A stretch of 64,000 nt of DNA. Origin: Cellulosimicrobium cellulans. GTDB lineage: Bacteria > Actinomycetota > Actinomycetes > Actinomycetales > Cellulomonadaceae. The translations under genes were made by a program, and so were the position numbers. A model generated the notes under the pieces. It was not told the DNA's origin. It saw nothing but the letters and a program-made list of their open reading frames with translations, and searched no databases. Of this stretch, positions 1-64,000 are shown one piece after another. Every line of letters begins with the position of its first letter. Position 1 is the first letter of the stretch. Location of the stretch: the NCBI RefSeq assembly GCF_016921195.1, contig NZ_JAFGYF010000006.1, positions 1 to 64,000 of the forward strand. Reading direction: 5' to 3'.

Positions 1-72
1 GTGGTGCCGCGTCTACCATCCGCCGCTCGTTCCTCGCGGCTCCCGCCAGGCCCGACCACGACGCGGCACCAC
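1..72. repeat. Structured palindromic element, copy A
   Basis: A perfect 13 bp outer stem (1-13 with 60-72) encloses a 46-base loop. The loop reads TACCATCC, then a small inner stem GCCGC/GCGGC around TCGTTCCTC, then TCCCGCCAGGCCCGACCAC. Copy B at 42747-42851 has almost the same loop text but unrelated outer stem sequence and a different, still pairing, inner stem. The outer stem may continue leftwards beyond the window. The function is unknown. A terminator, a structured RNA or a small mobile palindrome are all possible. Confidence 0.75.
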
Positions 73-593
73 CACCCACCCCGCCCTACGTCGTCTCGCC
101 CTAGTCTCCGCTCACCCGGGCGACCGCCCGCGGTGGCGGTCTCGCACACGCAGTTTCCGCAGTGCATCCGGTCGCCGCACGACGCCGCTGCACCGCTGCA
201 CTGCCGTACCGCGGCTGTGGGTCGGGGATAGCCAGACCGTCGCGACCGTCCCTGATCGTGGCGACTTCACGCCGCGTCGTAGCGACGAAGGTGGGCCGAC
301 GGCTCAGGGTGGGGGTGGGCTCAGATGCGAACGAGCGTCAGAGCGGCGCTCCGTGATCCCACGGCCGCCGGACCGGGGTGAGTGCGCCGCAGCCCCGAGC
401 ACCGAGCCCACCCCACCGCGGACCCGACCACGCGGGCATGAATCCTGACCGCGGTTCTATCTCGCGGGACCAGGGTTCTATGTTGGCGACCACGCGTCTG
501 TCCCATGCGGCTGGGCCTTCTCTTCGGTGGCACGGCCTCGGACACCGTGCCAGGAGGGCCGGCGACGCGGGTGGGCACGGGTGCTGGCCCCAC
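73..593. other. Long non-coding stretch upstream of gatC
   Basis: No open frame here has coding-type GC-third-position bias together with a recognisable product, so I see no gene. It contains two degenerate reverse-oriented copies of the 21 bp repeat (447-486) and a small hairpin, GGCACGG/CCGTGCC, at about 529-551. The gatC promoter lies at its right end. Confidence 0.5.
447..486. repeat. TAGA-box repeat locus R1, two degenerate reverse units
   Basis: Two units in reverse orientation, GACCGCGGTTCTATCTCGCG and then GGACCAGGGTTCTATGTTGG. TTCTA recurs at 455 and 476, a 21-base period. They match the reverse complement of the GAGGTAGAACCNTGGTC unit found in the larger arrays. The two units carry different cores (CGCGG and CAGGG), unlike the homogeneous arrays elsewhere, so this looks like an older, decayed copy. 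Confidence 0.65.
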
Positions 594-606
594 TAGAATG
601 GCGGTC
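594..606 (+). promoter_or_regulatory. Leaderless promoter -10 of gatC
   Basis: TAGAAT at 594-599 is a near-perfect -10 hexamer seven bases before the ATG at 607, with no purine-rich ribosome site between them. Transcription would therefore start at or next to the start codon. The same spacing recurs at many genes in this window. Confidence 0.6.
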
Positions 607-903
607 ATGTCCACCATCTCCCGTGACGAGGTCGCGCGCGTCGCCGCGCTGGCCCGCATCGATCTGCGACCCGAGGAGCTGGACCGGCTCTCCGGCGAGC
701 TCGACGTGATCGTCGACGCCATCGCCAAGGTCAGCGAGGTCGCGACGCCCGACGTCCCTGCCACGAGCCACCCGCTCCCGATGACCAACGTCTTCCGGGA
801 CGACATCCCCGAGCCGCCGCTGCCGGTCGAGGACGTCCTGGCCGCGGCGCCGTCGGCCGAGGACGGGCGCTTCGCCGTCCCGCAGATCCTCGGGGAGGAG
901 TGA
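607..903 (+). CDS. gatC: Asp-tRNA(Asn)/Glu-tRNA(Gln) amidotransferase subunit C
   Basis: The 98-residue protein matches GatC in length and in its start, [21 protein letters not shown]. GatC is the small belt-like subunit that holds GatA and GatB together in the heterotrimer that amidates misacylated Glu-tRNA(Gln) or Asp-tRNA(Asn). It is followed after a single base by gatA, and gatA overlaps gatB, giving the usual gatCAB operon. The start at 607 is chosen because the family N-terminus begins there and a -10 box lies seven bases upstream; longer upstream frames carry no family similarity. The presence of the operon implies indirect Gln-tRNA and/or Asn-tRNA synthesis. Confidence 0.95.
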
Positions 904-904
904 G

Positions 905-2446
905 ATGAGCGAGGACCTGACTCGCCTGTCCGCCGCCGAGCTGGCGGAAGGGCTCACCGCTCGTGACTTCTCGAGCGTCGACGCGACCCAGGCGCACCTG
1001 GACCGGATCGCCGCGGTCGACGGTGCCGTGCACGCGTTCCTGCACGTGAACGCCGAGGAGGCGTTGGCGACGGCACGCGCGGTCGACGAGCGGCGCGTGG
1101 CGGGCGAGGAGCTGCACCCGCTGGCCGGCGTCCCGATCGCCGTCAAGGACGTCGTCGTGACCCAGGGCATGCCGACGACCGCCGGCTCCAAGATCCTCGA
1201 GGGCTGGATCCCGCCGTACGACGCCACGCTCGTGGAGAAGGTCCGCGCCGCGGGGCTGCCGATCCTCGGCAAGACGAACATGGACGAGTTCGCCATGGGC
1301 TCGTCGACCGAGCACTCCGCGTTCGGCAACACGCGCAACCCGTGGGACCTCGATCGCATCCCGGGCGGGTCGGGTGGCGGGTCCGCCGCGGCGGTCGCCG
1401 CGTTCGAGGCACCGCTCGCGATCGGTACGGACACGGGCGGCTCGATCCGCCAGCCCGGTGCCGTCACCGGCACCGTCGGCGTGAAGCCCACGTACGGCGG
1501 GGTGTCGCGCTACGGCCTCATCGCGATGGCGTCGTCGCTCGACCAGGCGGGTCCCGTGACCCGTACCGTGCTCGACTCCGCGCTGCTGCACGAGCTGATC
1601 GGGGGCTACGACCCGCGCGACTCGACGTCGATCCCCGGCCGCGCGCCGGCGCTCGTCGAGGCGGCGGTCCAGGGCGCCACGGGCGACCTGTCGGGCGTGC
1701 GCGTCGGTGTGGTCAAGGAGCTCAACGGCGAGGGCTACCAGGAGGGCGTGAGCGCGCGGTTCGCGCAGTCGCTCGACCTCCTGCGCGGCCTGGGCGCGGA
1801 GATTGTCGAGGTCTCCTGCCCGCACTTCGAGTACGCCCTCGGCGCGTACTACCTCATCATGCCGTCGGAGGCGTCGAGCAACCTCGCGAAGTTCGACGGC
1901 ATGCGCTTCGGCCTGCGCGTCGAGCCGGAGGAGGGCCCGGTGACCGCGGAGCGCGTCATGGCCGCGACCCGCGGGGCGGGCTTCGGCGACGAGGTGAAGC
2001 GCCGCATCATCCTCGGCACGTACGCGCTGTCGGCGGGCTACTACGACGCCTACTACGGGAGCGCGCAGAAGGTCCGCACGCTCATCCAGCGCGACTTCGC
2101 CGCGGCCTTCGAGCACGCGGACGTCCTGGTCTCCCCGACGGCGCCGACCACGGCGTTCCGGTTCGGTGAGAAGCTCGACGACCCGCTGGCGATGTACCTC
2201 AACGACGTCGCGACGATCCCCGCGAACCTCGCGGGCGTCCCGGGCATGTCAGTCCCGGCGGGCCTGTCGGACGACGGGCTGCCCGTCGGGTTCCAGGTCC
2301 TCGCGCCGGCCAAGGCCGACGACCGCATGTACCGGGTAGGCGCCGCGCTCGAGTCCGCGCTGCTCAGCGCGTGGGGCGGCCCGCTCCTCGACCGCGCGCC
2401 GGCGCTGCCCACGGCCACCATCGAGAAGGAAGGCCAGGTCGGATGA
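905..2446 (+). CDS. gatA: Asp-tRNA(Asn)/Glu-tRNA(Gln) amidotransferase subunit A
   Basis: The 513-residue amidase-signature protein is the glutaminase subunit that releases ammonia from glutamine for GatB. The Ser-cisSer-Lys triad can be read off: Lys81 in AVKDVVV, cis-Ser156 in [11 protein letters not shown], and nucleophile Ser180 in [11 protein letters not shown]. The spacings match those known for bacterial GatA. The glycine-rich amidase signature spans roughly residues 150-185. The start ATG at 905 lies one base after the gatC stop. The stop overlaps the gatB start (ATGA), which indicates translational coupling. Confidence 0.97.
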
Positions 2447-3948
2447 CCGCCACGACCGTCGACCTCGTCGACTTCGCCGACGCCACGCGCCGCTACGACC
2501 CCGTCATCGGGATCGAGGTGCACGTCGAGCTCGGCACGCTGACCAAGATGTTCTGCCCGGCCGAGGTGAGCTTCGGCGCCGAGCCGAACACCCAGGTGAC
2601 CCCGGTCTCGCTCGGGCTGCCGGGTGCGCTGCCGGTCGTCAACGGCAAGGCCGTCGAGTACGCGATCCGCATCGGGCTCGCGCTCAACTGCCAGATCGCC
2701 GAGACGTGCCGGTTCGCGCGCAAGAACTACTTCTACCCGGACGTCCCCAAGAACTTCCAGACGTCGCAGTACGACGAGCCCATCGCCTACGACGGGTGGA
2801 TCGACGTCGAGCTCGAGGACGGGACCGTGTTCCGCGTCGAGATCGAGCGCGCGCACATGGAGGAGGACGCCGGCAAGAACACCCACGTGGGTGGCGCGAC
2901 CGGCCGCATCCACGGCGCGGAGTACTCGCTCGTCGACTACAACCGGGCCGGTATCCCGCTGGTCGAGATCGTCACGCGGCCCATCACGGGGGCGGGTGAC
3001 CGCGCCCCGGAGGTCGCGCGCGCCTACGTCCAGACGTTGCGCGACATCTTCCGCGCGCTCGACGTGTCGGAGGCCCGCATGGAGCGCGGCAACGTCCGCG
3101 CCGACGTGAACCTGTCCTTGCGCCCGACGCCGGAATCGCCCCTTGGCACGCGGACGGAGACGAAGAACGTCAACTCGTTCCGCTCCGTGGAGCGCGCGGT
3201 CCGTTACGAGATCTCGCGCCAGGCCGCCGTGCTCGACGCGGGCGGCACCGTGATCCAGGAGACGCGGCACTGGCACGAGGACACCGGCATCACGACGTCG
3301 GGGCGCGTGAAGTCCGACGCCGAGGACTACCGGTACTTCCCGGAGCCGGACCTCGTCCCGATCGCGCCCCCGCGCGAGTGGATCGAGGAGATCCGTGCCG
3401 GGCTCCCGGAGCTGCCGGTCGCGCGCCGCCGTCGTCTCCAGGGCGAGTGGGGCTACGCGGACGCCGAGATGCGCGACGTCGTCAACGCGGGCGCGATCGA
3501 CCTCATCGAGGCCACCGTCGCCGCCGGCACGAGCCCGGCCGGCGCACGCAAGTGGTGGATGGGCGAGCTCGCCCGTCGCGCCAAGCAGGACGAGGTCGCC
3601 CTCGAGGCCCTGCCGGTGACGCCCGCCCAGGTCGCGGCGCTCCAGGGGCTGGTCGACGCGGGCCGGATCAACGACAAGCTCGCCCGCCAGGTCCTCGACG
3701 GCGTGCTCGCCGGCGAGGGAGACCCGGAGGCCGTCGTGACCACCCGCGGGCTCGAGGTCGTGTCCGACGACGGCGCGCTGCTCGCCGCGATCGACGAGGC
3801 GCTGGCCGCGCAGCCGGACGTCGTCGAGAAGGTCCGGGGCGGCAACCTCGGACCGGTCGGCGCGATCATCGGTGCGGTCATGAAGGCGACGCGCGGACAG
3901 GCGGACGCCGGTCGCGTGCGCGAGCTCATCCTCGAGCGGATCGGCTGA
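2443..3948 (+). CDS. gatB: Asp-tRNA(Asn)/Glu-tRNA(Gln) amidotransferase subunit B
   Basis: The 501-residue GatB is the kinase and transamidase subunit that phosphorylates the Glu or Asp on the tRNA and adds ammonia channelled from GatA. The N-terminal catalytic cradle contains [13 protein letters not shown] and the signature [16 protein letters not shown]. The helical and YqeY-like tail ([16 protein letters not shown] near the end) is complete. The start was placed at ATG 2443, which overlaps the gatA stop, rather than at an earlier in-frame codon inside gatA. A GNAT gene follows after four bases and may be cotranscribed. Confidence 0.97.
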
Positions 3949-3952
3949 CGCC

Positions 3953-4558
3953 GTGACGCGCGGACCGGTCCTGCTCGGGGAGATGGTGCGCCTGCGCCCG
4001 ATCGAGGCGCGGGACGCCGACCGCATGTGGGAGTCGCTCCAGGACCCGGAGTCGAACCGGCTCACGGGGACGACGGCGACGTTCACGCGCGACCAGATCG
4101 ACGCGTGGTCGGCGACGATCAGCGACCGCGAGGGTCGGTACGACTGGGCCATCACCGCCGGCGCGGTGCGCGACGGTCAGCCTGTGAGCGACGAGATGAT
4201 CGGCGAGATCGTCCTCAACGACCTCGACGAGGACGCCCGCTCGGCGAACCTGCGCCTCGCGCTGCTCCCGAACTACCGGGGCCGCGGCTACGGCCGTGAG
4301 GCGATCTTCGAGGTGCTGCGGTTCGCGTTCGAGGGCGCGACCGACGTCGAGGGGATCCGGCACGAGGGGCCGCACCTGCACCGCGTGAGCCTCGACGTGC
4401 TGAGCATCAACCCGCGGGCGCGGATGCTCTACGAGTCGCTCGGCTTCCGCGAGGAGGGCCGGCTGCGCGACGTCTACCGCGACGGGGACGGGTGGGCGGA
4501 CGCGACGGTCATGAGCATCCTCGAGGACGAGTTCCGGGCGGGCCTCGGCGCACCCTGA
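3953..4558 (+). CDS. GNAT family N-acetyltransferase (RimJ/RimL type)
   Basis: The 201-residue protein has the RimJ/RimL-like GNAT layout: an early strand (VRLRPIEARDADRMWES), a central strand (ANLRLALLPNYRGRGYGREAI) whose RGRGYG is the acetyl-CoA pyrophosphate loop, and the late NPRARMLYESLGFREEGRLRD motif typical of N-terminal protein or amino-group acetyltransferases. It starts with GTG at 3953, four bases after gatB, so it is probably read from the gat transcript. A strong terminator follows at 4599. The substrate cannot be told from the sequence. Confidence 0.85.
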   Translation: MTRGPVLLGEMVRLRPIEARDADRMWESLQDPESNRLTGTTATFTRDQIDAWSATISDREGRYDWAITAGAVRDGQPVSDEMIGEIVLNDLDEDARSANLRLALLPNYRGRGYGREAIFEVLRFAFEGATDVEGIRHEGPHLHRVSLDVLSINPRARMLYESLGFREEGRLRDVYRDGDGWADATVMSILEDEFRAGLGAP

Positions 4559-4598
4559 GCCGTCGGGTGACGCGGTCGCGCGCAAGGACGAGACGGGA

Positions 4599-4629
4599 GG
4601 GCCCGGCAGCATCCGCTGCCGGGCCCTTC
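4599..4629 (+). terminator. Intrinsic terminator-like hairpin after the gat operon
   Basis: A perfect 12 bp stem GGGCCCGGCAGC (4599-4610) pairs with 4615-4626 around the loop ATCC. It is followed by TTCGTCGTC rather than a clean T-run, as is common in very GC-rich actinobacteria. Confidence 0.7.
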
Positions 4630-4752
4630 GTCGTCCCCGGGGACGCGCAGCTCTCGGGCACGTGCGGTCCTCGGGGAAGGTGCTCCGGGGCGCGCGGTCC
4701 CGCGGTGGGTGGACTCGTGACGTGCGCCGCGGCCCGCCGCGGAGGACCGTGG

Positions 4753-4815
4753 TTGACAGGGGTCAGGGCCGGGACGTACATTCATAAGACGGAAACAAAC
4801 TTCCGAGATGTGAAA
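4753..4815 (+). promoter_or_regulatory. uraD promoter with tandem candidate IclR operators
   Basis: TTGACA (4753-4758) and TACATT (4777-4782) are spaced by 18 bases. Two boxes of the form TTCC-N7-GGAA follow, TTCATAAGACGGAAA (4781-4795) and TTCCGAGATGTGAAA (4801-4815), 20 bases apart. Both are imperfect. The first overlaps the -10 box, a position expected for repression. The same geometry is seen in front of hyi at 13302-13366, and a perfect box lies in front of the malic enzyme gene. Confidence 0.55.
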
Positions 4816-4876
4816 TCGGAGCCTGAGGCTGTGTCGGACACCGCCGACGGGCGGACGTCGAGAGGGACACGCAGCG

Positions 4877-5374
4877 ATGACGCTGGACGAGTTCAACCGG
4901 TTGTCGCCGGAGGAGGCGCGCGAGGCGCTCCTCGCGTGCGCGCACGTCGCGCGGTGGGCAGACGCGGTCGCCGCGGGACGCCCGTACCCGACCGTGGAGG
5001 ACGCCGCGGACGCGGCGCTCACCGCGGCGGACCCGTGGACCGACGACGAGGTCGACTCGGCGCTGTCCCGCCACCCCCGGATCGGGGAGCGCGCGCAGGG
5101 GGACGCGGCGGACGCGAGCATGTCGCGGTCCGAGCAGTCCGGCGTCGACACGTCCGACGACGACCTCCAGCGCCGACTGGCCGAGGGCAACCGCGCGTAC
5201 GAGGAGCGGTTCGGGCACGTGTTCCTCATCCGGGCCGCAGGGCGCAGCGCCGAGGAGATCCTCGAGCAGCTCACCGAGCGGCTCGGCAACGACGCCGACA
5301 CCGAGCGGGCGAACGCCGCCCGCAACCTGCGCGAGATCGCCGCGCTGCGGCTGAAGGGAATGCTGACGGCATGA
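4877..5374 (+). CDS. uraD: OHCU decarboxylase
   Basis: 2-oxo-4-hydroxy-4-carboxy-5-ureidoimidazoline decarboxylase converts OHCU to S-allantoin, the third step of urate breakdown. The 165-residue helical protein carries the catalytic-region motif SRHPRIGERA, the substrate-binding SRSEQSGV segment, and the YEERFGHVFLIRAAGRS motif that marks the family. It is the first gene of uraD-uraH-uricase. Its stop overlaps the uraH start (ATGA). The start follows a GAGAGGGA ribosome site. The upstream promoter contains two candidate operators for the nearby IclR regulator. Confidence 0.93.
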   Translation: MTLDEFNRLSPEEAREALLACAHVARWADAVAAGRPYPTVEDAADAALTAADPWTDDEVDSALSRHPRIGERAQGDAADASMSRSEQSGVDTSDDDLQRRLAEGNRAYEERFGHVFLIRAAGRSAEEILEQLTERLGNDADTERANAARNLREIAALRLKGMLTA

Positions 5375-5739
5375 GCACCCACGCCAGCCACATCACCACG
5401 CACGTACTCGACGCGGCCAGCGGTAGGCCCGCCGAGGGGATCGCCGTCCGCCTGGAGGCGGCTCCGGAGATCGCGGTCGGGACGACGGGGCAGGGCTGGT
5501 CCCTGGTGGCGTCCTCCCGCACGAACGACGACGGTCGCGTGCCCGAGCTCGGGCCCGAGACCCTCGTCCCCGGTACGTACCGGCTCGTGTTCGACACGGG
5601 CGAGTACTTCGACCGGCGAGACACCGTGTCCTTCTACCCGGAGGTCGTCATCGTCTTCCGGGTGGCGAGCGCCGAGCAGCACTACCACGTCCCCGTCCTG
5701 CTCAGCCCGTTCGCCTACTCGACCTATCGAGGGAGCTGA
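5371..5739 (+). CDS. uraH: 5-hydroxyisourate hydrolase (transthyretin-like)
   Basis: HIU hydrolase opens 5-hydroxyisourate to OHCU, between uricase and UraD. The 122-residue protein has the family signature ITTHVLDAASGRPAEG near the N-terminus and ends in the diagnostic YRGS tetrapeptide that separates HIU hydrolases from transthyretins. It is translationally coupled to uraD by a 4-base overlap and is followed by the uricase gene after one base. The three enzymes therefore convert urate to S-allantoin from one transcript. Confidence 0.95.
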   Translation: MSTHASHITTHVLDAASGRPAEGIAVRLEAAPEIAVGTTGQGWSLVASSRTNDDGRVPELGPETLVPGTYRLVFDTGEYFDRRDTVSFYPEVVIVFRVASAEQHYHVPVLLSPFAYSTYRGS

Positions 5740-5740
5740 C

Positions 5741-6679
5741 ATGAGCACCACCACGACCGCCGAGCAGCCGGCGGCCACGCGGAGCAGCGGGGCCATCGTC
5801 CTGGGCGACAACCAGTGGGGCAAGGCGGAGGTGCGCCTCGTGCGCGTCGACCGCGCCACGCCGCGCCACGAGATCACGGACCTCAACGTCTCCTCGCAGC
5901 TGCGGGGCGGGCAGGAGGCCACGCACCTGGAGGGCGACAACTCCAAGTGCGTCGCCACCGACACGCAGAAGAACACGATCTACGCGTTCGCCCGCGACGG
6001 CGTCGGCGCGATCGAGGACTTCGCGATCCGCCTCGGCCGGCACTTCGTCGAGGACTTCGAGTGGATCGAGGGCGGTCGCTGGGAGATCGAGCAGTACTCC
6101 TGGAACCGCATCGAGACCGCCGACGGCGAGCACGACCACGCGTTCGTGCGGAACAACCAGGAGACGCGCACGACCGTCGTCCAGCGCGACGGCGACGAGG
6201 TCTTCGTCGTCTCGGGCCTCACGGACCTCGTCGTGCTGAAGTCGACGGGCTCGGAGTTCCACGGGTTCCCGCGCGACCGCTACACGACCCTCGTGGAGAC
6301 GAACGACCGCATCCTCGCGACGTCGGTCACCTCGCGGTGGCGCTACACGACGACGGACGTCGACTTCGACGCCGTGTACGCGAAGGTCCGCGCGATCCAG
6401 CTCGAGGCGTTCGCGACCACGCACTCGCTCGCCCTGCAGCAGACGCTGTTCGCGATGGGCAAGGCCGTGCTCGAGGCCGTCCCGGAGATCGCCGAGATCA
6501 AGTTCTCGATGCCGAACAAGCACCACTTCCTCGTGGACCTCGCCCCGTTCGGCCTCGACAACCCGAACGAGGTCTTCTACGCGGCCGACCGCCCGTACGG
6601 CCTCATCGAGGCCACGGTCCAGCGCGAGGGCGAGCCGGCCGAGCCGCGCGCCTGGGCGACCGTCACCGGGTTCTGCTGA
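5741..6679 (+). CDS. Urate oxidase (uricase)
   Basis: The cofactor-free enzyme oxidises urate to 5-hydroxyisourate with release of hydrogen peroxide. The 312-residue protein has the tandem tunnelling-fold layout: the N-terminal NQWGKAEVRLVRV supplies the catalytic Lys, VATDTQKNTIYAFA the conserved Thr, and the C-terminal half contains AEIKFSMPNKHHFLVDL, the uricase signature. The first 18 residues are a poorly conserved tail. The gene follows uraH by one base with the ribosome site GGGAG. A long hairpin follows the stop. No xanthine dehydrogenase or urate permease gene is in the window. Confidence 0.96.
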   Translation: MSTTTTAEQPAATRSSGAIVLGDNQWGKAEVRLVRVDRATPRHEITDLNVSSQLRGGQEATHLEGDNSKCVATDTQKNTIYAFARDGVGAIEDFAIRLGRHFVEDFEWIEGGRWEIEQYSWNRIETADGEHDHAFVRNNQETRTTVVQRDGDEVFVVSGLTDLVVLKSTGSEFHGFPRDRYTTLVETNDRILATSVTSRWRYTTTDVDFDAVYAKVRAIQLEAFATTHSLALQQTLFAMGKAVLEAVPEIAEIKFSMPNKHHFLVDLAPFGLDNPNEVFYAADRPYGLIEATVQREGEPAEPRAWATVTGFC

Positions 6680-6699
6680 GCCGACCGTGACGGACGGAC

Positions 6700-6742
6700 G
6701 CGCCCTGCCCGACCGCGGAGCACCCGCGGTCCGGCAGGGCGC
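6700..6742 (+). terminator. Terminator-like hairpin between uricase and iclR genes
   Basis: GCGCCCTGCC (6700-6709) pairs with GGCAGGGCGC (6733-6742), and an inner ACCGCGG/CCGCGGT stem extends the structure. It lies between convergent genes and can serve both strands. There is no T-run. Confidence 0.6.
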
Positions 6743-6800
6743 GCCCGCACCGTCGCGTCCCGGCTCGTCGGCCCCGGGCACCGCCTCGGGGCCTCGCGCC

Positions 6801-7613
6801 TCAGGGTGCCGCGGTGATGAGCTCGCGCGTCAGCTCGCTCGCGACGTCGCGCAGCACCGGCACCGCCCGCTCCCCGAACTCGTACGTCACGCGTGCCGCG
6901 GGGCCCGAGACGGACAGGGCGGTGGGGGTCGGGGCGTCGGGCACCGCGACGGCGAAGCAGCGCACGCCGAGCTCCTGCTCGCCGTCGTCGATCGCGTACC
7001 CGCGCTCGCGCGTCGCCGCGAGCTCCGTGAGGAGCGCGTCGACGTCGGTGATCGACTGGTCGGTCGCGGGCGGCATGCCGACCCGGCCCATGATCTCTCG
7101 CACGGTCTGGTCGGGGAGCTGGGCGAGCACCGCCTTGCCCACGCCTGTGCAGTGCGTGTAGACGCGTCGGCCGACCTCGGTGAACATCCGCATCGAGTGG
7201 CTCGACGAGGCCTGGGCGACGTAGACGGCCATGTCGCGGTCGATCATCGCGAGGTTCGCCGACTCGCCGAGGTCGTGCGCGAGCCGCTCGAGGTAGGGCC
7301 GTGCTCCGGCGCCGAGCTGGCGACCGGCCGACTCGCCGAGGCGGATGAGCCGCGGGCCGAGCGTGTAGCGCCGCGACGGCGTCTGGCGGACGTAGCCCTG
7401 GGCGAGCAGCGTCCGCAGCAGCCGGTGGATCGTCGGCAGGGGCAGCCCGGCGTGCTGCGCGAGCTCGCTGAGCCCGGACTCGCCGCCGAAGTCGGCGAGC
7501 AGCTCGAGCAGCTCGATCGCCCGGTCCACGGACTGCACGCCCCCGGCGGGCTTCGCCGCCCGCGTGCCCGGGGCGGTCTCCGTCGGCTCCGTCGCCGCCG
7601 AGGTCTCGGCCAT
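6801..7613 (-). CDS. IclR family transcriptional regulator (probable allantoin/glyoxylate repressor)
   Basis: The 270-residue protein has an N-terminal winged helix (about residues 25-90: QSVDRAIELLELLADFGG, then LSELAQHAGLPLPTIHRLLRTL) and a C-terminal IclR effector domain containing VGKAVLAQLPD and GEQELGVRCFAVAVPD. Family members such as AllR sense glyoxylate or allantoin. I start it at ATG 7613, preceded by GGAGATGG, rather than at the longer frame reaching 7658. It is divergent from the malic enzyme gene and flanked on both sides by purine and glyoxylate genes. Candidate operators occur at 7694, 4781-4815 and 13331-13366. The effector is inferred from context. Confidence 0.9.
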   Translation of the reverse strand: MAETSAATEPTETAPGTRAAKPAGGVQSVDRAIELLELLADFGGESGLSELAQHAGLPLPTIHRLLRTLLAQGYVRQTPSRRYTLGPRLIRLGESAGRQLGAGARPYLERLAHDLGESANLAMIDRDMAVYVAQASSSHSMRMFTEVGRRVYTHCTGVGKAVLAQLPDQTVREIMGRVGMPPATDQSITDVDALLTELAATRERGYAIDDGEQELGVRCFAVAVPDAPTPTALSVSGPAARVTYEFGERAVPVLRDVASELTRELITAAP

Positions 7614-7692
7614 CTCACCATCTCCTGTCCACCAGGTGCCGCCCGACGGCGGGTGCACCTCGCCTGAGCAGTGCGGGAACCTCCCGCGCTCC

Positions 7693-7709
7693 CTTCCGCA
7701 TCACGGAAG
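7693..7709. promoter_or_regulatory. Candidate IclR operator (perfect palindrome)
   Basis: CTTCCGCATCACGGAAG has perfect six-base arms CTTCCG/CGGAAG around ATCAC-type spacing. It lies in the 129-base divergent region between the IclR gene and the malic enzyme gene, 34 bases before the latter's ATG. Its TTCCGCA half is identical to the box at 13352 in front of hyi. Confidence 0.6.
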
Positions 7710-7742
7710 ACACGCATCAGCATACGAGAAGAAGGAACGAAC

Positions 7743-9239
<1,497 letters not shown>

Positions 9240-9281
9240 CGCACCGTCGTCAGCCCGGCCGCCCCGCAGAAAGGACACACC

Positions 9282-10928
9282 ATGACCACCACCACGGCCG
9301 TCGCCGTCCACGGACCCGCCGTCGAGCGGTCCGACGAGATCCTCACGCCCGACGCGCTCGACTTCGTCGCCGCGCTCCAGCGCCGGTTCGGTGCGCGCCG
9401 CGACGAGCTGCTCGCCGCGCGCGCCGCGCGGCGCGAGGAGGTCGCCCGCACCGGCCGCCTCGACTTCCTGCCCGAGACCGCCGACGTGCGAGCGGGGGAG
9501 TGGACGGTCGCCGGTGCGCCCGCCGACCTCCGCGACCGCCGCGTCGAGATCACCGGCCCGCCGACGCCCAAGATGGCGATCAACGCGCTCAACTCGGGCG
9601 CGAAGGTGTGGCTCGCGGACCTCGAGGACGCGTCGACGCCGCACTGGGCCAACGTCGTCGGCGGCCAGGTGGCGCTGCACGACGCCACGCGCCGCACGCT
9701 CGCGTTCACCTCGCCGGAGGGCAAGCAGTACGCGCTGCGCCCCGAGACCGACGGCGACGCGCTCGCCGTCATGGTCGTGCGACCGCGCGGCTGGCACTTC
9801 GACGAGGTGCACCTGACGGTGGACGGGACGCCCGCCGTCGGCGCGCTCGTCGACTTCGGCCTGCACTTCTTCCACAACGCCGCGGAGCTCCTCGCGCGCG
9901 GGTCCGGGCCGTACTACTACCTGCCGAAGATGGAGTCCCACCTCGAGGCGCGCCTGTGGGACGAGGTCTTCACGTACGCGCAGGAGGCGCTCGGGATCCC
10001 GCACGGGACGATCCGCGCGACGGTCCTCATCGAGACCATCCCGGCCGCGTTCGAGATGGACGAGATCCTCTACGAGCTCCGCGACCACGCGTCGGGGCTC
10101 AACGCGGGTCGGTGGGACTACCTGTTCTCCGTCATCAAGTACTTCCGCGACTCGGGACCGTCGTTCACGCTGCCCGACCGCGGCGCGATCACCATGACCG
10201 CGCCGTTCATGCGCGCGTACACCGAGCTGCTCGTGCAGACGTGCCACAAGCGCGGGGCGTTCGCGATGGGCGGCATGGCCGCGGTCATCCCGAACCGGCG
10301 CGAGCCCGAGGTCACGGCCCAGGCGTTCGACAAGGTGTGCGCGGACAAGCAGCGCGAGGCCGGCGACGGGTTCGACGGCTCGTGGGTCGCGCACCCGGAC
10401 CTCGTGCCCGTGTGCCGCGAGGTGTTCGACGGCGTGCTCGACGAGCGGCCCAACCAGCTCGACCGGCAGCGCCCCGAGGTCCACGTCACGGCCGACCAGC
10501 TCCTCGACGTGTCGTCGGCGCAGGGCGACGTCACCGAGGCCGGGCTGCGCAACAACCTGTACGTGTCCGTCGCGTACGTCGCGGCGTGGCTCGCGGGCAA
10601 CGGCGCGGTCGCGATCCACAACCTCATGGAGGACGCCGCGACCGCGGAGATCTCGCGCTCGCAGGTGTGGCAGTGGGTGCGCTCCGGTGCGTCGTTCACG
10701 GCGGGCGAGAGCGCGGGCACGACGGTCACCGCGGACCTGGTCCGCACGCTCCTGCGCGAGGAGACCGCGCGGCTGCGCGACGACGTCGGGCACGAGGCCT
10801 ACGACGCCGGCCCCTACGACCGGGCCGCCGCGCTCGTCGAGGACATCGCGCTCAACGAGCACTACGTCGACTTCCTCACGCTCCCGGCGTACGAGGACGT
10901 CGTCGCGCACGAGCAGGACGCCTCCTGA
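9282..10928 (+). CDS. aceB: Malate synthase A
   Basis: Malate synthase condenses glyoxylate with acetyl-CoA to malate. The 548-residue length fits the A isoform. Characteristic stretches are PKMAINALNSGAKVWLADLE with the acidic metal-binding region and ASTPHWAN near residues 85-125, RGWHFDEVHLTVDG, the GTIRATVLIETIPAAFEMDE block, and LMEDAATAEISRSQVWQWV towards the C-terminus. Its stop overlaps the next start (TGATG). No isocitrate lyase gene is nearby, so the enzyme here probably serves glyoxylate from allantoin rather than the glyoxylate shunt. Confidence 0.95.
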   Translation: MTTTTAVAVHGPAVERSDEILTPDALDFVAALQRRFGARRDELLAARAARREEVARTGRLDFLPETADVRAGEWTVAGAPADLRDRRVEITGPPTPKMAINALNSGAKVWLADLEDASTPHWANVVGGQVALHDATRRTLAFTSPEGKQYALRPETDGDALAVMVVRPRGWHFDEVHLTVDGTPAVGALVDFGLHFFHNAAELLARGSGPYYYLPKMESHLEARLWDEVFTYAQEALGIPHGTIRATVLIETIPAAFEMDEILYELRDHASGLNAGRWDYLFSVIKYFRDSGPSFTLPDRGAITMTAPFMRAYTELLVQTCHKRGAFAMGGMAAVIPNRREPEVTAQAFDKVCADKQREAGDGFDGSWVAHPDLVPVCREVFDGVLDERPNQLDRQRPEVHVTADQLLDVSSAQGDVTEAGLRNNLYVSVAYVAAWLAGNGAVAIHNLMEDAATAEISRSQVWQWVRSGASFTAGESAGTTVTADLVRTLLREETARLRDDVGHEAYDAGPYDRAAALVEDIALNEHYVDFLTLPAYEDVVAHEQDAS

Positions 10929-12298
10929 TGCCGGCGGGGCTCCCGGAGGGTTCGGGCTCGGCGTCGGGGACGGCCTTCAGCGAGCAGGGGATCGACGCGC
11001 TGCACGCGACGCTCGACGGTCTGCTCGGGCCCTGGGACGCGGAGCTCGAGGCGCGGTACCCGGGCGACGACGGCTCGCGCCAGCCCGTGCACACCGTCTA
11101 CGTGCCGGGCGACCGGTACGCCGCGGGGCTCGCGCCCGAGTGGGCGGCGCGGGCGCGCGAGGCGGTCGACGCGGCGGGCGGCGGTGCCGACGGGGTGCGT
11201 CGCCTCGTCGACCTGCTCGGGATCGGCGCGGGGTCCGGGTGCGACCTCGCCGACGCCGTGGCGGAGCGCGTGCGCGCCAAGCTCGCCGTCGAGGCGATCG
11301 AGGACCTGCGGATCGACTTCGAGGACGGGTTCGGCGACCGCGGCGACGCGGCCGAGGACGCCGCGGTCGCGGCGGCCGCGCGCGAGCTCGCTCGCGCCGA
11401 GGCGCAGGGCACCGCGACGCCGTTCAGCGGGATCCGCATCAAGTGCCTCGAGGCCGCGACGCGCCGGCGCGGGGTGCGCACGCTCGCGCTGTTCGTGGCC
11501 GAGCTCGTCGCGGCGCGCGCGGCCCAGGGCCACGCGGGCCTGCCCGACGGCTTCGTCGTCACGCTCGCCAAGGTCACCGCGCCGGAGCAGGTCGAGGCGA
11601 TGGCCCTCGCGTGCGAGCGCCTCGAGCAGGCGAACGGCCTGGAGCCGGGCAGCCTGCGGTTCGAGGTGCAGGTCGAGACGCCGCAGGCGCTGCTCGCGGC
11701 GGACGGCACGGCGACCGTGGCGCGCCTGGTGCACGCGGCGCCCGGGCGCGTCACCGCGTTGCACTACGGCACGTACGACTACTCGGCGTCGCTCGGGATC
11801 GCCGCGGCGTACCAGTCCATGGAGCACCCCGCGGCCGACCACGCGAAGTCGGTCATGCAGCTCGCGGTCGCGGGCACGGGCGTGCGCCTGTCGGACGGGT
11901 CGACCAACGTGCTCCCCGTCGGTGACCCGCAGGCCGTCGACGCGGCGTGGCGCCTGCACGGGCGGCTCGTGCGCCGCTCGCTCGAGCGCGGCTACTACCA
12001 GGGCTGGGACCTGCATCCCGCGCAGCTCCCGAGCCGGTTCGCGGCGACGTACGCGTTCTACCGCGAGGGCGCCGCCTCGGCGCTCGCGCGGCTCGCCGCG
12101 TACGTCGGGTTCGTGCCCGACGCCGGCGGCGTGCTCGACGAGCCCGCCACGGCCAAGGCGATGGCCTGGTTCCTCGGGCGCGGCGTCGACTGCGGCGCGC
12201 TCACCGAGGCCGAGGTCCGCGCCGCGACCGGTCTCGACCGTGCCGGGCTCGACGCCGTCCGCGTCTCGGGCCACGCCCCGCAGCCCGTCGCGGGCTGA
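10928..12298 (+). CDS. DUF6986 family HpcH/HpaI aldolase-like protein
   Basis: The 456-residue protein resembles the CitE/HpcH aldolase superfamily: IEDLRIDFEDGFGDR looks like the acidic Mg-binding stretch, GIRIKCLEA and LRFEVQVETPQALL like core strands, and SLERGYYQGWDLHPAQLPSRFAATYAFYR is a strongly conserved-looking block. I recognise it as the DUF6986 type, which recurs beside malate synthase and allantoin genes in actinobacteria, but I know of no proven reaction. It is translationally coupled to malate synthase, so its substrate is probably a glyoxylate- or malate-derived compound. Lyase or synthase activity on a malyl or ureidoglycolate-like compound would be inference only. Confidence 0.75.
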   Translation: MPAGLPEGSGSASGTAFSEQGIDALHATLDGLLGPWDAELEARYPGDDGSRQPVHTVYVPGDRYAAGLAPEWAARAREAVDAAGGGADGVRRLVDLLGIGAGSGCDLADAVAERVRAKLAVEAIEDLRIDFEDGFGDRGDAAEDAAVAAAARELARAEAQGTATPFSGIRIKCLEAATRRRGVRTLALFVAELVAARAAQGHAGLPDGFVVTLAKVTAPEQVEAMALACERLEQANGLEPGSLRFEVQVETPQALLAADGTATVARLVHAAPGRVTALHYGTYDYSASLGIAAAYQSMEHPAADHAKSVMQLAVAGTGVRLSDGSTNVLPVGDPQAVDAAWRLHGRLVRRSLERGYYQGWDLHPAQLPSRFAATYAFYREGAASALARLAAYVGFVPDAGGVLDEPATAKAMAWFLGRGVDCGALTEAEVRAATGLDRAGLDAVRVSGHAPQPVAG

Positions 12299-12378
12299 CC
12301 CACGCCCCACCTTCCCGTCCACCCGCCACGACGACAGACCGTCGTCGGGTCGGGCCCATCATCTCGAGGAGTGCCCCC

Positions 12379-13209
12379 ATGACCCAGACCACCCCCTACT
12401 ACACCCCGCAGGGTGGCCTGCCCGGCCAGACCGAGCTGCTCACCGACCGCGCGATCGTCACCGAGGCCTACACGGTGATCCCGCGCGGCGTGCTGCGCGA
12501 CATCGTCACGAGCAACCTGCCCGGCTGGGAGAAGACCCGGCTGTGGGTGCTCGCCCGGCCGATCGAGGGGTTCGCGACGACGTTCGCGCAGTACGTCATG
12601 GAGGTCTCGCCGGGCGGCGGGTCGGACCAGGGTGAGGACGAGGAGACCGTGCAGTCCGTCGTCTTCGTCACCGAGGGCACGCTCGTGCTCACGCTCGCGG
12701 GCGTCGAGCACGTGCTGGAGCCCGGCGGGTACGCCTACCTCGCGGCGGGGGAGCGGTGGGCGCTGCACAACCGCTCGGACGCCAAGGCGGCGTTCCAGTG
12801 GATCCGCAAGGTGTACGAGCCGATCCCGGGTCACACCGCGACGTCGTTCGTCACGCGCGAGCAGGACGTCGAGCCGCGCGCGATGCCGGACACCGACGGC
12901 GCGTGGGCGACGACGCGGTTCGTCGACCCCGACGACCTCGCGCACGACATGCACGTCAACATCGTGACGTTCCAGCCGGGCGGGTCCATCCCGTTCGCGG
13001 AGACGCACATCATGGAGCACGGCCTGTACGTGCTCGAGGGCAAGGCCGTCTACCGCCTCAACGGGGACTGGGTCGAGGTCCAGGAGGGCGACTTCATGTG
13101 GCTCCGGGCGTTCTGCCCGCAGGCCTGCTACGCGGGCGGCCCCAAGCCGTTCCGTTACCTCCTCTACAAGGACGTGAACCGGCAGGTCAAGCTCGACCGC
13201 CGGCGCTGA
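12379..13209 (+). CDS. allE: (S)-ureidoglycine aminohydrolase
   Basis: AllE is a Mn-dependent bicupin that releases ammonia from S-ureidoglycine, giving S-ureidoglycolate. The 276-residue protein has two cupin halves: the first around VVFVTEGTLVLTLAGVEHVLEPGGYAYLAAGE, the second around THIMEHGLYVLEGKAVYRLNG, whose His and Glu residues are the metal ligands. The C-terminal LYKDVNRQVKL is family-typical. It implies an allantoate amidohydrolase (AllC) upstream in the pathway, but none is found in this window. A long hairpin follows at 13227. Confidence 0.93.
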   Translation: MTQTTPYYTPQGGLPGQTELLTDRAIVTEAYTVIPRGVLRDIVTSNLPGWEKTRLWVLARPIEGFATTFAQYVMEVSPGGGSDQGEDEETVQSVVFVTEGTLVLTLAGVEHVLEPGGYAYLAAGERWALHNRSDAKAAFQWIRKVYEPIPGHTATSFVTREQDVEPRAMPDTDGAWATTRFVDPDDLAHDMHVNIVTFQPGGSIPFAETHIMEHGLYVLEGKAVYRLNGDWVEVQEGDFMWLRAFCPQACYAGGPKPFRYLLYKDVNRQVKLDRRR

Positions 13210-13226
13210 CGCAGGACCCGGTGGGG

Positions 13227-13272
13227 CACGAAGAGGGCCCGGTTCCGCTCGCGGGACCGGGCCCTCTTCGTG
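13227..13272 (+). terminator. Terminator-like hairpin after allE
   Basis: A 16-17 bp stem starting CACGAAGAGGGCCCGGT (from 13227) pairs with ACCGGGCCCTCTTCGTG ending at 13272. This is the longest simple hairpin in the region and separates allE from the hyi promoter 30 bases further on. Confidence 0.75.
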
Positions 13273-13301
13273 CCCACGACCGGACGGGGCCGGCTCGGCT
13301 G

Positions 13302-13366
13302 TTGACGCTCCGCAGCGAGGAGGCCTACACTTCCATACAGCAGAAGAAAAGTTCCGCACAATGGAA
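13302..13366 (+). promoter_or_regulatory. hyi promoter with tandem candidate IclR operators
   Basis: TTGACG (13302-13307) and TACACT (13326-13331) are 18 bases apart. Two TTCC-N7-GGAA-like boxes follow: TTCCATACAGCAGAA (13331-13345) and TTCCGCACAATGGAA (13352-13366), 21 bases apart. The first overlaps the end of the -10 box. The arrangement copies the uraD promoter nearly base for base, arguing that both transcripts answer to one regulator. Confidence 0.6.
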
Positions 13367-13407
13367 TCGCAACGCAGCGAGACGCGGACGGACCCAGGGA
13401 GACGACG

Positions 13408-14214
13408 ATGAGCCCCGCACCGACGTACACCGTCAACTGCTCGATCCTGCTCACGGACCTGCCGCTGCTCGAGCGGCCGGCCGCCGCCGCGGCCGCGGGC
13501 TTCCGTGGCGTCGAGTTCTGGTGGCCGTTCGCGTCGCCCACGCCGGCGCAGGACGAGGTGGACGCGTTCGTCGGTGCGATCGAGGCGGCGGGCGTCCAGC
13601 TCACCGGCCTCAACTTCTACGCCGGCAACATGCCCGGCGGCGACCGCGGCCTCGTGTCGTGGCCCGCGCGCTCGGCCGACCTGCGCGCCAACCTCGACGT
13701 CGTCACCGCGATCGGTGAGCGCACCGGCTGCCGCGCGTTCAACGCGCTCTACGGCAACCGCCAGGAGGGCGAGACGCCCGAGGCGCAGGACGAGCTGGGG
13801 GCCGAGAACCTCGCGCTCGCGGCCCGGGCCGTCGGGCGCATCGGTGGCACGGTGCTCGTCGAGCCCGTGAGCGGCGCGCCCGCCTACCCGCTGAAGACGG
13901 CCGCGGACGCCGTGCGCGTCATCGACCGGGTCGCGACCGACCACGGCGAGACGAACCTCGGCCTCCTGTTCGACGTCTACCACCTGGCCGTCAACGGCGA
14001 CGACGTCGACCAGGCCCTCTCCACCTACCGTGGCCGCGTCGCGCACGTGCAGATCGCGGACGCGCCCGGGCGCGGCGAGCCCGGCACGGGCGACCTGCCG
14101 ATCGAGCGCTGGACCAAGGACCTGCGCGCCGGCGGCTACGACGGGTGGATCGGCCTCGAGTACAAGACGGAGGCCGCCGACCCGTTCGCGTGGCTCCCCG
14201 CCGCCGAGCGCTGA
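13408..14214 (+). CDS. hyi: Hydroxypyruvate isomerase
   Basis: Hyi interconverts hydroxypyruvate and tartronate semialdehyde, beside glyoxylate carboligase. The 268-residue TIM-barrel protein has FRGVEFWWPFASP near the N-terminus, GLNFYAGNMPGGDRG, the metal ligand segment TVLVEPVSG, LLFDVYHLAVNGDD, and VAHVQIADAPGRGEPGTGD with the conserved His, then GLEYKT at the end. It heads the hyi-glxR-gcl-allB group, which probably forms one transcript from the promoter at 13302. Confidence 0.93.
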   Translation: MSPAPTYTVNCSILLTDLPLLERPAAAAAAGFRGVEFWWPFASPTPAQDEVDAFVGAIEAAGVQLTGLNFYAGNMPGGDRGLVSWPARSADLRANLDVVTAIGERTGCRAFNALYGNRQEGETPEAQDELGAENLALAARAVGRIGGTVLVEPVSGAPAYPLKTAADAVRVIDRVATDHGETNLGLLFDVYHLAVNGDDVDQALSTYRGRVAHVQIADAPGRGEPGTGDLPIERWTKDLRAGGYDGWIGLEYKTEAADPFAWLPAAER

Positions 14215-14294
14215 CGCGACCCGCGGTCGTTCGTACGCCGTCCGCCGCCCGCCCCAGAACCCCCCGACCCGACCCCACCGCAGAGGAGCACACC

Positions 14295-15179
14295 ATGGCC
14301 TCCATCGCCTTCATCGGACTCGGCATCATGGGCAGCCCCATGGCCGTCCACCTGCAGAACGCCGGCCACGACGTCGCGGGCTACAACCGCAGCCCCGAGA
14401 AGGCGGCGCCGCTCGTCGAGGTCGGCGGGCGCGCGGCCGAGTCGGTCGCCGACGCCGTCTCCGGAGCCGACGTCGTCGCGATCATGGTGCCCGACTCGCC
14501 CGACGTCGAGGCCGTCCTCACCGGCGACGACGGCGTCCTCGCGAACGCCAAGCCCGGCGCGCTCGTCGTCGACTTCTCCTCGATCCGTCCCGACGTCACG
14601 GTCGCGCTCGCGCGGCAGGCGACGGACGCGGGCCTGCGCATCGTGGACGCCCCCGTCTCCGGCGGCGAGCCGGGCGCGATCAACGCGGCGCTGTCGATCA
14701 TGGTCGGCGGTACGCCCGAGGACTTCGAGTCGGCCAAGCCTTTCCTCGACGTCGTCGGCAAGACGGTCGTGCACGTGGGCCCGAACGGCTCCGGCCAGAC
14801 CGTCAAGGCCGCCAACCAGCTCATCGTCGCCGCGAACATCCAGGCGCTCGCCGAGGCGATCGTGTTCCTGGAGGCGTACGGCGTCGACACCGACGCCGCG
14901 GTCCAGGTGCTCGGCGGCGGGCTCGCGGGCTCGGCCGTGCTGAACCAGAAGGCGCGCAAGATGCTCGACCGCGACTTCGGCCCCGGCTTCCGCATCGAGC
15001 TGCACCACAAGGACCTCGGCATCGTCACCGCCGCGGCCCGCGAGGCGGGCGTCGTGGCGCCGCTCGGCGGCCTCGTCGCCCAGCTCATGGCCTCCGCCCG
15101 GGCCAACGGCGACGGCGGCCTCGACCACTCCGGCCTGTTCCGCGGCGTCGAGCGCCTGTCCGGCCGCGACGGCTCCTGA
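14295..15179 (+). CDS. glxR: 2-hydroxy-3-oxopropionate (tartronate semialdehyde) reductase
   Basis: The enzyme reduces tartronate semialdehyde to D-glycerate with NAD(P)H. The 294-residue beta-hydroxyacid dehydrogenase starts with the Rossmann motif IAFIGLGIMGSPMAVHL, carries the substrate-binding signature DAPVSGGEPGAINAALSIMVGG, and has the catalytic Lys in SGQTVKAANQLIVAANIQALAEA. Gene order hyi-glxR-gcl supports tartronate semialdehyde as the substrate over other hydroxyacids. The ribosome site GAGGAG precedes the ATG. No glycerate kinase is in the window. Confidence 0.92.
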   Translation: MASIAFIGLGIMGSPMAVHLQNAGHDVAGYNRSPEKAAPLVEVGGRAAESVADAVSGADVVAIMVPDSPDVEAVLTGDDGVLANAKPGALVVDFSSIRPDVTVALARQATDAGLRIVDAPVSGGEPGAINAALSIMVGGTPEDFESAKPFLDVVGKTVVHVGPNGSGQTVKAANQLIVAANIQALAEAIVFLEAYGVDTDAAVQVLGGGLAGSAVLNQKARKMLDRDFGPGFRIELHHKDLGIVTAAAREAGVVAPLGGLVAQLMASARANGDGGLDHSGLFRGVERLSGRDGS

Positions 15180-15221
15180 CCTTCCCTGACGGCGACGTCA
15201 CCTCCAGCAAGGAGAGAAACC

Positions 15222-16997
<1,776 letters not shown>

Positions 16998-17007
16998 ATC
17001 GTCGACC

Positions 17008-17047
17008 GCCGAAGTAGAACGCTGGTACGCGAAGTAGAACGCTGGTC
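17008..17047. repeat. TAGA-box repeat locus R2, two forward units
   Basis: Two forward units with core ACGC: GCCGAAGTAGAACGCTGGTA and then CGCGAAGTAGAACGCTGGTC, with a 20-base period. They share the unusual AAGTAG (instead of AGGTAG) and core with the rightmost reverse unit of locus R3 at 18601-18619, across the allB gene. Confidence 0.8.
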
Positions 17048-17074
17048 AGAGCCCTGGAAGAGAGGGAGGGTGGG

Positions 17075-18433
17075 ATGAGCACGACCGTCCCGCAGGAGCA
17101 CGAGTACGACCTCGTCGTCCGCGCCGAGCGCGTGCTCGTCGCGTCGGGGGAGCAGCCGCGCGAGGTCGGGGTCAGCGGGGGAGTGGTCCGCGCGATCGAG
17201 CCGCTCGGTGCGGGGCTCGACGGCGCGCGCGTCGTCGAGCTGGAGCCGCACCAGGTGCTCATCCCCGGGCTCGTGGACACGCACGTGCACGTCAACGAGC
17301 CCGGGCGCACCGAGTGGGAGGGCTTCGCGTCCGCCACGCGGGCCGCCGCCGCGGGCGGTGTGACGACGATCGTCGACATGCCGCTCAACTCGATCCCGCC
17401 GACCGTCGACGTCGAGGCGCTCGAGACCAAGCAGAAGGTCGCGCGCGACCAGGCCTTCGTCGACGTCGGGTTCTGGGGCGGGGCCGTGCCCGGCAACGCC
17501 GACGAGCTGCGGCCCCTGTGGGACGCGGGCGTGTTCGGGTTCAAGTGCTTCCTGCTGCACTCGGGCGTCGAGGAGTTCGGGTACCTCGAGCCCGACGAGC
17601 TCGAGGCCGACCTGCGCGTCCTCGCCGACTTCGACGGCCTCATGCTCGTGCACGCCGAGGACTCGCGCGCGATCGAGCGGGCGCCCACCCCGCACGGCGA
17701 CCACTACGACACGTTCCTCGCGTCGCGTCCGCGCGGCGCGGAGAACGTCGCGATCGCCGCGGTGATCGAGGCCGCGCGCTGGACCGGGGCGCGCGCGCAC
17801 GTGCTGCACCTGTCGAGCTCGGACGCGCTGCCCATGATCCGCAGCGCGAAGCGCGAGGGCGTGCGCCTCACGGTCGAGACGTGCCCGCACTACCTGGCGC
17901 TCGCGGCCGAGGAGATCCCCGACGGCGCGACGCAGTTCAAGTGCTGCCCGCCCATCCGGGAGATCGACAACCGCGAGCTGCTCTGGGAGGGGCTGCTCGA
18001 CGGGACGATCGACTGCATCGTCTCCGACCACTCCCCGAGCACGCCCGACCTCAAGGACCTCGACACGGGCGACTTCGGGACCGCGTGGGGCGGGGTGTCG
18101 TCGCTCCAGCTCGGGCTCGCGATCGTGTGGACCGAGGCCCGGACGCGGGGCGTACCGTTCGCGCGCGTCGTCGAGTGGATGTCGTCGCGCCCGGCCGGCA
18201 TCGCGGGACTCCAGCGCAAGGGCTCGATCGCGCTCGGGTTCGACGCCGACCTCGCGGTCGTCGAGCCGGACACGGCGTTCGTCGTCGACCCGAAGGCCCT
18301 CCACCACAAGAACCCCATCACGCCGTACGCCGACCGCGCGCTCTCGGGCGCCGTCGTCGCGACGTACCTGCGGGGCGAGGAGATCACCCTGGACCGCCCC
18401 ACGGGCCGACTGCTCGCGCGCGGCGAGGCCTGA
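17075..18433 (+). CDS. allB: Allantoinase
   Basis: Allantoinase hydrolyses allantoin to allantoate. The 452-residue cyclic amidohydrolase has the Zn-binding HVHVNEPGRTEWEGF motif, FGFKCFLLHSGV with the Lys that is carboxylated in this family, LVHAED, VLHLSSSDALPMI and IVSDHSPS with the catalytic Asp. The start ATG at 17075 has a GAGAGGGAGGGTGGG ribosome site. The gene is bracketed by repeat loci R2 and R3 whose outer units share the same variant core. A hairpin follows at 18446. Confidence 0.95.
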   Translation: MSTTVPQEHEYDLVVRAERVLVASGEQPREVGVSGGVVRAIEPLGAGLDGARVVELEPHQVLIPGLVDTHVHVNEPGRTEWEGFASATRAAAAGGVTTIVDMPLNSIPPTVDVEALETKQKVARDQAFVDVGFWGGAVPGNADELRPLWDAGVFGFKCFLLHSGVEEFGYLEPDELEADLRVLADFDGLMLVHAEDSRAIERAPTPHGDHYDTFLASRPRGAENVAIAAVIEAARWTGARAHVLHLSSSDALPMIRSAKREGVRLTVETCPHYLALAAEEIPDGATQFKCCPPIREIDNRELLWEGLLDGTIDCIVSDHSPSTPDLKDLDTGDFGTAWGGVSSLQLGLAIVWTEARTRGVPFARVVEWMSSRPAGIAGLQRKGSIALGFDADLAVVEPDTAFVVDPKALHHKNPITPYADRALSGAVVATYLRGEEITLDRPTGRLLARGEA

Positions 18434-18445
18434 GGGGCGCAGACT

Positions 18446-18476
18446 CCCGTGCCCGGCCGCGGGGGCCGGGCACGGG
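18446..18476 (+). terminator. Terminator-like hairpin after allB
   Basis: CCCGTGCCCGGCC (18446-18458) pairs with GGCCGGGCACGGG (18464-18476) around five bases, 13 bases after the allB stop. There is no T-run. Confidence 0.65.
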
Positions 18477-18537
18477 GAACCACCCATCTTTGAGCACGAC
18501 GACGGGGCGGCACCGCTGGTGGGCGCCGCCCGGTCTC

Positions 18538-18619
18538 GCGAGGTAGAACCCTGGTCCCGCGAGGTAGAACCCTGGTCATGACCAGGGTTCTACCTCGGGT
18601 TACCAGCGTTCTACTTCGC
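18538..18619. repeat. TAGA-box repeat locus R3, two forward plus two reverse units
   Basis: Two forward units with core ACCC (GCGAGGTAGAACCCTGGTCC and the next) run into two reverse units. The middle two form a perfect 36-base palindrome at 18561-18596 centred on TCATGA. The outermost reverse unit (18601-18619) carries core ACGC and ACTTCGC, matching locus R2 instead. The array lies between the convergent allB and SRPBCC genes, where a bidirectional terminator or a mobile palindrome could sit. Confidence 0.85.
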
Positions 18620-18629
18620 ACGGTGGGGG

Positions 18630-19118
18630 TCAGGACTCCGCGAGGAGCTCGTCGAGCTGTTCGTAGCCCTCGCGGACTCCGACCTCCATGCCGCTCGCGA
18701 CGAAGCCGTCGCGACCCTCGAACGAGTCGACGAGCGACGTCGCGGTGAGGCGGCTGCGCCCGTCGGGCAGGTCCTCGAACACGAGGCGGTCCAGCGAGAC
18801 GCCGTCGGGGAAGCCCTCGTACGTGAACGTCTGGACGATGAGCTCGTCCGGGCGCACCTCGTGGACGCTGCCGAAGAACGCGTACTCGTTGCCGTCGGGG
18901 TCCACCTGGACGTAGCGGTAGGCGCCGCCCGTGCGCACGTCCCAGTGCTCGTTGCGCTGGGTGAGGTAGCGCGGGCCGTTCCAGCGCGCGAACAGCTCGG
19001 GGTCGAGGTGGGCGCGGAAGACCTTTGCCGCGGGCGCGTCGAACTCGCGCACGATGCGGACGATCGGGAGGTCCTTCGGGACGACGATCTCGGTCTCGTG
19101 GGTGCCGGTGGTGGTCAT
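18630..19118 (-). CDS. SRPBCC family (AHSA1-like) protein
   Basis: The 162-residue protein has a START/Bet v1-like fold of the AHSA1 type: IVREFDAPAAKVFRAHLDPELFARW at the start, VRTGGAYRYV and DGNEYAFFGSVHEV in the middle, and a C-terminal helix FVASGMEVGVREGYEQLDELL. Members bind small hydrophobic ligands, but the ligand here is unknown. It is coupled to the ArsR gene by a 4-base overlap, a common actinobacterial pair. I start it at ATG 19118, preceded by AGGAG, rather than at the longer frame to 19235. Confidence 0.85.
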   Translation of the reverse strand: MTTTGTHETEIVVPKDLPIVRIVREFDAPAAKVFRAHLDPELFARWNGPRYLTQRNEHWDVRTGGAYRYVQVDPDGNEYAFFGSVHEVRPDELIVQTFTYEGFPDGVSLDRLVFEDLPDGRSRLTATSLVDSFEGRDGFVASGMEVGVREGYEQLDELLAES

Positions 19119-19480
19119 GACGGTGCTCCTGTCATCGGGTCGTTCGGGGGCGCGGCCTGGTCGGGCAGGTCGCGCAGGACGTCGTCGAGGCGGCGGTAGC
19201 GGTCCTCCGCCTCGCGCCGGTAGCGCTCGATCCACTTCGTCATGAGGTCGAAGACCTCCGCCTCGAGGTGCACGGGGGCGCGTCGGGCGTCCGTCGTGCG
19301 GGTCACCAGGCCGGAGTCCTCGAGCACGCGCAGGTGCTTGGACACCGCCTGGACGGACATGTCGTACGGCCGGGCGAGCTCGCCCACGCTGGCGTCGCCC
19401 GACGCGAGCCGGGCCACCATGTCGCGGCGTGTGGGGTCGGCCAGCGCCGAGAACACGCGGGAGAGCGGGTCGGCCGTCAC
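19115..19480 (-). CDS. ArsR family transcriptional regulator
   Basis: The 121-residue winged-helix protein reads LSRVFSALADPTRRDMVARL, then VGELARPYDMSVQAVSKHLRVLEDSGLVTR, the ArsR recognition region. It lacks the ELCVCDL-type metal-binding cysteines, so it is not a classical metal sensor. It forms a two-gene unit with the SRPBCC protein, which may bind or act on the inducer. I use the GTG at 19480, which has GAGGAGG in front, instead of the longer frame to 19570 that would run through the operator. Two palindromes lie upstream at 19520-19582. Confidence 0.88.
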   Translation of the reverse strand: MTADPLSRVFSALADPTRRDMVARLASGDASVGELARPYDMSVQAVSKHLRVLEDSGLVTRTTDARRAPVHLEAEVFDLMTKWIERYRREAEDRYRRLDDVLRDLPDQAAPPNDPMTGAPS

Positions 19481-19519
19481 GGGACCTCCTCGTCGGGCAC
19501 CGCGATGCGGCGTCCGTTC

Positions 19520-19582
19520 ATCAACTGCTTGGTTGACTACGACGCTACGCCCACGTCGCCTCGTAGTCAACCCTTTGGTTGA
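19520..19582 (-). promoter_or_regulatory. Candidate ArsR operators upstream of the arsR-SRPBCC pair
   Basis: TCAACC-CTTT-GGTTGA (19567-19582) is a perfect palindrome. TCAACTGCTTGGTTGA (19520-19535) is a one-mismatch version. They are embedded in a 12-base inverted repeat, GGTTGACTACGA (19531-19542) with TCGTAGTCAACC (19561-19572). Two sites in front of the regulator's own gene point to autoregulation. Confidence 0.6.
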
Positions 19583-19588
19583 GAAATC

Positions 19589-20968
19589 TCAGAGGCGCCG
19601 TGCGCGCTCGAAGTCGTCGAGCGAGACCGTGCGCTCGACGGCGTGGTCGACGATCCGCTCGGGGTAGCCGGCCGGTTGCTCGCGCAGCGTCCAGGGCTCG
19701 TGGACCGCCCGTCCTTCGATGCTCCGCAGCTCCGGCACCCAGCGGCGCACGTACGCGCCGTCCGGGTCGAACTTCCTGCCCTGCGCCACCGGGTTGAAGA
19801 TGCGGAAGAACGGCGCGGCGTCGCGCCCCGTCCCGGCGACCCACTGCCAGTTGAGCTGGTTCTGCGAGACGTCGCCGTCCGCGAGGTGCGCCATGAAGTG
19901 CGCCGCGCCGCGCTGCCACCGCACGTGCAGGTCCTTGACGAGGAACGACGCGACCACCATCCGCACGCGGTTGTGCATCCACCCCTCGCCGAGGAGCTGG
20001 CGCATCCCCGCGTCGACGAGCGGGTAACCGGTGCGTCCGGCAGCCCAGGCCGCGAGGTACCGGTCCTCGTCCGCGCCGGTCGCCCACGCGTCCTCGGGCA
20101 CGACGGTCCGCAGCGACCGCTGTGCCGCCTCCGGGTGGTGGAACAGGACGTCCGCGTGGAACTCGCGCCACGCGAGTTCGGAGCGGTAGGCGAGCGCGTC
20201 GTCGGACGGCGCGAGCCCGTCGTGCAGGGCGCTCCGCACGTCGGCGAGCAGGGTCCGGGGATGAAGCTCGCCCCACTTGAGCGGGATCGACATGCCCGAC
20301 GTCGCCGGCCGGTCGGGGCGGTCGCGCTCGGTCGCGTAGTCCGCGAGGTGGTCCTCCAGGAAGTCCCGCCACCGGCGGCGCGCGGCCGCCTCGCCCGCGG
20401 CCGGGAGACGGGCGTCGGTCCCCGGGTCGTCCGGGACGCCGTCGGAGCGCAACGACGCCCACGGCACGTCGCGCGGGCGCGGCACCGGGTCGCGCCACCC
20501 GTGCGCGACCCACGCCTCGCGGAACGGCGTGAAGACCTGGAACGGGGTCCCCGTGCGCGTGAGCACGCGTCCGGGCGAGACGGCGTAGGACGAGCCGGTG
20601 CGCACGAGGCGAGCCCCGCCGTCGGTCAGCACCTGCGCGACCGCCTCGTCCCGCGCGACGCCGTAGGGCTCGTAGGACGCCGCGACGTGCACCTCCGCCG
20701 CGCCCACCTCACGCGTGAGCGCGGGCACGACCGCGCGCGGGTCCCCGTGCCGCACCACGAGCCGCCCGTCCGTCGCGGCGTCGAGCGCGGCGAGGCTGCG
20801 CGCCAGGTACGACCGGCGCGGGTCGCCGGCGCCGCGCCAGAGGGGCGGGTCGAGCACGTAGAGCGCGACGACGTCGTCGCCCGCCTCCCGGGCGGTCTCG
20901 ACGGCCGCGACAAGGGCCGGGTTGTCGGCGAGCCGCAGGTCGCGGCGGCACCACCAGATCGTCGGCAT
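19589..20968 (-). CDS. phr: Deoxyribodipyrimidine photolyase
   Basis: A class I CPD photolyase that splits UV pyrimidine dimers using reduced FAD and blue light. The 459-residue protein has the N-terminal antenna domain (IWWCRRDLRLADNPAL) and the C-terminal FAD domain with ELAWREFHADVLFHHP, TGYPLVDAGMRQLLGEGWMHNRVRMVVASFLVKDL and DGDVSQNQLNWQWVAGTGRDAAPFFRIFNPVAQG, including the Trp-rich stretch used in electron transfer. On its own strand TAGCGT ends six bases before the ATG, so it is probably leaderless. It is divergent from the transporter gene at 21020. Confidence 0.96.
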   Translation of the reverse strand: MPTIWWCRRDLRLADNPALVAAVETAREAGDDVVALYVLDPPLWRGAGDPRRSYLARSLAALDAATDGRLVVRHGDPRAVVPALTREVGAAEVHVAASYEPYGVARDEAVAQVLTDGGARLVRTGSSYAVSPGRVLTRTGTPFQVFTPFREAWVAHGWRDPVPRPRDVPWASLRSDGVPDDPGTDARLPAAGEAAARRRWRDFLEDHLADYATERDRPDRPATSGMSIPLKWGELHPRTLLADVRSALHDGLAPSDDALAYRSELAWREFHADVLFHHPEAAQRSLRTVVPEDAWATGADEDRYLAAWAAGRTGYPLVDAGMRQLLGEGWMHNRVRMVVASFLVKDLHVRWQRGAAHFMAHLADGDVSQNQLNWQWVAGTGRDAAPFFRIFNPVAQGRKFDPDGAYVRRWVPELRSIEGRAVHEPWTLREQPAGYPERIVDHAVERTVSLDDFERARRL

Positions 20969-21019
20969 CCGGCCACGCTAACGGTCGCCTGCCGCGCACG
21001 CCGGTGGGAGCATCGCAAG

Positions 21020-22651
21020 ATGGACGGCGACGACCCGCAGGGGAAGGACGACGCCCGGCGCCGCGCGCTCGGGCGCGAGGCGCGTACCGAGCCCGAGCCG
21101 GGCGCACCGCCGTTCGGGACGGGCGCTGCGGCGGGCGTCGGCGCGGCCGAGGGCCCGGCAGCGGGGGTGATCGAGGGGGACCACGCGTTCTTCGGGCACC
21201 CGCGCGGCCTGCTGACGCTCTTCACCACGGAGCTGTGGGAGCGGTTCAGCTACTACGGGATGCGCGCGATCCTGCTCTTCTACCTCACCGACACCGTGGC
21301 GAACGGCGGCCTCGGCATCGACGAGACGACCGGGCTCGCGCTCGTCTCGGTCTACGGCACGAGCGTCTACCTGCTCTCGGTCGTCGGCGGCTGGCTCGCA
21401 GACCGGGTGATCGGCTCGCGGCGCTCGGTCCTGTACGGCGGCATCATCATCGCGGCCGGGCACGTGAGCCTCACGATTCCCGGCACGGGCTTCTCGATGG
21501 CCGGGATCGCGATGGTCGCCCTCGGGACCGGGCTGCTCAAGCCCAACGTGTCCTCGATGGTCGGCGAGCTCTACGCGCGCGACGACCCGCGGCGCGACTC
21601 GGGCTTCTCCATCTTCTACATGGGCATCAACCTCGGGTCGTTCGTCGCGCCGTTCCTCGTCGGCGCGGCACGTGCCTGGGGTGGCTACCACGCCGGGTTC
21701 GCCGTCGCGGCGGTCGGCATGGCCGTCGCGCTCGTGTTCTTCGTCGCCGGCCGCCGCTACCTGGGCGAGGCGGGCGCGCACGTGCCCAACCCGGTGCGCC
21801 CCGAGGAGCGGGCGAAGATCGCGCGCATCTTCCTGCTCATCGCCGCGGGCGTCGTGCTCGTCGGGCTGTTCGCGGTCCTGGTGGCCGGCGGCTTCGACAT
21901 CTCGACGTTCATCGACACGATGTCCTACCTGGCGTTCCTCGCGCCGATCGCGTACTTCGTCGTCATGTACCGCTCGCCGCGCGTGACCGACGCCGAGCGG
22001 CCGCGCGTCATCGCGTACATCCCGCTGTTCGTCGCGGCGATGCTCTTCTGGATGATCTTCGAGCAGGCGGCCACCACGCTCTCCGCGTTCGCGAAGGACC
22101 GGACCGACCTCACCTTCTTCGGCGTCGGCATCAGCCCCGAGTTCTTCCAGTCGGTCAACCCGCTGTCGATCATCGTCCTGGCGCCGGTGTTCGCGTGGAT
22201 CTGGCTCAAGACGGGCGACCGCCCGACGACCGCCAACAAGTTCGCGATCGGCCTCACGCTCGCGTCGGTCTCGTTCCTCTTCCTCGCCGTCGCGTCCGCG
22301 GTCGTCGGCGACGGCAAGGCGCCGTCGTGGGTGCTCGTGCTCGTCTACGTGATCCAGACCCTCGGCGAGCTGTGCCTCTCGCCCGTCGGCCTCGCGGCCA
22401 CGACGCTGCTCGCGCCCAAGGCGTTCCGCTCCCAGGCGATGGCCCTGTGGTTCCTCGCGCCCGCGGCCGGGCAGGCCATCACGGCGCAGGTCGTGCAGGT
22501 CACCGAGGGGGCGTCGGACACCGCGTACTTCGGCAGCATCGGCGCCGTGACCCTCGTGTTCGCCCTCGCGCTGTTCGCGCTCGCGCCGTGGGTCACGCGG
22601 CACATCCGACACGCCGACGAGCTCGAGGGAGCCCACACGGCCGGGGCCTGA
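21020..22651 (+). CDS. POT/PTR family proton-dependent oligopeptide transporter
   Basis: The 543-residue MFS-type membrane protein imports di- and tripeptides with protons. The POT signature ExxERFxYYG is present as ELWERFSYYGMRAILLFYL at the first transmembrane helix (about residues 75-95), and FSIFYMGINLGSFVAPFLVG matches the second PTR signature. About 12-14 hydrophobic segments follow, with FWMIFEQAATTLSAFA in the middle. The first 65 residues are a charged cytoplasmic tail. The ATG at 21020 with upstream GGTGGGAG is preferred over the far longer open frame, which runs antisense through the photolyase gene. Confidence 0.9.
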   Translation: MDGDDPQGKDDARRRALGREARTEPEPGAPPFGTGAAAGVGAAEGPAAGVIEGDHAFFGHPRGLLTLFTTELWERFSYYGMRAILLFYLTDTVANGGLGIDETTGLALVSVYGTSVYLLSVVGGWLADRVIGSRRSVLYGGIIIAAGHVSLTIPGTGFSMAGIAMVALGTGLLKPNVSSMVGELYARDDPRRDSGFSIFYMGINLGSFVAPFLVGAARAWGGYHAGFAVAAVGMAVALVFFVAGRRYLGEAGAHVPNPVRPEERAKIARIFLLIAAGVVLVGLFAVLVAGGFDISTFIDTMSYLAFLAPIAYFVVMYRSPRVTDAERPRVIAYIPLFVAAMLFWMIFEQAATTLSAFAKDRTDLTFFGVGISPEFFQSVNPLSIIVLAPVFAWIWLKTGDRPTTANKFAIGLTLASVSFLFLAVASAVVGDGKAPSWVLVLVYVIQTLGELCLSPVGLAATTLLAPKAFRSQAMALWFLAPAAGQAITAQVVQVTEGASDTAYFGSIGAVTLVFALALFALAPWVTRHIRHADELEGAHTAGA

Positions 22652-22737
22652 CCGGGCATCGCCGTATGCACGACGACCGCGGTCGCGCGAGGTCGCGCCG
22701 TCGCGACCCCGCGCGGTTCCGGCCCCGTGTCCTGCCG

Positions 22738-23337
22738 TCAGCGCAGCCAGGGCGCCCGGCGGACCAGGGGCAGCGCGGCCCAGCGACGTCCGAGCCCCCA
22801 GGTGTCGCCCGCGAGCGTCGTCGTGAGGACGACGAGGAGCAGGACCACGAGGACGTGCTGGTCGACGACGGGGTTGTTCGATCCCGCCGCTACCGGCCAC
22901 TGGGACAGCCAGAGCATGCCGAAGAGCAGCGCGCCGCACACGGCGGCGACGCGCAGGCCGATCCCGAGCAGGAGCGCGAGCCCCACGCCGAGCAGCCCGA
23001 GCATGAAGAGCCAGTCGGTGACCGGGCCGGCCATCGCGGCGAACGTGCCCGCGAGCGGCCCCTGAACCCCGTGCTCGAGGTACCCCTGGGCCGGGGCTGC
23101 GCCCGCGAGCCATGCGCGATCACGCGGCGTCGCGTACCCGAGGCCCAGGAGCTTGTCGGCGAACGGCCAGAGGAACACGACGGCGCCGCCGAGCCGGGCG
23201 AGCGCGAGGGCGTGCCGGGCGGCGGAGCGCGTGACGACGTCGTCCTGGGTGACGAGGCCGGGCCCGGCCGCGGCGCCGGGAGCGGCCCCGGACGACGCGT
23301 CGGGCGGTGCGGTCGTGCGCGTGGTGGACGTGGACAT
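22738..23337 (-). CDS. DoxX-like membrane protein
   Basis: The 199-residue protein has about 35 polar N-terminal residues followed by four hydrophobic helices: ALARLGGAVVFLWPFADKLLG, DWLFMLGLLGVGLALLLGIG, AAVCGALLFGMLWLS, and HVLVVLLLVVLTTTLAG. The conserved W-P-F-x-x-K-L-x-G-x-G and late N-P-V-V-D-Q-H-V features fit DoxX/DoxD-type membrane subunits. A role in redox or thiosulfate-linked chemistry is known for some relatives but cannot be assigned here. The start ATG 23337 follows GAGGGGG. Confidence 0.7.
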   Translation of the reverse strand: MSTSTTRTTAPPDASSGAAPGAAAGPGLVTQDDVVTRSAARHALALARLGGAVVFLWPFADKLLGLGYATPRDRAWLAGAAPAQGYLEHGVQGPLAGTFAAMAGPVTDWLFMLGLLGVGLALLLGIGLRVAAVCGALLFGMLWLSQWPVAAGSNNPVVDQHVLVVLLLVVLTTTLAGDTWGLGRRWAALPLVRRAPWLR

Positions 23338-23656
23338 GAGGTGCCCCCTCGGGAACGGGATCTGAGGATCGGTCGGTGCCGGGACCTGGCCTGCCGCGCC
23401 TGCGCGGTGTCGCTCTCCGTCGAGGCGTCGCGGAGGTCCCTGGCCGTGACGTGCTCGCCCACGGTGGCAGGGGTGCCCGCGGCGGTTCAACCCTTACGTA
23501 ACGTTTAGGTGGAGATCCCTCGGTGGGTAGGGACTCCACGTACGTAGCTCGACGACCACGAGACGGACGCCCGGTTCGTCCGGTCGCCGGCAGGCGTAAT
23601 GTGACCCGGCGGCCGGAGGATCGGCCGCGGCCACCCGTCGAAGGAGCTGAACCGAC
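23338..23656. other. Intergenic region upstream of ilvD (first copy)
   Basis: No gene is seen. It holds TTACGTAACG at about 23494-23503, then an imperfect 11-12 bp hairpin (23509-23520 with 23529-23539) around CGGTGGGT. TAATGT at about 23598 is a plausible -10 for ilvD, and AAGGAG precedes the ATG at 23657. No leader peptide rich in Ile, Val or Leu codons is visible here, in contrast to ilvB and cimA. Confidence 0.45.
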
Positions 23657-25522
23657 ATGAGCCGCCCCCTGCGCTCCCGGACGTCCACCCACGGCCGCAA
23701 CATGGCCGGCGCCCGCGCCCTCTGGCGCGCGACCGGCATGGGCTCGGAGGACTTCGGCAAGCCGATCATCGCGATCGCGAACTCGTACACGCAGTTCGTC
23801 CCCGGCCACGTCCACCTCAAGGACATGGGCGACCTCGTCGCGTCGGCGATCCGCGAGGCGGGCGGCGTCTCCAAGGAGTTCAACACCATCGCCGTCGACG
23901 ACGGCATCGCGATGGGCCACGGCGGCATGCTCTACTCGCTCCCGAGCCGCGACCTCATCGCCGACTCGGTCGAGTACATGGTCAATGCGCACTGCGCGGA
24001 CGCGCTCGTGTGCATCTCGAACTGCGACAAGATCACACCCGGGATGCTCAACGCCGCGCTGCGGCTCAACATCCCGGTGATCTTCGTGTCGGGCGGCCCG
24101 ATGGAGGCCGGCAAGGCGGTGATCGCGGACGGCGTCGCCAAGACCCACCTCAACCTCGTCAACGCGATCAACTACTCGGCGGACGACAACGTGTCCGACG
24201 CCGCCCTCGCCCAGGTCGAGGAGAACGCGTGCCCCACGTGCGGGTCGTGCTCGGGCATGTTCACCGCGAACTCGATGAACTGCCTCACCGAGGCGCTCGG
24301 CCTGTCGCTGCCGGGCAACGGCTCGACCCTCGCCACGCACGCCGCGCGCAAGGAGCTGTTCCTCGAGGCCGGCCGCACGATCGTCGACCTCGCCAAGCGC
24401 TACTACGAGGACGAGGACGACTCGGTCGCCCCGCGCTCGATCGCGACCAAGGCCGCGTTCTCCAACGCCATGGCCCTCGACGTCGCGATGGGCGGTTCCA
24501 CCAACACGGTGCTCCACATCCTCGCCGCCGCGCAGGAGGCCGAGGTCGACTTCGACCTCACCGACATCGAGCGCATCAGCCGCCAGGTGCCGTGCCTGTC
24601 GAAGGTCGCGCCGAACCACCCGAACTTCCACATGGAGGACGTGCACCGCGCGGGCGGCATCCCCGCGCTCCTCGGCGAGCTCGACCGTGCGGGGCTGCTC
24701 GACCACGACGTCACCAGCGTCCACACCCCGACGCTGCGCGAGTGGCTCGACGACTGGGACGTCCGGGGCGGCAAGGCGACCGAGCGGGCGATCGAGCTGT
24801 TCCACGCGGCGCCCGGGGGAGTGCGCACCACGCAGGCGTTCTCGACGTCGAACCGCTGGGAGTCGCTCGACACCGACGCCGCGAACGGCTGCATCCGCGA
24901 CCTCGAGCACGCGTACACCGTCGAGGGTGGCCTCGCCGTGCTGCGCGGCAACCTCGCCGAGGACGGCGCCGTGTTCAAGACGGCCGGCGTCGACCCGGAC
25001 GTCTTCCACTTCGTCGGGAAGGCGCTCGTCTGCGAGTCGCAGGACGAGGCGGTCGAGAAGATCCTCACCAAGCAGGTCCAGCCCGGCCACGTCGTCGTCG
25101 TGCGCTACGAGGGCCCGGCGGGCGGCCCGGGCATGCAGGAGATGCTCTACCCGACGTCGTTCATCAAGGGTCGCGGCCTCGGCAAGGTGACGGCGCTCAT
25201 CACCGACGGCCGCTTCTCCGGCGGGTCGTCCGGGATCTCCGTCGGCCACGTCTCGCCCGAGGCCGCCGCGGGCGGCGTCATCGGTCTCGTCGAGGACGGC
25301 GACGAGATCGAGATCGACGTCGACACGCGACTCATCCGTCTCAACGTGCCCGACGACGTGCTCGCCGAGCGCCGCGCCAAGATGGAGGCGCGCGAGAACC
25401 CGTGGCAGCCGGTCGACCGAGACCGCTACGTCTCGCCGGCTCTCCAGGCCTACGCCGCCATGGCGACGTCCGCCGACCGCGGCGCCGTCCGCGACGTGTC
25501 GCTCATCAAGCGCAACCGCTGA
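23657..25522 (+). CDS. ilvD: Dihydroxyacid dehydratase, Escherichia-type ([4Fe-4S]-like cysteine pattern)
   Basis: IlvD removes water from dihydroxy-isovalerate and dihydroxy-methylvalerate, giving the keto acids that precede valine and isoleucine. At 621 residues it matches the longer, E. coli-like class. Cys123 ([10 protein letters not shown]) and Cys195/Cys198 ([19 protein letters not shown]) are visible. The early cysteine that the [2Fe-2S] class carries is replaced ([11 protein letters not shown]). A terminator follows at 25529. A second, distinct dehydratase gene lies 426 bases downstream. Confidence 0.95.
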
Positions 25523-25528
25523 CCCCGA

Positions 25529-25569
25529 CGACGACGGGCCCGCACCTCCGAGGCGCGGGCCCGTCGTCG
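25529..25569 (+). terminator. Terminator-like hairpin after the first ilvD
   Basis: CGACGACGGGCCCGC (25529-25543) pairs perfectly with GCGGGCCCGTCGTCG (25555-25569) around an 11-base loop, starting seven bases after the stop codon. Confidence 0.75.
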
Positions 25570-25590
25570 CGCTCGGGGCTGCCGCTTGGG

Positions 25591-25918
25591 CGCCGAGGTA
25601 GAACTCTGGTCGGCCGAGGTAGAACCGTGGTCGGCCGAGATAGAACCGTGGTCACGCGAGGTAGAACCGTGGTCGGCCCAGATAGAACCGTGGTCGGCCA
25701 GGCGGCGGTGGGGCGCCCGATGCGGCACGCTGCCCGCGACGGCCGGACCGCGACGACGAGACCAACCGGGACGACCGCGCGCCGTCGCGCAGGGACCACG
25801 GTTCTACCTCGGCCAACCACGGTTCTACCTCGCGCGACCACGGTTCTACCTCGCGTGACCACGGTTCTACCTCGGCCGACCACGGTTCTATCTCGCGCTA
25901 CCGCGGTTCTACCTCGCC
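25591..25918. repeat. TAGA-box repeat locus R4, five forward and six reverse units
   Basis: Five forward units (25591-25694, 21-base period, consensus CCGAGGTAGAACCGTGGTCG) and six reverse units (25795-25918, consensus ACCACGGTTCTACCTCG) are separated by a 100-base GC-rich spacer. Almost all share core ACCG. The first forward unit (ACTC) and last reverse unit (CGCGG) differ, so the edges have decayed. The halves could pair over about 100 bases. The array fills most of the gap between two dihydroxyacid dehydratase genes. Confidence 0.9.
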
Positions 25919-25948
25919 GGGGCGGGGGTGGGTTCCTAGAGTGGGGGC

Positions 25949-27667
25949 ATGACTGGGCAGACCCCGCGCGCCGACGCCGGACCCGACCTCAAGCCTCGTT
26001 CCCGCCAGGTCACGGACGGCCTGGAGGCGACGGCGTCGCGCGGCATGCTGCGCGCCGTCGGGATGGGCGACGAGGACTTCGCCAAGCCGCAGATCGGCAT
26101 CGCGAGCTCGTGGAACGAGATCACGCCGTGCAACCTGTCGCTCGACCGGCTCGCGCAGGGCGCGAAGGAGGGCGTGCACGCGGGCGGCGGGTACCCGCTG
26201 CAGTTCGGGACGATCTCCGTCTCCGACGGCATCTCGATGGGCCACGAGGGCATGCACTTCTCGCTCGTGAGCCGCGACATCATCGCGGACTCGGTCGAGA
26301 CCGTGGTCCAGGCGGAACGCCTCGACGGGACGGTCCTGCTCGCCGGGTGCGACAAGTCGCTCCCGGGGATGCTCATGGCGGCGGCGCGGCTGAACCTGGC
26401 GAGCGTGTTCCTCTACGCGGGCTCGATCATGCCGGGCTGGGTCAAGCTCTCCGACGGCACGGAGAAGGACGTCACGCTCATCGACGCGTTCGAGGCCGTC
26501 GGGGCGTGCGCGCGCGGGCTCATGAGCCGCCAGGACGTGGATCGCATCGAGCGGGCGATCTGCCCCGGCGAGGGTGCGTGCGGCGGCATGTACACGGCGA
26601 ACACGATGGCGTCGGTCGCGGAGGCGATGGGCATGTCGCTGCCCGGCTCGGCGGCGCCGCCGTCGGCGGACCGGCGCCGGGACGCGTTCGCGCACCGCTC
26701 GGGCGAGGCCGTCGTCAACCTGCTGCGGCTCGGGATCACCGCACGCGACATCATGACGAAGGAGGCGTTCGAGAACGCGATCGCCGTCGTCATGGCGTTC
26801 GGCGGCTCGACCAACGCGGTGCTGCACCTGCTGGCCATCGCGCACGAGGCCGAGGTCGACCTCACGCTCGCCGACTTCGACCGCGTCGCGAGCCGCGTGC
26901 CGCACCTCGGCGACCTCAAGCCGTTCGGCCGCTACGTGATGAACGACGTCGACCGCATCGGCGGCGTGCCCGTCGTCATGAAGGCTCTGCTCGACGCCGG
27001 GCTGCTGCACGGCGACGCGCTCACCGTCACGGGCCGCACGGTCGCGGAGAACCTCGCCGACATCGACCCGCCCGACCCGGACGGCAAGATCCTGCGGGCG
27101 CTCGACAACCCGATCCACCACACCGGCGGCATCACGATCCTGCACGGGTCGCTCGCGCCCGAGGGCGCCGTCGTGAAGTCCGCCGGGTTCGACGAGGACG
27201 TGTTCGAGGGGACGGCGCGCGTGTTCGAGCGCGAGCGCGCGGCGCTCGACGCCCTGGAGGACGGGACGATCACGGACGGGGACGTCGTCGTCATCCGGTA
27301 CGAGGGGCCCAAGGGCGGTCCGGGGATGCGCGAGATGCTCGCGATCACGGGCGCGATCAAGGGCGCGGGGCTCGGCAAGACCGTCCTGCTGCTCACCGAC
27401 GGCCGCTTCTCCGGCGGGACGACCGGCCTGTGCGTCGGGCACGTCGCGCCCGAGGCGGTCGACGGCGGTCCCATCGCGTTCGTGCGCGACGGCGACCCGA
27501 TCCGGCTCGACGTCGCGAACAAGACGCTCGACCTGCTGGTCGACGCCGACACGCTCGCCGCGCGCCGCGACGGGTGGGCGCCGCTGCCCCCGACGTTCAC
27601 GCGCGGCGTGCTCGCCAAGTACGCCAAGCTCGTCCAGTCGGCGTCGCGCGGCGCGATCCTCGAGTGA
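25949..27667 (+). CDS. Dihydroxyacid dehydratase, mycobacterial type ([2Fe-2S]-like cysteine pattern)
   Basis: The 572-residue protein belongs to the same family as the upstream ilvD but to the other subclass. Three cysteines expected to bind a [2Fe-2S] cluster are present: Cys61 ([11 protein letters not shown]), Cys134 ([11 protein letters not shown]) and Cys211 ([15 protein letters not shown]). It ends with GCD-independent motifs [20 protein letters not shown]. The two proteins are therefore not a recent duplication. TAGAGT (25937-25942) lies six bases before the ATG, suggesting a leaderless transcript of its own. It may be the main enzyme or may act on a sugar acid; gene context does not decide. 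Confidence 0.92.
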
Positions 27668-27747
27668 TCCCGGGGCGCGCGGGTGGAGGAGGCGCGCACT
27701 AGCGTGGTGTCGCACCTCGCCGCAGCGACGCCGACCGGAGGACCGCC

Positions 27748-28422
27748 ATGACCGAGACCGCCGACGACCGCATTACCGCGCGGCAGTTCCACGACAGCGA
27801 CGGCGTCGAGGACTGGCGGGTCATCCTCAGGACGGTGCAGACGCTGTTCCGCACGGGCTCGTTCACCGCCGGGGTAGAGCTGGTCGACGCGATCGGCGAG
27901 CTCGCCGAGGCCGCGAACCACCACCCCGACGTGGACCTGCGCTACGGGACCGTGACGGTCCGGCTGACCTCGCACGACGTCGGGGGCGTCAGCGCGCGCG
28001 ACGTCGCGCTCGCGCGGCAGATCTCTGCCGCGGCGCGCGAGCTCGACCTCGTCGCGGACCCGACGGCGGTGCAGGACCTCGAGATCGCGATCGACACGCT
28101 CGTCGGTACGGCGGTGCAGCCGTTCTGGCGCGCCGTCCTCGGTTTCGACGAGGGCGCCCCGGAGCTGCCCGCGCCCGAGCTCCGCGACCCGACCGCGCAC
28201 GCTCCCGCGTTCTGGTTCCAGCAGATGGACGCGCCGCGGGAGCAGCGCAACCGGATCCACGTGGACGTGACCGTGCCGCACGACGTCGCCGAGGCGCGCG
28301 TGACCGCCGCCATCGCCGCGGGCGGGCACCTCGTGTCCGACCGGCGCGCGCCCGCCTTCTGGGTCCTGGCCGACGCCGAGGGCAACGAGGCGTGCGTGTG
28401 CACGTGGCAGTCGCGCGACTGA
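27748..28422 (+). CDS. 4a-hydroxytetrahydrobiopterin dehydratase-like protein fused to a VOC domain
   Basis: Residues about 8-105 are pterin-4a-carbinolamine dehydratase-like, with the motif ANHHPDVDLRYGTVTVRL followed by SHDVGGVSARDVALARQI. Residues about 110-224 look like a single glyoxalase/VOC module (FWRAVLGFD, AFWFQQMD, RIHVDVTVPHD, FWVLADAEGNEACVCTW). PCD recycles the pterin cofactor of aromatic hydroxylases, but none is seen nearby, so the role of the fusion is open. The ribosome site GGAGGA precedes the ATG, and TAGCGT at 27701 is a possible -10. Confidence 0.8.
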   Translation: MTETADDRITARQFHDSDGVEDWRVILRTVQTLFRTGSFTAGVELVDAIGELAEAANHHPDVDLRYGTVTVRLTSHDVGGVSARDVALARQISAAARELDLVADPTAVQDLEIAIDTLVGTAVQPFWRAVLGFDEGAPELPAPELRDPTAHAPAFWFQQMDAPREQRNRIHVDVTVPHDVAEARVTAAIAAGGHLVSDRRAPAFWVLADAEGNEACVCTWQSRD

Positions 28423-28500
28423 CGACCTCCTGAGGCGCCCCGGTGGGACGAGGATGAGACGGATGCGGGCGGCGGACTCGTGGCCTGGGAGGCTGGTGCC

Positions 28501-29313
28501 ATGACAGCCCGTCCCGCGAGGTCCACTCCTCGTCGTCCGATCGCGCGCGCCGTCGTGCCCGTGCTCGTCGCCGCTGCCTGCGTCGTCGCGCTCGGAGCGT
28601 GCTCGACCGCCACGGAGCCGGGGCCGACGACGTCGGCCGGCGCGCCGAGCCCGTCGCCCACCGAGGACGCGACGGACGTGACCGTCGAGCCGTCGGAGGA
28701 CCCGACCGACGAGGCCGCCGACCCGCTCGCCGACCGACCGAGCGAGCCACCCGCCCAGGCGGTGGACGCGGGCACGGTCGCGGCCGGCGCGCCCGCTGCC
28801 GCGAGCGGCACGGGGAGCGCGGCGGTGTCGTTCGTGCGCGACGGCGACTTCGCCGTCGTCGTGCACCTCGACTGCGGCGAGTGCGCCGGGACCCGGGCGT
28901 TCCTGGCGCCCACGGACGTGACCCCGTACCCCGGCACGCTCGGCGAGGCGACGGGCTCCTACCTCATGGACGTGTTCGAGGACTCCGCACCCCAGCAGTC
29001 GATCTGGCTCGAGACCGAGGGGGACTGGTCGGTGCGGTTCGAGAGCTGGAACGACCTCCCGCCCGTCACCGGAGCGCAGTCGGGCACCGGGTCGACCGTC
29101 CTGCGGCTGGACGGCACGGCGTCGAGCGCGGAGGTGTCATGGGCTCCCGCGGGACCCGAGGACTCGTTCCAGGGCCGGTACTTCGGCGTCACGCGCGAGG
29201 CGTCGCGCATGTTCGGCGACACCGAGGCGTTCACCGAGACGTTCGACCTCGTGCTGCCCGGCGTCCTGGCCGTGAAGACCGCGGGCACGTGGAGCGTGAC
29301 CCCGCAGGGCTGA
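28501..29313 (+). CDS. Putative secreted lipoprotein
   Basis: The 270-residue protein starts with an Arg-rich n-region and a hydrophobic stretch (ARAVVPVLVAAACVVALGAC), ending in the lipobox LGAC with Cys34 as the lipid-modified residue. An acidic Ser/Thr/Pro/Glu linker (about 35-95) follows. The rest is a beta-rich domain with a CGEC pair (HLDCGECAGTRAF), SIWLETEGDWSVRFESWNDLPP and a C-terminal VKTAGTWSVTP. It looks extracellular, possibly ligand-binding. I do not recognise the family. The ATG at 28501 is preferred over an upstream in-frame start because it gives a proper signal peptide. Confidence 0.7.
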   Translation: MTARPARSTPRRPIARAVVPVLVAAACVVALGACSTATEPGPTTSAGAPSPSPTEDATDVTVEPSEDPTDEAADPLADRPSEPPAQAVDAGTVAAGAPAAASGTGSAAVSFVRDGDFAVVVHLDCGECAGTRAFLAPTDVTPYPGTLGEATGSYLMDVFEDSAPQQSIWLETEGDWSVRFESWNDLPPVTGAQSGTGSTVLRLDGTASSAEVSWAPAGPEDSFQGRYFGVTREASRMFGDTEAFTETFDLVLPGVLAVKTAGTWSVTPQG

Positions 29314-29351
29314 CGACCGGAGCCGGGGGTCGCGGCCCGGGCCTCGCCGCG

Positions 29352-30671
29352 TCAGGCGCGCGCGACGACGAGCTCGTCGTAGCCCGGCACGAGCACACGC
29401 CGCTTGGCCCTGCGGGACACGATGCGCAGGGGAGCGCCGTCGTCCCACAGCGCGTGCAGCAGCGCGGCGATCTCGGCGCGCGCGAGCGCCGCCCCGAGGC
29501 ACAGGTGGCGGCCCGCGCCGAACCAGAGCTGCCGGGTCTCGCGCACGTAGGGGCGGTCCGCGCGGAAGGGTCCGGCGGCGACGTTCGCGGCCCACGTGAG
29601 GATCATGACGCGCTCCCCGGCGCGCAGCGTGCGCCCCGCGACGTCGACGTCCGCGGAGACGCCGCGCCCGATGACCGACGCCGGGCTGGTCACGCGCAGC
29701 CCCTCGCGCACGGCGTTCTCGACCGCGTCGGGCTCGCCCGCGGCGCGCTCGACCGGGTGGGCGCGCTCGTCGGCCATCAGCTGGAGCAGGCGGTGCTGCT
29801 CGCCCGTGTCGACAAGGAGCGCGGTGGTGCGGGCCATGGCGGACGCCGACGTCTCCGTCCCCGCGACCATGAGCAGGCTCGCGAGCCCCGTGGTCTCCTC
29901 CAGCCCGAGGCCGAGCTCGCGGCACCGGCCGAGCAGGCGGTCGGCGGGGGCGTGCAGCCACCCGTCGGGAACGCCCCGGGTCAGCTCGGCGACGATCTCT
30001 CGCGCCGCCGCGACCTGCTCCGGCGAGAGGTACGTCGAGCCCGCGCTGCCGAGCGCGATCGACGCGAGGCGCTCGCCCGTCGCGAAGGCCGTGAGCGCGT
30101 CGTCGTCGCCGGGGACGACCGCGGCCGCGCCGTCGGGAGCGGCCGCGCCGCCGAGCGTCGGTATGCCGAGCAGGGAGATCATCATCCGACCGACCAGCAC
30201 GCGGGCCAGCCGGCCGACGTCGACCGATCCGCCCGCCGCGAGGGTGCGGCGCGCGTCGTCGAGGGCTGCCGACCACGCGCCGTCGACCAGCGCGGCGGCG
30301 CTCGCCTCCGTGAAGAGCTCGCGCGAGCGCGTGCGCAGGTCGTGGTGGCCTGGGCCGTCGAACAGGTCGAGGACCCAGTCGCCCAGGATCTGCGCCCACA
30401 GGTGCCCGACGCCGCCCTCGCCGACGATCGTGAAGTGCCGGTGGTCGGTGAGGATGCGGCGCCCGACCGTCGGGTCGGCGGTGACCCAGCCGAGCCCCGG
30501 GACCTTGCGCAGCCCACCGCCCGCGCGCGCTCCGGCGAGCGCGCCGCCCGCGAGCAGGACGCCCGCCATCGCGGGCCGCGCGGCGGTGAGCACCTGGAGC
30601 TCGCGCCGGGTCGTGGGCAGGGCGTGGCGTCGCTCGCGGGTGTTCACCGGCGCGGTCGTGGTCGTGGTCAC
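29352..30671 (-). CDS. Cytochrome P450 (divergent member of the OleA-type cluster)
   Basis: The 439-residue haem monooxygenase has the I-helix oxygen-binding motif MVAGTETSASAM, the ExxR motif in VREGLRVTSP, and the haem loop WFGAGRHLCLGAALARAE with ligand Cys391. Like other bacterial P450s it should need ferredoxin and reductase partners, which are not in the window. It starts with a GTG at 30671 and is divergent from the ketosynthase operon, with 128 bases between them. Together with the second P450 it would tailor the product of that operon. The substrate is unknown. Confidence 0.9.
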   Translation of the reverse strand: MTTTTTAPVNTRERRHALPTTRRELQVLTAARPAMAGVLLAGGALAGARAGGGLRKVPGLGWVTADPTVGRRILTDHRHFTIVGEGGVGHLWAQILGDWVLDLFDGPGHHDLRTRSRELFTEASAAALVDGAWSAALDDARRTLAAGGSVDVGRLARVLVGRMMISLLGIPTLGGAAAPDGAAAVVPGDDDALTAFATGERLASIALGSAGSTYLSPEQVAAAREIVAELTRGVPDGWLHAPADRLLGRCRELGLGLEETTGLASLLMVAGTETSASAMARTTALLVDTGEQHRLLQLMADERAHPVERAAGEPDAVENAVREGLRVTSPASVIGRGVSADVDVAGRTLRAGERVMILTWAANVAAGPFRADRPYVRETRQLWFGAGRHLCLGAALARAEIAALLHALWDDGAPLRIVSRRAKRRVLVPGYDELVVARA

Positions 30672-30786
30672 CGGGTCAGTGTGGCGCACGTGCGTCGGTC
30701 CCGGGCGCGCGCGCCGCGATCTGGGGATGGGCACTTCACCCCATCGGATCCTGTGGACGACCACCGTCGGAGCGGGTCTGCTTGGT

Positions 30787-30799
30787 TACTGTGTCGCGC
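30787..30799 (+). promoter_or_regulatory. Leaderless -10 of the ketosynthase operon
   Basis: TACTGT (30787-30792) stands seven bases before the GTG at 30800. No convincing -35 is seen 17 bases upstream. It decides the start I chose for the ketosynthase gene. Confidence 0.45.
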
Positions 30800-31891
30800 G
30801 TGCCAGAGAACCCCGCCGGGACGGCGTCCCGCCCGCCCTTCGTGCCCCCGACGGCCGTGATCGCCGCCGTCGGGGTCCACCTGCCTGAGCGCACGGTCGA
30901 CGTGCGCGAGGCGGAGCGCGCCCTCGCGGCGCGCAACCCGGGTGCGGCGCCGCGCGTGCCGATGGTCTCGCGCCTCACGGGCGTGCGGCAGGTGCACGTG
31001 CTCCCGGACGACTGGGACGCGTCCGACCTCGCCGTCGCGGCCGCGGAGAAGCTCCTGGCGACCGAGGGGCTCGCGCCCGACGACGTCGACCTGCTGCTCT
31101 TCGCCTCGGCGAGCCAGGACATGGTCGAGCCGGCGACGAGCCACATCGTCGCCGCGAAGCTCGGGGTCCGGGCGCCGGTGATGGACGTCAAGAACGCGTG
31201 CAACTCGGTGCTCAACGCGATCGAGGTCGCGGAGGCGCTCATCGGCACCAGGCGTTACGGGACCGTCCTGATCGCGTCGGGCGAGGCGCCGTCGCGTGCG
31301 GTGCGGTGGGACGTCCCGGACCGCGCGACCTACCTGCTCTCCGCGCCGGGCTACACGATGTCCGACGCCGGGGCGGCCGTCCTCGTGCGCCGCGCGACCC
31401 CGGCGGAGGCCGACGCGCGCGACGCGGCCGGGGCGCCCGCGCCGCGCGGCATCCTCGCGAGCGCGTTCGGCGCGGAGTCGACGCACTGGGACGTCGGCAT
31501 GCTCCCCGGCGGTGGCACCGCGCACCCGCGCGACCTCGAGCGGACCTACTTCGAGATCGACGGATCACGCCTGCGCGACGCGTTCCTCGCGCTGGGCCCG
31601 GGAGTCGTCCTCGACGCGCTGGGCCGCGCGGGCCTGGGGTGGGACGACGTCGCGCTCGTCGCGGTCCACCAGGTCGCGGTCGCCTACCTCGACGACGTGC
31701 ACGCCGCGCTCGGCCTCCCGACGGGGCGCACGCTCGTCACCGTCGCCGACCACGGCAACGTCGCCTCCGCGACGCTCCCGTTGCAGCTCGCCACGGCGCT
31801 GGAGACCGGCCGGGTCGGGCCGGGGGACGTCGTCGTGCTGGTCGGGCTCGCCGGCGGCATCAGCATCGGCGCGACGGTGGTGCGGCTGTGA
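30800..31891 (+). CDS. Ketoacyl-ACP synthase III / OleA-like condensing enzyme
   Basis: The 363-residue thiolase-fold enzyme has the Cys-His-Asn triad of the FabH/OleA group: Cys134 (VKNACNSVLNAI), His290 (VAVHQVAVAYL) and Asn320 (DHGNVASATL). Glu110 in SQDMVEPATSH stands where OleA enzymes have the glutamate used in head-to-head Claisen condensation and where FabH lacks it. That favours joining of two acyl chains, by comparison from memory. It opens a five-gene operon whose next start overlaps its stop (GTGA). A start at GTG 30791 is also possible. Confidence 0.82.
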   Translation: MPENPAGTASRPPFVPPTAVIAAVGVHLPERTVDVREAERALAARNPGAAPRVPMVSRLTGVRQVHVLPDDWDASDLAVAAAEKLLATEGLAPDDVDLLLFASASQDMVEPATSHIVAAKLGVRAPVMDVKNACNSVLNAIEVAEALIGTRRYGTVLIASGEAPSRAVRWDVPDRATYLLSAPGYTMSDAGAAVLVRRATPAEADARDAAGAPAPRGILASAFGAESTHWDVGMLPGGGTAHPRDLERTYFEIDGSRLRDAFLALGPGVVLDALGRAGLGWDDVALVAVHQVAVAYLDDVHAALGLPTGRTLVTVADHGNVASATLPLQLATALETGRVGPGDVVVLVGLAGGISIGATVVRL

Positions 31892-32679
31892 GCGCGCGCC
31901 GGTTCACGCGGCACGTCGCGAGCCCGCAGCGGCTCGCCGTCGTCGTGCCCGCCCGCGACGAGGCGCACGGGATCGTCGCGACGCTCGAGGCGCTGCGGGA
32001 CCAGCAGGACACCGACTTCGACCTCGTCGTCGTGGACAACGGGTCGTCCGACGGCACGGGAGACCTCGTCCGGGAGACGGCCGCGGCGTGGGGCATGACG
32101 CGGTGGCGCGTCGTCGACGAGCCGCAGAAGGGCACGGGCGCCGCGGCAGACACGGGGATGCGGGCGGCGATCGAGCAGGGGGCGACGCACCTCGCGCGCA
32201 CGGACGCCGACTGCCTGCCGCGGCCGGACTGGACCCGGCGGGTCCGTGCGGCGTTCGCGAGCGGGCACGACCTCGTCGCGGGCCGGCTCGTGGCGCGCAC
32301 CGACGACCGCCCGGTCTCGCGCGTCCAGCAGGGGGTGCTCTCGGCGGCGGTGAGCGTCGCGAGCACGTTCGGGCGCTTCCGGCCCGGCAACCAGGACCCG
32401 TCCTACCTCGGCCCGTACGTCATGGCGCCGGGCTGCAACATGGCGATCACGGCCGAGCTCTACGAGGCGGCGGGAGGGTTCCCGCGCACGGCGATCGAGG
32501 ACGTCCACGAGGACCGGGCGCTCGTCAACGCGGTGCGCCGCCTGACGCGGCGGTACGGGGCGCACCGCGAGGTCGTCGTGCTCGCGTCGGCGCGCCGTGC
32601 GCACGCGTGGGGCCTCGTGCGCACGCTCGGCTGGTACGCCGACCACCGGTACCGGCCCGAGGTGGTGGACATCCGGTGA
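31888..32679 (+). CDS. Family 2 glycosyltransferase
   Basis: The 263-residue GT-A fold protein has RLAVVVPARDEAHGIVATL at the start, VVVDNGSSDGTGDLV, the DxD metal/sugar-nucleotide motif in ARTDADCLP, and APGCNMAITAELYEAAGGFP followed by EDVHEDRALVNAVRR, the acceptor-side acidic motif. It has no evident membrane helix. Start and stop overlap the neighbouring genes by GTGA on both sides, so it belongs to the ketosynthase operon. It may glycosylate the operon's lipid product. The sugar and acceptor are unknown. Confidence 0.85.
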   Translation: MSARRFTRHVASPQRLAVVVPARDEAHGIVATLEALRDQQDTDFDLVVVDNGSSDGTGDLVRETAAAWGMTRWRVVDEPQKGTGAAADTGMRAAIEQGATHLARTDADCLPRPDWTRRVRAAFASGHDLVAGRLVARTDDRPVSRVQQGVLSAAVSVASTFGRFRPGNQDPSYLGPYVMAPGCNMAITAELYEAAGGFPRTAIEDVHEDRALVNAVRRLTRRYGAHREVVVLASARRAHAWGLVRTLGWYADHRYRPEVVDIR

Positions 32680-33983
32680 CGGGGACGACGGCGGTCGCGC
32701 CTGCCCCGGTCGGGCTCGCCGCGGCGATGCGTTGGGAGGAGCGCGTCCAGCGCGGTGCGCACCCGCTCGTCTACCCGGCGATCCGGGCCCTGCGGCACCG
32801 CGGCCCGGTCGCGCGCGTCCCGGGTATCGGGGTCATCGTGTCCGACGCCGCGACGGCGCGCGCCGTGCTGCTCGACACCGAGCACTTCTCCAAGGTGGGC
32901 CCGGGGTCGCCGTCGGACCTCTGGACGCCCGTGCTCGGCCCGTCCGTGCTCCTCAACATGGAGGGCACCGACCACGCGCGCCTGCGCCGCGCGCTGTCCG
33001 GGCTGTTCACGCCGCGCGCGGTGCGCGACCTCGTCGCGGTGAGCGTGCCCGACGTCCTCGCGGGGCTCGCCCCGCGCCTGCTCGCGGGCGAGCGCGTCGA
33101 CCTCGTCGCGGAGACCGCCACCATGGCGGGCACGGTCATCTGCGCCATGACCGGGCTGCCGCCCACCGACGTCGCCGTGCGCGAGGCGATGACGGCCGCG
33201 CAGTCCGTGGTCGGCCTGGTGCGGCTGCACCGGCGCAGCCTCACGCCCGCGCAGGTGCGGCACGCGCGGGCCGTCCTCGCCCGGCTCTCGGCGCCCGCGC
33301 GTGACGCGTACCGTGCCGGCGACCCGGCAACCGTGCCCGGGCGCATGCGCGAGCTCGGGCTCTCCGAGGACGAGGCCCTGGGCGCCGTCGGGGCGTTCGT
33401 CCTCACGGGGACCGAGACCATCCAGTCGTTCGTGCCCCGTCTCGTCGCGCTCACGGCGGACACCGGCTGGCTCGACCGGCTCCTCGCGGCCGACCCCGGC
33501 GCCGGACCGGAGGCCGCGGCGCTGCGCGGGCGCGTCGTCGAGGAGGCGCTGCGCGTCACGGCGCCGACCCCCGCGATGCTGCGCTCGGTGCGCACCGACG
33601 CGACCGTGGGCGACGTCCGTGTCCGCGCGGGGGACCGGGTCGTGATCGCGACGATCTCCTGCTGCAAGGACGCGGGCCCGTTCGACCCGGACGCCCCCGT
33701 CGACCCGGCCGTGCGACACCTGTGGTTCGGTGCCGGCCCGCACTTCTGCCTCGGCATGCCGCTCGCCATGGCCCAGGTCGACGCGGTACTGGACGCGCTG
33801 CGCCCCGTCGCGGCCGCGGGGCGGAGCGTCGAGGTCGCCGACCGCGCCGTCGCGCGCGGGGTGCTCATCCCCGCGTACCGCTCGCTCGTCGTGCGAGCGG
33901 CCGGCGGCGGGGTGCGCGCGTCGGGTGCGGCCACGCGCCCGATCGCGGGACCGGCCGCGTCGTCGGCGGGGGAGGCGGCGTGA
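32676..33983 (+). CDS. Cytochrome P450 (operon member)
   Basis: The 435-residue P450 has the I-helix motif FVLTGTETIQSF, ExxR in EEALRVTAP, and the haem loop WFGAGPHFCLGMPLAMAQ with ligand Cys358. The substrate-side stretch LLNMEGTDHARLRRALSGLFTPRAV is the C-helix WxxxR-like region (HxxxR form). It overlaps both neighbours by GTGA. It probably oxidises an acyl chain or ring made by the ketosynthase/ligase/reductase set. It is clearly distinct from the divergent P450 and not a duplicate. Confidence 0.9.
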   Translation: MTGTTAVAPAPVGLAAAMRWEERVQRGAHPLVYPAIRALRHRGPVARVPGIGVIVSDAATARAVLLDTEHFSKVGPGSPSDLWTPVLGPSVLLNMEGTDHARLRRALSGLFTPRAVRDLVAVSVPDVLAGLAPRLLAGERVDLVAETATMAGTVICAMTGLPPTDVAVREAMTAAQSVVGLVRLHRRSLTPAQVRHARAVLARLSAPARDAYRAGDPATVPGRMRELGLSEDEALGAVGAFVLTGTETIQSFVPRLVALTADTGWLDRLLAADPGAGPEAAALRGRVVEEALRVTAPTPAMLRSVRTDATVGDVRVRAGDRVVIATISCCKDAGPFDPDAPVDPAVRHLWFGAGPHFCLGMPLAMAQVDAVLDALRPVAAAGRSVEVADRAVARGVLIPAYRSLVVRAAGGGVRASGAATRPIAGPAASSAGEAA

Positions 33984-35734
33984 CCGCGCCCGACGGCGTG
34001 GCCCGCCACCTGCTCGCCCCGATCCTCGAGCGGGGCGCCCCCGGCCATGCGTCCGCCGACGCCGTCGCGCTCCGGCGCTGGACGCGGCCCGGGCGCCGCG
34101 GCGCACGCGTGCGCGAGGAGGTCACGTACGCCGACCTCGCGCGCCGCGTCGAGGCGACCGCCACGGCGCTCGCGGCCGACGGTCTCGCGCCCGGCGATCG
34201 GGCGCTGTTCTCGGTGCGGCCCCGGCCTGCGGGCGTCCTCCTCGCGTTCGGGGTCGTCCGGGCGGGCGGCACGATCGCGTTCGTCGACCCCGGCTCGACG
34301 CCCGAGCTGTTCGCTGCGCGCGTGGAGGCGGCCGGGCCGTCGCTCGCGACGACCGAGTCGCTGCTCTACGCCGTCTCGCGCGGGCCGCTGCGCCGTCTGG
34401 CCCGCTCGCGCGGCCTGCTCCTGCCGGACTACGCGGGCCTGCCGCTGCGGCACGTGCACGCGGGGCCGTGGCTCCCCGGGGTGCCGCGCGGCTCGCGCGC
34501 CGCGCGCCGTCTCGCGGTGGGGCCGGTCGACCGCGGCGTCCTCCCGGAGCTCGACCCGCACCGCGAGGCGCTCATCGTCTTCACGTCGGGCACGACGGCG
34601 CAGCCCAAGGCCGTCGTGCACACGGCCGGGTCGCTGCTCGCCGGGTGCGACCTGCTGCGCGACGTGTTCGCGCTCGTGCCGGGCGACGTCGTGCACACCG
34701 ACCAGATGCTCCTCGGCGTCCCGGCGCTGCTCGCGGGCGCCACGTGGTCCGTGCCCGCCGACCCGCCGGGCCGCGACATCACGACCTTCGCGCGTCAGCT
34801 CGACGGCGCCGCCGGCACCTACCTCGTGCCCGCCGACGTCACGGCGCTGCTGGACGCGGTCGAGGCGGGGACGGTTCCCCCGCGCGGACCGCGGGTCGCG
34901 CTCGTCGGCGGCGCGCCCGTGACCCGCGCGCTCCTGGGGCGCGCGACGCGCGTGCTGCCCGGCACGCGGTGGGTCGCGGTGTACGGGATGACGGAGATCC
35001 TGCCCGTCGCGGTCGTCGGGGCCCGCGAGAAGCTCGCGTACGCGGGCGACGGCGACCTCGTCGGCGCGCCGCTGCCCGGCACGGTCGCGCGGCTCGACCC
35101 GGTCGACGATGAGCAGCCGGGGGACGACGGGGACGCCGTCGGTGAGCTCGTGCTGTCCGGGCCGTCGCTCATGGCGGGCTACCTGCACGACCTCGACGCC
35201 CCCACCCGCGGCGCGGGGTCACGGGCGGCGGTGCACCGCACGGGTGACCTCGCGCGCCTCGACGACGCCGGACGGGTCGTGCTCGTCGGGCGCACGCGGG
35301 ACATGATCATCCGGGGCACGACGAACATCTACCCCGGTCTGCACGAGCCGCGCGTCGCGGCGCTGGAGGGCGTCGGCGAGGCGCTGCTCGTCGGGGTCCC
35401 GCAGGTGGACGGGGACGAGCGGGTCGCGCTGGTCGTCACCGCGGCGACGGGGAACGTGCGGCCGGACCAGTCGTCGGCCGGCGATCCAGGTCCCGACGGC
35501 GGCGCGCCGGTCCGCCTCGACCCGAGCCACCCGCTCGTGGCCCGGGTACGCGCTGCCCTGCCGGACGTGCTCGACCACGACGCGCTCCCGGACGTCGTGC
35601 TGCACGCCGACCGCGTGCCGCTCGCCGGGCGCTCGCGCAAGCCCGACCGGGCGGCGCTCTCCCGGGCCGCCGCGTCGTTCGTGCCCGCCGAGCCGACCGT
35701 CGTCGGCCGGGACACCCGCGGCGCCCGCGCGTGA
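33980..35734 (+). CDS. AMP-dependent acyl ligase, OleC-like (possible beta-lactone synthetase)
   Basis: The 584-residue ANL-family enzyme has the P-loop motif IVFTSGTTAQPKAVVHTAG, the A5 motif VYGMTEILPVAVVG (OleC proteins carry a similar YGATE-LPV), TGDLARLDDAGRVVLVGRTRD, and a C-terminal SRKPDR lysine. OleC adenylates beta-hydroxy acids and closes a beta-lactone, with an OleA-type ketosynthase and OleD-type reductase alongside, as here. A plain fatty acyl-AMP or acyl-CoA ligase is the alternative, since the hinge GRTRDMIIRG is ligase-like. It overlaps both neighbours by GTGA. Confidence 0.75.
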   Translation: MTAPDGVARHLLAPILERGAPGHASADAVALRRWTRPGRRGARVREEVTYADLARRVEATATALAADGLAPGDRALFSVRPRPAGVLLAFGVVRAGGTIAFVDPGSTPELFAARVEAAGPSLATTESLLYAVSRGPLRRLARSRGLLLPDYAGLPLRHVHAGPWLPGVPRGSRAARRLAVGPVDRGVLPELDPHREALIVFTSGTTAQPKAVVHTAGSLLAGCDLLRDVFALVPGDVVHTDQMLLGVPALLAGATWSVPADPPGRDITTFARQLDGAAGTYLVPADVTALLDAVEAGTVPPRGPRVALVGGAPVTRALLGRATRVLPGTRWVAVYGMTEILPVAVVGAREKLAYAGDGDLVGAPLPGTVARLDPVDDEQPGDDGDAVGELVLSGPSLMAGYLHDLDAPTRGAGSRAAVHRTGDLARLDDAGRVVLVGRTRDMIIRGTTNIYPGLHEPRVAALEGVGEALLVGVPQVDGDERVALVVTAATGNVRPDQSSAGDPGPDGGAPVRLDPSHPLVARVRAALPDVLDHDALPDVVLHADRVPLAGRSRKPDRAALSRAAASFVPAEPTVVGRDTRGARA

Positions 35735-36711
35735 GGGTCGTCGTCACCGGGGCGTCGGGGTTCGTCGGGGGAGCGGTCGCGCGCGGCCTCGTCGCCGACG
35801 GCCACGAGGTGTGGACGTCCTCCCGCCGCGACCCGCACGTCCGGGGCGCGCGGCACCTCGCGTGGGACCTCACCACCGGTCCGCTCGCGGACCCACCCAC
35901 GGTGGACGCCGTCGTGCACGCGGGTGCCGCCGTGTCCGACTGGTGCGCGCTCGACGTCGCGCGCGCGACCAACGTCGGCGGGACGCTCGCCGTCCGTGCG
36001 ACCTTCCCGGGCGCGCGGTTCGTCCACGTGTCCTCCGGCAGCGTGTACGACCCGTTCCGTCCGAGCGTGCGCGCCCGCGAGCACGAGGCGCCGGTCGAGC
36101 GGTACCTCGACGCCTACGGGACGACGAAGGCAGAGGCCGAGCGCGTGCTGGCCCACGACGTCGCACGCCACCCCGACCGGGGTGCCGTCGTCGTGCTGCG
36201 CCCGCACGCCGTCTACGGCCCGGGCGACACGACGCTCCTGCCGCGTGTGGAGGCGGCCGTGCGCCGCGGGTGCCTCGTCCTGCCCGGCGGCGGGCGCGTG
36301 CTCCAGTCGCTCACGCACGTCGACACCCTCCTCGCCGCGGTGCGCGCCGCCGTCGTGCTGCCCGACGACACGGCTCGCGCGCAGGTCGGCGACGGGCCGA
36401 CCCGGGGGCTGCTCGTCGTGAACGTCGCCGACGCCGGGCCGGTCGTGCTGCGCGACGCGCTCGTCGACGCGCTGCGCCGCCGCGGTACCGACGTGCGGGT
36501 CGTCGCCGTCCCGGTCCGACCCGCGTGGGCGCTCGCCGGCGCGGTCGAGACGGTCGCGCGGCGGCTCCGACGCCCCGAGCCGCCGCGCCTCACCAGGTAC
36601 GCACTGAGCCATCTCGCGATGGAGCGGACCTTCGACCTCACGGTCCTGCGGGACGTCCTGGGCGTCGAGCCGGCTCCGACGTCGTTCGCGTGGCTCGGCC
36701 TCGCCGAGTGA
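35731..36711 (+). CDS. NAD(P)-dependent epimerase/dehydrogenase, OleD-like
   Basis: The 326-residue extended short-chain dehydrogenase has the cofactor motif VVVTGASGFVGGAVARGL, catalytic YGTTK (YxxxK) after VHVSSGSVYDP, and RPHAVYGPGD. The C-terminus, LTRYALSHLAMERTFDLTVLRDVLGVEP, resembles 3-beta-HSD/OleD-type proteins. OleD reduces the beta-keto acid made by OleA to the hydroxy acid used by OleC. It is the last gene of the operon, overlapping the ligase gene by GTGA. Confidence 0.8.
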   Translation: MRVVVTGASGFVGGAVARGLVADGHEVWTSSRRDPHVRGARHLAWDLTTGPLADPPTVDAVVHAGAAVSDWCALDVARATNVGGTLAVRATFPGARFVHVSSGSVYDPFRPSVRAREHEAPVERYLDAYGTTKAEAERVLAHDVARHPDRGAVVVLRPHAVYGPGDTTLLPRVEAAVRRGCLVLPGGGRVLQSLTHVDTLLAAVRAAVVLPDDTARAQVGDGPTRGLLVVNVADAGPVVLRDALVDALRRRGTDVRVVAVPVRPAWALAGAVETVARRLRRPEPPRLTRYALSHLAMERTFDLTVLRDVLGVEPAPTSFAWLGLAE

Positions 36712-36872
36712 TGCGCTCCGGCGCGAGCGATGCGTCCGTGGCCGCAGCACTCGCGCGCTGACGCAGCGCTCGGCGCGGGCGGCGAAGGTCCCACCACGGG
36801 CCGTCGCGTCGCCGGGTCGCGCAGCATCGGGCAGGGTGGGACAGGACCCGTGACCCGAGAGGAAGCCGTGCG

Positions 36873-38741
36873 ATGACCTCACCCGCACCCACCCCGGACG
36901 CCCTGCCCCGCGGCGGGTGGCCCGGTGCCGAGACGCCCGGCGACGCGCCGTGGTGGACGCGCTCGGTCGTGTACCAGGTGTACCCGCGCTCGTTCCAGGA
37001 CACCGACGGCGACGGCATCGGCGACCTCCCGGGGATCACCCGGCGCCTCGACCACCTCGAGCGGCTGGGCGTGGACGTCGTGTGGCTGTCCCCGGTGTAC
37101 CGCTCGCCGCAGGCGGACAACGGGTACGACATCAGCGACTACGAGGACGTCGACCCGCTGTTCGGGTCGCTCGCAGACCTCGACGCCCTGATCGAGGGCC
37201 TGCACGAGCGCGGCATGAAGCTCGTCATGGACCTCGTCGTCAACCACACGAGCGACGAGCACCCGTGGTTCGTCCAGTCGCGATCGTCCGCCGAGAGCCC
37301 GCGACGCGACTGGTACTGGTGGCGGCCTGCGCGCGCCGGCATGGAGCCCGGGGCGCCGGGCGCCGAGCCGACCAACTGGCGGTCCTTCTTCGGGGGCAGC
37401 GCGTGGCGGTTCGACGAGGCCTCGGGCGAGTACTACCTGCACCTGTTCGACCCCAAGCAGCCGGACCTCAACTGGGAGAACCCCGACGTCCGCGAGGCGG
37501 TCTACGCGATGATGCGGCGGTGGCTCGACCGCGGCGTCGACGGGTTCCGCATGGACGTCATCAACCTGATCTCCAAGGACGTCGCGCCCGACGGCTCGCT
37601 GTCCGACGGCGAGGTGCACTGGGGCACCTACGGGGACGGGAGCCCGCACTACACCGACGGGCCGCGCGTGCACGAGTTCCTCGCCGAGATGCACCGGGAG
37701 GTGTTCGCGCCGTACCTCGCGCAGGGCCGGGAGATCCTCACGGTGGGGGAGACGCCGGGGGTGACGGTCGAGCACGGCGTCCGGTACACCGACCCCGACC
37801 GCCGCGAGGTCGACATGGTGTTCCAGTTCGAGCACATGGGCATCGACCACGGCGCGACGCGCTACGACCCGGTCCGGTGGGACCTCGCCGACCTCAAGGC
37901 GACCCTCGGCCGGTGGCAGGCGGGCCTCGCCCACCGGGGCTGGAACGCCCTCTACTGGGACAACCACGACCAGCCGCGCGTCGTCTCCCGGTTCGGCGAC
38001 GACTCCCCGGAGCACCGCGTCGCCTCGGCGAAGGCGCTCGCGCTCCTGCTGCACCTGCACCGCGGCACGCCCTACGTCTACCAGGGCGAGGAGCTCGGCA
38101 TGACGAACGCGCCGTTCACGCGCATCGAGCAGTACCAGGACGTCGAGTCGCTCGGGTACTTCCGTGAGCTCACGGGCCGCACCGGCGGGCCGCGGCTGCG
38201 CACCGACGGTGAGATGCTCGCCGTGCTCGCGCACGCGAGCCGTGACCACGCCCGCACGCCCGTGCAGTGGGACGCGAGCGCGAACGCCGGGTTCACGACG
38301 GGGACGCCGTGGCTCGAGGTCAACCCGAACCACACCCGGATCAACGCGGAGGCGGCATGGGCCGACGAGGACTCCGTGCTGCACTTCTACCGTCGGCTCG
38401 TCGCCCTGCGCCGCGAGGAGCCGGTCGTCGCGCTCGGCGACTTCCACATGCTCCTGCCCGACCACGAGGCGGTCTACGCGTTCACGCGCGGCCTCGACGC
38501 TCCCGGCCCCGGCGGCTCGACCGTCCGGGACGAGCTCCTCGTGCTCGTGAACGTCGGTGGCGTACCGCAGGACGTCCCGGCCGAGGCGCTCGCCGGCTGG
38601 GAGGACGCGCCGGTCCTCGTGACCACGCACCCCGGGCGGGCCGACGTGGGCGCCCGGCCGGGCGCCGTCGGGCACCTGGAGCCGTGGGAGGGACGGGTGC
38701 TCCGGCGCACCGGGCCGTGCACCGAACGTCCCAGTGCGTGA
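36873..38741 (+). CDS. GH13 alpha-glucosidase / oligo-1,6-glucosidase
   Basis: The 622-residue glycoside hydrolase of family 13 splits alpha-glucosidic bonds from oligosaccharide ends. Conserved regions are YQVYPRSFQDTDGDGIGDLPGI, DLVVNHTSDEHPWF, GFRMDVINLISKD (nucleophile Asp), ILTVGETPGV (acid/base Glu), and YWDNHDQPRVVSRFG (transition-state Asp). DGDGIGDL is the Ca-site loop of the oligo-1,6-glucosidase group. It lacks a signal peptide, so it acts in the cytoplasm on imported sugars. It is unrelated to the neighbouring clusters. AGAGGAAG precedes the ATG. Confidence 0.95.
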   Translation: MTSPAPTPDALPRGGWPGAETPGDAPWWTRSVVYQVYPRSFQDTDGDGIGDLPGITRRLDHLERLGVDVVWLSPVYRSPQADNGYDISDYEDVDPLFGSLADLDALIEGLHERGMKLVMDLVVNHTSDEHPWFVQSRSSAESPRRDWYWWRPARAGMEPGAPGAEPTNWRSFFGGSAWRFDEASGEYYLHLFDPKQPDLNWENPDVREAVYAMMRRWLDRGVDGFRMDVINLISKDVAPDGSLSDGEVHWGTYGDGSPHYTDGPRVHEFLAEMHREVFAPYLAQGREILTVGETPGVTVEHGVRYTDPDRREVDMVFQFEHMGIDHGATRYDPVRWDLADLKATLGRWQAGLAHRGWNALYWDNHDQPRVVSRFGDDSPEHRVASAKALALLLHLHRGTPYVYQGEELGMTNAPFTRIEQYQDVESLGYFRELTGRTGGPRLRTDGEMLAVLAHASRDHARTPVQWDASANAGFTTGTPWLEVNPNHTRINAEAAWADEDSVLHFYRRLVALRREEPVVALGDFHMLLPDHEAVYAFTRGLDAPGPGGSTVRDELLVLVNVGGVPQDVPAEALAGWEDAPVLVTTHPGRADVGARPGAVGHLEPWEGRVLRRTGPCTERPSA

Positions 38742-38758
38742 GACGGCCGCCTCGACAC

Positions 38759-38787
38759 GTGACATCACCGGGACATGGGCGTACAGT
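38759..38787 (+). promoter_or_regulatory. ilvB operon promoter
   Basis: GTGACA (38759-38764) and TACAGT (38782-38787) have a 17-base spacer. Transcription would begin within a base or two of the leader-peptide GTG at 38796, so the leader peptide is probably translated from a leaderless transcript. Confidence 0.55.
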
Positions 38788-38795
38788 CCCATGAC

Positions 38796-38840
38796 GTGCA
38801 GACGATCCTCCTTGTAGTACTTCCTGAGCGCGCCGGCTGA
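38796..38840 (+). CDS. ilvB operon leader peptide
   Basis: A GTG-started 14-residue frame reads [14 protein letters not shown], with Ile-Leu-Leu-Val-Val-Leu as six consecutive branched-chain codons. Its position between the promoter and an intrinsic terminator is that of an attenuator leader. Ribosome stalling on these codons when charged branched-chain tRNAs are scarce would prevent terminator formation. It is too short for ordinary gene finding. Attenuation of ilvBNC is established in corynebacteria. Confidence 0.8.
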
Positions 38841-38916
38841 GGCCACGCAACCAGGCTTCGTCAGCGCGCTCACCCCTCGTCCAGCCCGGCATCCCGGGTC
38901 CGAGGGGTTTTTTGTT
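38825..38916 (+). promoter_or_regulatory. ilvB transcription attenuator
   Basis: TGAGCGCGC (38825-38833, inside the leader-peptide frame) is perfectly complementary to GCGCGCTCA (38864-38872). The latter directly precedes a terminator: CCCCTCG (38873-38879) with CGAGGGG (38901-38907), inner CCCGG pairing, then a run of six T. A ribosome at the leader stop would cover the first arm. The exact alternative fold needs computation. The following 200 bases to ilvB hold no gene that I can see. Confidence 0.75.
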
Positions 38917-39117
38917 GCCACCACACCGGCACGACAACACCACACAGGACCGCGGAGGGCCCACCCGGCCACCGCGAGCGCCGCACTCGCGAGACCCGTG
39001 AGGCCCGGCACCGCACACCGCGACCAGCACGACCGCACCACCACGGTCGGCTCCGGTACCCGGCGGAGCGCCCCCAGGGCGCCCGCCGGGCCGAGGCCAC
39101 GACACGCAGGAGACACC

Positions 39118-41031
39118 ATGGCCCAGGGTCCCACCCCGGCACCTCCGCGACCGGGCGCCCCGACGCCCGCCGCCGCGGCGCCGAAGCCCGCCCCGACACC
39201 CGCGTCGGTCGCCCCGCGCGGCGACGTCCGGCGCGCTGCCACGGCTCGCCCGGCCGGCAGCGCGCAGGGCACCTCGACGGGTGAGGAGATGACCGGCGCG
39301 CAGTCGATCGTCCGCTCGCTCGAGGAGGTCGGCGCCGAGGTCGTCTTCGGCATCCCGGGTGGTGCGATCCTCCCGACGTACGACCCGCTCATGGACTCCC
39401 AGCGCCTGCGGCACATCCTCGTGCGTCACGAGCAGGGGGGCGGCCACGCCGCGCAGGGCTACGCCCACGCGACCGGCAAGGTCGGCGTCACGATGGCCAC
39501 CTCGGGCCCGGGTGCGACCAACCTCGTCACCCCGATCGCCGACGCCAACATGGACTCGATCCCGCTCGTCGCGATCACGGGCCAGGTGGCCGAGTCGCTG
39601 ATCGGCACGGACGGCTTCCAGGAGGCCGACATCGTGGGCATCACCATGCCCATCACCAAGCACTCGTACCTGGTCACCGACGCGGCCGACATCCCGCGCA
39701 CCATCGCCGAGGCGTTCCACATCGCCTCGACCGGCCGCCCCGGCCCCGTGCTCGTGGACATCGCGAAGTCGGCGATGCAGTCGCGCACGACGTTCTCGTG
39801 GCCGCAGGACGTGCAGCTCCCGGGCTACCACCCGGTGACGAAGCCGCACAGCAAGCAGATCAAGGAGGCCGCGCGCCTGCTCGCGTCGGCCCGCCGCCCG
39901 GTGCTCTACGTGGGCGGCGGTGTGATCCGCGCGAACGCGTCCGCCGAGCTGCGCCGGCTCGTCGACCTGTCCGGCGCGCCCGTCGTCACGACCCTCATGG
40001 CCCGTGGTGCCGTGCCCGACAGCCACCCCCAGAACCTCGGCATGCCCGGCATGCACGGCACCGTGCCCGCCGTCGCCGCGCTGCAGAAGGCCGACCTGGT
40101 CGTGTCCCTCGGCGCCCGCTTCGACGACCGCGTCACGGGCAAGCTCTCGAGCTTCGCGCCGCACGCCCAGGTCGTGCACGCCGACATCGACCCCGCCGAG
40201 ATCGGCAAGAACCGCGACGTGGACGTCCCGATCGTCGGAGACCTCAAGGAGGTCATCGCGGACCTGCTCCCGGAGCTCGAGCGCGAGCACGAGGCGAAGG
40301 GCAAGCCGGACGTCGAGGCGTGGTGGCGCCAGATCGACGACTGGCGCGAGACCTACCCGCTCGGCTACACGGAGCCCGACGACGGCCACCTCGCGCCGCA
40401 GCACGTCATCACGCGCCTGGGCGAGATCTCCGGGCCGGAGTCCGTGTACGTCGCGGGCGTGGGGCAGCACCAGATGTGGGCGGCGCAGTTCATCCGCTAC
40501 GAGCACCCGCGCACGTGGCTGAACTCCGGCGGCCTGGGGACCATGGGCTTCTCGATCCCCGCGGCCATGGGCGCGAAGGTCGGCCGCCCCGACGCCACGG
40601 TGTGGGCGATCGACGGCGACGGCTGCTTCCAGATGACCAACCAGGAGCTCGCGACCTGCACGATCAACGAGATCCCCATCAAGGTCGCGCTGATCAACAA
40701 CAGCTCGCTCGGCATGGTGCGCCAGTGGCAGACGCTGTTCTACGACCAGCGCTACTCGAACACGGACCTGCACACGGGACACGGCACGGCGCGCGTCCCC
40801 GACTTCGTCAAGCTCGCCGACGCGTACGGCTGCGAGGGCATCCGCGTCGAGTCGATGGGCGAGGTGGACGCCGCGATCAAGCGCGCGATGGAGATCGACG
40901 ACCGCCCCGTGGTCGTCGACTTCAACGTCTCGCGCGACGCGATGGTGTGGCCGATGGTCGCCGCCGGCGTGAGCAACGACGACATCCAGTACGCGCGCGG
41001 CATCTCGCCCGCGTGGGACCGCGAAGACTGA
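39118..41031 (+). CDS. ilvB: Acetolactate synthase large subunit
   Basis: The ThDP/FAD enzyme makes acetolactate or acetohydroxybutyrate, the first common step to valine, leucine and isoleucine. The 637-residue protein has an extra Pro/Ala-rich N-terminal tail of about 55 residues, then the catalytic Glu105 in [23 protein letters not shown] in the FAD-domain region, and the ThDP motif starting [15 protein letters not shown] and ending [12 protein letters not shown]. It is followed by ilvN after 13 bases. Expression is governed by the attenuator at 38796-38916. Confidence 0.97.
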
Positions 41032-42717
<1,686 letters not shown>

Positions 42718-42746
42718 TCCTCGACCTCTGAGCTCGGCTCACCTCT

Positions 42747-42851
42747 GGGGGTGGGTGACCCCTGTCGCGCGATCTACCATCCGCGGTGCTCGTTCCTCGC
42801 ACCGCTCCCGCCAGGCCCGCCACGATCGCGCGACAGGGGTCACCCACCCCC
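42747..42851. repeat. Structured palindromic element, copy B
   Basis: A perfect 28 bp outer stem (42747-42774 with 42824-42851) encloses a 49-base loop. The loop is TACCATCC, inner stem GCGGTGC/GCACCGC around TCGTTCCTC, then TCCCGCCAGGCCCGCCAC. Loop text matches copy A at 1-72 except in the inner stem, where changes on both sides keep the pairing, and at one base near the end. It lies between ilvC and the ASCH gene, both on the plus strand, so it may act as terminator or processing site. Confidence 0.85.
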
Positions 42852-43005
42852 TTGCTGTCGGCTCACGCGGGCGCGGGCCAGCAGGCCGCCAGGCCCGGAA
42901 CTGGTCGCGGCGTCCGAGGAGGTTGGGGATTGCGCCGGCGCGACACGGGCGGGACGAATGGCGGGAGACCGGGCAGATCGACCTCCGGTACGCCACGATA
43001 GGGGC

Positions 43006-43545
43006 ATGACCCGACAGGCGGACGAGGGGGACCCGGTGACGGACGACGTGGTGGTGGACGAGAGGGCGGCGGAGATCCTCGCGTTCTGGGAGCTGGCGCG
43101 GCCGAGCGCCGGGATGGCGCGCGTGGGCGTGGTGACCGGCACCACGGTGTCCGAGACGGTGCCGCCGCCCGCGTGGTCGTTCGGCGACAACCCCGAGCTC
43201 GCCGACGACCTCCTCGCGGCGGTCCTGAGCGGCGAGAAGACGGCGACGTCCTCCGCCCTGTGGGAGTACGAGGACTCGGGGGAGCCCGTCCCGCGCGTCG
43301 GGGAGCTGTCGATCCTGCTCGACGGTGAGGGGCACCCGCGGGCCCTCGTTCGCACGACGTCGGTCGAGATCGTCGCGTTCGAGGACGTCGACGCGGACTT
43401 CGCCCTGGCGGAGGGGGAGGACGACGGCTCGCTCGAGGCATGGCGTGACGGTCACGAGACGTACTTCCGCCGCGTGCTGGAGCGCGAGTTCGCTCCCGAC
43501 ATGCCGCTCGTGTGCGAGCGGTTCGAGCTGCGCTACCCGCGCTGA
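43006..43545 (+). CDS. ASCH domain-containing protein
   Basis: The 179-residue protein has an N-terminal helical part (ERAAEILAFWELARPSAGM) and an ASCH core: AWSFGDNPELADDLLAAVLSGEKTATSSALWEYEDSGEPVPRVGELSILLDG spans the typical GxKTAT and pocket motifs, then RTTSVEIVAFEDVD and CERFELRYP. ASCH proteins resemble the PUA fold and are thought to bind RNA or modified nucleosides; some hydrolyse acetylcytidine. The exact role is unknown here. Positional linkage to ilvC is weak because of the intervening element. Confidence 0.85.
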   Translation: MTRQADEGDPVTDDVVVDERAAEILAFWELARPSAGMARVGVVTGTTVSETVPPPAWSFGDNPELADDLLAAVLSGEKTATSSALWEYEDSGEPVPRVGELSILLDGEGHPRALVRTTSVEIVAFEDVDADFALAEGEDDGSLEAWRDGHETYFRRVLEREFAPDMPLVCERFELRYPR

Positions 43546-43553
43546 GCGGGGAT

Positions 43554-43594
43554 GAGCGGTGGCCGGCCGTGCCACGGTCGGTCGGCCACCGCTC
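43554..43594. terminator. Bidirectional hairpin between the ASCH and ROK genes
   Basis: GAGCGGTGGCCG (43554-43565) pairs with CGGCCACCGCTC (43583-43594), with a smaller inner stem. It lies between convergent genes. Confidence 0.65.
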
Positions 43595-43613
43595 GCGGGG
43601 CAGGTGAAGAGGA

Positions 43614-44831
43614 CTACCCCGGGACTGATGACGCGCCGACCGGGTGGTCCGGCCGGCCCGCCGCGGCGAGCAGGAGCGTGCGCACGTCCTGCGCGACGAC
43701 GGAGCGTGCGCCGCGCAGGACCGCGAGCTCGGGCACGGCGCTCGCGAGGACCGCACCCGTGCGCTGGTCGGTGCCCCGGAGCACGGCGGTCGTGGCCTCG
43801 GCGAGCTCCGCACCGCACGCGACCCCCGTCGGCCCGCCGAGCACGACGGCGTCGGGCTCGAGGATCGCCACGACGGGCTGGAGCACGATCGCGACGCGGC
43901 GGGCGAGGTCTTGGACGAGCCCGTGGACGGCGTCGGTGCCGCGGTGCTCCTGGACGGCGGCGACGGCCGCAGCGTAGGGGGTGCCCTCCGTGACCCCGGG
44001 GACGCCCGCACGTGCGCAGAGCTCGACGAGCCGCAGGCCCCCGACGAGGTCCTGCACGTTGACGGAGTCGTCGATCTCGGCGGCGGGGACGGGAAGGTAG
44101 CCGATCTCGCCGGCGCCGCCGCTGGTGCCGTGGTGGACGCGGCCGTCGAGCCACGCGCCCATGCCGATGCCCTCCCCGAGCCACAGCAGCGCGAAGCTCT
44201 GCTCGCCCCGCCCGGCGTCGCGCTCGGCGATCGCGGCGAGATTGACGTCGTTCTCGACCCGCACGTCGATGCCGAGGGCCTCCTCGAGGTGGCCCCGCAA
44301 CCCCTCGCGCGGCCAGCCGGGCAGCTCGCCGACGAGGGCGATGTCGCCCGTGCGCGGTGCGACGGCCGCCTGGACGCCGACGACGGCGGTCGCCACGCGG
44401 GCGACCGGGATGCCGGCGTCCGCGCAGGCCTCGTCGCGCGCCGTGCGGACGTCGGTCGCGGCGGCGCGGTCCGGGCCCGCGGCGACGGTCGTCTCGCCGA
44501 GCGTCCGGCCGAGCGCGTCGACGACGCTCGCCCGCACGCCGTCGGGCACGACGTCGAGCGCCAGCCCGACGAGGACGTCGGTGCGCGCGGCGTACTGTGT
44601 CGCCTGCGGCCCGCGCGCCCCCTGCACGGAGCCGGTCGGCTCGATGAGCCCGGACTGCTCGAGCCGTGCGACGATCTGCGAGGCCGTCGGACGGGACACA
44701 CCCGTGCTGTCGCCGATCTGGGACCGGGTGAGCGGTCCGGCGTCGAGCAGGAGCTCGAGCGCCGCCCGATCGTTGATGGTGCGCAGCAGTCCCGGCGTGC
44801 CGGGGACCCTCGACGAGGTGGGCGCGGTCAT
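43614..44831 (-). CDS. ROK family transcriptional regulator
   Basis: The 405-residue XylR/NagC-type repressor has an N-terminal winged helix (residues about 15-75: DRAALELLLDAGPLTRSQIGDSTGVSRPTASQIVARLEQSGLI) and a ROK sugar-kinase-like domain (VGLALDVVPDGVRASVVDALG, VENDVNLAAIAERDAG, LGEGIGMGAWLDGRVHHGTSGGAGEIGYLPV). The zinc-binding CxCGxxGCxE motif usual in ROK proteins is absent; only GAGEIG remains. It is divergent from leuB and has a perfect palindrome in its promoter. No sugar genes adjoin it, so the effector is unknown. Confidence 0.88.
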   Translation of the reverse strand: MTAPTSSRVPGTPGLLRTINDRAALELLLDAGPLTRSQIGDSTGVSRPTASQIVARLEQSGLIEPTGSVQGARGPQATQYAARTDVLVGLALDVVPDGVRASVVDALGRTLGETTVAAGPDRAAATDVRTARDEACADAGIPVARVATAVVGVQAAVAPRTGDIALVGELPGWPREGLRGHLEEALGIDVRVENDVNLAAIAERDAGRGEQSFALLWLGEGIGMGAWLDGRVHHGTSGGAGEIGYLPVPAAEIDDSVNVQDLVGGLRLVELCARAGVPGVTEGTPYAAAVAAVQEHRGTDAVHGLVQDLARRVAIVLQPVVAILEPDAVVLGGPTGVACGAELAEATTAVLRGTDQRTGAVLASAVPELAVLRGARSVVAQDVRTLLLAAAGRPDHPVGASSVPG

Positions 44832-44852
44832 GGTGGTCCTTCGAACGGGCTA

Positions 44853-44867
44853 TAGGAAAGTTTCCTA
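44853..44867. promoter_or_regulatory. Candidate ROK repressor operator
   Basis: TAGGAAAGTTTCCTA is a perfect palindrome centred on 44860, 22 bases upstream of the ROK start codon. TTAGGAAA/TTTCCTAA sequences are typical of actinobacterial ROK operators, so autoregulation is likely. Confidence 0.65.
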
Positions 44868-44963
44868 ATAGTGCCTCCTGCCTCCCGGTTGCGCAACTCG
44901 GGACGCCGTCCGAGACGTGAGACCGCCGTCCCGAGGGGTGGCAGGGCGGCGTAGGCTCGCCGC

Positions 44964-46007
44964 ATGACGCGCACCATTGATCTGGCAGTCGTGGCCGGGG
45001 ACGGCATCGGGACCGAGGTCGTCGAGCAGGGTCTCGCCGTGCTCGAGGCCGCCGTGTCCGGCTCGGACGTGAAGGTCTCCACGACGCCGTTCGACCTGGG
45101 TGCGCGCCGCTGGCACGCGACGGGCGAGACGCTCACCGATGCGGACCTCGACGCGATCCGCGGACACGACGCGATCCTCCTGGGCGCGATCGGCGACCCG
45201 AGCGTCCCGTCGGGCGTGCTCGAGCGCGGTCTGCTGCTCAAGCTGCGCTTCGCGCTCGACCACTACGTGAACCTGCGTCCGGGCAAGCTCTACCCGGGCG
45301 TCACGTCGCCCCTCGCCGACCCGGGCGAGATCGACTTCGTCGTGGTGCGCGAGGGCACCGAGGGCCCGTACGTCGGCAACGGCGGCGCGCTGCGCGTCGG
45401 CACGCCGCACGAGATCGCGACGGAGGTGTCGGTGAACACCGCGTTCGGCGTGGAGCGCGTGGTGCGCGACGCGTTCGCGCGCGCCCAGGCGCGCCCGCGC
45501 AAGCACCTCACGCTCGTGCACAAGCACAACGTGCTCGTGCACGCGGGCCACCTGTGGCGCCGCACGGTCGAGGCCGTCAACGCCGAGTTCCCCGACGTCA
45601 CGACGGACTACCTGCACGTCGACGCGGCGACCATCTTCCTCACCACGAAGCCGTCGCGCTTCGACGTGATCGTCACGGACAACCTGTTCGGCGACATCCT
45701 CACCGACCAGGCCGCCGCGATCACGGGCGGGATCGGTCTCGCCGCGTCCGCGAACATCAACCCCGACCGCACGGCTCCGTCGATGTTCGAGCCCGTGCAC
45801 GGCTCGGCACCGGACATCGCCGGCCAGGGCAAGGCCGACCCGACCGCCACGGTGCTGTCGGTCGCGCTGCTGCTCGACCACCTGGGCCTCGGTGACGAGG
45901 CGAAGCGCGTCGAGGCGGCCGTCGCGGCCGACCTCGCCGAGCGGGGGAGCCGAGTACGCTCGACGGCCGAGGTGGGCCGCGAGCTCGCCGCTCGCGTCGC
46001 CGGCTGA
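44964..46007 (+). CDS. leuB: 3-isopropylmalate dehydrogenase
   Basis: LeuB oxidises and decarboxylates 3-isopropylmalate in leucine synthesis; with CimA present it may also take 3-methylmalate toward isoleucine. The 347-residue protein begins [18 protein letters not shown], has [17 protein letters not shown] and [13 protein letters not shown] with the active-site residues, and the metal/NAD signature [26 protein letters not shown], then [25 protein letters not shown] (44952-44957) is six bases before the ATG, indicating a leaderless transcript. Confidence 0.96.
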
Positions 46008-46215
46008 CACCCTGGCCCGGGTCCCGACGGACCCGGAACCGGTTCGCCCGCAGTCCCCGCACCTCGGTCGTCATCGCCCCAGGACCGGATCCCTCCAGTT
46101 CTGACCCGGTGACGCCCCTGCCGTCGTCGTACCCTCACGCGGATCGCCGCACGAGCCGTACGGTCGTGGAAAACTAGGCGGAGACCACCCGGGTCGCCAG
46201 GTGAAAGGCCCCATC

Positions 46216-47349
46216 ATGAGCACCCTTGCAGCGCAGCAGCAGCCGTCCTCCTCGGCGGAAGACCTCGTCGCCCTGTTCGACGTCCGCCCCACGGACTCCC
46301 CGACGCCCCCCGCGGAGCGCGAGGCCGCGATCGCAGCCCCGAAGTTCGGCACGGTCTTCACGGACCACATGGCGCGGATCAGCTGGAACTCGACCGACGG
46401 GTGGGTCGACCGCCGCATCGAGAAGTACGGCCCCCTCCAGCTGGACCCGGCGACCGCCGTCCTGCACTACGCGCAGGAGATCTTCGAGGGCATGAAGGCC
46501 TACCGGCACGCCGACGGGTCGGTGTGGACGTTCCGCCCCGAGGCCAACGCCGCCCGGTTCGCGCGCTCCGCGCACCGGCTCGCCCTGCCCGCCCTCTCCG
46601 TCGACGACTTCGTCGGCTCCATCACCGCTCTCGTGCGCACCGACGTGGACTGGGTCCCGTCGGGCGAGGAGGCGAGCCTGTACCTGCGTCCGTTCATGTA
46701 CGCGTCCGAGGCGTTCCTCGGCGTGCGTCCCTCGCTCGAGGCCGAGTACCTGGTGATCGCCTCGCCGGTCGGGCCCTACTTCTCGGGCGGCGTGAAGCCC
46801 GTGTCGATCTGGGTCGACCGCGAGTACAGCCGCGCGGGCGCGGGCGGCACGGGCGACGCGAAGTGCGGCGGCAACTACGCCTCGAGCCTCCTGCCGCAGG
46901 TGGTCGCGCAGCAGCACGGGTGCGAGCAGGTGTGCTTCCTCGACTCCGGGACGCGCACGTTCCTCGAGGAGCTCGGCGGCATGAACGTCTTCGTCGTCAA
47001 GGCCGACGGCTCGGTCGAGACGCCCGAGCTCAGCGGCTCGATCCTCGAGGGCGTCACGCGTTCGTCGATCATCCGTCTCCTCACCGACCGTGGGCACGAG
47101 GTGGTCGAGCGCCGCATCCCGCTCACCGAGGTGCTCGCCGGGATCCGGGACGGCTCGGTGACCGAGGTGTTCGCGTGCGGCACGGCCGCCGTCATCACGC
47201 CGATCGGGCGTCTTGCGGGCTCCGACTTCGACCACACCATCGGCGGCGGGGAGGCCGGGACGCTCACGATGGCGATCCGGACGGAGCTCACCGACATCCA
47301 GACAGGGCGAGCGGCCGACCGCCACGGCTGGCTGCGCCGCCTCGCCTGA
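46216..47349 (+). CDS. ilvE: Branched-chain amino acid aminotransferase
   Basis: IlvE performs the last step, transferring an amino group from glutamate to the branched keto acids. The 377-residue class IV PLP enzyme shows LHYAQEIFEGMKAYRH, YLRPFMYASEAFLGVRP, the catalytic Lys in GTGDAKCGGNYASSLLPQ, and the PLP-phosphate region FACGTAAVITPIGRL. The ATG at 46216 follows GGTGAAAGG. The 208-base gap from leuB suggests its own promoter. A long terminator hairpin follows. Confidence 0.96.
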   Translation: MSTLAAQQQPSSSAEDLVALFDVRPTDSPTPPAEREAAIAAPKFGTVFTDHMARISWNSTDGWVDRRIEKYGPLQLDPATAVLHYAQEIFEGMKAYRHADGSVWTFRPEANAARFARSAHRLALPALSVDDFVGSITALVRTDVDWVPSGEEASLYLRPFMYASEAFLGVRPSLEAEYLVIASPVGPYFSGGVKPVSIWVDREYSRAGAGGTGDAKCGGNYASSLLPQVVAQQHGCEQVCFLDSGTRTFLEELGGMNVFVVKADGSVETPELSGSILEGVTRSSIIRLLTDRGHEVVERRIPLTEVLAGIRDGSVTEVFACGTAAVITPIGRLAGSDFDHTIGGGEAGTLTMAIRTELTDIQTGRAADRHGWLRRLA

Positions 47350-47375
47350 GGCGCGTCTTCCGCTCCCCCCACGCG

Positions 47376-47414
47376 ACGACGGGGCGCCCTCCCCACGGGA
47401 GGGCGCCCCGTCGT
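47376..47414 (+). terminator. Terminator-like hairpin after ilvE
   Basis: A 17-base stem beginning ACGACGGGGCGCCCTCC (47376-47392) pairs perfectly with 47398-47414 around a five-base loop. It lies between convergent genes. Confidence 0.8.
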
Positions 47415-47449
47415 CGTGCGTCGGCGCTCAGGACGCGCCGCGCGACGAG

Positions 47450-48043
47450 TCAGATGGTGCTCGTCGGCCGCACGACGATCGTGCGCCCGGCGACGCCGGC
47501 GAGCAGCGACCAGACCGCGATGCCGATGAGCAGGTTGATGAGCCCCGACAGGGCCGCGGCGGTGACGTCGCTCGACCACGCGAACGGGAGCACCGCGATC
47601 ACCACGACGACGAGCGCCATGATCCAGCCGAAGAACGCGCGCGGGCGCGGGGTGCTGAGGATGAGCAGGTGCAGGACGCCGGCTGCGAGGACCGCGAGGA
47701 TCGCGCCGTCGATCGCCCACGCCGCCTGGCGCGACCCCGTGCCGAACAGGTCCGGCGGCGGCACGAGGGTGATCGAGAAGATCCGCTCGAAGATGATCAC
47801 GCCCAGCAGCCCGATGAGGGCCGCGACGAGCGCGGTCGCCGCGGCGCCCGCCCAGAACCGCCCGGCCTCGACCGCGAGGCGCGGGTCCGCGGGGTTGACG
47901 GGCGGCCGCTGCTCGGGGAAGCCGGCCTGCGGGTCGGTCGGCGGGATCGCGGGCGGCGGGGCGTGCTGCGGTACGGGCGGCTGCCCGTATCGTCGCGTCG
48001 GCGGGTTCTGCGGGTCGTACCCGCCCGGGGTCGGGTCGCTCAT
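47450..48043 (-). CDS. DUF6069-like integral membrane protein
   Basis: The 197-residue protein has a Pro-rich N-terminal tail (about residues 1-60, with repeated P-x-P and Q) followed by four hydrophobic helices: FWAGAAATALVAALIGLLGV, AAWAIDGAILAVLAAGVLHL, FFGWIMALVVVVIAVLPFAW and ALSGLINLLIGIAVWSLLAG. The short RLAVEAGRFWAGA entry into the first helix fits DUF6069. Function is unknown. The start ATG 48043 is chosen because the preceding bases contain GAGGAGTGACG. The longer upstream frame runs into the cimA leader region. Confidence 0.65.
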   Translation of the reverse strand: MSDPTPGGYDPQNPPTRRYGQPPVPQHAPPPAIPPTDPQAGFPEQRPPVNPADPRLAVEAGRFWAGAAATALVAALIGLLGVIIFERIFSITLVPPPDLFGTGSRQAAWAIDGAILAVLAAGVLHLLILSTPRPRAFFGWIMALVVVVIAVLPFAWSSDVTAAALSGLINLLIGIAVWSLLAGVAGRTIVVRPTSTI

Positions 48044-48135
48044 CGTCACTCCTCGCTCGGTCGCCGCCGCGCCCGAGGGCGGTGGCGGCTCAGTGGATGG
48101 ACGCTCCTGTCCATCCTCGCGGAACCTGTGGCACC

Positions 48136-48180
48136 ATGTGCCCTGTGACACACCTCGTCTCCCAGCTCATTATCGAGTAG
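48136..48180 (+). CDS. cimA leader peptide
   Basis: ATG 48136 opens a 14-residue frame, MCPVTHLVSQLIIE, with an in-frame GTG at 48145 that would give an 11-residue version. Leu-Val, then Leu-Ile-Ile are the control codons; the Ile pair is just before the stop. It is followed by a hairpin and a terminator, as at ilvB. This is the arrangement of a translational-stalling attenuator responding to branched-chain aminoacyl-tRNA. Confidence 0.7.
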   Translation: MCPVTHLVSQLIIE

Positions 48181-48238
48181 CGCGCCCGGTAGCACCCACC
48201 GGACGCGCAGACCTCCCGCACCCTCGGGGGGTTTTTTT
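48181..48238 (+). promoter_or_regulatory. cimA transcription attenuator
   Basis: After the leader stop, CGCGCCCGGT and ACCGGACGCGC form an imperfect hairpin (about 48181-48207). ACCTCCC (48211-48217) then pairs with GGGGGGT (around 48226-48232, one G-T pair) followed by a run of seven T, a genuine intrinsic terminator. The T-run and the TTGTTGC after it match the ilvB attenuator. The remaining 140 bases to cimA hold nothing else recognisable. Confidence 0.7.
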
Positions 48239-48379
48239 GTTGCTGGGCACCACCTCCGCCCGGCGGCACGGATGCCGGGCCCACCGCCTCACGAGGGCCT
48301 CACCCGGCGTCCTGGGAGACGGACCAGAGGAACGGGCGCAGCGGCGTCCGCGACACGACGAACGGCAGGAAGAGGCAGC

Positions 48380-50038
48380 ATGACCTCGGCGACGACCCCC
48401 GTGACCGGCCCCCGCGAGCCCCGGGTCTTCCACGTCTACGACACGACCCTGCGCGACGGCGCGCAGCAGGAGGGCATGAACCTCTCCGTCGCCGACAAGC
48501 TCGCGATCGCTCCGCTGCTCGACGAGCTGGGCGTCGGGTTCATCGAGGGCGGCTGGCCCGGAGCGGTGCCGAAGGACACGGAGTTCTTCCGTCGCGCGGC
48601 CAAGGAGCTCGACCTGCGCCACGCCGTGCTCGCGGCGTTCGGCTCGACCCGCAAGGCAGGGCTGCGCGCGTGGGACGACCCGCAGGTGCGGGCGCTCGTC
48701 GACTCCGAGGCGCCGGTCGTGACGCTCGTCGCCAAGTCGGACGTGCGGCACGTCGAGCGCGCGCTGCGCACGACGCCGGACGAGGGCCTCGCCATGATCA
48801 CCGACACCGTGTCGTTCCTCGTGGGCGAGGGCCGACGGGTCGTCGTCGACGCCGAGCACTTCTTCGACGGCTACCGGTACGACGCCGCGTTCACGCGGTC
48901 CGCCGTGCAGGCCGCGTTCGAGGCCGGGGCGGAGGTCGTGGCCCTGTGCGACACCAACGGCGGGATGCTGCCCACCTGGGTGGCCGAGATCGTCGGGGAG
49001 CTGCGCGACGCCGTCGGGCTCCCGCACGGGCGCGACGCCCTGCCGGGTGACGCGCTGCTCGGCATGCACGCGCACAACGACTCGGGCTGCGCCGTCGCGA
49101 ACACCCTCGCCGCCGTCGAGGCGGGCGCCGCCCACGTGCAGGGGACGGTCAACGGGTACGGGGAGCGCACCGGCAACGTCGACCTGCTCACGGTCGTCGC
49201 GAACCTCGAGCTCAAGCACGGGCTGCGCACGCTGACGGGCGAAGGCCTGGAGGAGTCCACGCGCATCTCCCACGCGATCAGCGAGATCACCAACATCTCC
49301 CCGTACGCGCGCCAGCCGTACGTCGGCTCGAGCGCGTTCGCGCACAAGGCCGGCCTGCACGCGAGCGCGATCAAGGTCGACCCGGACCTGTACCAGCACA
49401 TCGACCCGACGGCGGTCGGCAACGACATCCGCATGCTCGTCTCCGACATGGCCGGTCGCGCGTCGATCGAGCTCAAGGGTCGCGAGCTCGGGTTCGACCT
49501 GTCGGGCCAGGGCGAGCTGCTGACCCGCGTGACCAACCGGGTCAAGGACGACGAGGCGAACGGCTACACCTACGAGGCCGCGGACGCCTCGTTCGAGCTG
49601 CTGCTCCGCGAGGAGATCACGGGCGAGCGACCGCCGTACTTCCGGGTCGAGAGCTGGCGCACGATCGTCGAGCGCGCGGGGTCGCGCGGTACGGAGGCGA
49701 CGGCCGAGGCCACCGTCAAGCTCCACGCGGGCGGCGAGCGCATCGTCACGACCGGCGAGGGCAACGGGCCCGTCAACGCGCTCGACCACGCGCTGCGGCT
49801 CGCGCTCGGCCGCGTCTACCCCGAGATCGACGTGTTCGAACTCATCGACTTCAAGGTCCGCATCCTCGACACCGAGCAGGGCACCGACGCGATCACGCGC
49901 GTGCTCATCGAGACGACCGACGGCTCGACGTCGTGGTCGACGGTCGGCGTCGGGCCGAACCTCATCGAGGCGGCCTGGGAGGCGTTGACCGACTCCGCGA
50001 TCTACGGCCTGGTGCACGCGGGCGTCGACCCCCGCTGA
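48380..50038 (+). CDS. cimA: (R)-citramalate synthase
   Basis: CimA condenses pyruvate and acetyl-CoA to citramalate, opening the threonine-independent route to 2-oxobutyrate and isoleucine. The 552-residue protein belongs to the LeuA-like DRE-TIM family: VYDTTLRDGAQQEGMNLSV holds the DxTLRDG motif, GFIEGGWPGA, ALCDTNGGMLPT, and the metal site GMHAHNDSGCAVANTLAAVEAGA. PYVGSSAFAHKAGLHASAI and the C-terminal regulatory domain follow. GGWPGA, GAQQEG and the overall length fit CimA rather than isopropylmalate synthase. I start at ATG 48380, after AGGAAGAGG, not at the longer frame to 48272. Confidence 0.92.
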   Translation: MTSATTPVTGPREPRVFHVYDTTLRDGAQQEGMNLSVADKLAIAPLLDELGVGFIEGGWPGAVPKDTEFFRRAAKELDLRHAVLAAFGSTRKAGLRAWDDPQVRALVDSEAPVVTLVAKSDVRHVERALRTTPDEGLAMITDTVSFLVGEGRRVVVDAEHFFDGYRYDAAFTRSAVQAAFEAGAEVVALCDTNGGMLPTWVAEIVGELRDAVGLPHGRDALPGDALLGMHAHNDSGCAVANTLAAVEAGAAHVQGTVNGYGERTGNVDLLTVVANLELKHGLRTLTGEGLEESTRISHAISEITNISPYARQPYVGSSAFAHKAGLHASAIKVDPDLYQHIDPTAVGNDIRMLVSDMAGRASIELKGRELGFDLSGQGELLTRVTNRVKDDEANGYTYEAADASFELLLREEITGERPPYFRVESWRTIVERAGSRGTEATAEATVKLHAGGERIVTTGEGNGPVNALDHALRLALGRVYPEIDVFELIDFKVRILDTEQGTDAITRVLIETTDGSTSWSTVGVGPNLIEAAWEALTDSAIYGLVHAGVDPR

Positions 50039-50150
50039 GCGCGTCCTGTTCTGCCGCGGTCGCGGCCCGGGCGTCCGCGACGGGGGTCCTCAGCGGCGGG
50101 TGACCGACGTCTCCCGCCGAGCCGCGGCCTCGCGGGCTTAGGGTGGACGG

Positions 50151-51200
50151 GTGCGTGGTGAGTACAAGGTTCCCGGTGGCAAGCTCGTGGCGGTCGACGT
50201 CGAGGTGGAGGCCGGGCGGCTCGCCCGCGTCGCACTGAGCGGCGACTTCTTCCTCGAGCCGGACGACGCGCTCGAGGACATCGACGGAGCGCTGACCGGC
50301 ATGCCGGAGACGGCGACGGTCGCGCAGCTCGCGAGCGCCGTGCAGGGCGCGCTCGGCGAGGGCGTCACGATGATCGGCTTCTCGCCCGAGGCCGTCGCGA
50401 TCGCGGTGCGCCGCGCGCTCGGGCACGCGACGGGCTGGGACGACCACACCTTCGAGATCGTGCACGAGGGCCCCCAGGAGCCGGCGATGCACCTCGCGCT
50501 CGACCAGGTGCTCACGGAGGAGCTCGACGCCGGTCGGCGCGGCCCGACGCTGCGGATCTGGGAGTGGGCGTCGCCCGCGGTGATCATCGGGTCGTTCCAG
50601 TCGCTGCGCAACGAGGTGGACCCGGAGGGCGCGGAGCGCCACGGGGTGACCGTCGTGCGCCGCATCTCCGGCGGGGGCGCGATGTTCGTCGAGCCGGGGA
50701 ACACCATCACCTACTCGCTCTACGTCCCCGGCTCGCTCGTCGAGGGGCTGAGCTTCGAGCGCTCGTACGCGTTCCTCGACGACTGGGTGCTGGGCGCCCT
50801 CGCCGACCTGGGGGTGGAGGCGACGTACAAGCCGCTCAACGACATCGCGTCGCCCGCGGGCAAGATCGCGGGGGCGGCGCAGAAGCGGCTGCGCGGGGGA
50901 GCGGTGCTCCACCACGTGACGATGGCGTACGACATCGACGCCGACAAGATGACCGAGGTGCTGCGCATCGGCCGCGAGAAGCTCTCGGACAAGGGCACGA
51001 CGAGCGCGAACAAGCGCGTCGACCCGGTGCGCTCGCAGACGGGCATGGCCCGCGAGGACGTCATCGAGGCGTTCAAGGCGCACTTCCGGTCGCGGTACCG
51101 GACGGTCGAGGGCAAGGTCACGCCCGAGGAGCGCGAGCGCGCCCAGGAGCTCGCGCGGACGAAGTTCTCGACGCCGGAGTGGACCGCGCGCGTGCCGTGA
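50151..51200 (+). CDS. Lipoate-protein ligase A family protein with an N-terminal accessory domain
   Basis: The 349-residue protein has an N-terminal part (about 1-85: GEYKVPGGKLVAVDVEVEAG, SGDFFLEPDD) resembling the accessory domain that stands at the C-terminus of E. coli LplA. The catalytic BPL/LplA domain (about 95-300) has VVRRISGGGAMFVEPGNTITYSL and ASPAGKIAGAAQKRLRGGAVLHH with the conserved Lys. It should activate lipoate (or octanoate) and attach it to E2 or GcvH proteins. TAGGGT (50139-50144) is six bases before the GTG, pointing to a leaderless transcript. Confidence 0.87.
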   Translation: MRGEYKVPGGKLVAVDVEVEAGRLARVALSGDFFLEPDDALEDIDGALTGMPETATVAQLASAVQGALGEGVTMIGFSPEAVAIAVRRALGHATGWDDHTFEIVHEGPQEPAMHLALDQVLTEELDAGRRGPTLRIWEWASPAVIIGSFQSLRNEVDPEGAERHGVTVVRRISGGGAMFVEPGNTITYSLYVPGSLVEGLSFERSYAFLDDWVLGALADLGVEATYKPLNDIASPAGKIAGAAQKRLRGGAVLHHVTMAYDIDADKMTEVLRIGREKLSDKGTTSANKRVDPVRSQTGMAREDVIEAFKAHFRSRYRTVEGKVTPEERERAQELARTKFSTPEWTARVP

Positions 51201-51211
51201 CGCGGGCGCTC

Positions 51212-51233
51212 GCGACCGAGGGCTCTATCTCGG
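51212..51233. repeat. TAGA-box repeat locus R5, one degenerate reverse unit
   Basis: GACCGAGGGCTCTATCTCGG matches the reverse repeat unit (GACCNNGGTTCTATCTCG) with a changed core. It lies between convergent lplA-like and yggS genes, and the yggS stop codon (TAG in reverse) is inside it. Confidence 0.55.
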
Positions 51234-51971
51234 CGTGGGGCGCGGGCCGAAGACGGCGGTGCCGACGCGGACGATCGTCGCGCCTTCCGCGACGGCGAGC
51301 TCGAGGTCGCCGCTCATGCCCATGGAGAGCTCGCGCGCGTCCGTGGTGCCCGGGGCGCCCGAGCCCACGACGGCGTCGCGCACCTCGCGCAGGCGCGCGA
51401 AACCCGCGCGGACCACCGTCTCGTCCGGCGAGTTCGCGCCGATCGTCATGAAGCCCCGCAGGCGCAGACCCTCGAGCGTGGCGACGGCGGTCGCGAGAGC
51501 GGGCGCGTCGTCGGGCCGGACGCCCGACTTGGACTCCTCTCCCGAGACGTTCACCTGGACCAGGACGTCGAGCGCGCGGCCGTCGCGCGCGCAGCGCGCC
51601 GCGAGCGCCTCGGCGAGCGCGAGCGAGTCGACGCTCTCGACCCCCGTCGCCGTCGCGAGCACCGGGTTGACCTTGTTGCGCTGCAGGTGGCCGATCATGT
51701 GGACCTCGACGCGGCCGGCCGCCACCAGGTCGGCGAGGTCGGGCGCCTTCGCGACGAGCTCCTGCACGCGGTTCTCGCCGATCAGGTCCGCCCCCGCCTC
51801 GACGACCGCGCGCACGGCGTCCGCGGGCTGCGTCTTGGTCGCCACGAGCAGCCGCACGTCCGACGGTGCGCGCCCGGCCGCACGGGCGGCGTCGTCGACC
51901 CGGGACCGCACCCGGGCGAGGTTCTGCGCGATCTGCGCGGGCAGCACGGACGACGGCTCGGGGAGGGGCAT
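51225..51971 (-). CDS. yggS: YggS family pyridoxal phosphate homeostasis protein
   Basis: The 248-residue alanine-racemase-fold PLP-binding protein is involved in vitamin B6 and keto/amino acid balance. The PLP Lys is in VRLLVATKTQPADAV; IGENRVQELVAK, HMIGHLQRNKV, VLVQVNVSGEESKSGV, LRGFMTIG and ELSMGMSGDLELAVAEGATIVRVGTAVFG are all family blocks. On its strand TAGACT stands six bases before the ATG (leaderless). Its stop codon is supplied by a degenerate copy of the TAGA-box repeat. Confidence 0.93.
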   Translation of the reverse strand: MPLPEPSSVLPAQIAQNLARVRSRVDDAARAAGRAPSDVRLLVATKTQPADAVRAVVEAGADLIGENRVQELVAKAPDLADLVAAGRVEVHMIGHLQRNKVNPVLATATGVESVDSLALAEALAARCARDGRALDVLVQVNVSGEESKSGVRPDDAPALATAVATLEGLRLRGFMTIGANSPDETVVRAGFARLREVRDAVVGSGAPGTTDARELSMGMSGDLELAVAEGATIVRVGTAVFGPRPTPR

Positions 51972-52080
51972 GCGGTCAGTCTAGGTCGGGCGGGCCGTCC
52001 GGGATCCGGGCCGTCTCAGGGTGGTCCCCGATCGGCACCGACGGTCCGATCGGCGAGAATGACGGGGAAAGGACGGTGCC

Positions 52081-52479
52081 GTGAAGACACTGCTCAACAT
52101 CATCTGGCTCGTGTTCGCCGGGCTGTGGCTCGCACTGGGCTACGTCCTGGCGGGCGTCATCTGCTGCATCCTCGTCGTGACGATCCCGTTCGGCATCGCG
52201 TCGTTCCGCATCGCGGGCTACGCGCTGTGGCCGTTCGGTCGCACGGTCGTCGACAAGCCGACCGCCGGCGCGTGGTCGACGATCGGGAACGTCATCTGGG
52301 TGATCGTGGCCGGCATCTGGCTCGCGATCGGGCACGTCGTCACCGCGATCCCGTTGTTCGTGTCGATCATCGGCATCCCGCTGGGCATCGCGAACCTCAA
52401 GATGATCCCGGTCTCGCTCCTGCCGCTCGGCAAGGACATCGTCCCGACCGACGCCCCGTACACCGCCTACCAGCGGTGA
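52081..52479 (+). CDS. YccF domain inner membrane protein
   Basis: The 132-residue protein is built of two tandem hydrophobic halves, NIIWLVFAGLWLALGYVLAG with TIPFGIASFRIAGYALWPFGR, and NVIWVIVAGIWLAIGHVVTA with GIPLGIANLKMIPVSLLPLGK, the internal duplication typical of YccF (DUF307). About four membrane segments. Function unknown. It starts with GTG after GGAAAGGACGG. Repeat locus R6 lies directly downstream. Confidence 0.88.
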   Translation: MKTLLNIIWLVFAGLWLALGYVLAGVICCILVVTIPFGIASFRIAGYALWPFGRTVVDKPTAGAWSTIGNVIWVIVAGIWLAIGHVVTAIPLFVSIIGIPLGIANLKMIPVSLLPLGKDIVPTDAPYTAYQR

Positions 52480-52487
52480 CCGCCCCG

Positions 52488-52570
52488 CCGAGGTAGAGGC
52501 CTGGTACCGCGAGGTAGAGGCCTGGTCATGACCAGGCCTCTACCTCGGCCTACCGGGCCTCTACCTCGCG
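52488..52570. repeat. TAGA-box repeat locus R6, two forward plus two reverse units
   Basis: Same plan as R3 but with core GGCC: two forward units (GCCGAGGTAGAGGCCTGGTA and the next) run into two reverse units. The inner pair makes a perfect 36-base palindrome at 52511-52546 centred on TCATGA. It lies between convergent yccF-like and ybaK-like genes, and the last reverse unit contains the ybaK stop codon. Confidence 0.85.
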
Positions 52571-53064
52571 AGGGGGGCGGTGGCGCCGTTCGTGAGGCGC
52601 AGGAGGTCCTGCGGCGCGAGGCCGACGTCGAGGCCGCGGCGGCCGCCCGAGACGTAGACCGTGCCGAACGCGAGCGCGGTGTCGTCGAGGAACGTGCGGT
52701 GGCGCTGCTTCTGGCCGAGCGGCGAGATACCGCCGACGACGTAGCCCGTCGCGCGCTCGGCCGCGGCGGGCTCGGCCATGGTCGCCTTCTTGCCGCCCGC
52801 CGCCTTGGCGAGGGCCTTGAGGTCGAGCTGGCGGTCGACCGGCACGATCCCCACGACGAGCGGACCGCCGTCGACCACGGCGAGCAGCGTCTTGAACACC
52901 TGCTCCGCAGGCACCCCGATCGCCGCCGCGGCCTCCAGGCCGTACGACAGGTCGCTCGACGGGTCGTGCTCGTACGGGTGCAGCGTGTGGGCGACCCCCT
53001 CGCGCTCGAGGAGCGCGACCGCGGGCGTGCCGGCGTGCGCGGACGACTTCGACTTCTTGGCCAC
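52561..53064 (-). CDS. ybaK: YbaK/EbsC family Cys-tRNA(Pro) deacylase
   Basis: YbaK-type proteins hydrolyse cysteine mischarged onto tRNA(Pro). The 167-residue protein has PAVALLEREGVAHTLHPYEHDP, FKTLLAVVDGGPLVVGIVPVDRQLDLKALAKAAGGKKATMAEPA with the conserved Lys residues, ATGYVVGGISPLGQKQRHRTFLDDTAL and GTVYVSGGRRGLDVGLAPQDLL. It starts with GTG. CAGAAT lies six bases upstream of it. The final codons CTC GCG AGG TAG are part of repeat locus R6. Confidence 0.92.
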   Translation of the reverse strand: MAKKSKSSAHAGTPAVALLEREGVAHTLHPYEHDPSSDLSYGLEAAAAIGVPAEQVFKTLLAVVDGGPLVVGIVPVDRQLDLKALAKAAGGKKATMAEPAAAERATGYVVGGISPLGQKQRHRTFLDDTALAFGTVYVSGGRRGLDVGLAPQDLLRLTNGATAPLAR

Positions 53065-53089
53065 GGGCCGATTCTGCCGCAGCGCCGTG

Positions 53090-53815
53090 CTACACGTTGA
53101 CGTCGAGCAGGGAGCCGATCGCGTAGGTCACGCCCATCGCGACCGCGCCGCCGACGACGGTCCGGACCGTCGCGCGCCGGGTCGGCGCGTTCCCGAGGCG
53201 AGCCGAGCCCCAGCCCGTGAGCACGAGCGCGAGCACGACCGCGACGAACGTCACCGGGACGCGCACGCTCGCGGGGGCCAGGAGGATCGCCGCGAGCGGC
53301 AGCAGCCCCCCGACCGTGAACGACGCGATCGACGCGCCGGCGGCCTCCCACGGGCTCGTGAGCTCGTCCGGGTCGAGGTGCAGCTCGGCATCGGCGTGCG
53401 CGGCGAGCGGGTCACGCTCGGTGAGCTGGACGGCCACCTGGCGTGCGAGGTCCGGCGTCAGTCCCTTCGCCTCGTAGATGCCCGCGAGCTCGTCGAGCTC
53501 CTCGTCCGGCATCTCGGCGAGCTCACGGCGCTCGGTCGCGAGCAGCGCCTTCTCCGTGTCGCGCTGCGTGCTCACCGAGACGTACTCGCCTGCCGCCATG
53601 GACAGCGCGCCCGCGAGCAGAGCCGCCCCGCCCGCCGTCGCGATGACAGGGATCGACGTGCTCGTCGCCGCGACACCCACGACGACGCCCGCCGTCGAGA
53701 CGATGCCGTCGTTCGCGCCGAGCACCCCGGCCCGCAGCCGGTTCAGTCGTGACCCGGTGCTCTCCGGGTGATGGGGCTCGCCGGGGTGCCGACCGGTCCG
53801 TGGCGCGTCGCTCAT
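53090..53815 (-). CDS. VIT1/CCC1 family transporter-like membrane protein
   Basis: The 241-residue membrane protein of the vacuolar iron/manganese transporter family has LRAGVLGANDGIVSTAGVVVGVA, AALLAGALSMAAGEYVSVSTQRDTEKA (the AGxxSMAxGEYVS signature of helix 2 with its metal-site Glu), then a cytoplasmic loop (about 85-150) and three C-terminal helices. It probably moves Fe2+ or Mn2+ out of the cytoplasm. TACGGT on its strand is six bases before the ATG, so it is likely leaderless. Confidence 0.9.
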   Translation of the reverse strand: MSDAPRTGRHPGEPHHPESTGSRLNRLRAGVLGANDGIVSTAGVVVGVAATSTSIPVIATAGGAALLAGALSMAAGEYVSVSTQRDTEKALLATERRELAEMPDEELDELAGIYEAKGLTPDLARQVAVQLTERDPLAAHADAELHLDPDELTSPWEAAGASIASFTVGGLLPLAAILLAPASVRVPVTFVAVVLALVLTGWGSARLGNAPTRRATVRTVVGGAVAMGVTYAIGSLLDVNV

Positions 53816-53888
53816 GGGATCACCGTAGGTGCCCGACGGCGGGGCGCGACCGGGAGCGCGGACGGGTCCTTCGGCGTAGCGTCGGGGC

Positions 53889-54545
53889 GTGACGAACCGT
53901 GGCGGGACGCGAGCCGGCAGGCCCGGGGTCGTCACGGTGCGCCCGGCGAACGAGGTGACGTGGGACCACCTCGCGACCGTGTTCGGGGACCGTGGCTACC
54001 CCGCGAGGTGCTGGTGCCAGCGCCAGGTGCTGGGCGACCGGGTCTGGTACCGGACGCCGCCCGAGGAGCGTGCCCGCCTGCTGCACGAGCAGACGAGCTG
54101 CGGCGACCCGGGAGCGCCGACGACCAGCGGCCTGGTCGCGTTCCTCGACGCCGACCCCGCTGGCTGGGTCGCTGTCGGTCCGCGCCCGACCTACCGACGG
54201 CTGCGCGGTAGCCCTGTCCCGTGGCGGGGCCGGTCCGTCGGCGCGGCGCAGGACAAGGACGACCCCGGCGTGTGGGCCGTCGCGTGCTTCGTGGTGCGGG
54301 CGGGCTTCCGCGGGCTCGGCCTCAGGTACGACCTCGCCCGCGCGGCGGTGGGCTTTGCACGCGAGCACGGGGCGGTCGCCGTCGAGGGATACCCGATCCT
54401 CGACCCGTCGGGAGCGCCCATCACGTGGGGCGAGAACTCCGTCGGCAGCGTCCAGGCGTTCCGCGCGGCGGGCCTCGTGGAGGTGGCGAGGCCGACGGCG
54501 CGGCGCCGGGTCATGCGCCTCGACCTGCGTCCCGGGGACCGCTGA
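53889..54545 (+). CDS. GNAT family N-acetyltransferase
   Basis: The 218-residue protein has a GNAT core: VAVGPRPTYRRLRGSP, then VWAVACFVVRAGFRGLGLRYDLARAAVGFAREHGAVAVEGYPI with the acetyl-CoA loop RGLGLR, and GSVQAFRAAGLVEVARPTARRRVMRLDL at the end. A Cys/Trp-rich segment (RCWCQRQVLGDRVWY) near residue 40 is unusual in generic GNATs but common in an actinobacterial subgroup. Substrate unknown. TAGCGT (53877-53882) is six bases before the GTG start. Confidence 0.8.
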   Translation: MTNRGGTRAGRPGVVTVRPANEVTWDHLATVFGDRGYPARCWCQRQVLGDRVWYRTPPEERARLLHEQTSCGDPGAPTTSGLVAFLDADPAGWVAVGPRPTYRRLRGSPVPWRGRSVGAAQDKDDPGVWAVACFVVRAGFRGLGLRYDLARAAVGFAREHGAVAVEGYPILDPSGAPITWGENSVGSVQAFRAAGLVEVARPTARRRVMRLDLRPGDR

Positions 54546-54606
54546 GGAGAAGCCGCGCGCCGCAAAGGGCGTGCCCGACGCCGGTGCCGTGGTGTCTGAT
54601 CGAGCC

Positions 54607-55521
54607 ATGACGATCCAGGCGTGCACCCCGGAGGTCGGCGAGCTGGGCGAGGTCGTGGACGTGCTGCGCACGTGGCAGGACGACGCGGTACCGCTGCAAC
54701 TTCACCCCGGCGACGTGGGCTGGTACTGGCGGTTCGGCGCGGCCGCGACGGCCGCCGCGCTGCGGACGTGGCGCCGCGACGCGCGGGTCGTCGCCGTCGG
54801 GCTGCTCGACGGCCCGGACCTGCTCCGGCTCGCGATCGCCCCCGACCTGCTGCACGACGAGGAGCTCGCGCACCGCCTCGCCGACGACGCCGCCCGACCC
54901 GAGCGCGGCGTTCTGGGGAAGGGTGCGGCGTCGGTGGAGGCGCCGGTGGGAGCCCTCGTGGACGAGCACCTGGCCGCGGCGGGCTGGCGCGTCGGCGAGC
55001 GGTGGGCGCTCCTGCGCCGCGACCTGGCCACCCCGGTCGAGGACCCGGGCGTCCGGGTCCGCGAGGTCGGTCCGCCCGAGGCCGCCGCGTGGGCCGAGAC
55101 GCTCCGCTCGTCGTTCGGCGGGACGCGGGCCGCGCCGGAGCGCTGGCACGCGCTCGCGTCCGGGATCCCGTACGCCGACGCGCGGTGCCTCGTCGTGCAC
55201 GACGGCCCGTCCGACGGCGGCCCGTCCGACCGCGAGGCCGCGGAGGTCCGCCCCGAGCGTGCCGTGGCGGTGGTCGGCGTCTGGTCGGCCGGCTCGGGCC
55301 GACCCGGGCTGATCGAGCCCATGGGAGTGCACGCCGACCACCGAGGCCAGGGTCTCGGCCGAGCGGTCACCCTCGCCGGCCTGGCAGCGCTCCGCGAGCT
55401 GGGCGCCCCGAGCGCGCTCGTCGCGACGCCGGCGTCCAACGTCGCCGGCGTCGCGACGTACGCCTCCGCGGGATTCACCCACCTGCCGGAGCGGTTCGAC
55501 CGGCAGCGCGACGGCTCCTGA
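54607..55521 (+). CDS. GNAT family N-acetyltransferase, two-domain
   Basis: The 304-residue protein has a degenerate N-terminal half (WYWRFGAAATAAALRTW, residues 1-140) and a C-terminal GNAT domain (about 150-304) with VVGVWSAGSGRPGLIEPMGVHADHRGQGLGRAVTLAGL, where HRGQGLG is the acetyl-CoA loop, and ALVATPASNVAGVATYASAGF. The substrate is unknown. It is adjacent to another GNAT gene but not similar enough to be a recent copy. The start at ATG 54607 is the first that fits the domain layout. Confidence 0.78.
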   Translation: MTIQACTPEVGELGEVVDVLRTWQDDAVPLQLHPGDVGWYWRFGAAATAAALRTWRRDARVVAVGLLDGPDLLRLAIAPDLLHDEELAHRLADDAARPERGVLGKGAASVEAPVGALVDEHLAAAGWRVGERWALLRRDLATPVEDPGVRVREVGPPEAAAWAETLRSSFGGTRAAPERWHALASGIPYADARCLVVHDGPSDGGPSDREAAEVRPERAVAVVGVWSAGSGRPGLIEPMGVHADHRGQGLGRAVTLAGLAALRELGAPSALVATPASNVAGVATYASAGFTHLPERFDRQRDGS

Positions 55522-55591
55522 CCGCGCCGCCGGCGCCGCCAGGAGTGAGACCGTCGACACGGGTCGCGCCCCGTCCCTTACGCTGCTCGGC

Positions 55592-56017
55592 GTGACGCAG
55601 GGGAACTTCACGGACGACCGACCGACCACACGCGCGGAGCGCTACGAGCACGGGCGAGAGGTGTTCGGCTCCGTCAACGCGACGGCGGGCGCCGTCCTCG
55701 CCGAGGCGCTCGCGGACGTGTCGCCCGAGCTCGAGCACCAGATCTCGGCCTGGGCGTACGGGGAGATCTACGCGCGCCCGCACCTGGAGCCGCGCGACCG
55801 GCAGCTCGTCACGCTCGGGATGCTCAGCGCCCTCGGCGGGTGCGAGCCCCAGCTCGAGATCCACGTCCGCACCGCGCTCGACGTCGGTCTCACGCCGACC
55901 GAGATCGTCGAGGCGCTCCTCCAGTCGGCCGTCTACTGCGGGTTCCCGCGGGCGCTCAACGCGACCGCCGTGGCGAAGCAGGTCTTCGCCGAGCGCGGGC
56001 TGCTGCCGCTCTCCTGA
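55592..56017 (+). CDS. Carboxymuconolactone decarboxylase family protein
   Basis: The 141-residue protein is of the CMD/AhpD-like fold: RAERYEHGREVFGSVNATA, ISAWAYGEIYARPHLEPRDRQLVTLGMLSALGGCEPQLEIHVRTALDVGLTPTEIVEALLQSAVYCGFPRALNA. The classical CxxC of AhpD is absent, so it is closer to gamma-carboxymuconolactone decarboxylases, though no aromatic catabolism genes adjoin it. TACGCT (55579-55584) stands seven bases before the GTG. Confidence 0.85.
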   Translation: MTQGNFTDDRPTTRAERYEHGREVFGSVNATAGAVLAEALADVSPELEHQISAWAYGEIYARPHLEPRDRQLVTLGMLSALGGCEPQLEIHVRTALDVGLTPTEIVEALLQSAVYCGFPRALNATAVAKQVFAERGLLPLS

Positions 56018-56100
56018 GCGCGGCGGGGCGCCAGGGCGCTCCGACCCGGGGCGCGCGGCCGTGGCGCCCGTCCGGTCGCCTCCGTCCCGTGGCGCCCGGC

Positions 56101-58833
56101 CTACAGCGGCCCGACGGCCAGGACCGTCACGACCGGCTCGCCCGCCTCGTCGCTCGCGGCGAGGTCGACGCTCGCCGTGATCGCCCAGTCGTGGTCGCCC
56201 GCCGGGTCGTCGAGCACCTGCCGCACGAGCCACGTGCCCGCGGGGACCACGCCGCCGGGGGCGTGCTCCGCCGTCGGGCCCTCGTGGCCCGCGGGCAGCG
56301 CGGCGCCCGCCTCGACGACCCGGAACAGCGCCGCCGAGCGTGCTCCGGGCCCGATGCCGATCGCGTCGTCGCCCTGGTCCTCGAAGAGCGGGTCGAGCGC
56401 GTCGCCCCACGCGTCCGCGTCCCAGCCCGCGCCGCCGTCGAGCGCGCCGAGCGCGCGGTAGTCCTCGCGCGCGGCGAGCTCGACGCGCCGGAACAGCGCG
56501 TTGCGCACGAGGCGGCGGAACGCGCGCGGGTTGCCCGTGACGGGACGCGTCGGCGCCTCGGCACCCGCCCCGGAGAGCGGGCCGTCGCCCACCTCGGTGT
56601 CCGCGTCGTCGTCGACCGGGTGCGCGAGGCGCTCCCACTCGTCGAGGAGAGAGGAGTCGACGCCGCGCACGAGCTCGCCGAGCCACTCGACGATCTCCTG
56701 CACCTCCTCGGTGCGGTGCTCCTCGGGGACGACCTGGCGCAGCGCGCGGTAGGCGTCCGCGAGGTAGCGCAGCACGACGCCCTCGGTGCGCTCGAGCCCG
56801 TAGACCGACACGAACTCGGCGAACGTCATGGCGCGCTCGACCATGTCGCGGACCACGGACTTGGGGGAGAGCTCGGCGTCGGCGACCCACGGGTTGGACC
56901 GCTTGTACATCGCGAACGCGGGCGCCAACAACTCCTCGAGCGGCTTGGGCCACGTGATCTCCTCGAGCAGCGCCATGCGCTCCTCGTACTCGTACCCCTC
57001 GGCCTTCATCGCCGCGACGGCCTCGCCCTTGGCGGCGTTCTGCTGGGCGTAGAGGACCTGGCGCGGGTCGTCGAGCGTGGCCTCGATGACGGAGACGACG
57101 TCGAGCGCGTGGGTCGCGCCCTCCACGTCGAGCAGGTCCAGGGCCGCGAGCGCGAACGGCGACAGCGGCTGGTTGAGGGCGAACTCGCGCGGCAGGTCGC
57201 CCACGAGACGCACGCTCGGGCGGTAGCCGGCGGGGCGCGACGGGTCGGGGAGGCGCACGCGCTCGACGATCCCCGCGACGCGCAGCGAGCGGTAGATGCG
57301 GAACGTCTGGCGCACGTGCTCGCGGCGCTGCGACTCGGTGTCGTGGTTCGCGAGGAGCAGGTGCCGCATGGCCTCGACCGGGTCGCGGCGCGGGTCCGTC
57401 GCGTCGACCTGCCCGCCGCGCCCGTGCTGCGCCGTGCGCGCGAGGACGTTGAGCACCATGGCGTGCGTGACGGTGAAGTGGCTGGTCAGTGGCTCGGGCT
57501 CGGCGTCGCGCAGGCGCTCGAACGTCGCGTCGGTCCAGTTCACGGACCCCTGCGGCGCCTTCTTGCGGACGATCTTCTTGAGCTTCTTCGGGTCGTCGCC
57601 CGCCTTGGCGAGCATCTTGCGGTTCTCGATGACGTGCTCGGGCGCCATGACGAGCACCTCGCCCACGGTGTCGTAGCCGGCGCGACCCGCGCGCCCGGCG
57701 ATCTGGTGGAACTCGCGCGCCGTGAGGTGGCGCATGCGCTCGCCGTCGAACTTCACGAGGCTCGTGAGCAGCACGGTGCGGATCGGCACGTTGATGCCGA
57801 CGCCGAGCGTGTCCGTGCCGCACACGACCTTGAGCAGGCCGGCCTGCGTGAGGCGTTCGACGACGCGCCGGTACTTGGGCAGCATGCCCGCGTGGTGCAC
57901 GCCGACGCCGTGCCGCAGGAACTTGCTGAGCGTCTTGCCGAACCCGGTGCCGAAGCGGAAGTCGCCGAGCTCGGCGGCGATCGCCTCCTTCTCGGACTTC
58001 GTCGCGACGTTCATCGACAGCAGCGACTGCGCGCGCTCGACCGCGTCCTTCTGCGTGAAGTGCACGACGTACACGGGCGCGCGGCGCGTGCTGACGAGCT
58101 CCTCGATGACCTCCGTCAGCGGCTCGACGACGTAGCTGAAGTGCAGCGGGACGGGACGCTGGGCCGTGGTCACCTCGGCGACGGGACGGCCCGTGCGCTC
58201 CTCGAGCTCCTCGACGAACCGGGTCGTGTCGCCGAGCGTCGCGGACATGAGCAGGAACTGGGTGTTCGGCAGCTCGAGCAGCGGCACCTGCCACGCCCAG
58301 CCGCGCTGCGGGTCGGCGTAGAAGTGGAACTCGTCCATGACGACCTGCGAGATCGCGTCCTCGTCGTCGGCCGGGTTCTCACCGCCGCGGCGCAGGGCGA
58401 TGTTCGCGAGGATCTCGGCGGTGCAGCAGATGATCGGGGCGTCGGGGTTCACGGCGGAGTCGCCCGTCGTCATGCCCACGTTCTTGGACCCGAACGCCGC
58501 GACGAGCGCGAAGAACTTCTCGCTGACGAGCGCCTTGAGCGGCGCCGTGTAGTAGGTGCGGCCGCCGCGGCCCGAGCGGTGCGCGGCGAGCGCGGCGAAC
58601 TGCGCGCCCATCGCGACGAGCGACTTCCCCGAACCGGTGGGCGTCGACAGGATGACGTGCGAGCCGGTGACCAGCTCGATGAGCGCCTCGCTCTGGTGCG
58701 GGTAGAGCTCGAGGCCCTGCTCCGTCGCCCACGTGGTGAACCCCTCGTAGAGCGCGTCCGGGTCGGGGGCCTTGCCCGTCGGTGCGGGCACGTGCGCGAG
58801 GAGAGCCGGGGTGCGGCCGGTCGTGGTGGTCAC
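56101..58833 (-). CDS. DEAD/DEAH-box helicase with DUF3516 C-terminus
   Basis: The 910-residue superfamily 2 helicase has Walker A TPTGSGKSLVA (about residue 62), Walker B VVMDEFHFY, motif III LLMSATLGD, and motif VI FHQIAGRAGRAGYD. The second RecA domain has VCGTDTLGVGINVPIRTVLLTSL. The C-terminal third, from about residue 420, matches DUF3516 (ETWPKPLEELL-type block ITWPKPLEELLAPAFAMYKR). It resembles Ski2-like RNA helicases and probably unwinds structured RNA. On its strand CAGACT ends six bases before the GTG start. Confidence 0.93.
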   Translation of the reverse strand: MTTTTGRTPALLAHVPAPTGKAPDPDALYEGFTTWATEQGLELYPHQSEALIELVTGSHVILSTPTGSGKSLVAMGAQFAALAAHRSGRGGRTYYTAPLKALVSEKFFALVAAFGSKNVGMTTGDSAVNPDAPIICCTAEILANIALRRGGENPADDEDAISQVVMDEFHFYADPQRGWAWQVPLLELPNTQFLLMSATLGDTTRFVEELEERTGRPVAEVTTAQRPVPLHFSYVVEPLTEVIEELVSTRRAPVYVVHFTQKDAVERAQSLLSMNVATKSEKEAIAAELGDFRFGTGFGKTLSKFLRHGVGVHHAGMLPKYRRVVERLTQAGLLKVVCGTDTLGVGINVPIRTVLLTSLVKFDGERMRHLTAREFHQIAGRAGRAGYDTVGEVLVMAPEHVIENRKMLAKAGDDPKKLKKIVRKKAPQGSVNWTDATFERLRDAEPEPLTSHFTVTHAMVLNVLARTAQHGRGGQVDATDPRRDPVEAMRHLLLANHDTESQRREHVRQTFRIYRSLRVAGIVERVRLPDPSRPAGYRPSVRLVGDLPREFALNQPLSPFALAALDLLDVEGATHALDVVSVIEATLDDPRQVLYAQQNAAKGEAVAAMKAEGYEYEERMALLEEITWPKPLEELLAPAFAMYKRSNPWVADAELSPKSVVRDMVERAMTFAEFVSVYGLERTEGVVLRYLADAYRALRQVVPEEHRTEEVQEIVEWLGELVRGVDSSLLDEWERLAHPVDDDADTEVGDGPLSGAGAEAPTRPVTGNPRAFRRLVRNALFRRVELAAREDYRALGALDGGAGWDADAWGDALDPLFEDQGDDAIGIGPGARSAALFRVVEAGAALPAGHEGPTAEHAPGGVVPAGTWLVRQVLDDPAGDHDWAITASVDLAASDEAGEPVVTVLAVGPL

Positions 58834-58948
58834 GGGACGAGTCTGTCAGGTGTCGCGAGCGCTACCGCCGCATCGCGGTCTCGGCGGGCCCCTGGTCACC
58901 TCCGGGTCGACGCGGCACGCTGGTAGTCCACCGACGACGGAGGTGCAC

Positions 58949-59542
58949 GTGACCGACGAGTTCCAGGGCAGGCCCGCCATCCACGCGGAGACGCCGCAGG
59001 AGTGGCGCGCATGGCTCGCCGCGCACCACGACGATCCCGAGCCCGGGGTGTGGCTGCTCACCTGGCGCCGTGAGAGCGGCCGGGTCACCTACGGGTACGA
59101 GCCCTGGATCGAGGAGGCGCTGTCCTACGGGTGGATCGACGGGCAGGCCAAGACGGTCGATGCCGACCGGCACGCGCTGTGGTTCACGCGCCGCCGGCGT
59201 GGCAGCCGCTGGACGCGGCTGAGCAAGGAGCGCGTCGCCCGCGTCGAGGCGGACGGGCGCATGACCGACGCGGGCCGCGCCGTCGTCGAGTCGGCGAAGG
59301 CCGACGGGTCGTGGACGCGGCACGACGACGCCGAGGCCCTCGTGGTGCCCGACGACCTCGCCGCGGCGCTCGCCGAGAGGCCGGGCGCGCGCGAGCGCTT
59401 CGACGCGTTCACGCCGGGTGTCCGGCGCTCCATCCTCGGCTGGATCGTCGAGGCGAAGCGGCCCGAGACCCGCGCGCGCCGGATCGCCGAGACCGCCGAG
59501 CAGGCCGAGAAGGGCGTCGCGGCGCACCAGCCGCGCCGCTAG
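58949..59542 (+). CDS. YdeI family protein
   Basis: The 197-residue protein matches the YdeI/OmdA-like family: AETPQEWRAWLAAHHDDPEPGVWLLTWRRESG, VTYGYEPWIEEALSYGWIDGQAKTVDADRHALWFTRRRRGSRWTRLSKERVARVEADGRMT and FDAFTPGVRRSILGWIVEAKRPETRARRI. Members have been linked to stress or bacteriocin resistance, but the biochemical role is unclear. It starts with GTG after GGAGG. Confidence 0.87.
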   Translation: MTDEFQGRPAIHAETPQEWRAWLAAHHDDPEPGVWLLTWRRESGRVTYGYEPWIEEALSYGWIDGQAKTVDADRHALWFTRRRRGSRWTRLSKERVARVEADGRMTDAGRAVVESAKADGSWTRHDDAEALVVPDDLAAALAERPGARERFDAFTPGVRRSILGWIVEAKRPETRARRIAETAEQAEKGVAAHQPRR

Positions 59543-59558
59543 GACACGTGGTGGGCCG

Positions 59559-60368
59559 TCAGGAGAGGTCCCAGAGCAGGCGGTAGTAGGCGATGCGCTC
59601 GGGGTCCGGGTCGATGCCGTAGCCCGCGTACACGTCGCCGTCGTACCCGGGACCGTAGTTCCACTCGGTGCTCCAGGCCGCGACGGCGAGGTCGGCCCAG
59701 CGGTCCGCGACCCCGAGCGAGCCGAGGTCGACGTGCGCGGCGAACGAGCCGTCGTCGTGCAGGAGCGTGTTGGGCACGCACGCGTCGCCGTGGCACACGA
59801 CGAGCCGGTCGACGGCGGGCGGCTCGTCGAGGCGGGCCCTCGCCTCGGCGACGGTGAGGCCGCGGTGCTCGGGGAACCACTCGTGCGGGCCCGAGCCCTG
59901 GGCGAGGCGCGCGTCCGCGTTCGCCGCGCGGTCCTCGACGGCCCAGGTGAAGGGGCACGCCTCCACGGGCAGCGCGTCGTGCAGCGCGCGCAACCCTCTC
60001 CCGATCGCGACGGCGGCGGTCGCCGGGTCGGCGACCCAGCGCGGCTCGACGGCGGAGCGACCCGGGACGGCGCGCGTGACGAGCCAGGCGCCGTCGTCGT
60101 CGGAGCCCTGGGCGAGGACGTGCGGCACCCGGGCGCGGTCGCCGACCCAGGCGAGGCGTGCGGCCTCGCCGGGAAGGTCGATCTCGGGCGTGCCCGTGGG
60201 CACCCACTTGGCGAACCGGGTCCCGCCGGCGCCGTCGAGCCGGAACGTCAGCCCCCCGAGCACGTTGCGCCACACGGGGGTGAGGGCGTCGTCGCCCGCG
60301 AGCGCACGGACGGCGTCCGGCACGACGACCGGGCCGGTCGGGACGGCGGCGATCGGGGCGCGGCTCAT
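59559..60368 (-). CDS. APH(3')-like aminoglycoside phosphotransferase family protein
   Basis: The 269-residue protein kinase-like fold closely follows APH(3') enzymes in length and motifs: Lys54 (RFAKWVPTG) for ATP, the catalytic loop CHGDACVPNTLL with Asp195 and Asn200, Asp214 in HVDLGSLGVADRWADLA, and the C-terminal YGIDPDPERIAYYRLLWDL, which mirrors the end of APH(3')-II. It should phosphorylate a hydroxyl of an aminoglycoside or similar sugar. Whether it gives kanamycin resistance cannot be told. It lies among housekeeping genes without mobile elements. Confidence 0.85.
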   Translation of the reverse strand: MSRAPIAAVPTGPVVVPDAVRALAGDDALTPVWRNVLGGLTFRLDGAGGTRFAKWVPTGTPEIDLPGEAARLAWVGDRARVPHVLAQGSDDDGAWLVTRAVPGRSAVEPRWVADPATAAVAIGRGLRALHDALPVEACPFTWAVEDRAANADARLAQGSGPHEWFPEHRGLTVAEARARLDEPPAVDRLVVCHGDACVPNTLLHDDGSFAAHVDLGSLGVADRWADLAVAAWSTEWNYGPGYDGDVYAGYGIDPDPERIAYYRLLWDLS

Positions 60369-60415
60369 GCGCGCGATCCTCGCACGACCTCGGGCAGCGA
60401 CGTGACGGCACCGCG

Positions 60416-61426
60416 TCAGCGAGACGCCGGCGCACCGCCCTCGGACGCGTCCCGACCGCCGAGGAGCGCGTCGCACACGGTGAGCAGCCGTGCGCGCAGC
60501 GCCGCCCCGCGCTCTGCGAAGGCGCGCTGGTGGCGCACGTACTCGGCCTTGCCCTCGGGCGTCTCGATCGCGACGGGGTCCAGCCCGTACGACGACACGT
60601 CGTAGGGCGACGCCTGCATGTCGACGACGCGCACGTCGCGCGCGAGCTCGAAGCAGTCGAGCACGAGGTCGCCCGGGACGGCGGGGGTGAGCTTGAGGGC
60701 CCACTTGTAGAGGTCCATGGTCGCGTGCAGGCAGCCGGGCTGCTCCAGGGCGGGCTGGGTCTCGCGCGTCGGCTGCAGGCGGTTGAGCGGCCCGGCCTCG
60801 GGGGTGAAGAACCGGAACGCGTCGAAGTGCGAGCACTGCACGGGGTGGGACTCGACGACGCGGTCGGTGCCGTCGTGTCCGAGGCGCAGCGGCAGCGGGT
60901 GCCGGTGGTCGCGTCCGGCGGCCCGGTCGCGGTAGACCATCGCCCACTCGTGCAGCCCGAAGCACCCGAACCGGCCGGGACGCGAGGCCGTGGCGGAGAG
61001 CAGGGCGTGCAGGTAGCGCACCGTGTCGCCGCGCTCGGCGAGGAACGTCGCGGTGTCGAGCGTCAGGCCGTCGGGCGTCTCGCGGTACCACCGCCACGCG
61101 GCGCGCGCGGAGTACGGGTCGGCGGTCTCGGCGTCTGTGCGGGGCGCGGGCACGGCCGCGGGCGGGTGGTCCGCCGGCCGGGCGAGGACGACGTCGGGGC
61201 CCGGGTGCCAGCGGCGGAGCTGCGCGGGGCGCGTGGGGTAGTAGGTGAAGAGGAAGTCCTCGATCGCGTGCTTCTCGCCGCGCGGCTTGCGGTCCCGCCA
61301 CCCCGCGGTGAACGCGTCCGCCCGCTCGGCGTGGGCGTGCTCGCGCGCGGCCCACTCCTCGGCCGCGAGCACGACGGCGCCGCCGACGGCGGTCGTGGGG
61401 GAGGCCGTGGCGGCGGTCGGGGGCAC
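60416..61426 (-). CDS. Conserved actinobacterial protein, often labelled 3-methyladenine DNA glycosylase
   Basis: The 336-residue protein is of a family widespread in actinobacteria: KHAIEDFLFTYYPTRPAQLRRWHPGPDV, RAAWRWYRETPDGLTLD, GRFGCFGLHEWAMVYRD, CSHFDAFRFFTPEAGPLNRLQPTR, QPGCLHATMDLYKWALKLTPAVPGDLVLDCFELARDVRVVDMQASPYDV. The glycosylase name is carried in some databases, but I see no helix-hairpin-helix motif, so I regard the function as unproven. On its strand TACCCT is six bases before the GTG start (leaderless). Confidence 0.7.
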   Translation of the reverse strand: MPPTAATASPTTAVGGAVVLAAEEWAAREHAHAERADAFTAGWRDRKPRGEKHAIEDFLFTYYPTRPAQLRRWHPGPDVVLARPADHPPAAVPAPRTDAETADPYSARAAWRWYRETPDGLTLDTATFLAERGDTVRYLHALLSATASRPGRFGCFGLHEWAMVYRDRAAGRDHRHPLPLRLGHDGTDRVVESHPVQCSHFDAFRFFTPEAGPLNRLQPTRETQPALEQPGCLHATMDLYKWALKLTPAVPGDLVLDCFELARDVRVVDMQASPYDVSSYGLDPVAIETPEGKAEYVRHQRAFAERGAALRARLLTVCDALLGGRDASEGGAPASR

Positions 61427-61626
61427 GGTTCCAGGGTACGAGAGTCGCTGCGGGGCTTCGTCGACTCGCTTTCACCCGGACGATATTTTCCCGATGTGGG
61501 CGCGAGCGGGAAGAATGCTCGTGAACGTGCTGTGAAGGCCCGGCACGCCCGACCGGGACGACCTCGTGTCGCCCCGTCACCCGACCCGTTTGGACCGATC
61601 TCGCGGCGACGCCGCGGAGGAGCACC

Positions 61627-62622
61627 ATGTCGCAGCCGCCCACGGCACCGCAGGACCCGTACCAGTTCGACCCCTACCGGCCGCAGGGTGGCGACCCGGC
61701 GCAGCAGGCGCCGGTGCACGACGCCTGGGCGCCGCAGGGCGAGACGCCGACGCAGCCGTACGGCTCGGCCGACGCGTACGGCACCCCGGGCTACGGCGCG
61801 GCGTCGGACCAGCCTGCCTACGGCGCGGGTCAGGCGCCGGCGTACGGCGCGGACCAGCAGCAGGCGTACGGCCAGCCCTACGGCGACCCGGCGCAGCAGC
61901 CGTACCCGCAGGCGTACCCGGACCCGGCGCAGCAGCCGTACGGCAGCCCGTACGGGGGCGGCTACTCCGCGTACACCGCGCCTTCCTCGACGACGAGCAC
62001 GGTCGCGATCATCGGCTTCGTCCTCGCGATCCTCGGTTTCCTGGGGAGCTGGATCCCGTTCGTCAACATCTTCGCGGCCCTGCTCGGCATCACCGGCGTG
62101 GTGCTCGGGTTCGTCGGGCTGTCCCAGGTGAAGCAGGGACGGTCGGGCAAGGGCTTCTCGATCACGGCGATCGTGCTCGGTGTGCTGTCCGTCCTGGCGA
62201 CGATCCTCATGTGGGTGGTCTTCGTCGTCGCGGCCAACGAGGCGTCGACGCAGTACGAGCAGACGCTCTCCGAGATCCAGGAGGACTCCGACCGCGCGTT
62301 CGGCGAGGCCACCGAGGACATCCTCGCCAACGACCTCGGCGTCGAGTTCGGCACCTTCGAGGGCACCGCTGACGAGTTCGGCTGGGTCGAGTCCTCGCTG
62401 CCGGTCACGCTCACCAACACGTCCGACGAGCCCCTCACGTTCGACATCGATGTGGACGCGGTCGCCGCCGACGGCACCGTGATCGAGAGCGACTGGGCGT
62501 ACTCCGAGACGCTGGAGCCGGGCGCCTCGGAGACGGTGGAGATCTTCGACTTCATCGACGCCGAGAACCTCGAGGCCATGAAGACGGCCACGTTCGAGGT
62601 GACCGAGGCGAGCGCGTACTGA
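61627..62622 (+). CDS. DUF4190-containing membrane protein with a repetitive N-terminus
   Basis: The 331-residue protein starts with about 115 residues rich in Pro, Gln, Tyr and Gly, with recurring PAQQPYG and AYG blocks, a flexible cytoplasmic segment. Two membrane helices follow (STVAIIGFVLAILGFLGSWIPF and FSITAIVLGVLSVLATILMWVVFVV) linked by VVLGFVGLSQVKQGRSGKG, the DUF4190 hairpin. An acidic extracellular beta domain (about 210-331) with LPVTLTNTSDEPLTFDIDVDAV resembles DUF4352-like folds. Probably a cell-envelope protein. Function unknown. GGAGGAG precedes the ATG. Confidence 0.8.
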   Translation: MSQPPTAPQDPYQFDPYRPQGGDPAQQAPVHDAWAPQGETPTQPYGSADAYGTPGYGAASDQPAYGAGQAPAYGADQQQAYGQPYGDPAQQPYPQAYPDPAQQPYGSPYGGGYSAYTAPSSTTSTVAIIGFVLAILGFLGSWIPFVNIFAALLGITGVVLGFVGLSQVKQGRSGKGFSITAIVLGVLSVLATILMWVVFVVAANEASTQYEQTLSEIQEDSDRAFGEATEDILANDLGVEFGTFEGTADEFGWVESSLPVTLTNTSDEPLTFDIDVDAVAADGTVIESDWAYSETLEPGASETVEIFDFIDAENLEAMKTATFEVTEASAY

Positions 62623-62647
62623 CGCCGCGCGGAACGGAGCATCGAGC

Positions 62648-63595
62648 GTGAAGGACCCCGAAGCACCGCCCGGGGCGAGCTCGAACGAGCCCGCCTGGGG
62701 CACGGCGCCCGGCACCGGTCGAGGCGACGCCGAGCGCGTCGCCGCGACCGGCCACGAGGACCCGGGCACGCCGCCCGGCTCCGGCGAGGACGACCGCGGG
62801 AAGGGCGACCCTGCACAGTCCTCCGCCCCGTCGCACGGAGGCGGGCGGTGGTCGTGGACCACGGCCGCGCTCGTGGCGGCGACCCTCGGTGTCCTCCTGG
62901 TCGTCGCCGTGCTCGCCACCGAGGCGGTGACGGCGCGGCGCGGCTGGGCGCACGTCGGAGGCCTCTATGCGGCGGCGGGCGCCGCGGTCGTCGCGGTGGG
63001 TGCGGTCGTGTGGCGGCGGGGCTCCCGTGGCGTGGCCGGGGCGACGCGTGCGCTCGTCGCGCTCCTGACCGGCACCGTGGTGCTCACCGCGTGGGTGACG
63101 GTCGACGTCATGACGGCTGGCGGGCCTGGGTACGGTCCCGGCAGCTCGCTGCGCGGGTACCCGCTCGGCGGAGGTCACGACGAGGGGCCCGAGATCGGCG
63201 CGGCGTCGGACCGGGTCTGGTACGGCGAGTCGGTGCGCTACACGGACGGCCTGGTCGTCTCCGTCGCGGCCCCGCAGCCGTACACCCCGACCGAGCACGC
63301 CGCGGGGCACGAGGACGGCCATCCGCACGTGGTCCGCCTGCGGGTGCGCGTCACCAACGGCACGGGCCGGGTGCTCGAGCCGGCCGGCCTCGACGTGCAG
63401 CCGGTGTCGGGCGGGCTCGTCGCCCGCAAGGTCTACGACTACGCGCCGGACGTGCTGCTCGACCGCCCGGACGAGATCGCTCGCGGGACGAGCGCCGAGT
63501 GGGACCTCGTGTACAGCGTGCACGACCCGGAGGACGTCATCGTCGGCGTCGACCCGACGTGGGCGAACTACGCCGTGGCCGTGTTCTCCTGGTGA
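62648..63595 (+). CDS. Membrane-anchored protein of unknown function
   Basis: The 315-residue protein has a disordered Gly/Pro/acidic N-terminus (1-65), three hydrophobic segments (TTAALVAATLGVLLVVAVLA, HVGGLYAAAGAAVVAVGAVVW and ALVALLTGTVVLTAWVTVDV), and an extracellular beta-rich domain (about 190-315: VRYTDGLVVSVAAPQPYTP, HVVRLRVRVTNGTGRVLEPAGLDVQPV). That last domain looks like the DUF4352 immunoglobulin-like fold. It begins with GTG 25 bases after the preceding gene and may share its transcript. Confidence 0.7.
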   Translation: MKDPEAPPGASSNEPAWGTAPGTGRGDAERVAATGHEDPGTPPGSGEDDRGKGDPAQSSAPSHGGGRWSWTTAALVAATLGVLLVVAVLATEAVTARRGWAHVGGLYAAAGAAVVAVGAVVWRRGSRGVAGATRALVALLTGTVVLTAWVTVDVMTAGGPGYGPGSSLRGYPLGGGHDEGPEIGAASDRVWYGESVRYTDGLVVSVAAPQPYTPTEHAAGHEDGHPHVVRLRVRVTNGTGRVLEPAGLDVQPVSGGLVARKVYDYAPDVLLDRPDEIARGTSAEWDLVYSVHDPEDVIVGVDPTWANYAVAVFSW

Positions 63596-63638
63596 CCCCC
63601 GGGCGGTCCGTGGGTCGCCCCGCACCTGGCGGGGTCAC
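63592..63638. terminator. Possible bidirectional hairpin between convergent genes
   Basis: GTGACCCC (63592-63599) pairs with GGGGTCAC (63631-63638), with an additional internal GGGCG-type pairing. The stem overlaps both stop codons. Confidence 0.4.
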
Positions 63639-64000
63639 TCCGTGCGGCCGAGGTACTCCTGCGCGAGCCACTTCGGGGCGCGGGCCAGCCACGCGTCCTG
63701 CAGCAGCTCCTCGAGCTGCGGCACGGCGACGTGGTCGAGGCGCGCGAGCACGATCGGGTAGCCGTCGAAATGGCTCGTCGTGAGGAAGACGTCCGGGGCG
63801 TCGCCGAGCAGCGCCGCCTTCTCCCCCTCGTCGGCGACGCGGAACGCGACCGGCGGCTCGGCGGGTGCGGCGTCGCCGAGCTCGTCGAGGTCCTTGGCCC
63901 GCAGGGGCCGCTCCCAGACGAACAGCTTGCCGTGCACGGTCCACTGCCGGGGCCCCTTGAGGTCCGTGCCCGGCAGCACCGCCACGATCCGCTCGACGTC
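63635..64000 (-). CDS. MmcQ/YjbR family protein (partial, start beyond window)
   Basis: The visible C-terminal 121 residues read DVERIVAVLPGTDLKGPRQW, then HGKLFVWERPL, VAFRVADEGEKAALLGDAPDVFLTTSHFDGYPIVLARLDHVAVPQLEELLQDAWLARAPKWL. This is the compact CyaY-like fold of the MmcQ/YjbR family, with the typical HFDGYP and late AW motifs. The N-terminus is cut by the window edge. The role is not established; some members bind DNA. Confidence 0.8.
   Translation of the reverse strand, partial: DVERIVAVLPGTDLKGPRQWTVHGKLFVWERPLRAKDLDELGDAAPAEPPVAFRVADEGEKAALLGDAPDVFLTTSHFDGYPIVLARLDHVAVPQLEELLQDAWLARAPKWLAQEYLGRTE

Follow-up and report, generated by a model that had tools for sequence, protein, structure and literature searches.

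The closest described counterpart of the locus analyzed here is a gene set of Actinoplanes atraurantiacus comprising OleA, a glycosyltransferase, OleC, a cytochrome P450, and OleD, in a genome reported to lack oleB (Smith, Robinson, Molomjamts, and Wackett 2020, mBio, PMC7064751). A glycosylated, hydroxylated beta-lactone was predicted as its product. The OleA homologue, obtained at low enzyme yield, hydrolyzed p-nitrophenyl hexanoate, but Claisen products from C8-C16 acyl-CoA were not observed (PMC7064751). The nlt locus for nocardiolactone and the lst locus for lipstatin also contain oleACD-type genes without oleB (PMC7064751), as does the set described here. OleA-, OleC-, and OleD-type enzymes are likewise found in canonical oleABCD clusters, which carry an oleBC fusion in Micrococcales. 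A sequence-only reading of the present DNA had stated that no pathway with its gene set was described; this statement has to be withdrawn, because a similar set was already described, and its product type predicted, in PMC7064751. No demonstrated product for the gene set was found in the literature searched, which covered few subscription papers, and a search for Cellulosimicrobium together with betalactone gave matches that were all Bacillus by title. The gene set is conserved and of an already predicted kind.

The window, the whole stretch of 64,000 nucleotides of Cellulosimicrobium cellulans DNA that was analyzed, belongs to a genome of 4.58 Mb in 23 contigs. Six genes were confirmed at 29352-36711, where they had first been placed. 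Five overlapping genes in the order KS-GT2-P450B-ANL-SDR run on the + strand, their four junctions being 4-base overlaps (GTG starts, TGA stops), and P450A lies divergently beside the run. Pfam hits were obtained to p450 (P450A and P450B), ACP_syn_III and ACP_syn_III_C, Glycos_transf_2, AMP-binding, and Epimerase, which match the names first given to the genes. The features are as follows.

29352-30671, - strand: P450A, divergent cytochrome P450, accessory (Pfam p450, 43 bits)
30726-30745, no strand: inverted repeat GATGGG-N8-CCCATC, candidate operator, between the divergent P450A and KS
about 30791-31891, + strand: KS, OleA-like ketosynthase of the KAS III/thiolase type (Glu113/Cys137/His293/Asn323)
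31888-32679, + strand: GT2 glycosyltransferase (Glycos_transf_2, 72.5 bits)
32676-33983, + strand: P450B, in-operon cytochrome P450 (Pfam p450, 44 bits)
33980-35734, + strand: ANL, OleC-like adenylate-forming ligase (AMP-binding, 156 bits)
35731-36711, + strand: SDR, OleD-like extended SDR (best NCBIfam model OleD NF042422, 101.5 bits)

The heme-Cys and I-helix motifs of P450A were recognized by eye, and its reading frame has a possible upstream start, up to 30764. The inverted repeat is perfect and matches once in the window, where 0.01 matches are expected; extended by GG, it occurs a single time in the genome. It was found at the equivalent position in six further loci (L071-L075 and L083) and was not found when looked for in L076-L079. 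It is a possible operator of the P450A/KS region; no regulator gene lies within the operon. In GT2, D106 and D108 were invariant among 24 aligned sequences, and a PDB search returned generic GT2 enzymes without a hint at the acceptor. The operon is flanked by genes that were named by eye as two ilvD-like and as ilvB/ilvN/ilvC-like (23657-27667 and 38998-42717), a possible link to branched-chain acyl starters; ilvD-like genes are present in 33 of 82 clustered operon loci. The protein at 27748-28422, by eye an apparent fusion of a pterin dehydratase with a glyoxalase-type domain, belongs to a protein cluster found in 26 of the 82.

A complete canonical oleA-oleBC-oleD cluster is present in the same genome on another contig (L067 6348-11061, equal to about 68347-73060 of G000:C12). 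Its OleA scored 438 bits against PRK09258, and its oleBC gene, at about 69.4-72.1 kb, encodes a protein of 886 residues with haloalkane-dehalogenase-type matches over residues 28-309. The window proteins share 25% (KS-OleA), 28.5% (ANL-OleC), and 34% (SDR-OleD) identity with these canonical proteins. A genome devoid of oleB, as reported for A. atraurantiacus, was ruled out by oleBC on this other contig. The observation that OleA-, OleC-, and OleD-like genes stand together without oleB in the cluster proved correct, and the clustering of OleB with OleA, OleC, and OleD that marks an Ole olefin pathway was not seen in the operon. The implied lack of OleB did not survive: an OleB gene elsewhere, together with alkenes as the product, had been named as a finding that would count against the first interpretation, and the gene was found, so that two OleA-type pathways appear to coexist in the genome.

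The operon might feed the canonical ole pathway if a lactone made by it were decarboxylated by OleBC of the other contig, yielding oxidized or glycosylated alkenes. The presence of oleA-oleBC-oleD in the genome would allow this, and two relatives without the operon SDR also have a canonical ole cluster. However, OleBC already includes an OleC domain and is paired with an OleA of its own, and no OleB match was obtained in any of the 82 operon loci (own OleB as query, tblastn E<=1e-6; contig ends truncate some of the loci, and the genome-wide look at OleB covered those two relatives and the genome of the window). We regard such a shared pathway as highly improbable.

Counted from the start at 30791, the catalytic residues of KS are Glu113, Cys137, His293, and Asn323. 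The Glu110 originally assigned to the OleA-type position corresponds to Glu113 when numbering begins three codons further downstream, and the assignment was correct. When 62 KAS III-type proteins were aligned, this Glu was present in all 25 operon KSs and in all nine OleAs, in none of 23 other KAS III proteins (seven of which are gapped at the position), and in two of five additional KS rows whose genes neighbor OleD-like ones. Cys, His, and Asn were present in all operon KS and OleA rows. The window KS combines Cys-His-Asn with a base of the type of Glu117 of OleA and has the residues expected of an OleA. The OleA of this genome was aligned to PDB entry 3s21. Its best PDB matches were 3fk5 and 3s21, which bears out that both are OleA structures.

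In the tree of all 62 rows, the operon KSs formed one clade (25 rows, 99/97) and shared a fork (97/97) with OleA and the pair L181/L182, where the long branches of OleA and of L181/L182 meet and call for caution. When 13 rows that were long or distant had been taken out and the operon rows reduced to 12, the resulting 36-row tree placed the operon KSs as sister to OleA (98/96) and not nested within it. When the operon rows were forced together with 12 FabH-type rows in this tree, the p-AU value was 0.024, a guide only, since the test was chosen after the first tree had been seen; the three FabH-type rows checked against NCBIfam all scored above the PRK09352 cut-off.

Similarity scores pointed toward FabH. 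The window KS reached 154 bits with the FabH-type model PRK09352 and 122.8 bits with PRK09258 (NF006720), below the cut-off of 285 of the latter, with which the own OleA scored 438.4 bits; NF006720 is named 3-oxoacyl-ACP synthase III and was taken as the OleA model from this last score. FabHs ranked first in a PDB search with the single KS sequence, and a 29-row KS profile gave 4ryb as the best match (180 bits) and 3fk5 as the best OleA entry (145 bits). KS could on this basis be a decarboxylative FabH-type enzyme or an acyltransferase, with head-to-head condensation absent, and the missing Claisen product of the Actinoplanes homologue (PMC7064751) would fit. Against this stand the invariance of the OleA Glu in the operon KSs and the low p-AU value for the grouping with FabH-type rows, and we consider the alternative very unlikely. 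A plain FabH was rejected on the basis of the tree and the Glu despite the scores. A position of KS within FabH had been named in advance as evidence against the first interpretation; KS groups with OleA instead.

The published OleA search pattern EPxx[AS]x(14,18)DxxNACL (PMC7158056) matched all nine OleAs and none of the 25 operon KSs. Without the final L, it matched 22 of the 25 (exceptions L088, L119, and L145); the window KS reads NACN where the pattern ends in NACL. Surveys relying on this pattern would therefore miss the operon ketosynthases. In the two loci L181 (4024-9072) and L182 (3130-8263), an OleD-like SDR accompanies a KS with the OleA Glu (names by eye). The L181 genes adjoin an ACP-like protein, a methyltransferase-like protein is present in both loci, and no oleB or oleC matches were found in them; possibly these genes form another OleA-type pathway.

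ANL carries the motif YGMTEILPV. Among NCBIfam models, the OleC model NF045786 ranked fourth for ANL with 112 bits (cut-off 900), and OleBC of the canonical cluster reached 274 bits, likewise under 900. For SDR, the OleD model NF042422 was the best, with 101.5 bits (cut-off 580), and the canonical OleD of this genome, at 282 bits, was also under 580. As membership tests the two cut-offs were uninformative, because the canonical cluster fails both as well. A 43-row ligase tree was calculated, for which 16 other-ligase loci were supplied (L206 and L222 were not entered) and which excludes the OleC of L183, skipped for length, and many ligases of G320. The operon ANLs (21 rows) formed one clade (100/99), which lies in a 98/98 fork with eight OleCs and L224, another ANL from the same genome, the order among the three being left open; the other 13 ligases stand apart from this fork. 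A ligase placed among plain acyl-CoA ligases would have spoken against the sequence-only reading. ANL is separate from 13 of the 14 other ligases but lies in one fork with OleC and the fourteenth, in which the tree gives no order.

Between the window KS and its counterpart in C. cellulans NBRC 15516, identity is 98%. Of 150 genomes sampled within the family, 47, representing 10 of 25 genera, gave KS matches (E<=1e-40), and the operon is not rare near home. Among 396 genomes drawn from the phylum, four gave KS matches (E<=1e-35), one being the genome of the window itself; another, L036/L070, shows no further operon gene. Viral carriage was ruled out, no relatives being present in the viral contig collection. 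A scan of named genomes (tblastn E<=1e-3) gave 304 stretches, not all of which need be the same family of genes, and the best 80 were kept. These 80 come from Cellulosimicrobium, Isoptericola, Oerskovia, Actinotalea, Promicromonospora, Myceligenerans, Saccharothrix, Lentzea, Saccharopolyspora, Pseudonocardia, Arthrobacter, Salinibacterium, Herbiconiux, Actinomadura, and others. The order KS-GT2-P450B-ANL-SDR was intact in 68 of these best 80, across several actinobacterial families. The remaining 12 comprise five stretches cut by a contig end, three without SDR, two with KS-P450B only, L099 (no ANL match, disordered), and L148 (KS-ANL). P450A (>45% identity) was linked in 41 of the 80, 28 times divergent upstream and 13 times convergent downstream, and was thereby ruled out as an obligate part. 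Among 26 genomes without P450A near KS, three have a copy at an identity of at least 50%, 21 have only matches of 35-42%, which is the level of the paralogue P450B, and two have no match at E<=1e-25.

Two further observations concern the surroundings of the operon. In 11 Arthrobacter/Paenarthrobacter loci (L119, L124, L126, L136-L139, L141, L145, L146, and L149), secY-like and map-like genes flank it in every case (by eye) and adk was called in 10; the operon of these bacteria is in the ribosomal-protein gene region. A record titled Sphaerisporangium cinnabarinum (L075) holds a Cellulosimicrobium-like operon, complete from P450A to SDR and with a KS 93% identical to that of the window, and the name of the record may be wrong.

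From the gene content and order, the conservation, the catalytic residues, and the grouping of KS with OleA, we infer each reaction and the product of the operon. It would encode another lipid pathway of the OleA type in addition to the ordinary ole pathway, leading to an oxidized, glycosylated lipid, probably a beta-lactone, a reading for and against which we find the balance about even. KS would join two acyl chains head to head in a non-decarboxylative Claisen condensation to a beta-keto acid, which SDR would convert to the beta-hydroxy acid. P450B would oxidize the skeleton as a core step. ANL would adenylate the carboxylate, after which the beta-hydroxyl would most likely close the beta-lactone, as in OleC, and GT2 would glycosylate a hydroxyl. 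In lineages carrying P450A, a further oxidation could follow. Because OleB is absent from the set, the oxidized, glycosylated lipid would be the end product. The earlier proposal of a lactone or an oxidized, glycosylated lipid as the end product is reasonable as a product class, with the lactone itself a possibility. Against the proposed course weigh the negative result with the Actinoplanes OleA, the KS scores leaning toward FabH, the open fork of ANL and OleC, and the Isoptericola locus L082, which is without SDR. If the course is true, OleA chemistry would be linked to P450 oxidation and glycosylation.

Loci with split, exchanged, or missing genes bear on the individual steps. In Actinomadura craniellae, KS and ANL (L148) lie on a different contig from P450A/GT2-P450B-SDR (L243), showing that the six genes co-occur without linkage. 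In five genomes, KS and P450B were retained: G747, G905, and G919 (group f2, Micrococcaceae by search group only) and the genomes of L130 and L134 (Herbiconiux). In four of the five, no operon-type ANL was matched at E<=1e-25, the genome of L134 giving a 34% match, and no operon-type GT2 was matched in four at E<=1e-12, with a 34% match in the genome of L130. That P450B is retained where operon-type ANL and GT2 are missing, as in these five genomes, suggests that it is a core gene and not a late tailoring gene. G747, G905, and G919 have kept the operon SDR (42-45%), which is split in two in L239. In L134, an OleD-like SDR (OleD model, 135 bits) precedes KS, and L130 has no SDR at the locus. 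A ligase related to F390 synthetase was found upstream of KS in L238, L239, L242, and L134, accompanied in the first three by an ATP-grasp/GNAT protein; the count covers these four variants only, as the L130 stretch starts 110 bases before KS. The positions are as follows.

L238 3977-7602, L239 3399-7005, and L242 5688-9310: alternative module of F390-synthetase-related ligase and ATP-grasp/GNAT protein, adjoining the OleA-like KS
L134 5571-6863: F390-synthetase-related ligase, adjoining the OleA-like KS

The L238 ligase scored 374 bits with TIGR02304, and the other three are 50-67% identical to it. Of the 82 operon loci, only L134 has a ligase of this kind. The variant KSs sampled (L130, L134, and L192 of G747) formed one clade (97/85) within the operon clade, and the five genomes may represent one event.

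The operon SDR is missing in C. arenosum (L076), C. terreum (L077), and Isoptericola halotolerans (L082). In the former two, a canonical ole cluster includes OleD (L246 and L247; oleA 76-77% identical to that of this genome), and in I. halotolerans no SDR match was found in the locus (E<=10) or the genome (E<=1e-12). OleD could conceivably stand in for the operon SDR in these two of the three genomes; the case is weak, as the genomes of the window and of L078 carry both the operon SDR and an OleD-like gene.

Lactone closure is the weakest link of the proposed pathway, because the assignment of ANL to OleC is not firm and some genomes have a replacement for it, and the five genomes with KS and P450B but without an operon-type ANL indicate that a lactone need not be its point. 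Without a lactone, the KS/SDR/P450B core would lead to an oxidized long-chain beta-hydroxy acid that ANL only activates, for an ester, an amide, or a CoA thioester, and the product would be a glycosylated ester or similar. Such a course fits the five genomes in which KS and P450B persist and no operon-type ANL or GT2 was found in the assemblies at the cut-offs used, and the F390-synthetase-related ligase upstream in four variants would suit general acid activation and not lactone closure. However, the variant KSs form one clade, perhaps from one event with its own product, and the common ANL lies with OleC and not with the 13 other ligases. We see this alternative as a serious one, though on the doubtful side.

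Beyond the pathway with a probable beta-lactone, a more general scheme is possible, and we offer it tentatively: a core of KS, P450B, and OleD-type SDR would build a new class of oxidized head-to-head lipids in actinobacteria, with the P450 step as part of scaffold building and with the activating and decorating modules swapped around it. In most lineages, a module of OleC-like ANL and GT2, with or without P450A, would act on this core, and in others the F390-synthetase-related ligase, with or without the ATP-grasp/GNAT protein. A general role of the product in the cell would be suggested by the seat of the operon beside housekeeping genes. Because ligase modules are exchanged around the KS-P450 core, the sequence of the steps is open to a direct test.

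Compared with the known systems, the operon is closest to the A. atraurantiacus cluster. The window has equivalents of its OleA, glycosyltransferase, OleC, P450, and OleD, likewise without oleB in the set (PMC7064751). The loci L068/L069, of the same class, have the order KS-GT2-ANL-P450-SDR, in which PMC7064751 lists the Actinoplanes genes, and are homologous to the window operon, with 44% (KS), 47-49% (GT2), 38-39% (ANL), and 40-41% (SDR) identity to its proteins; through them, the operon is probably homologous to the Actinoplanes cluster. In contrast to that cluster as listed there, two P450s are present in the window and P450B precedes ANL, and the genome of the window has oleB where the Actinoplanes genome is reported to have none. 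From canonical oleABCD, of which this genome has one, the operon differs by the lack of OleB and the addition of two P450s and GT2. It has a single KS in place of the LstA/LstB pair of lst, as described in PMC7064751, and again carries P450s and GT2 in addition. New relative to the accessible parts of PMC7064751 and PMC7158056 are the persistence of a P450 without ANL and GT2 and the swap of the ligase.
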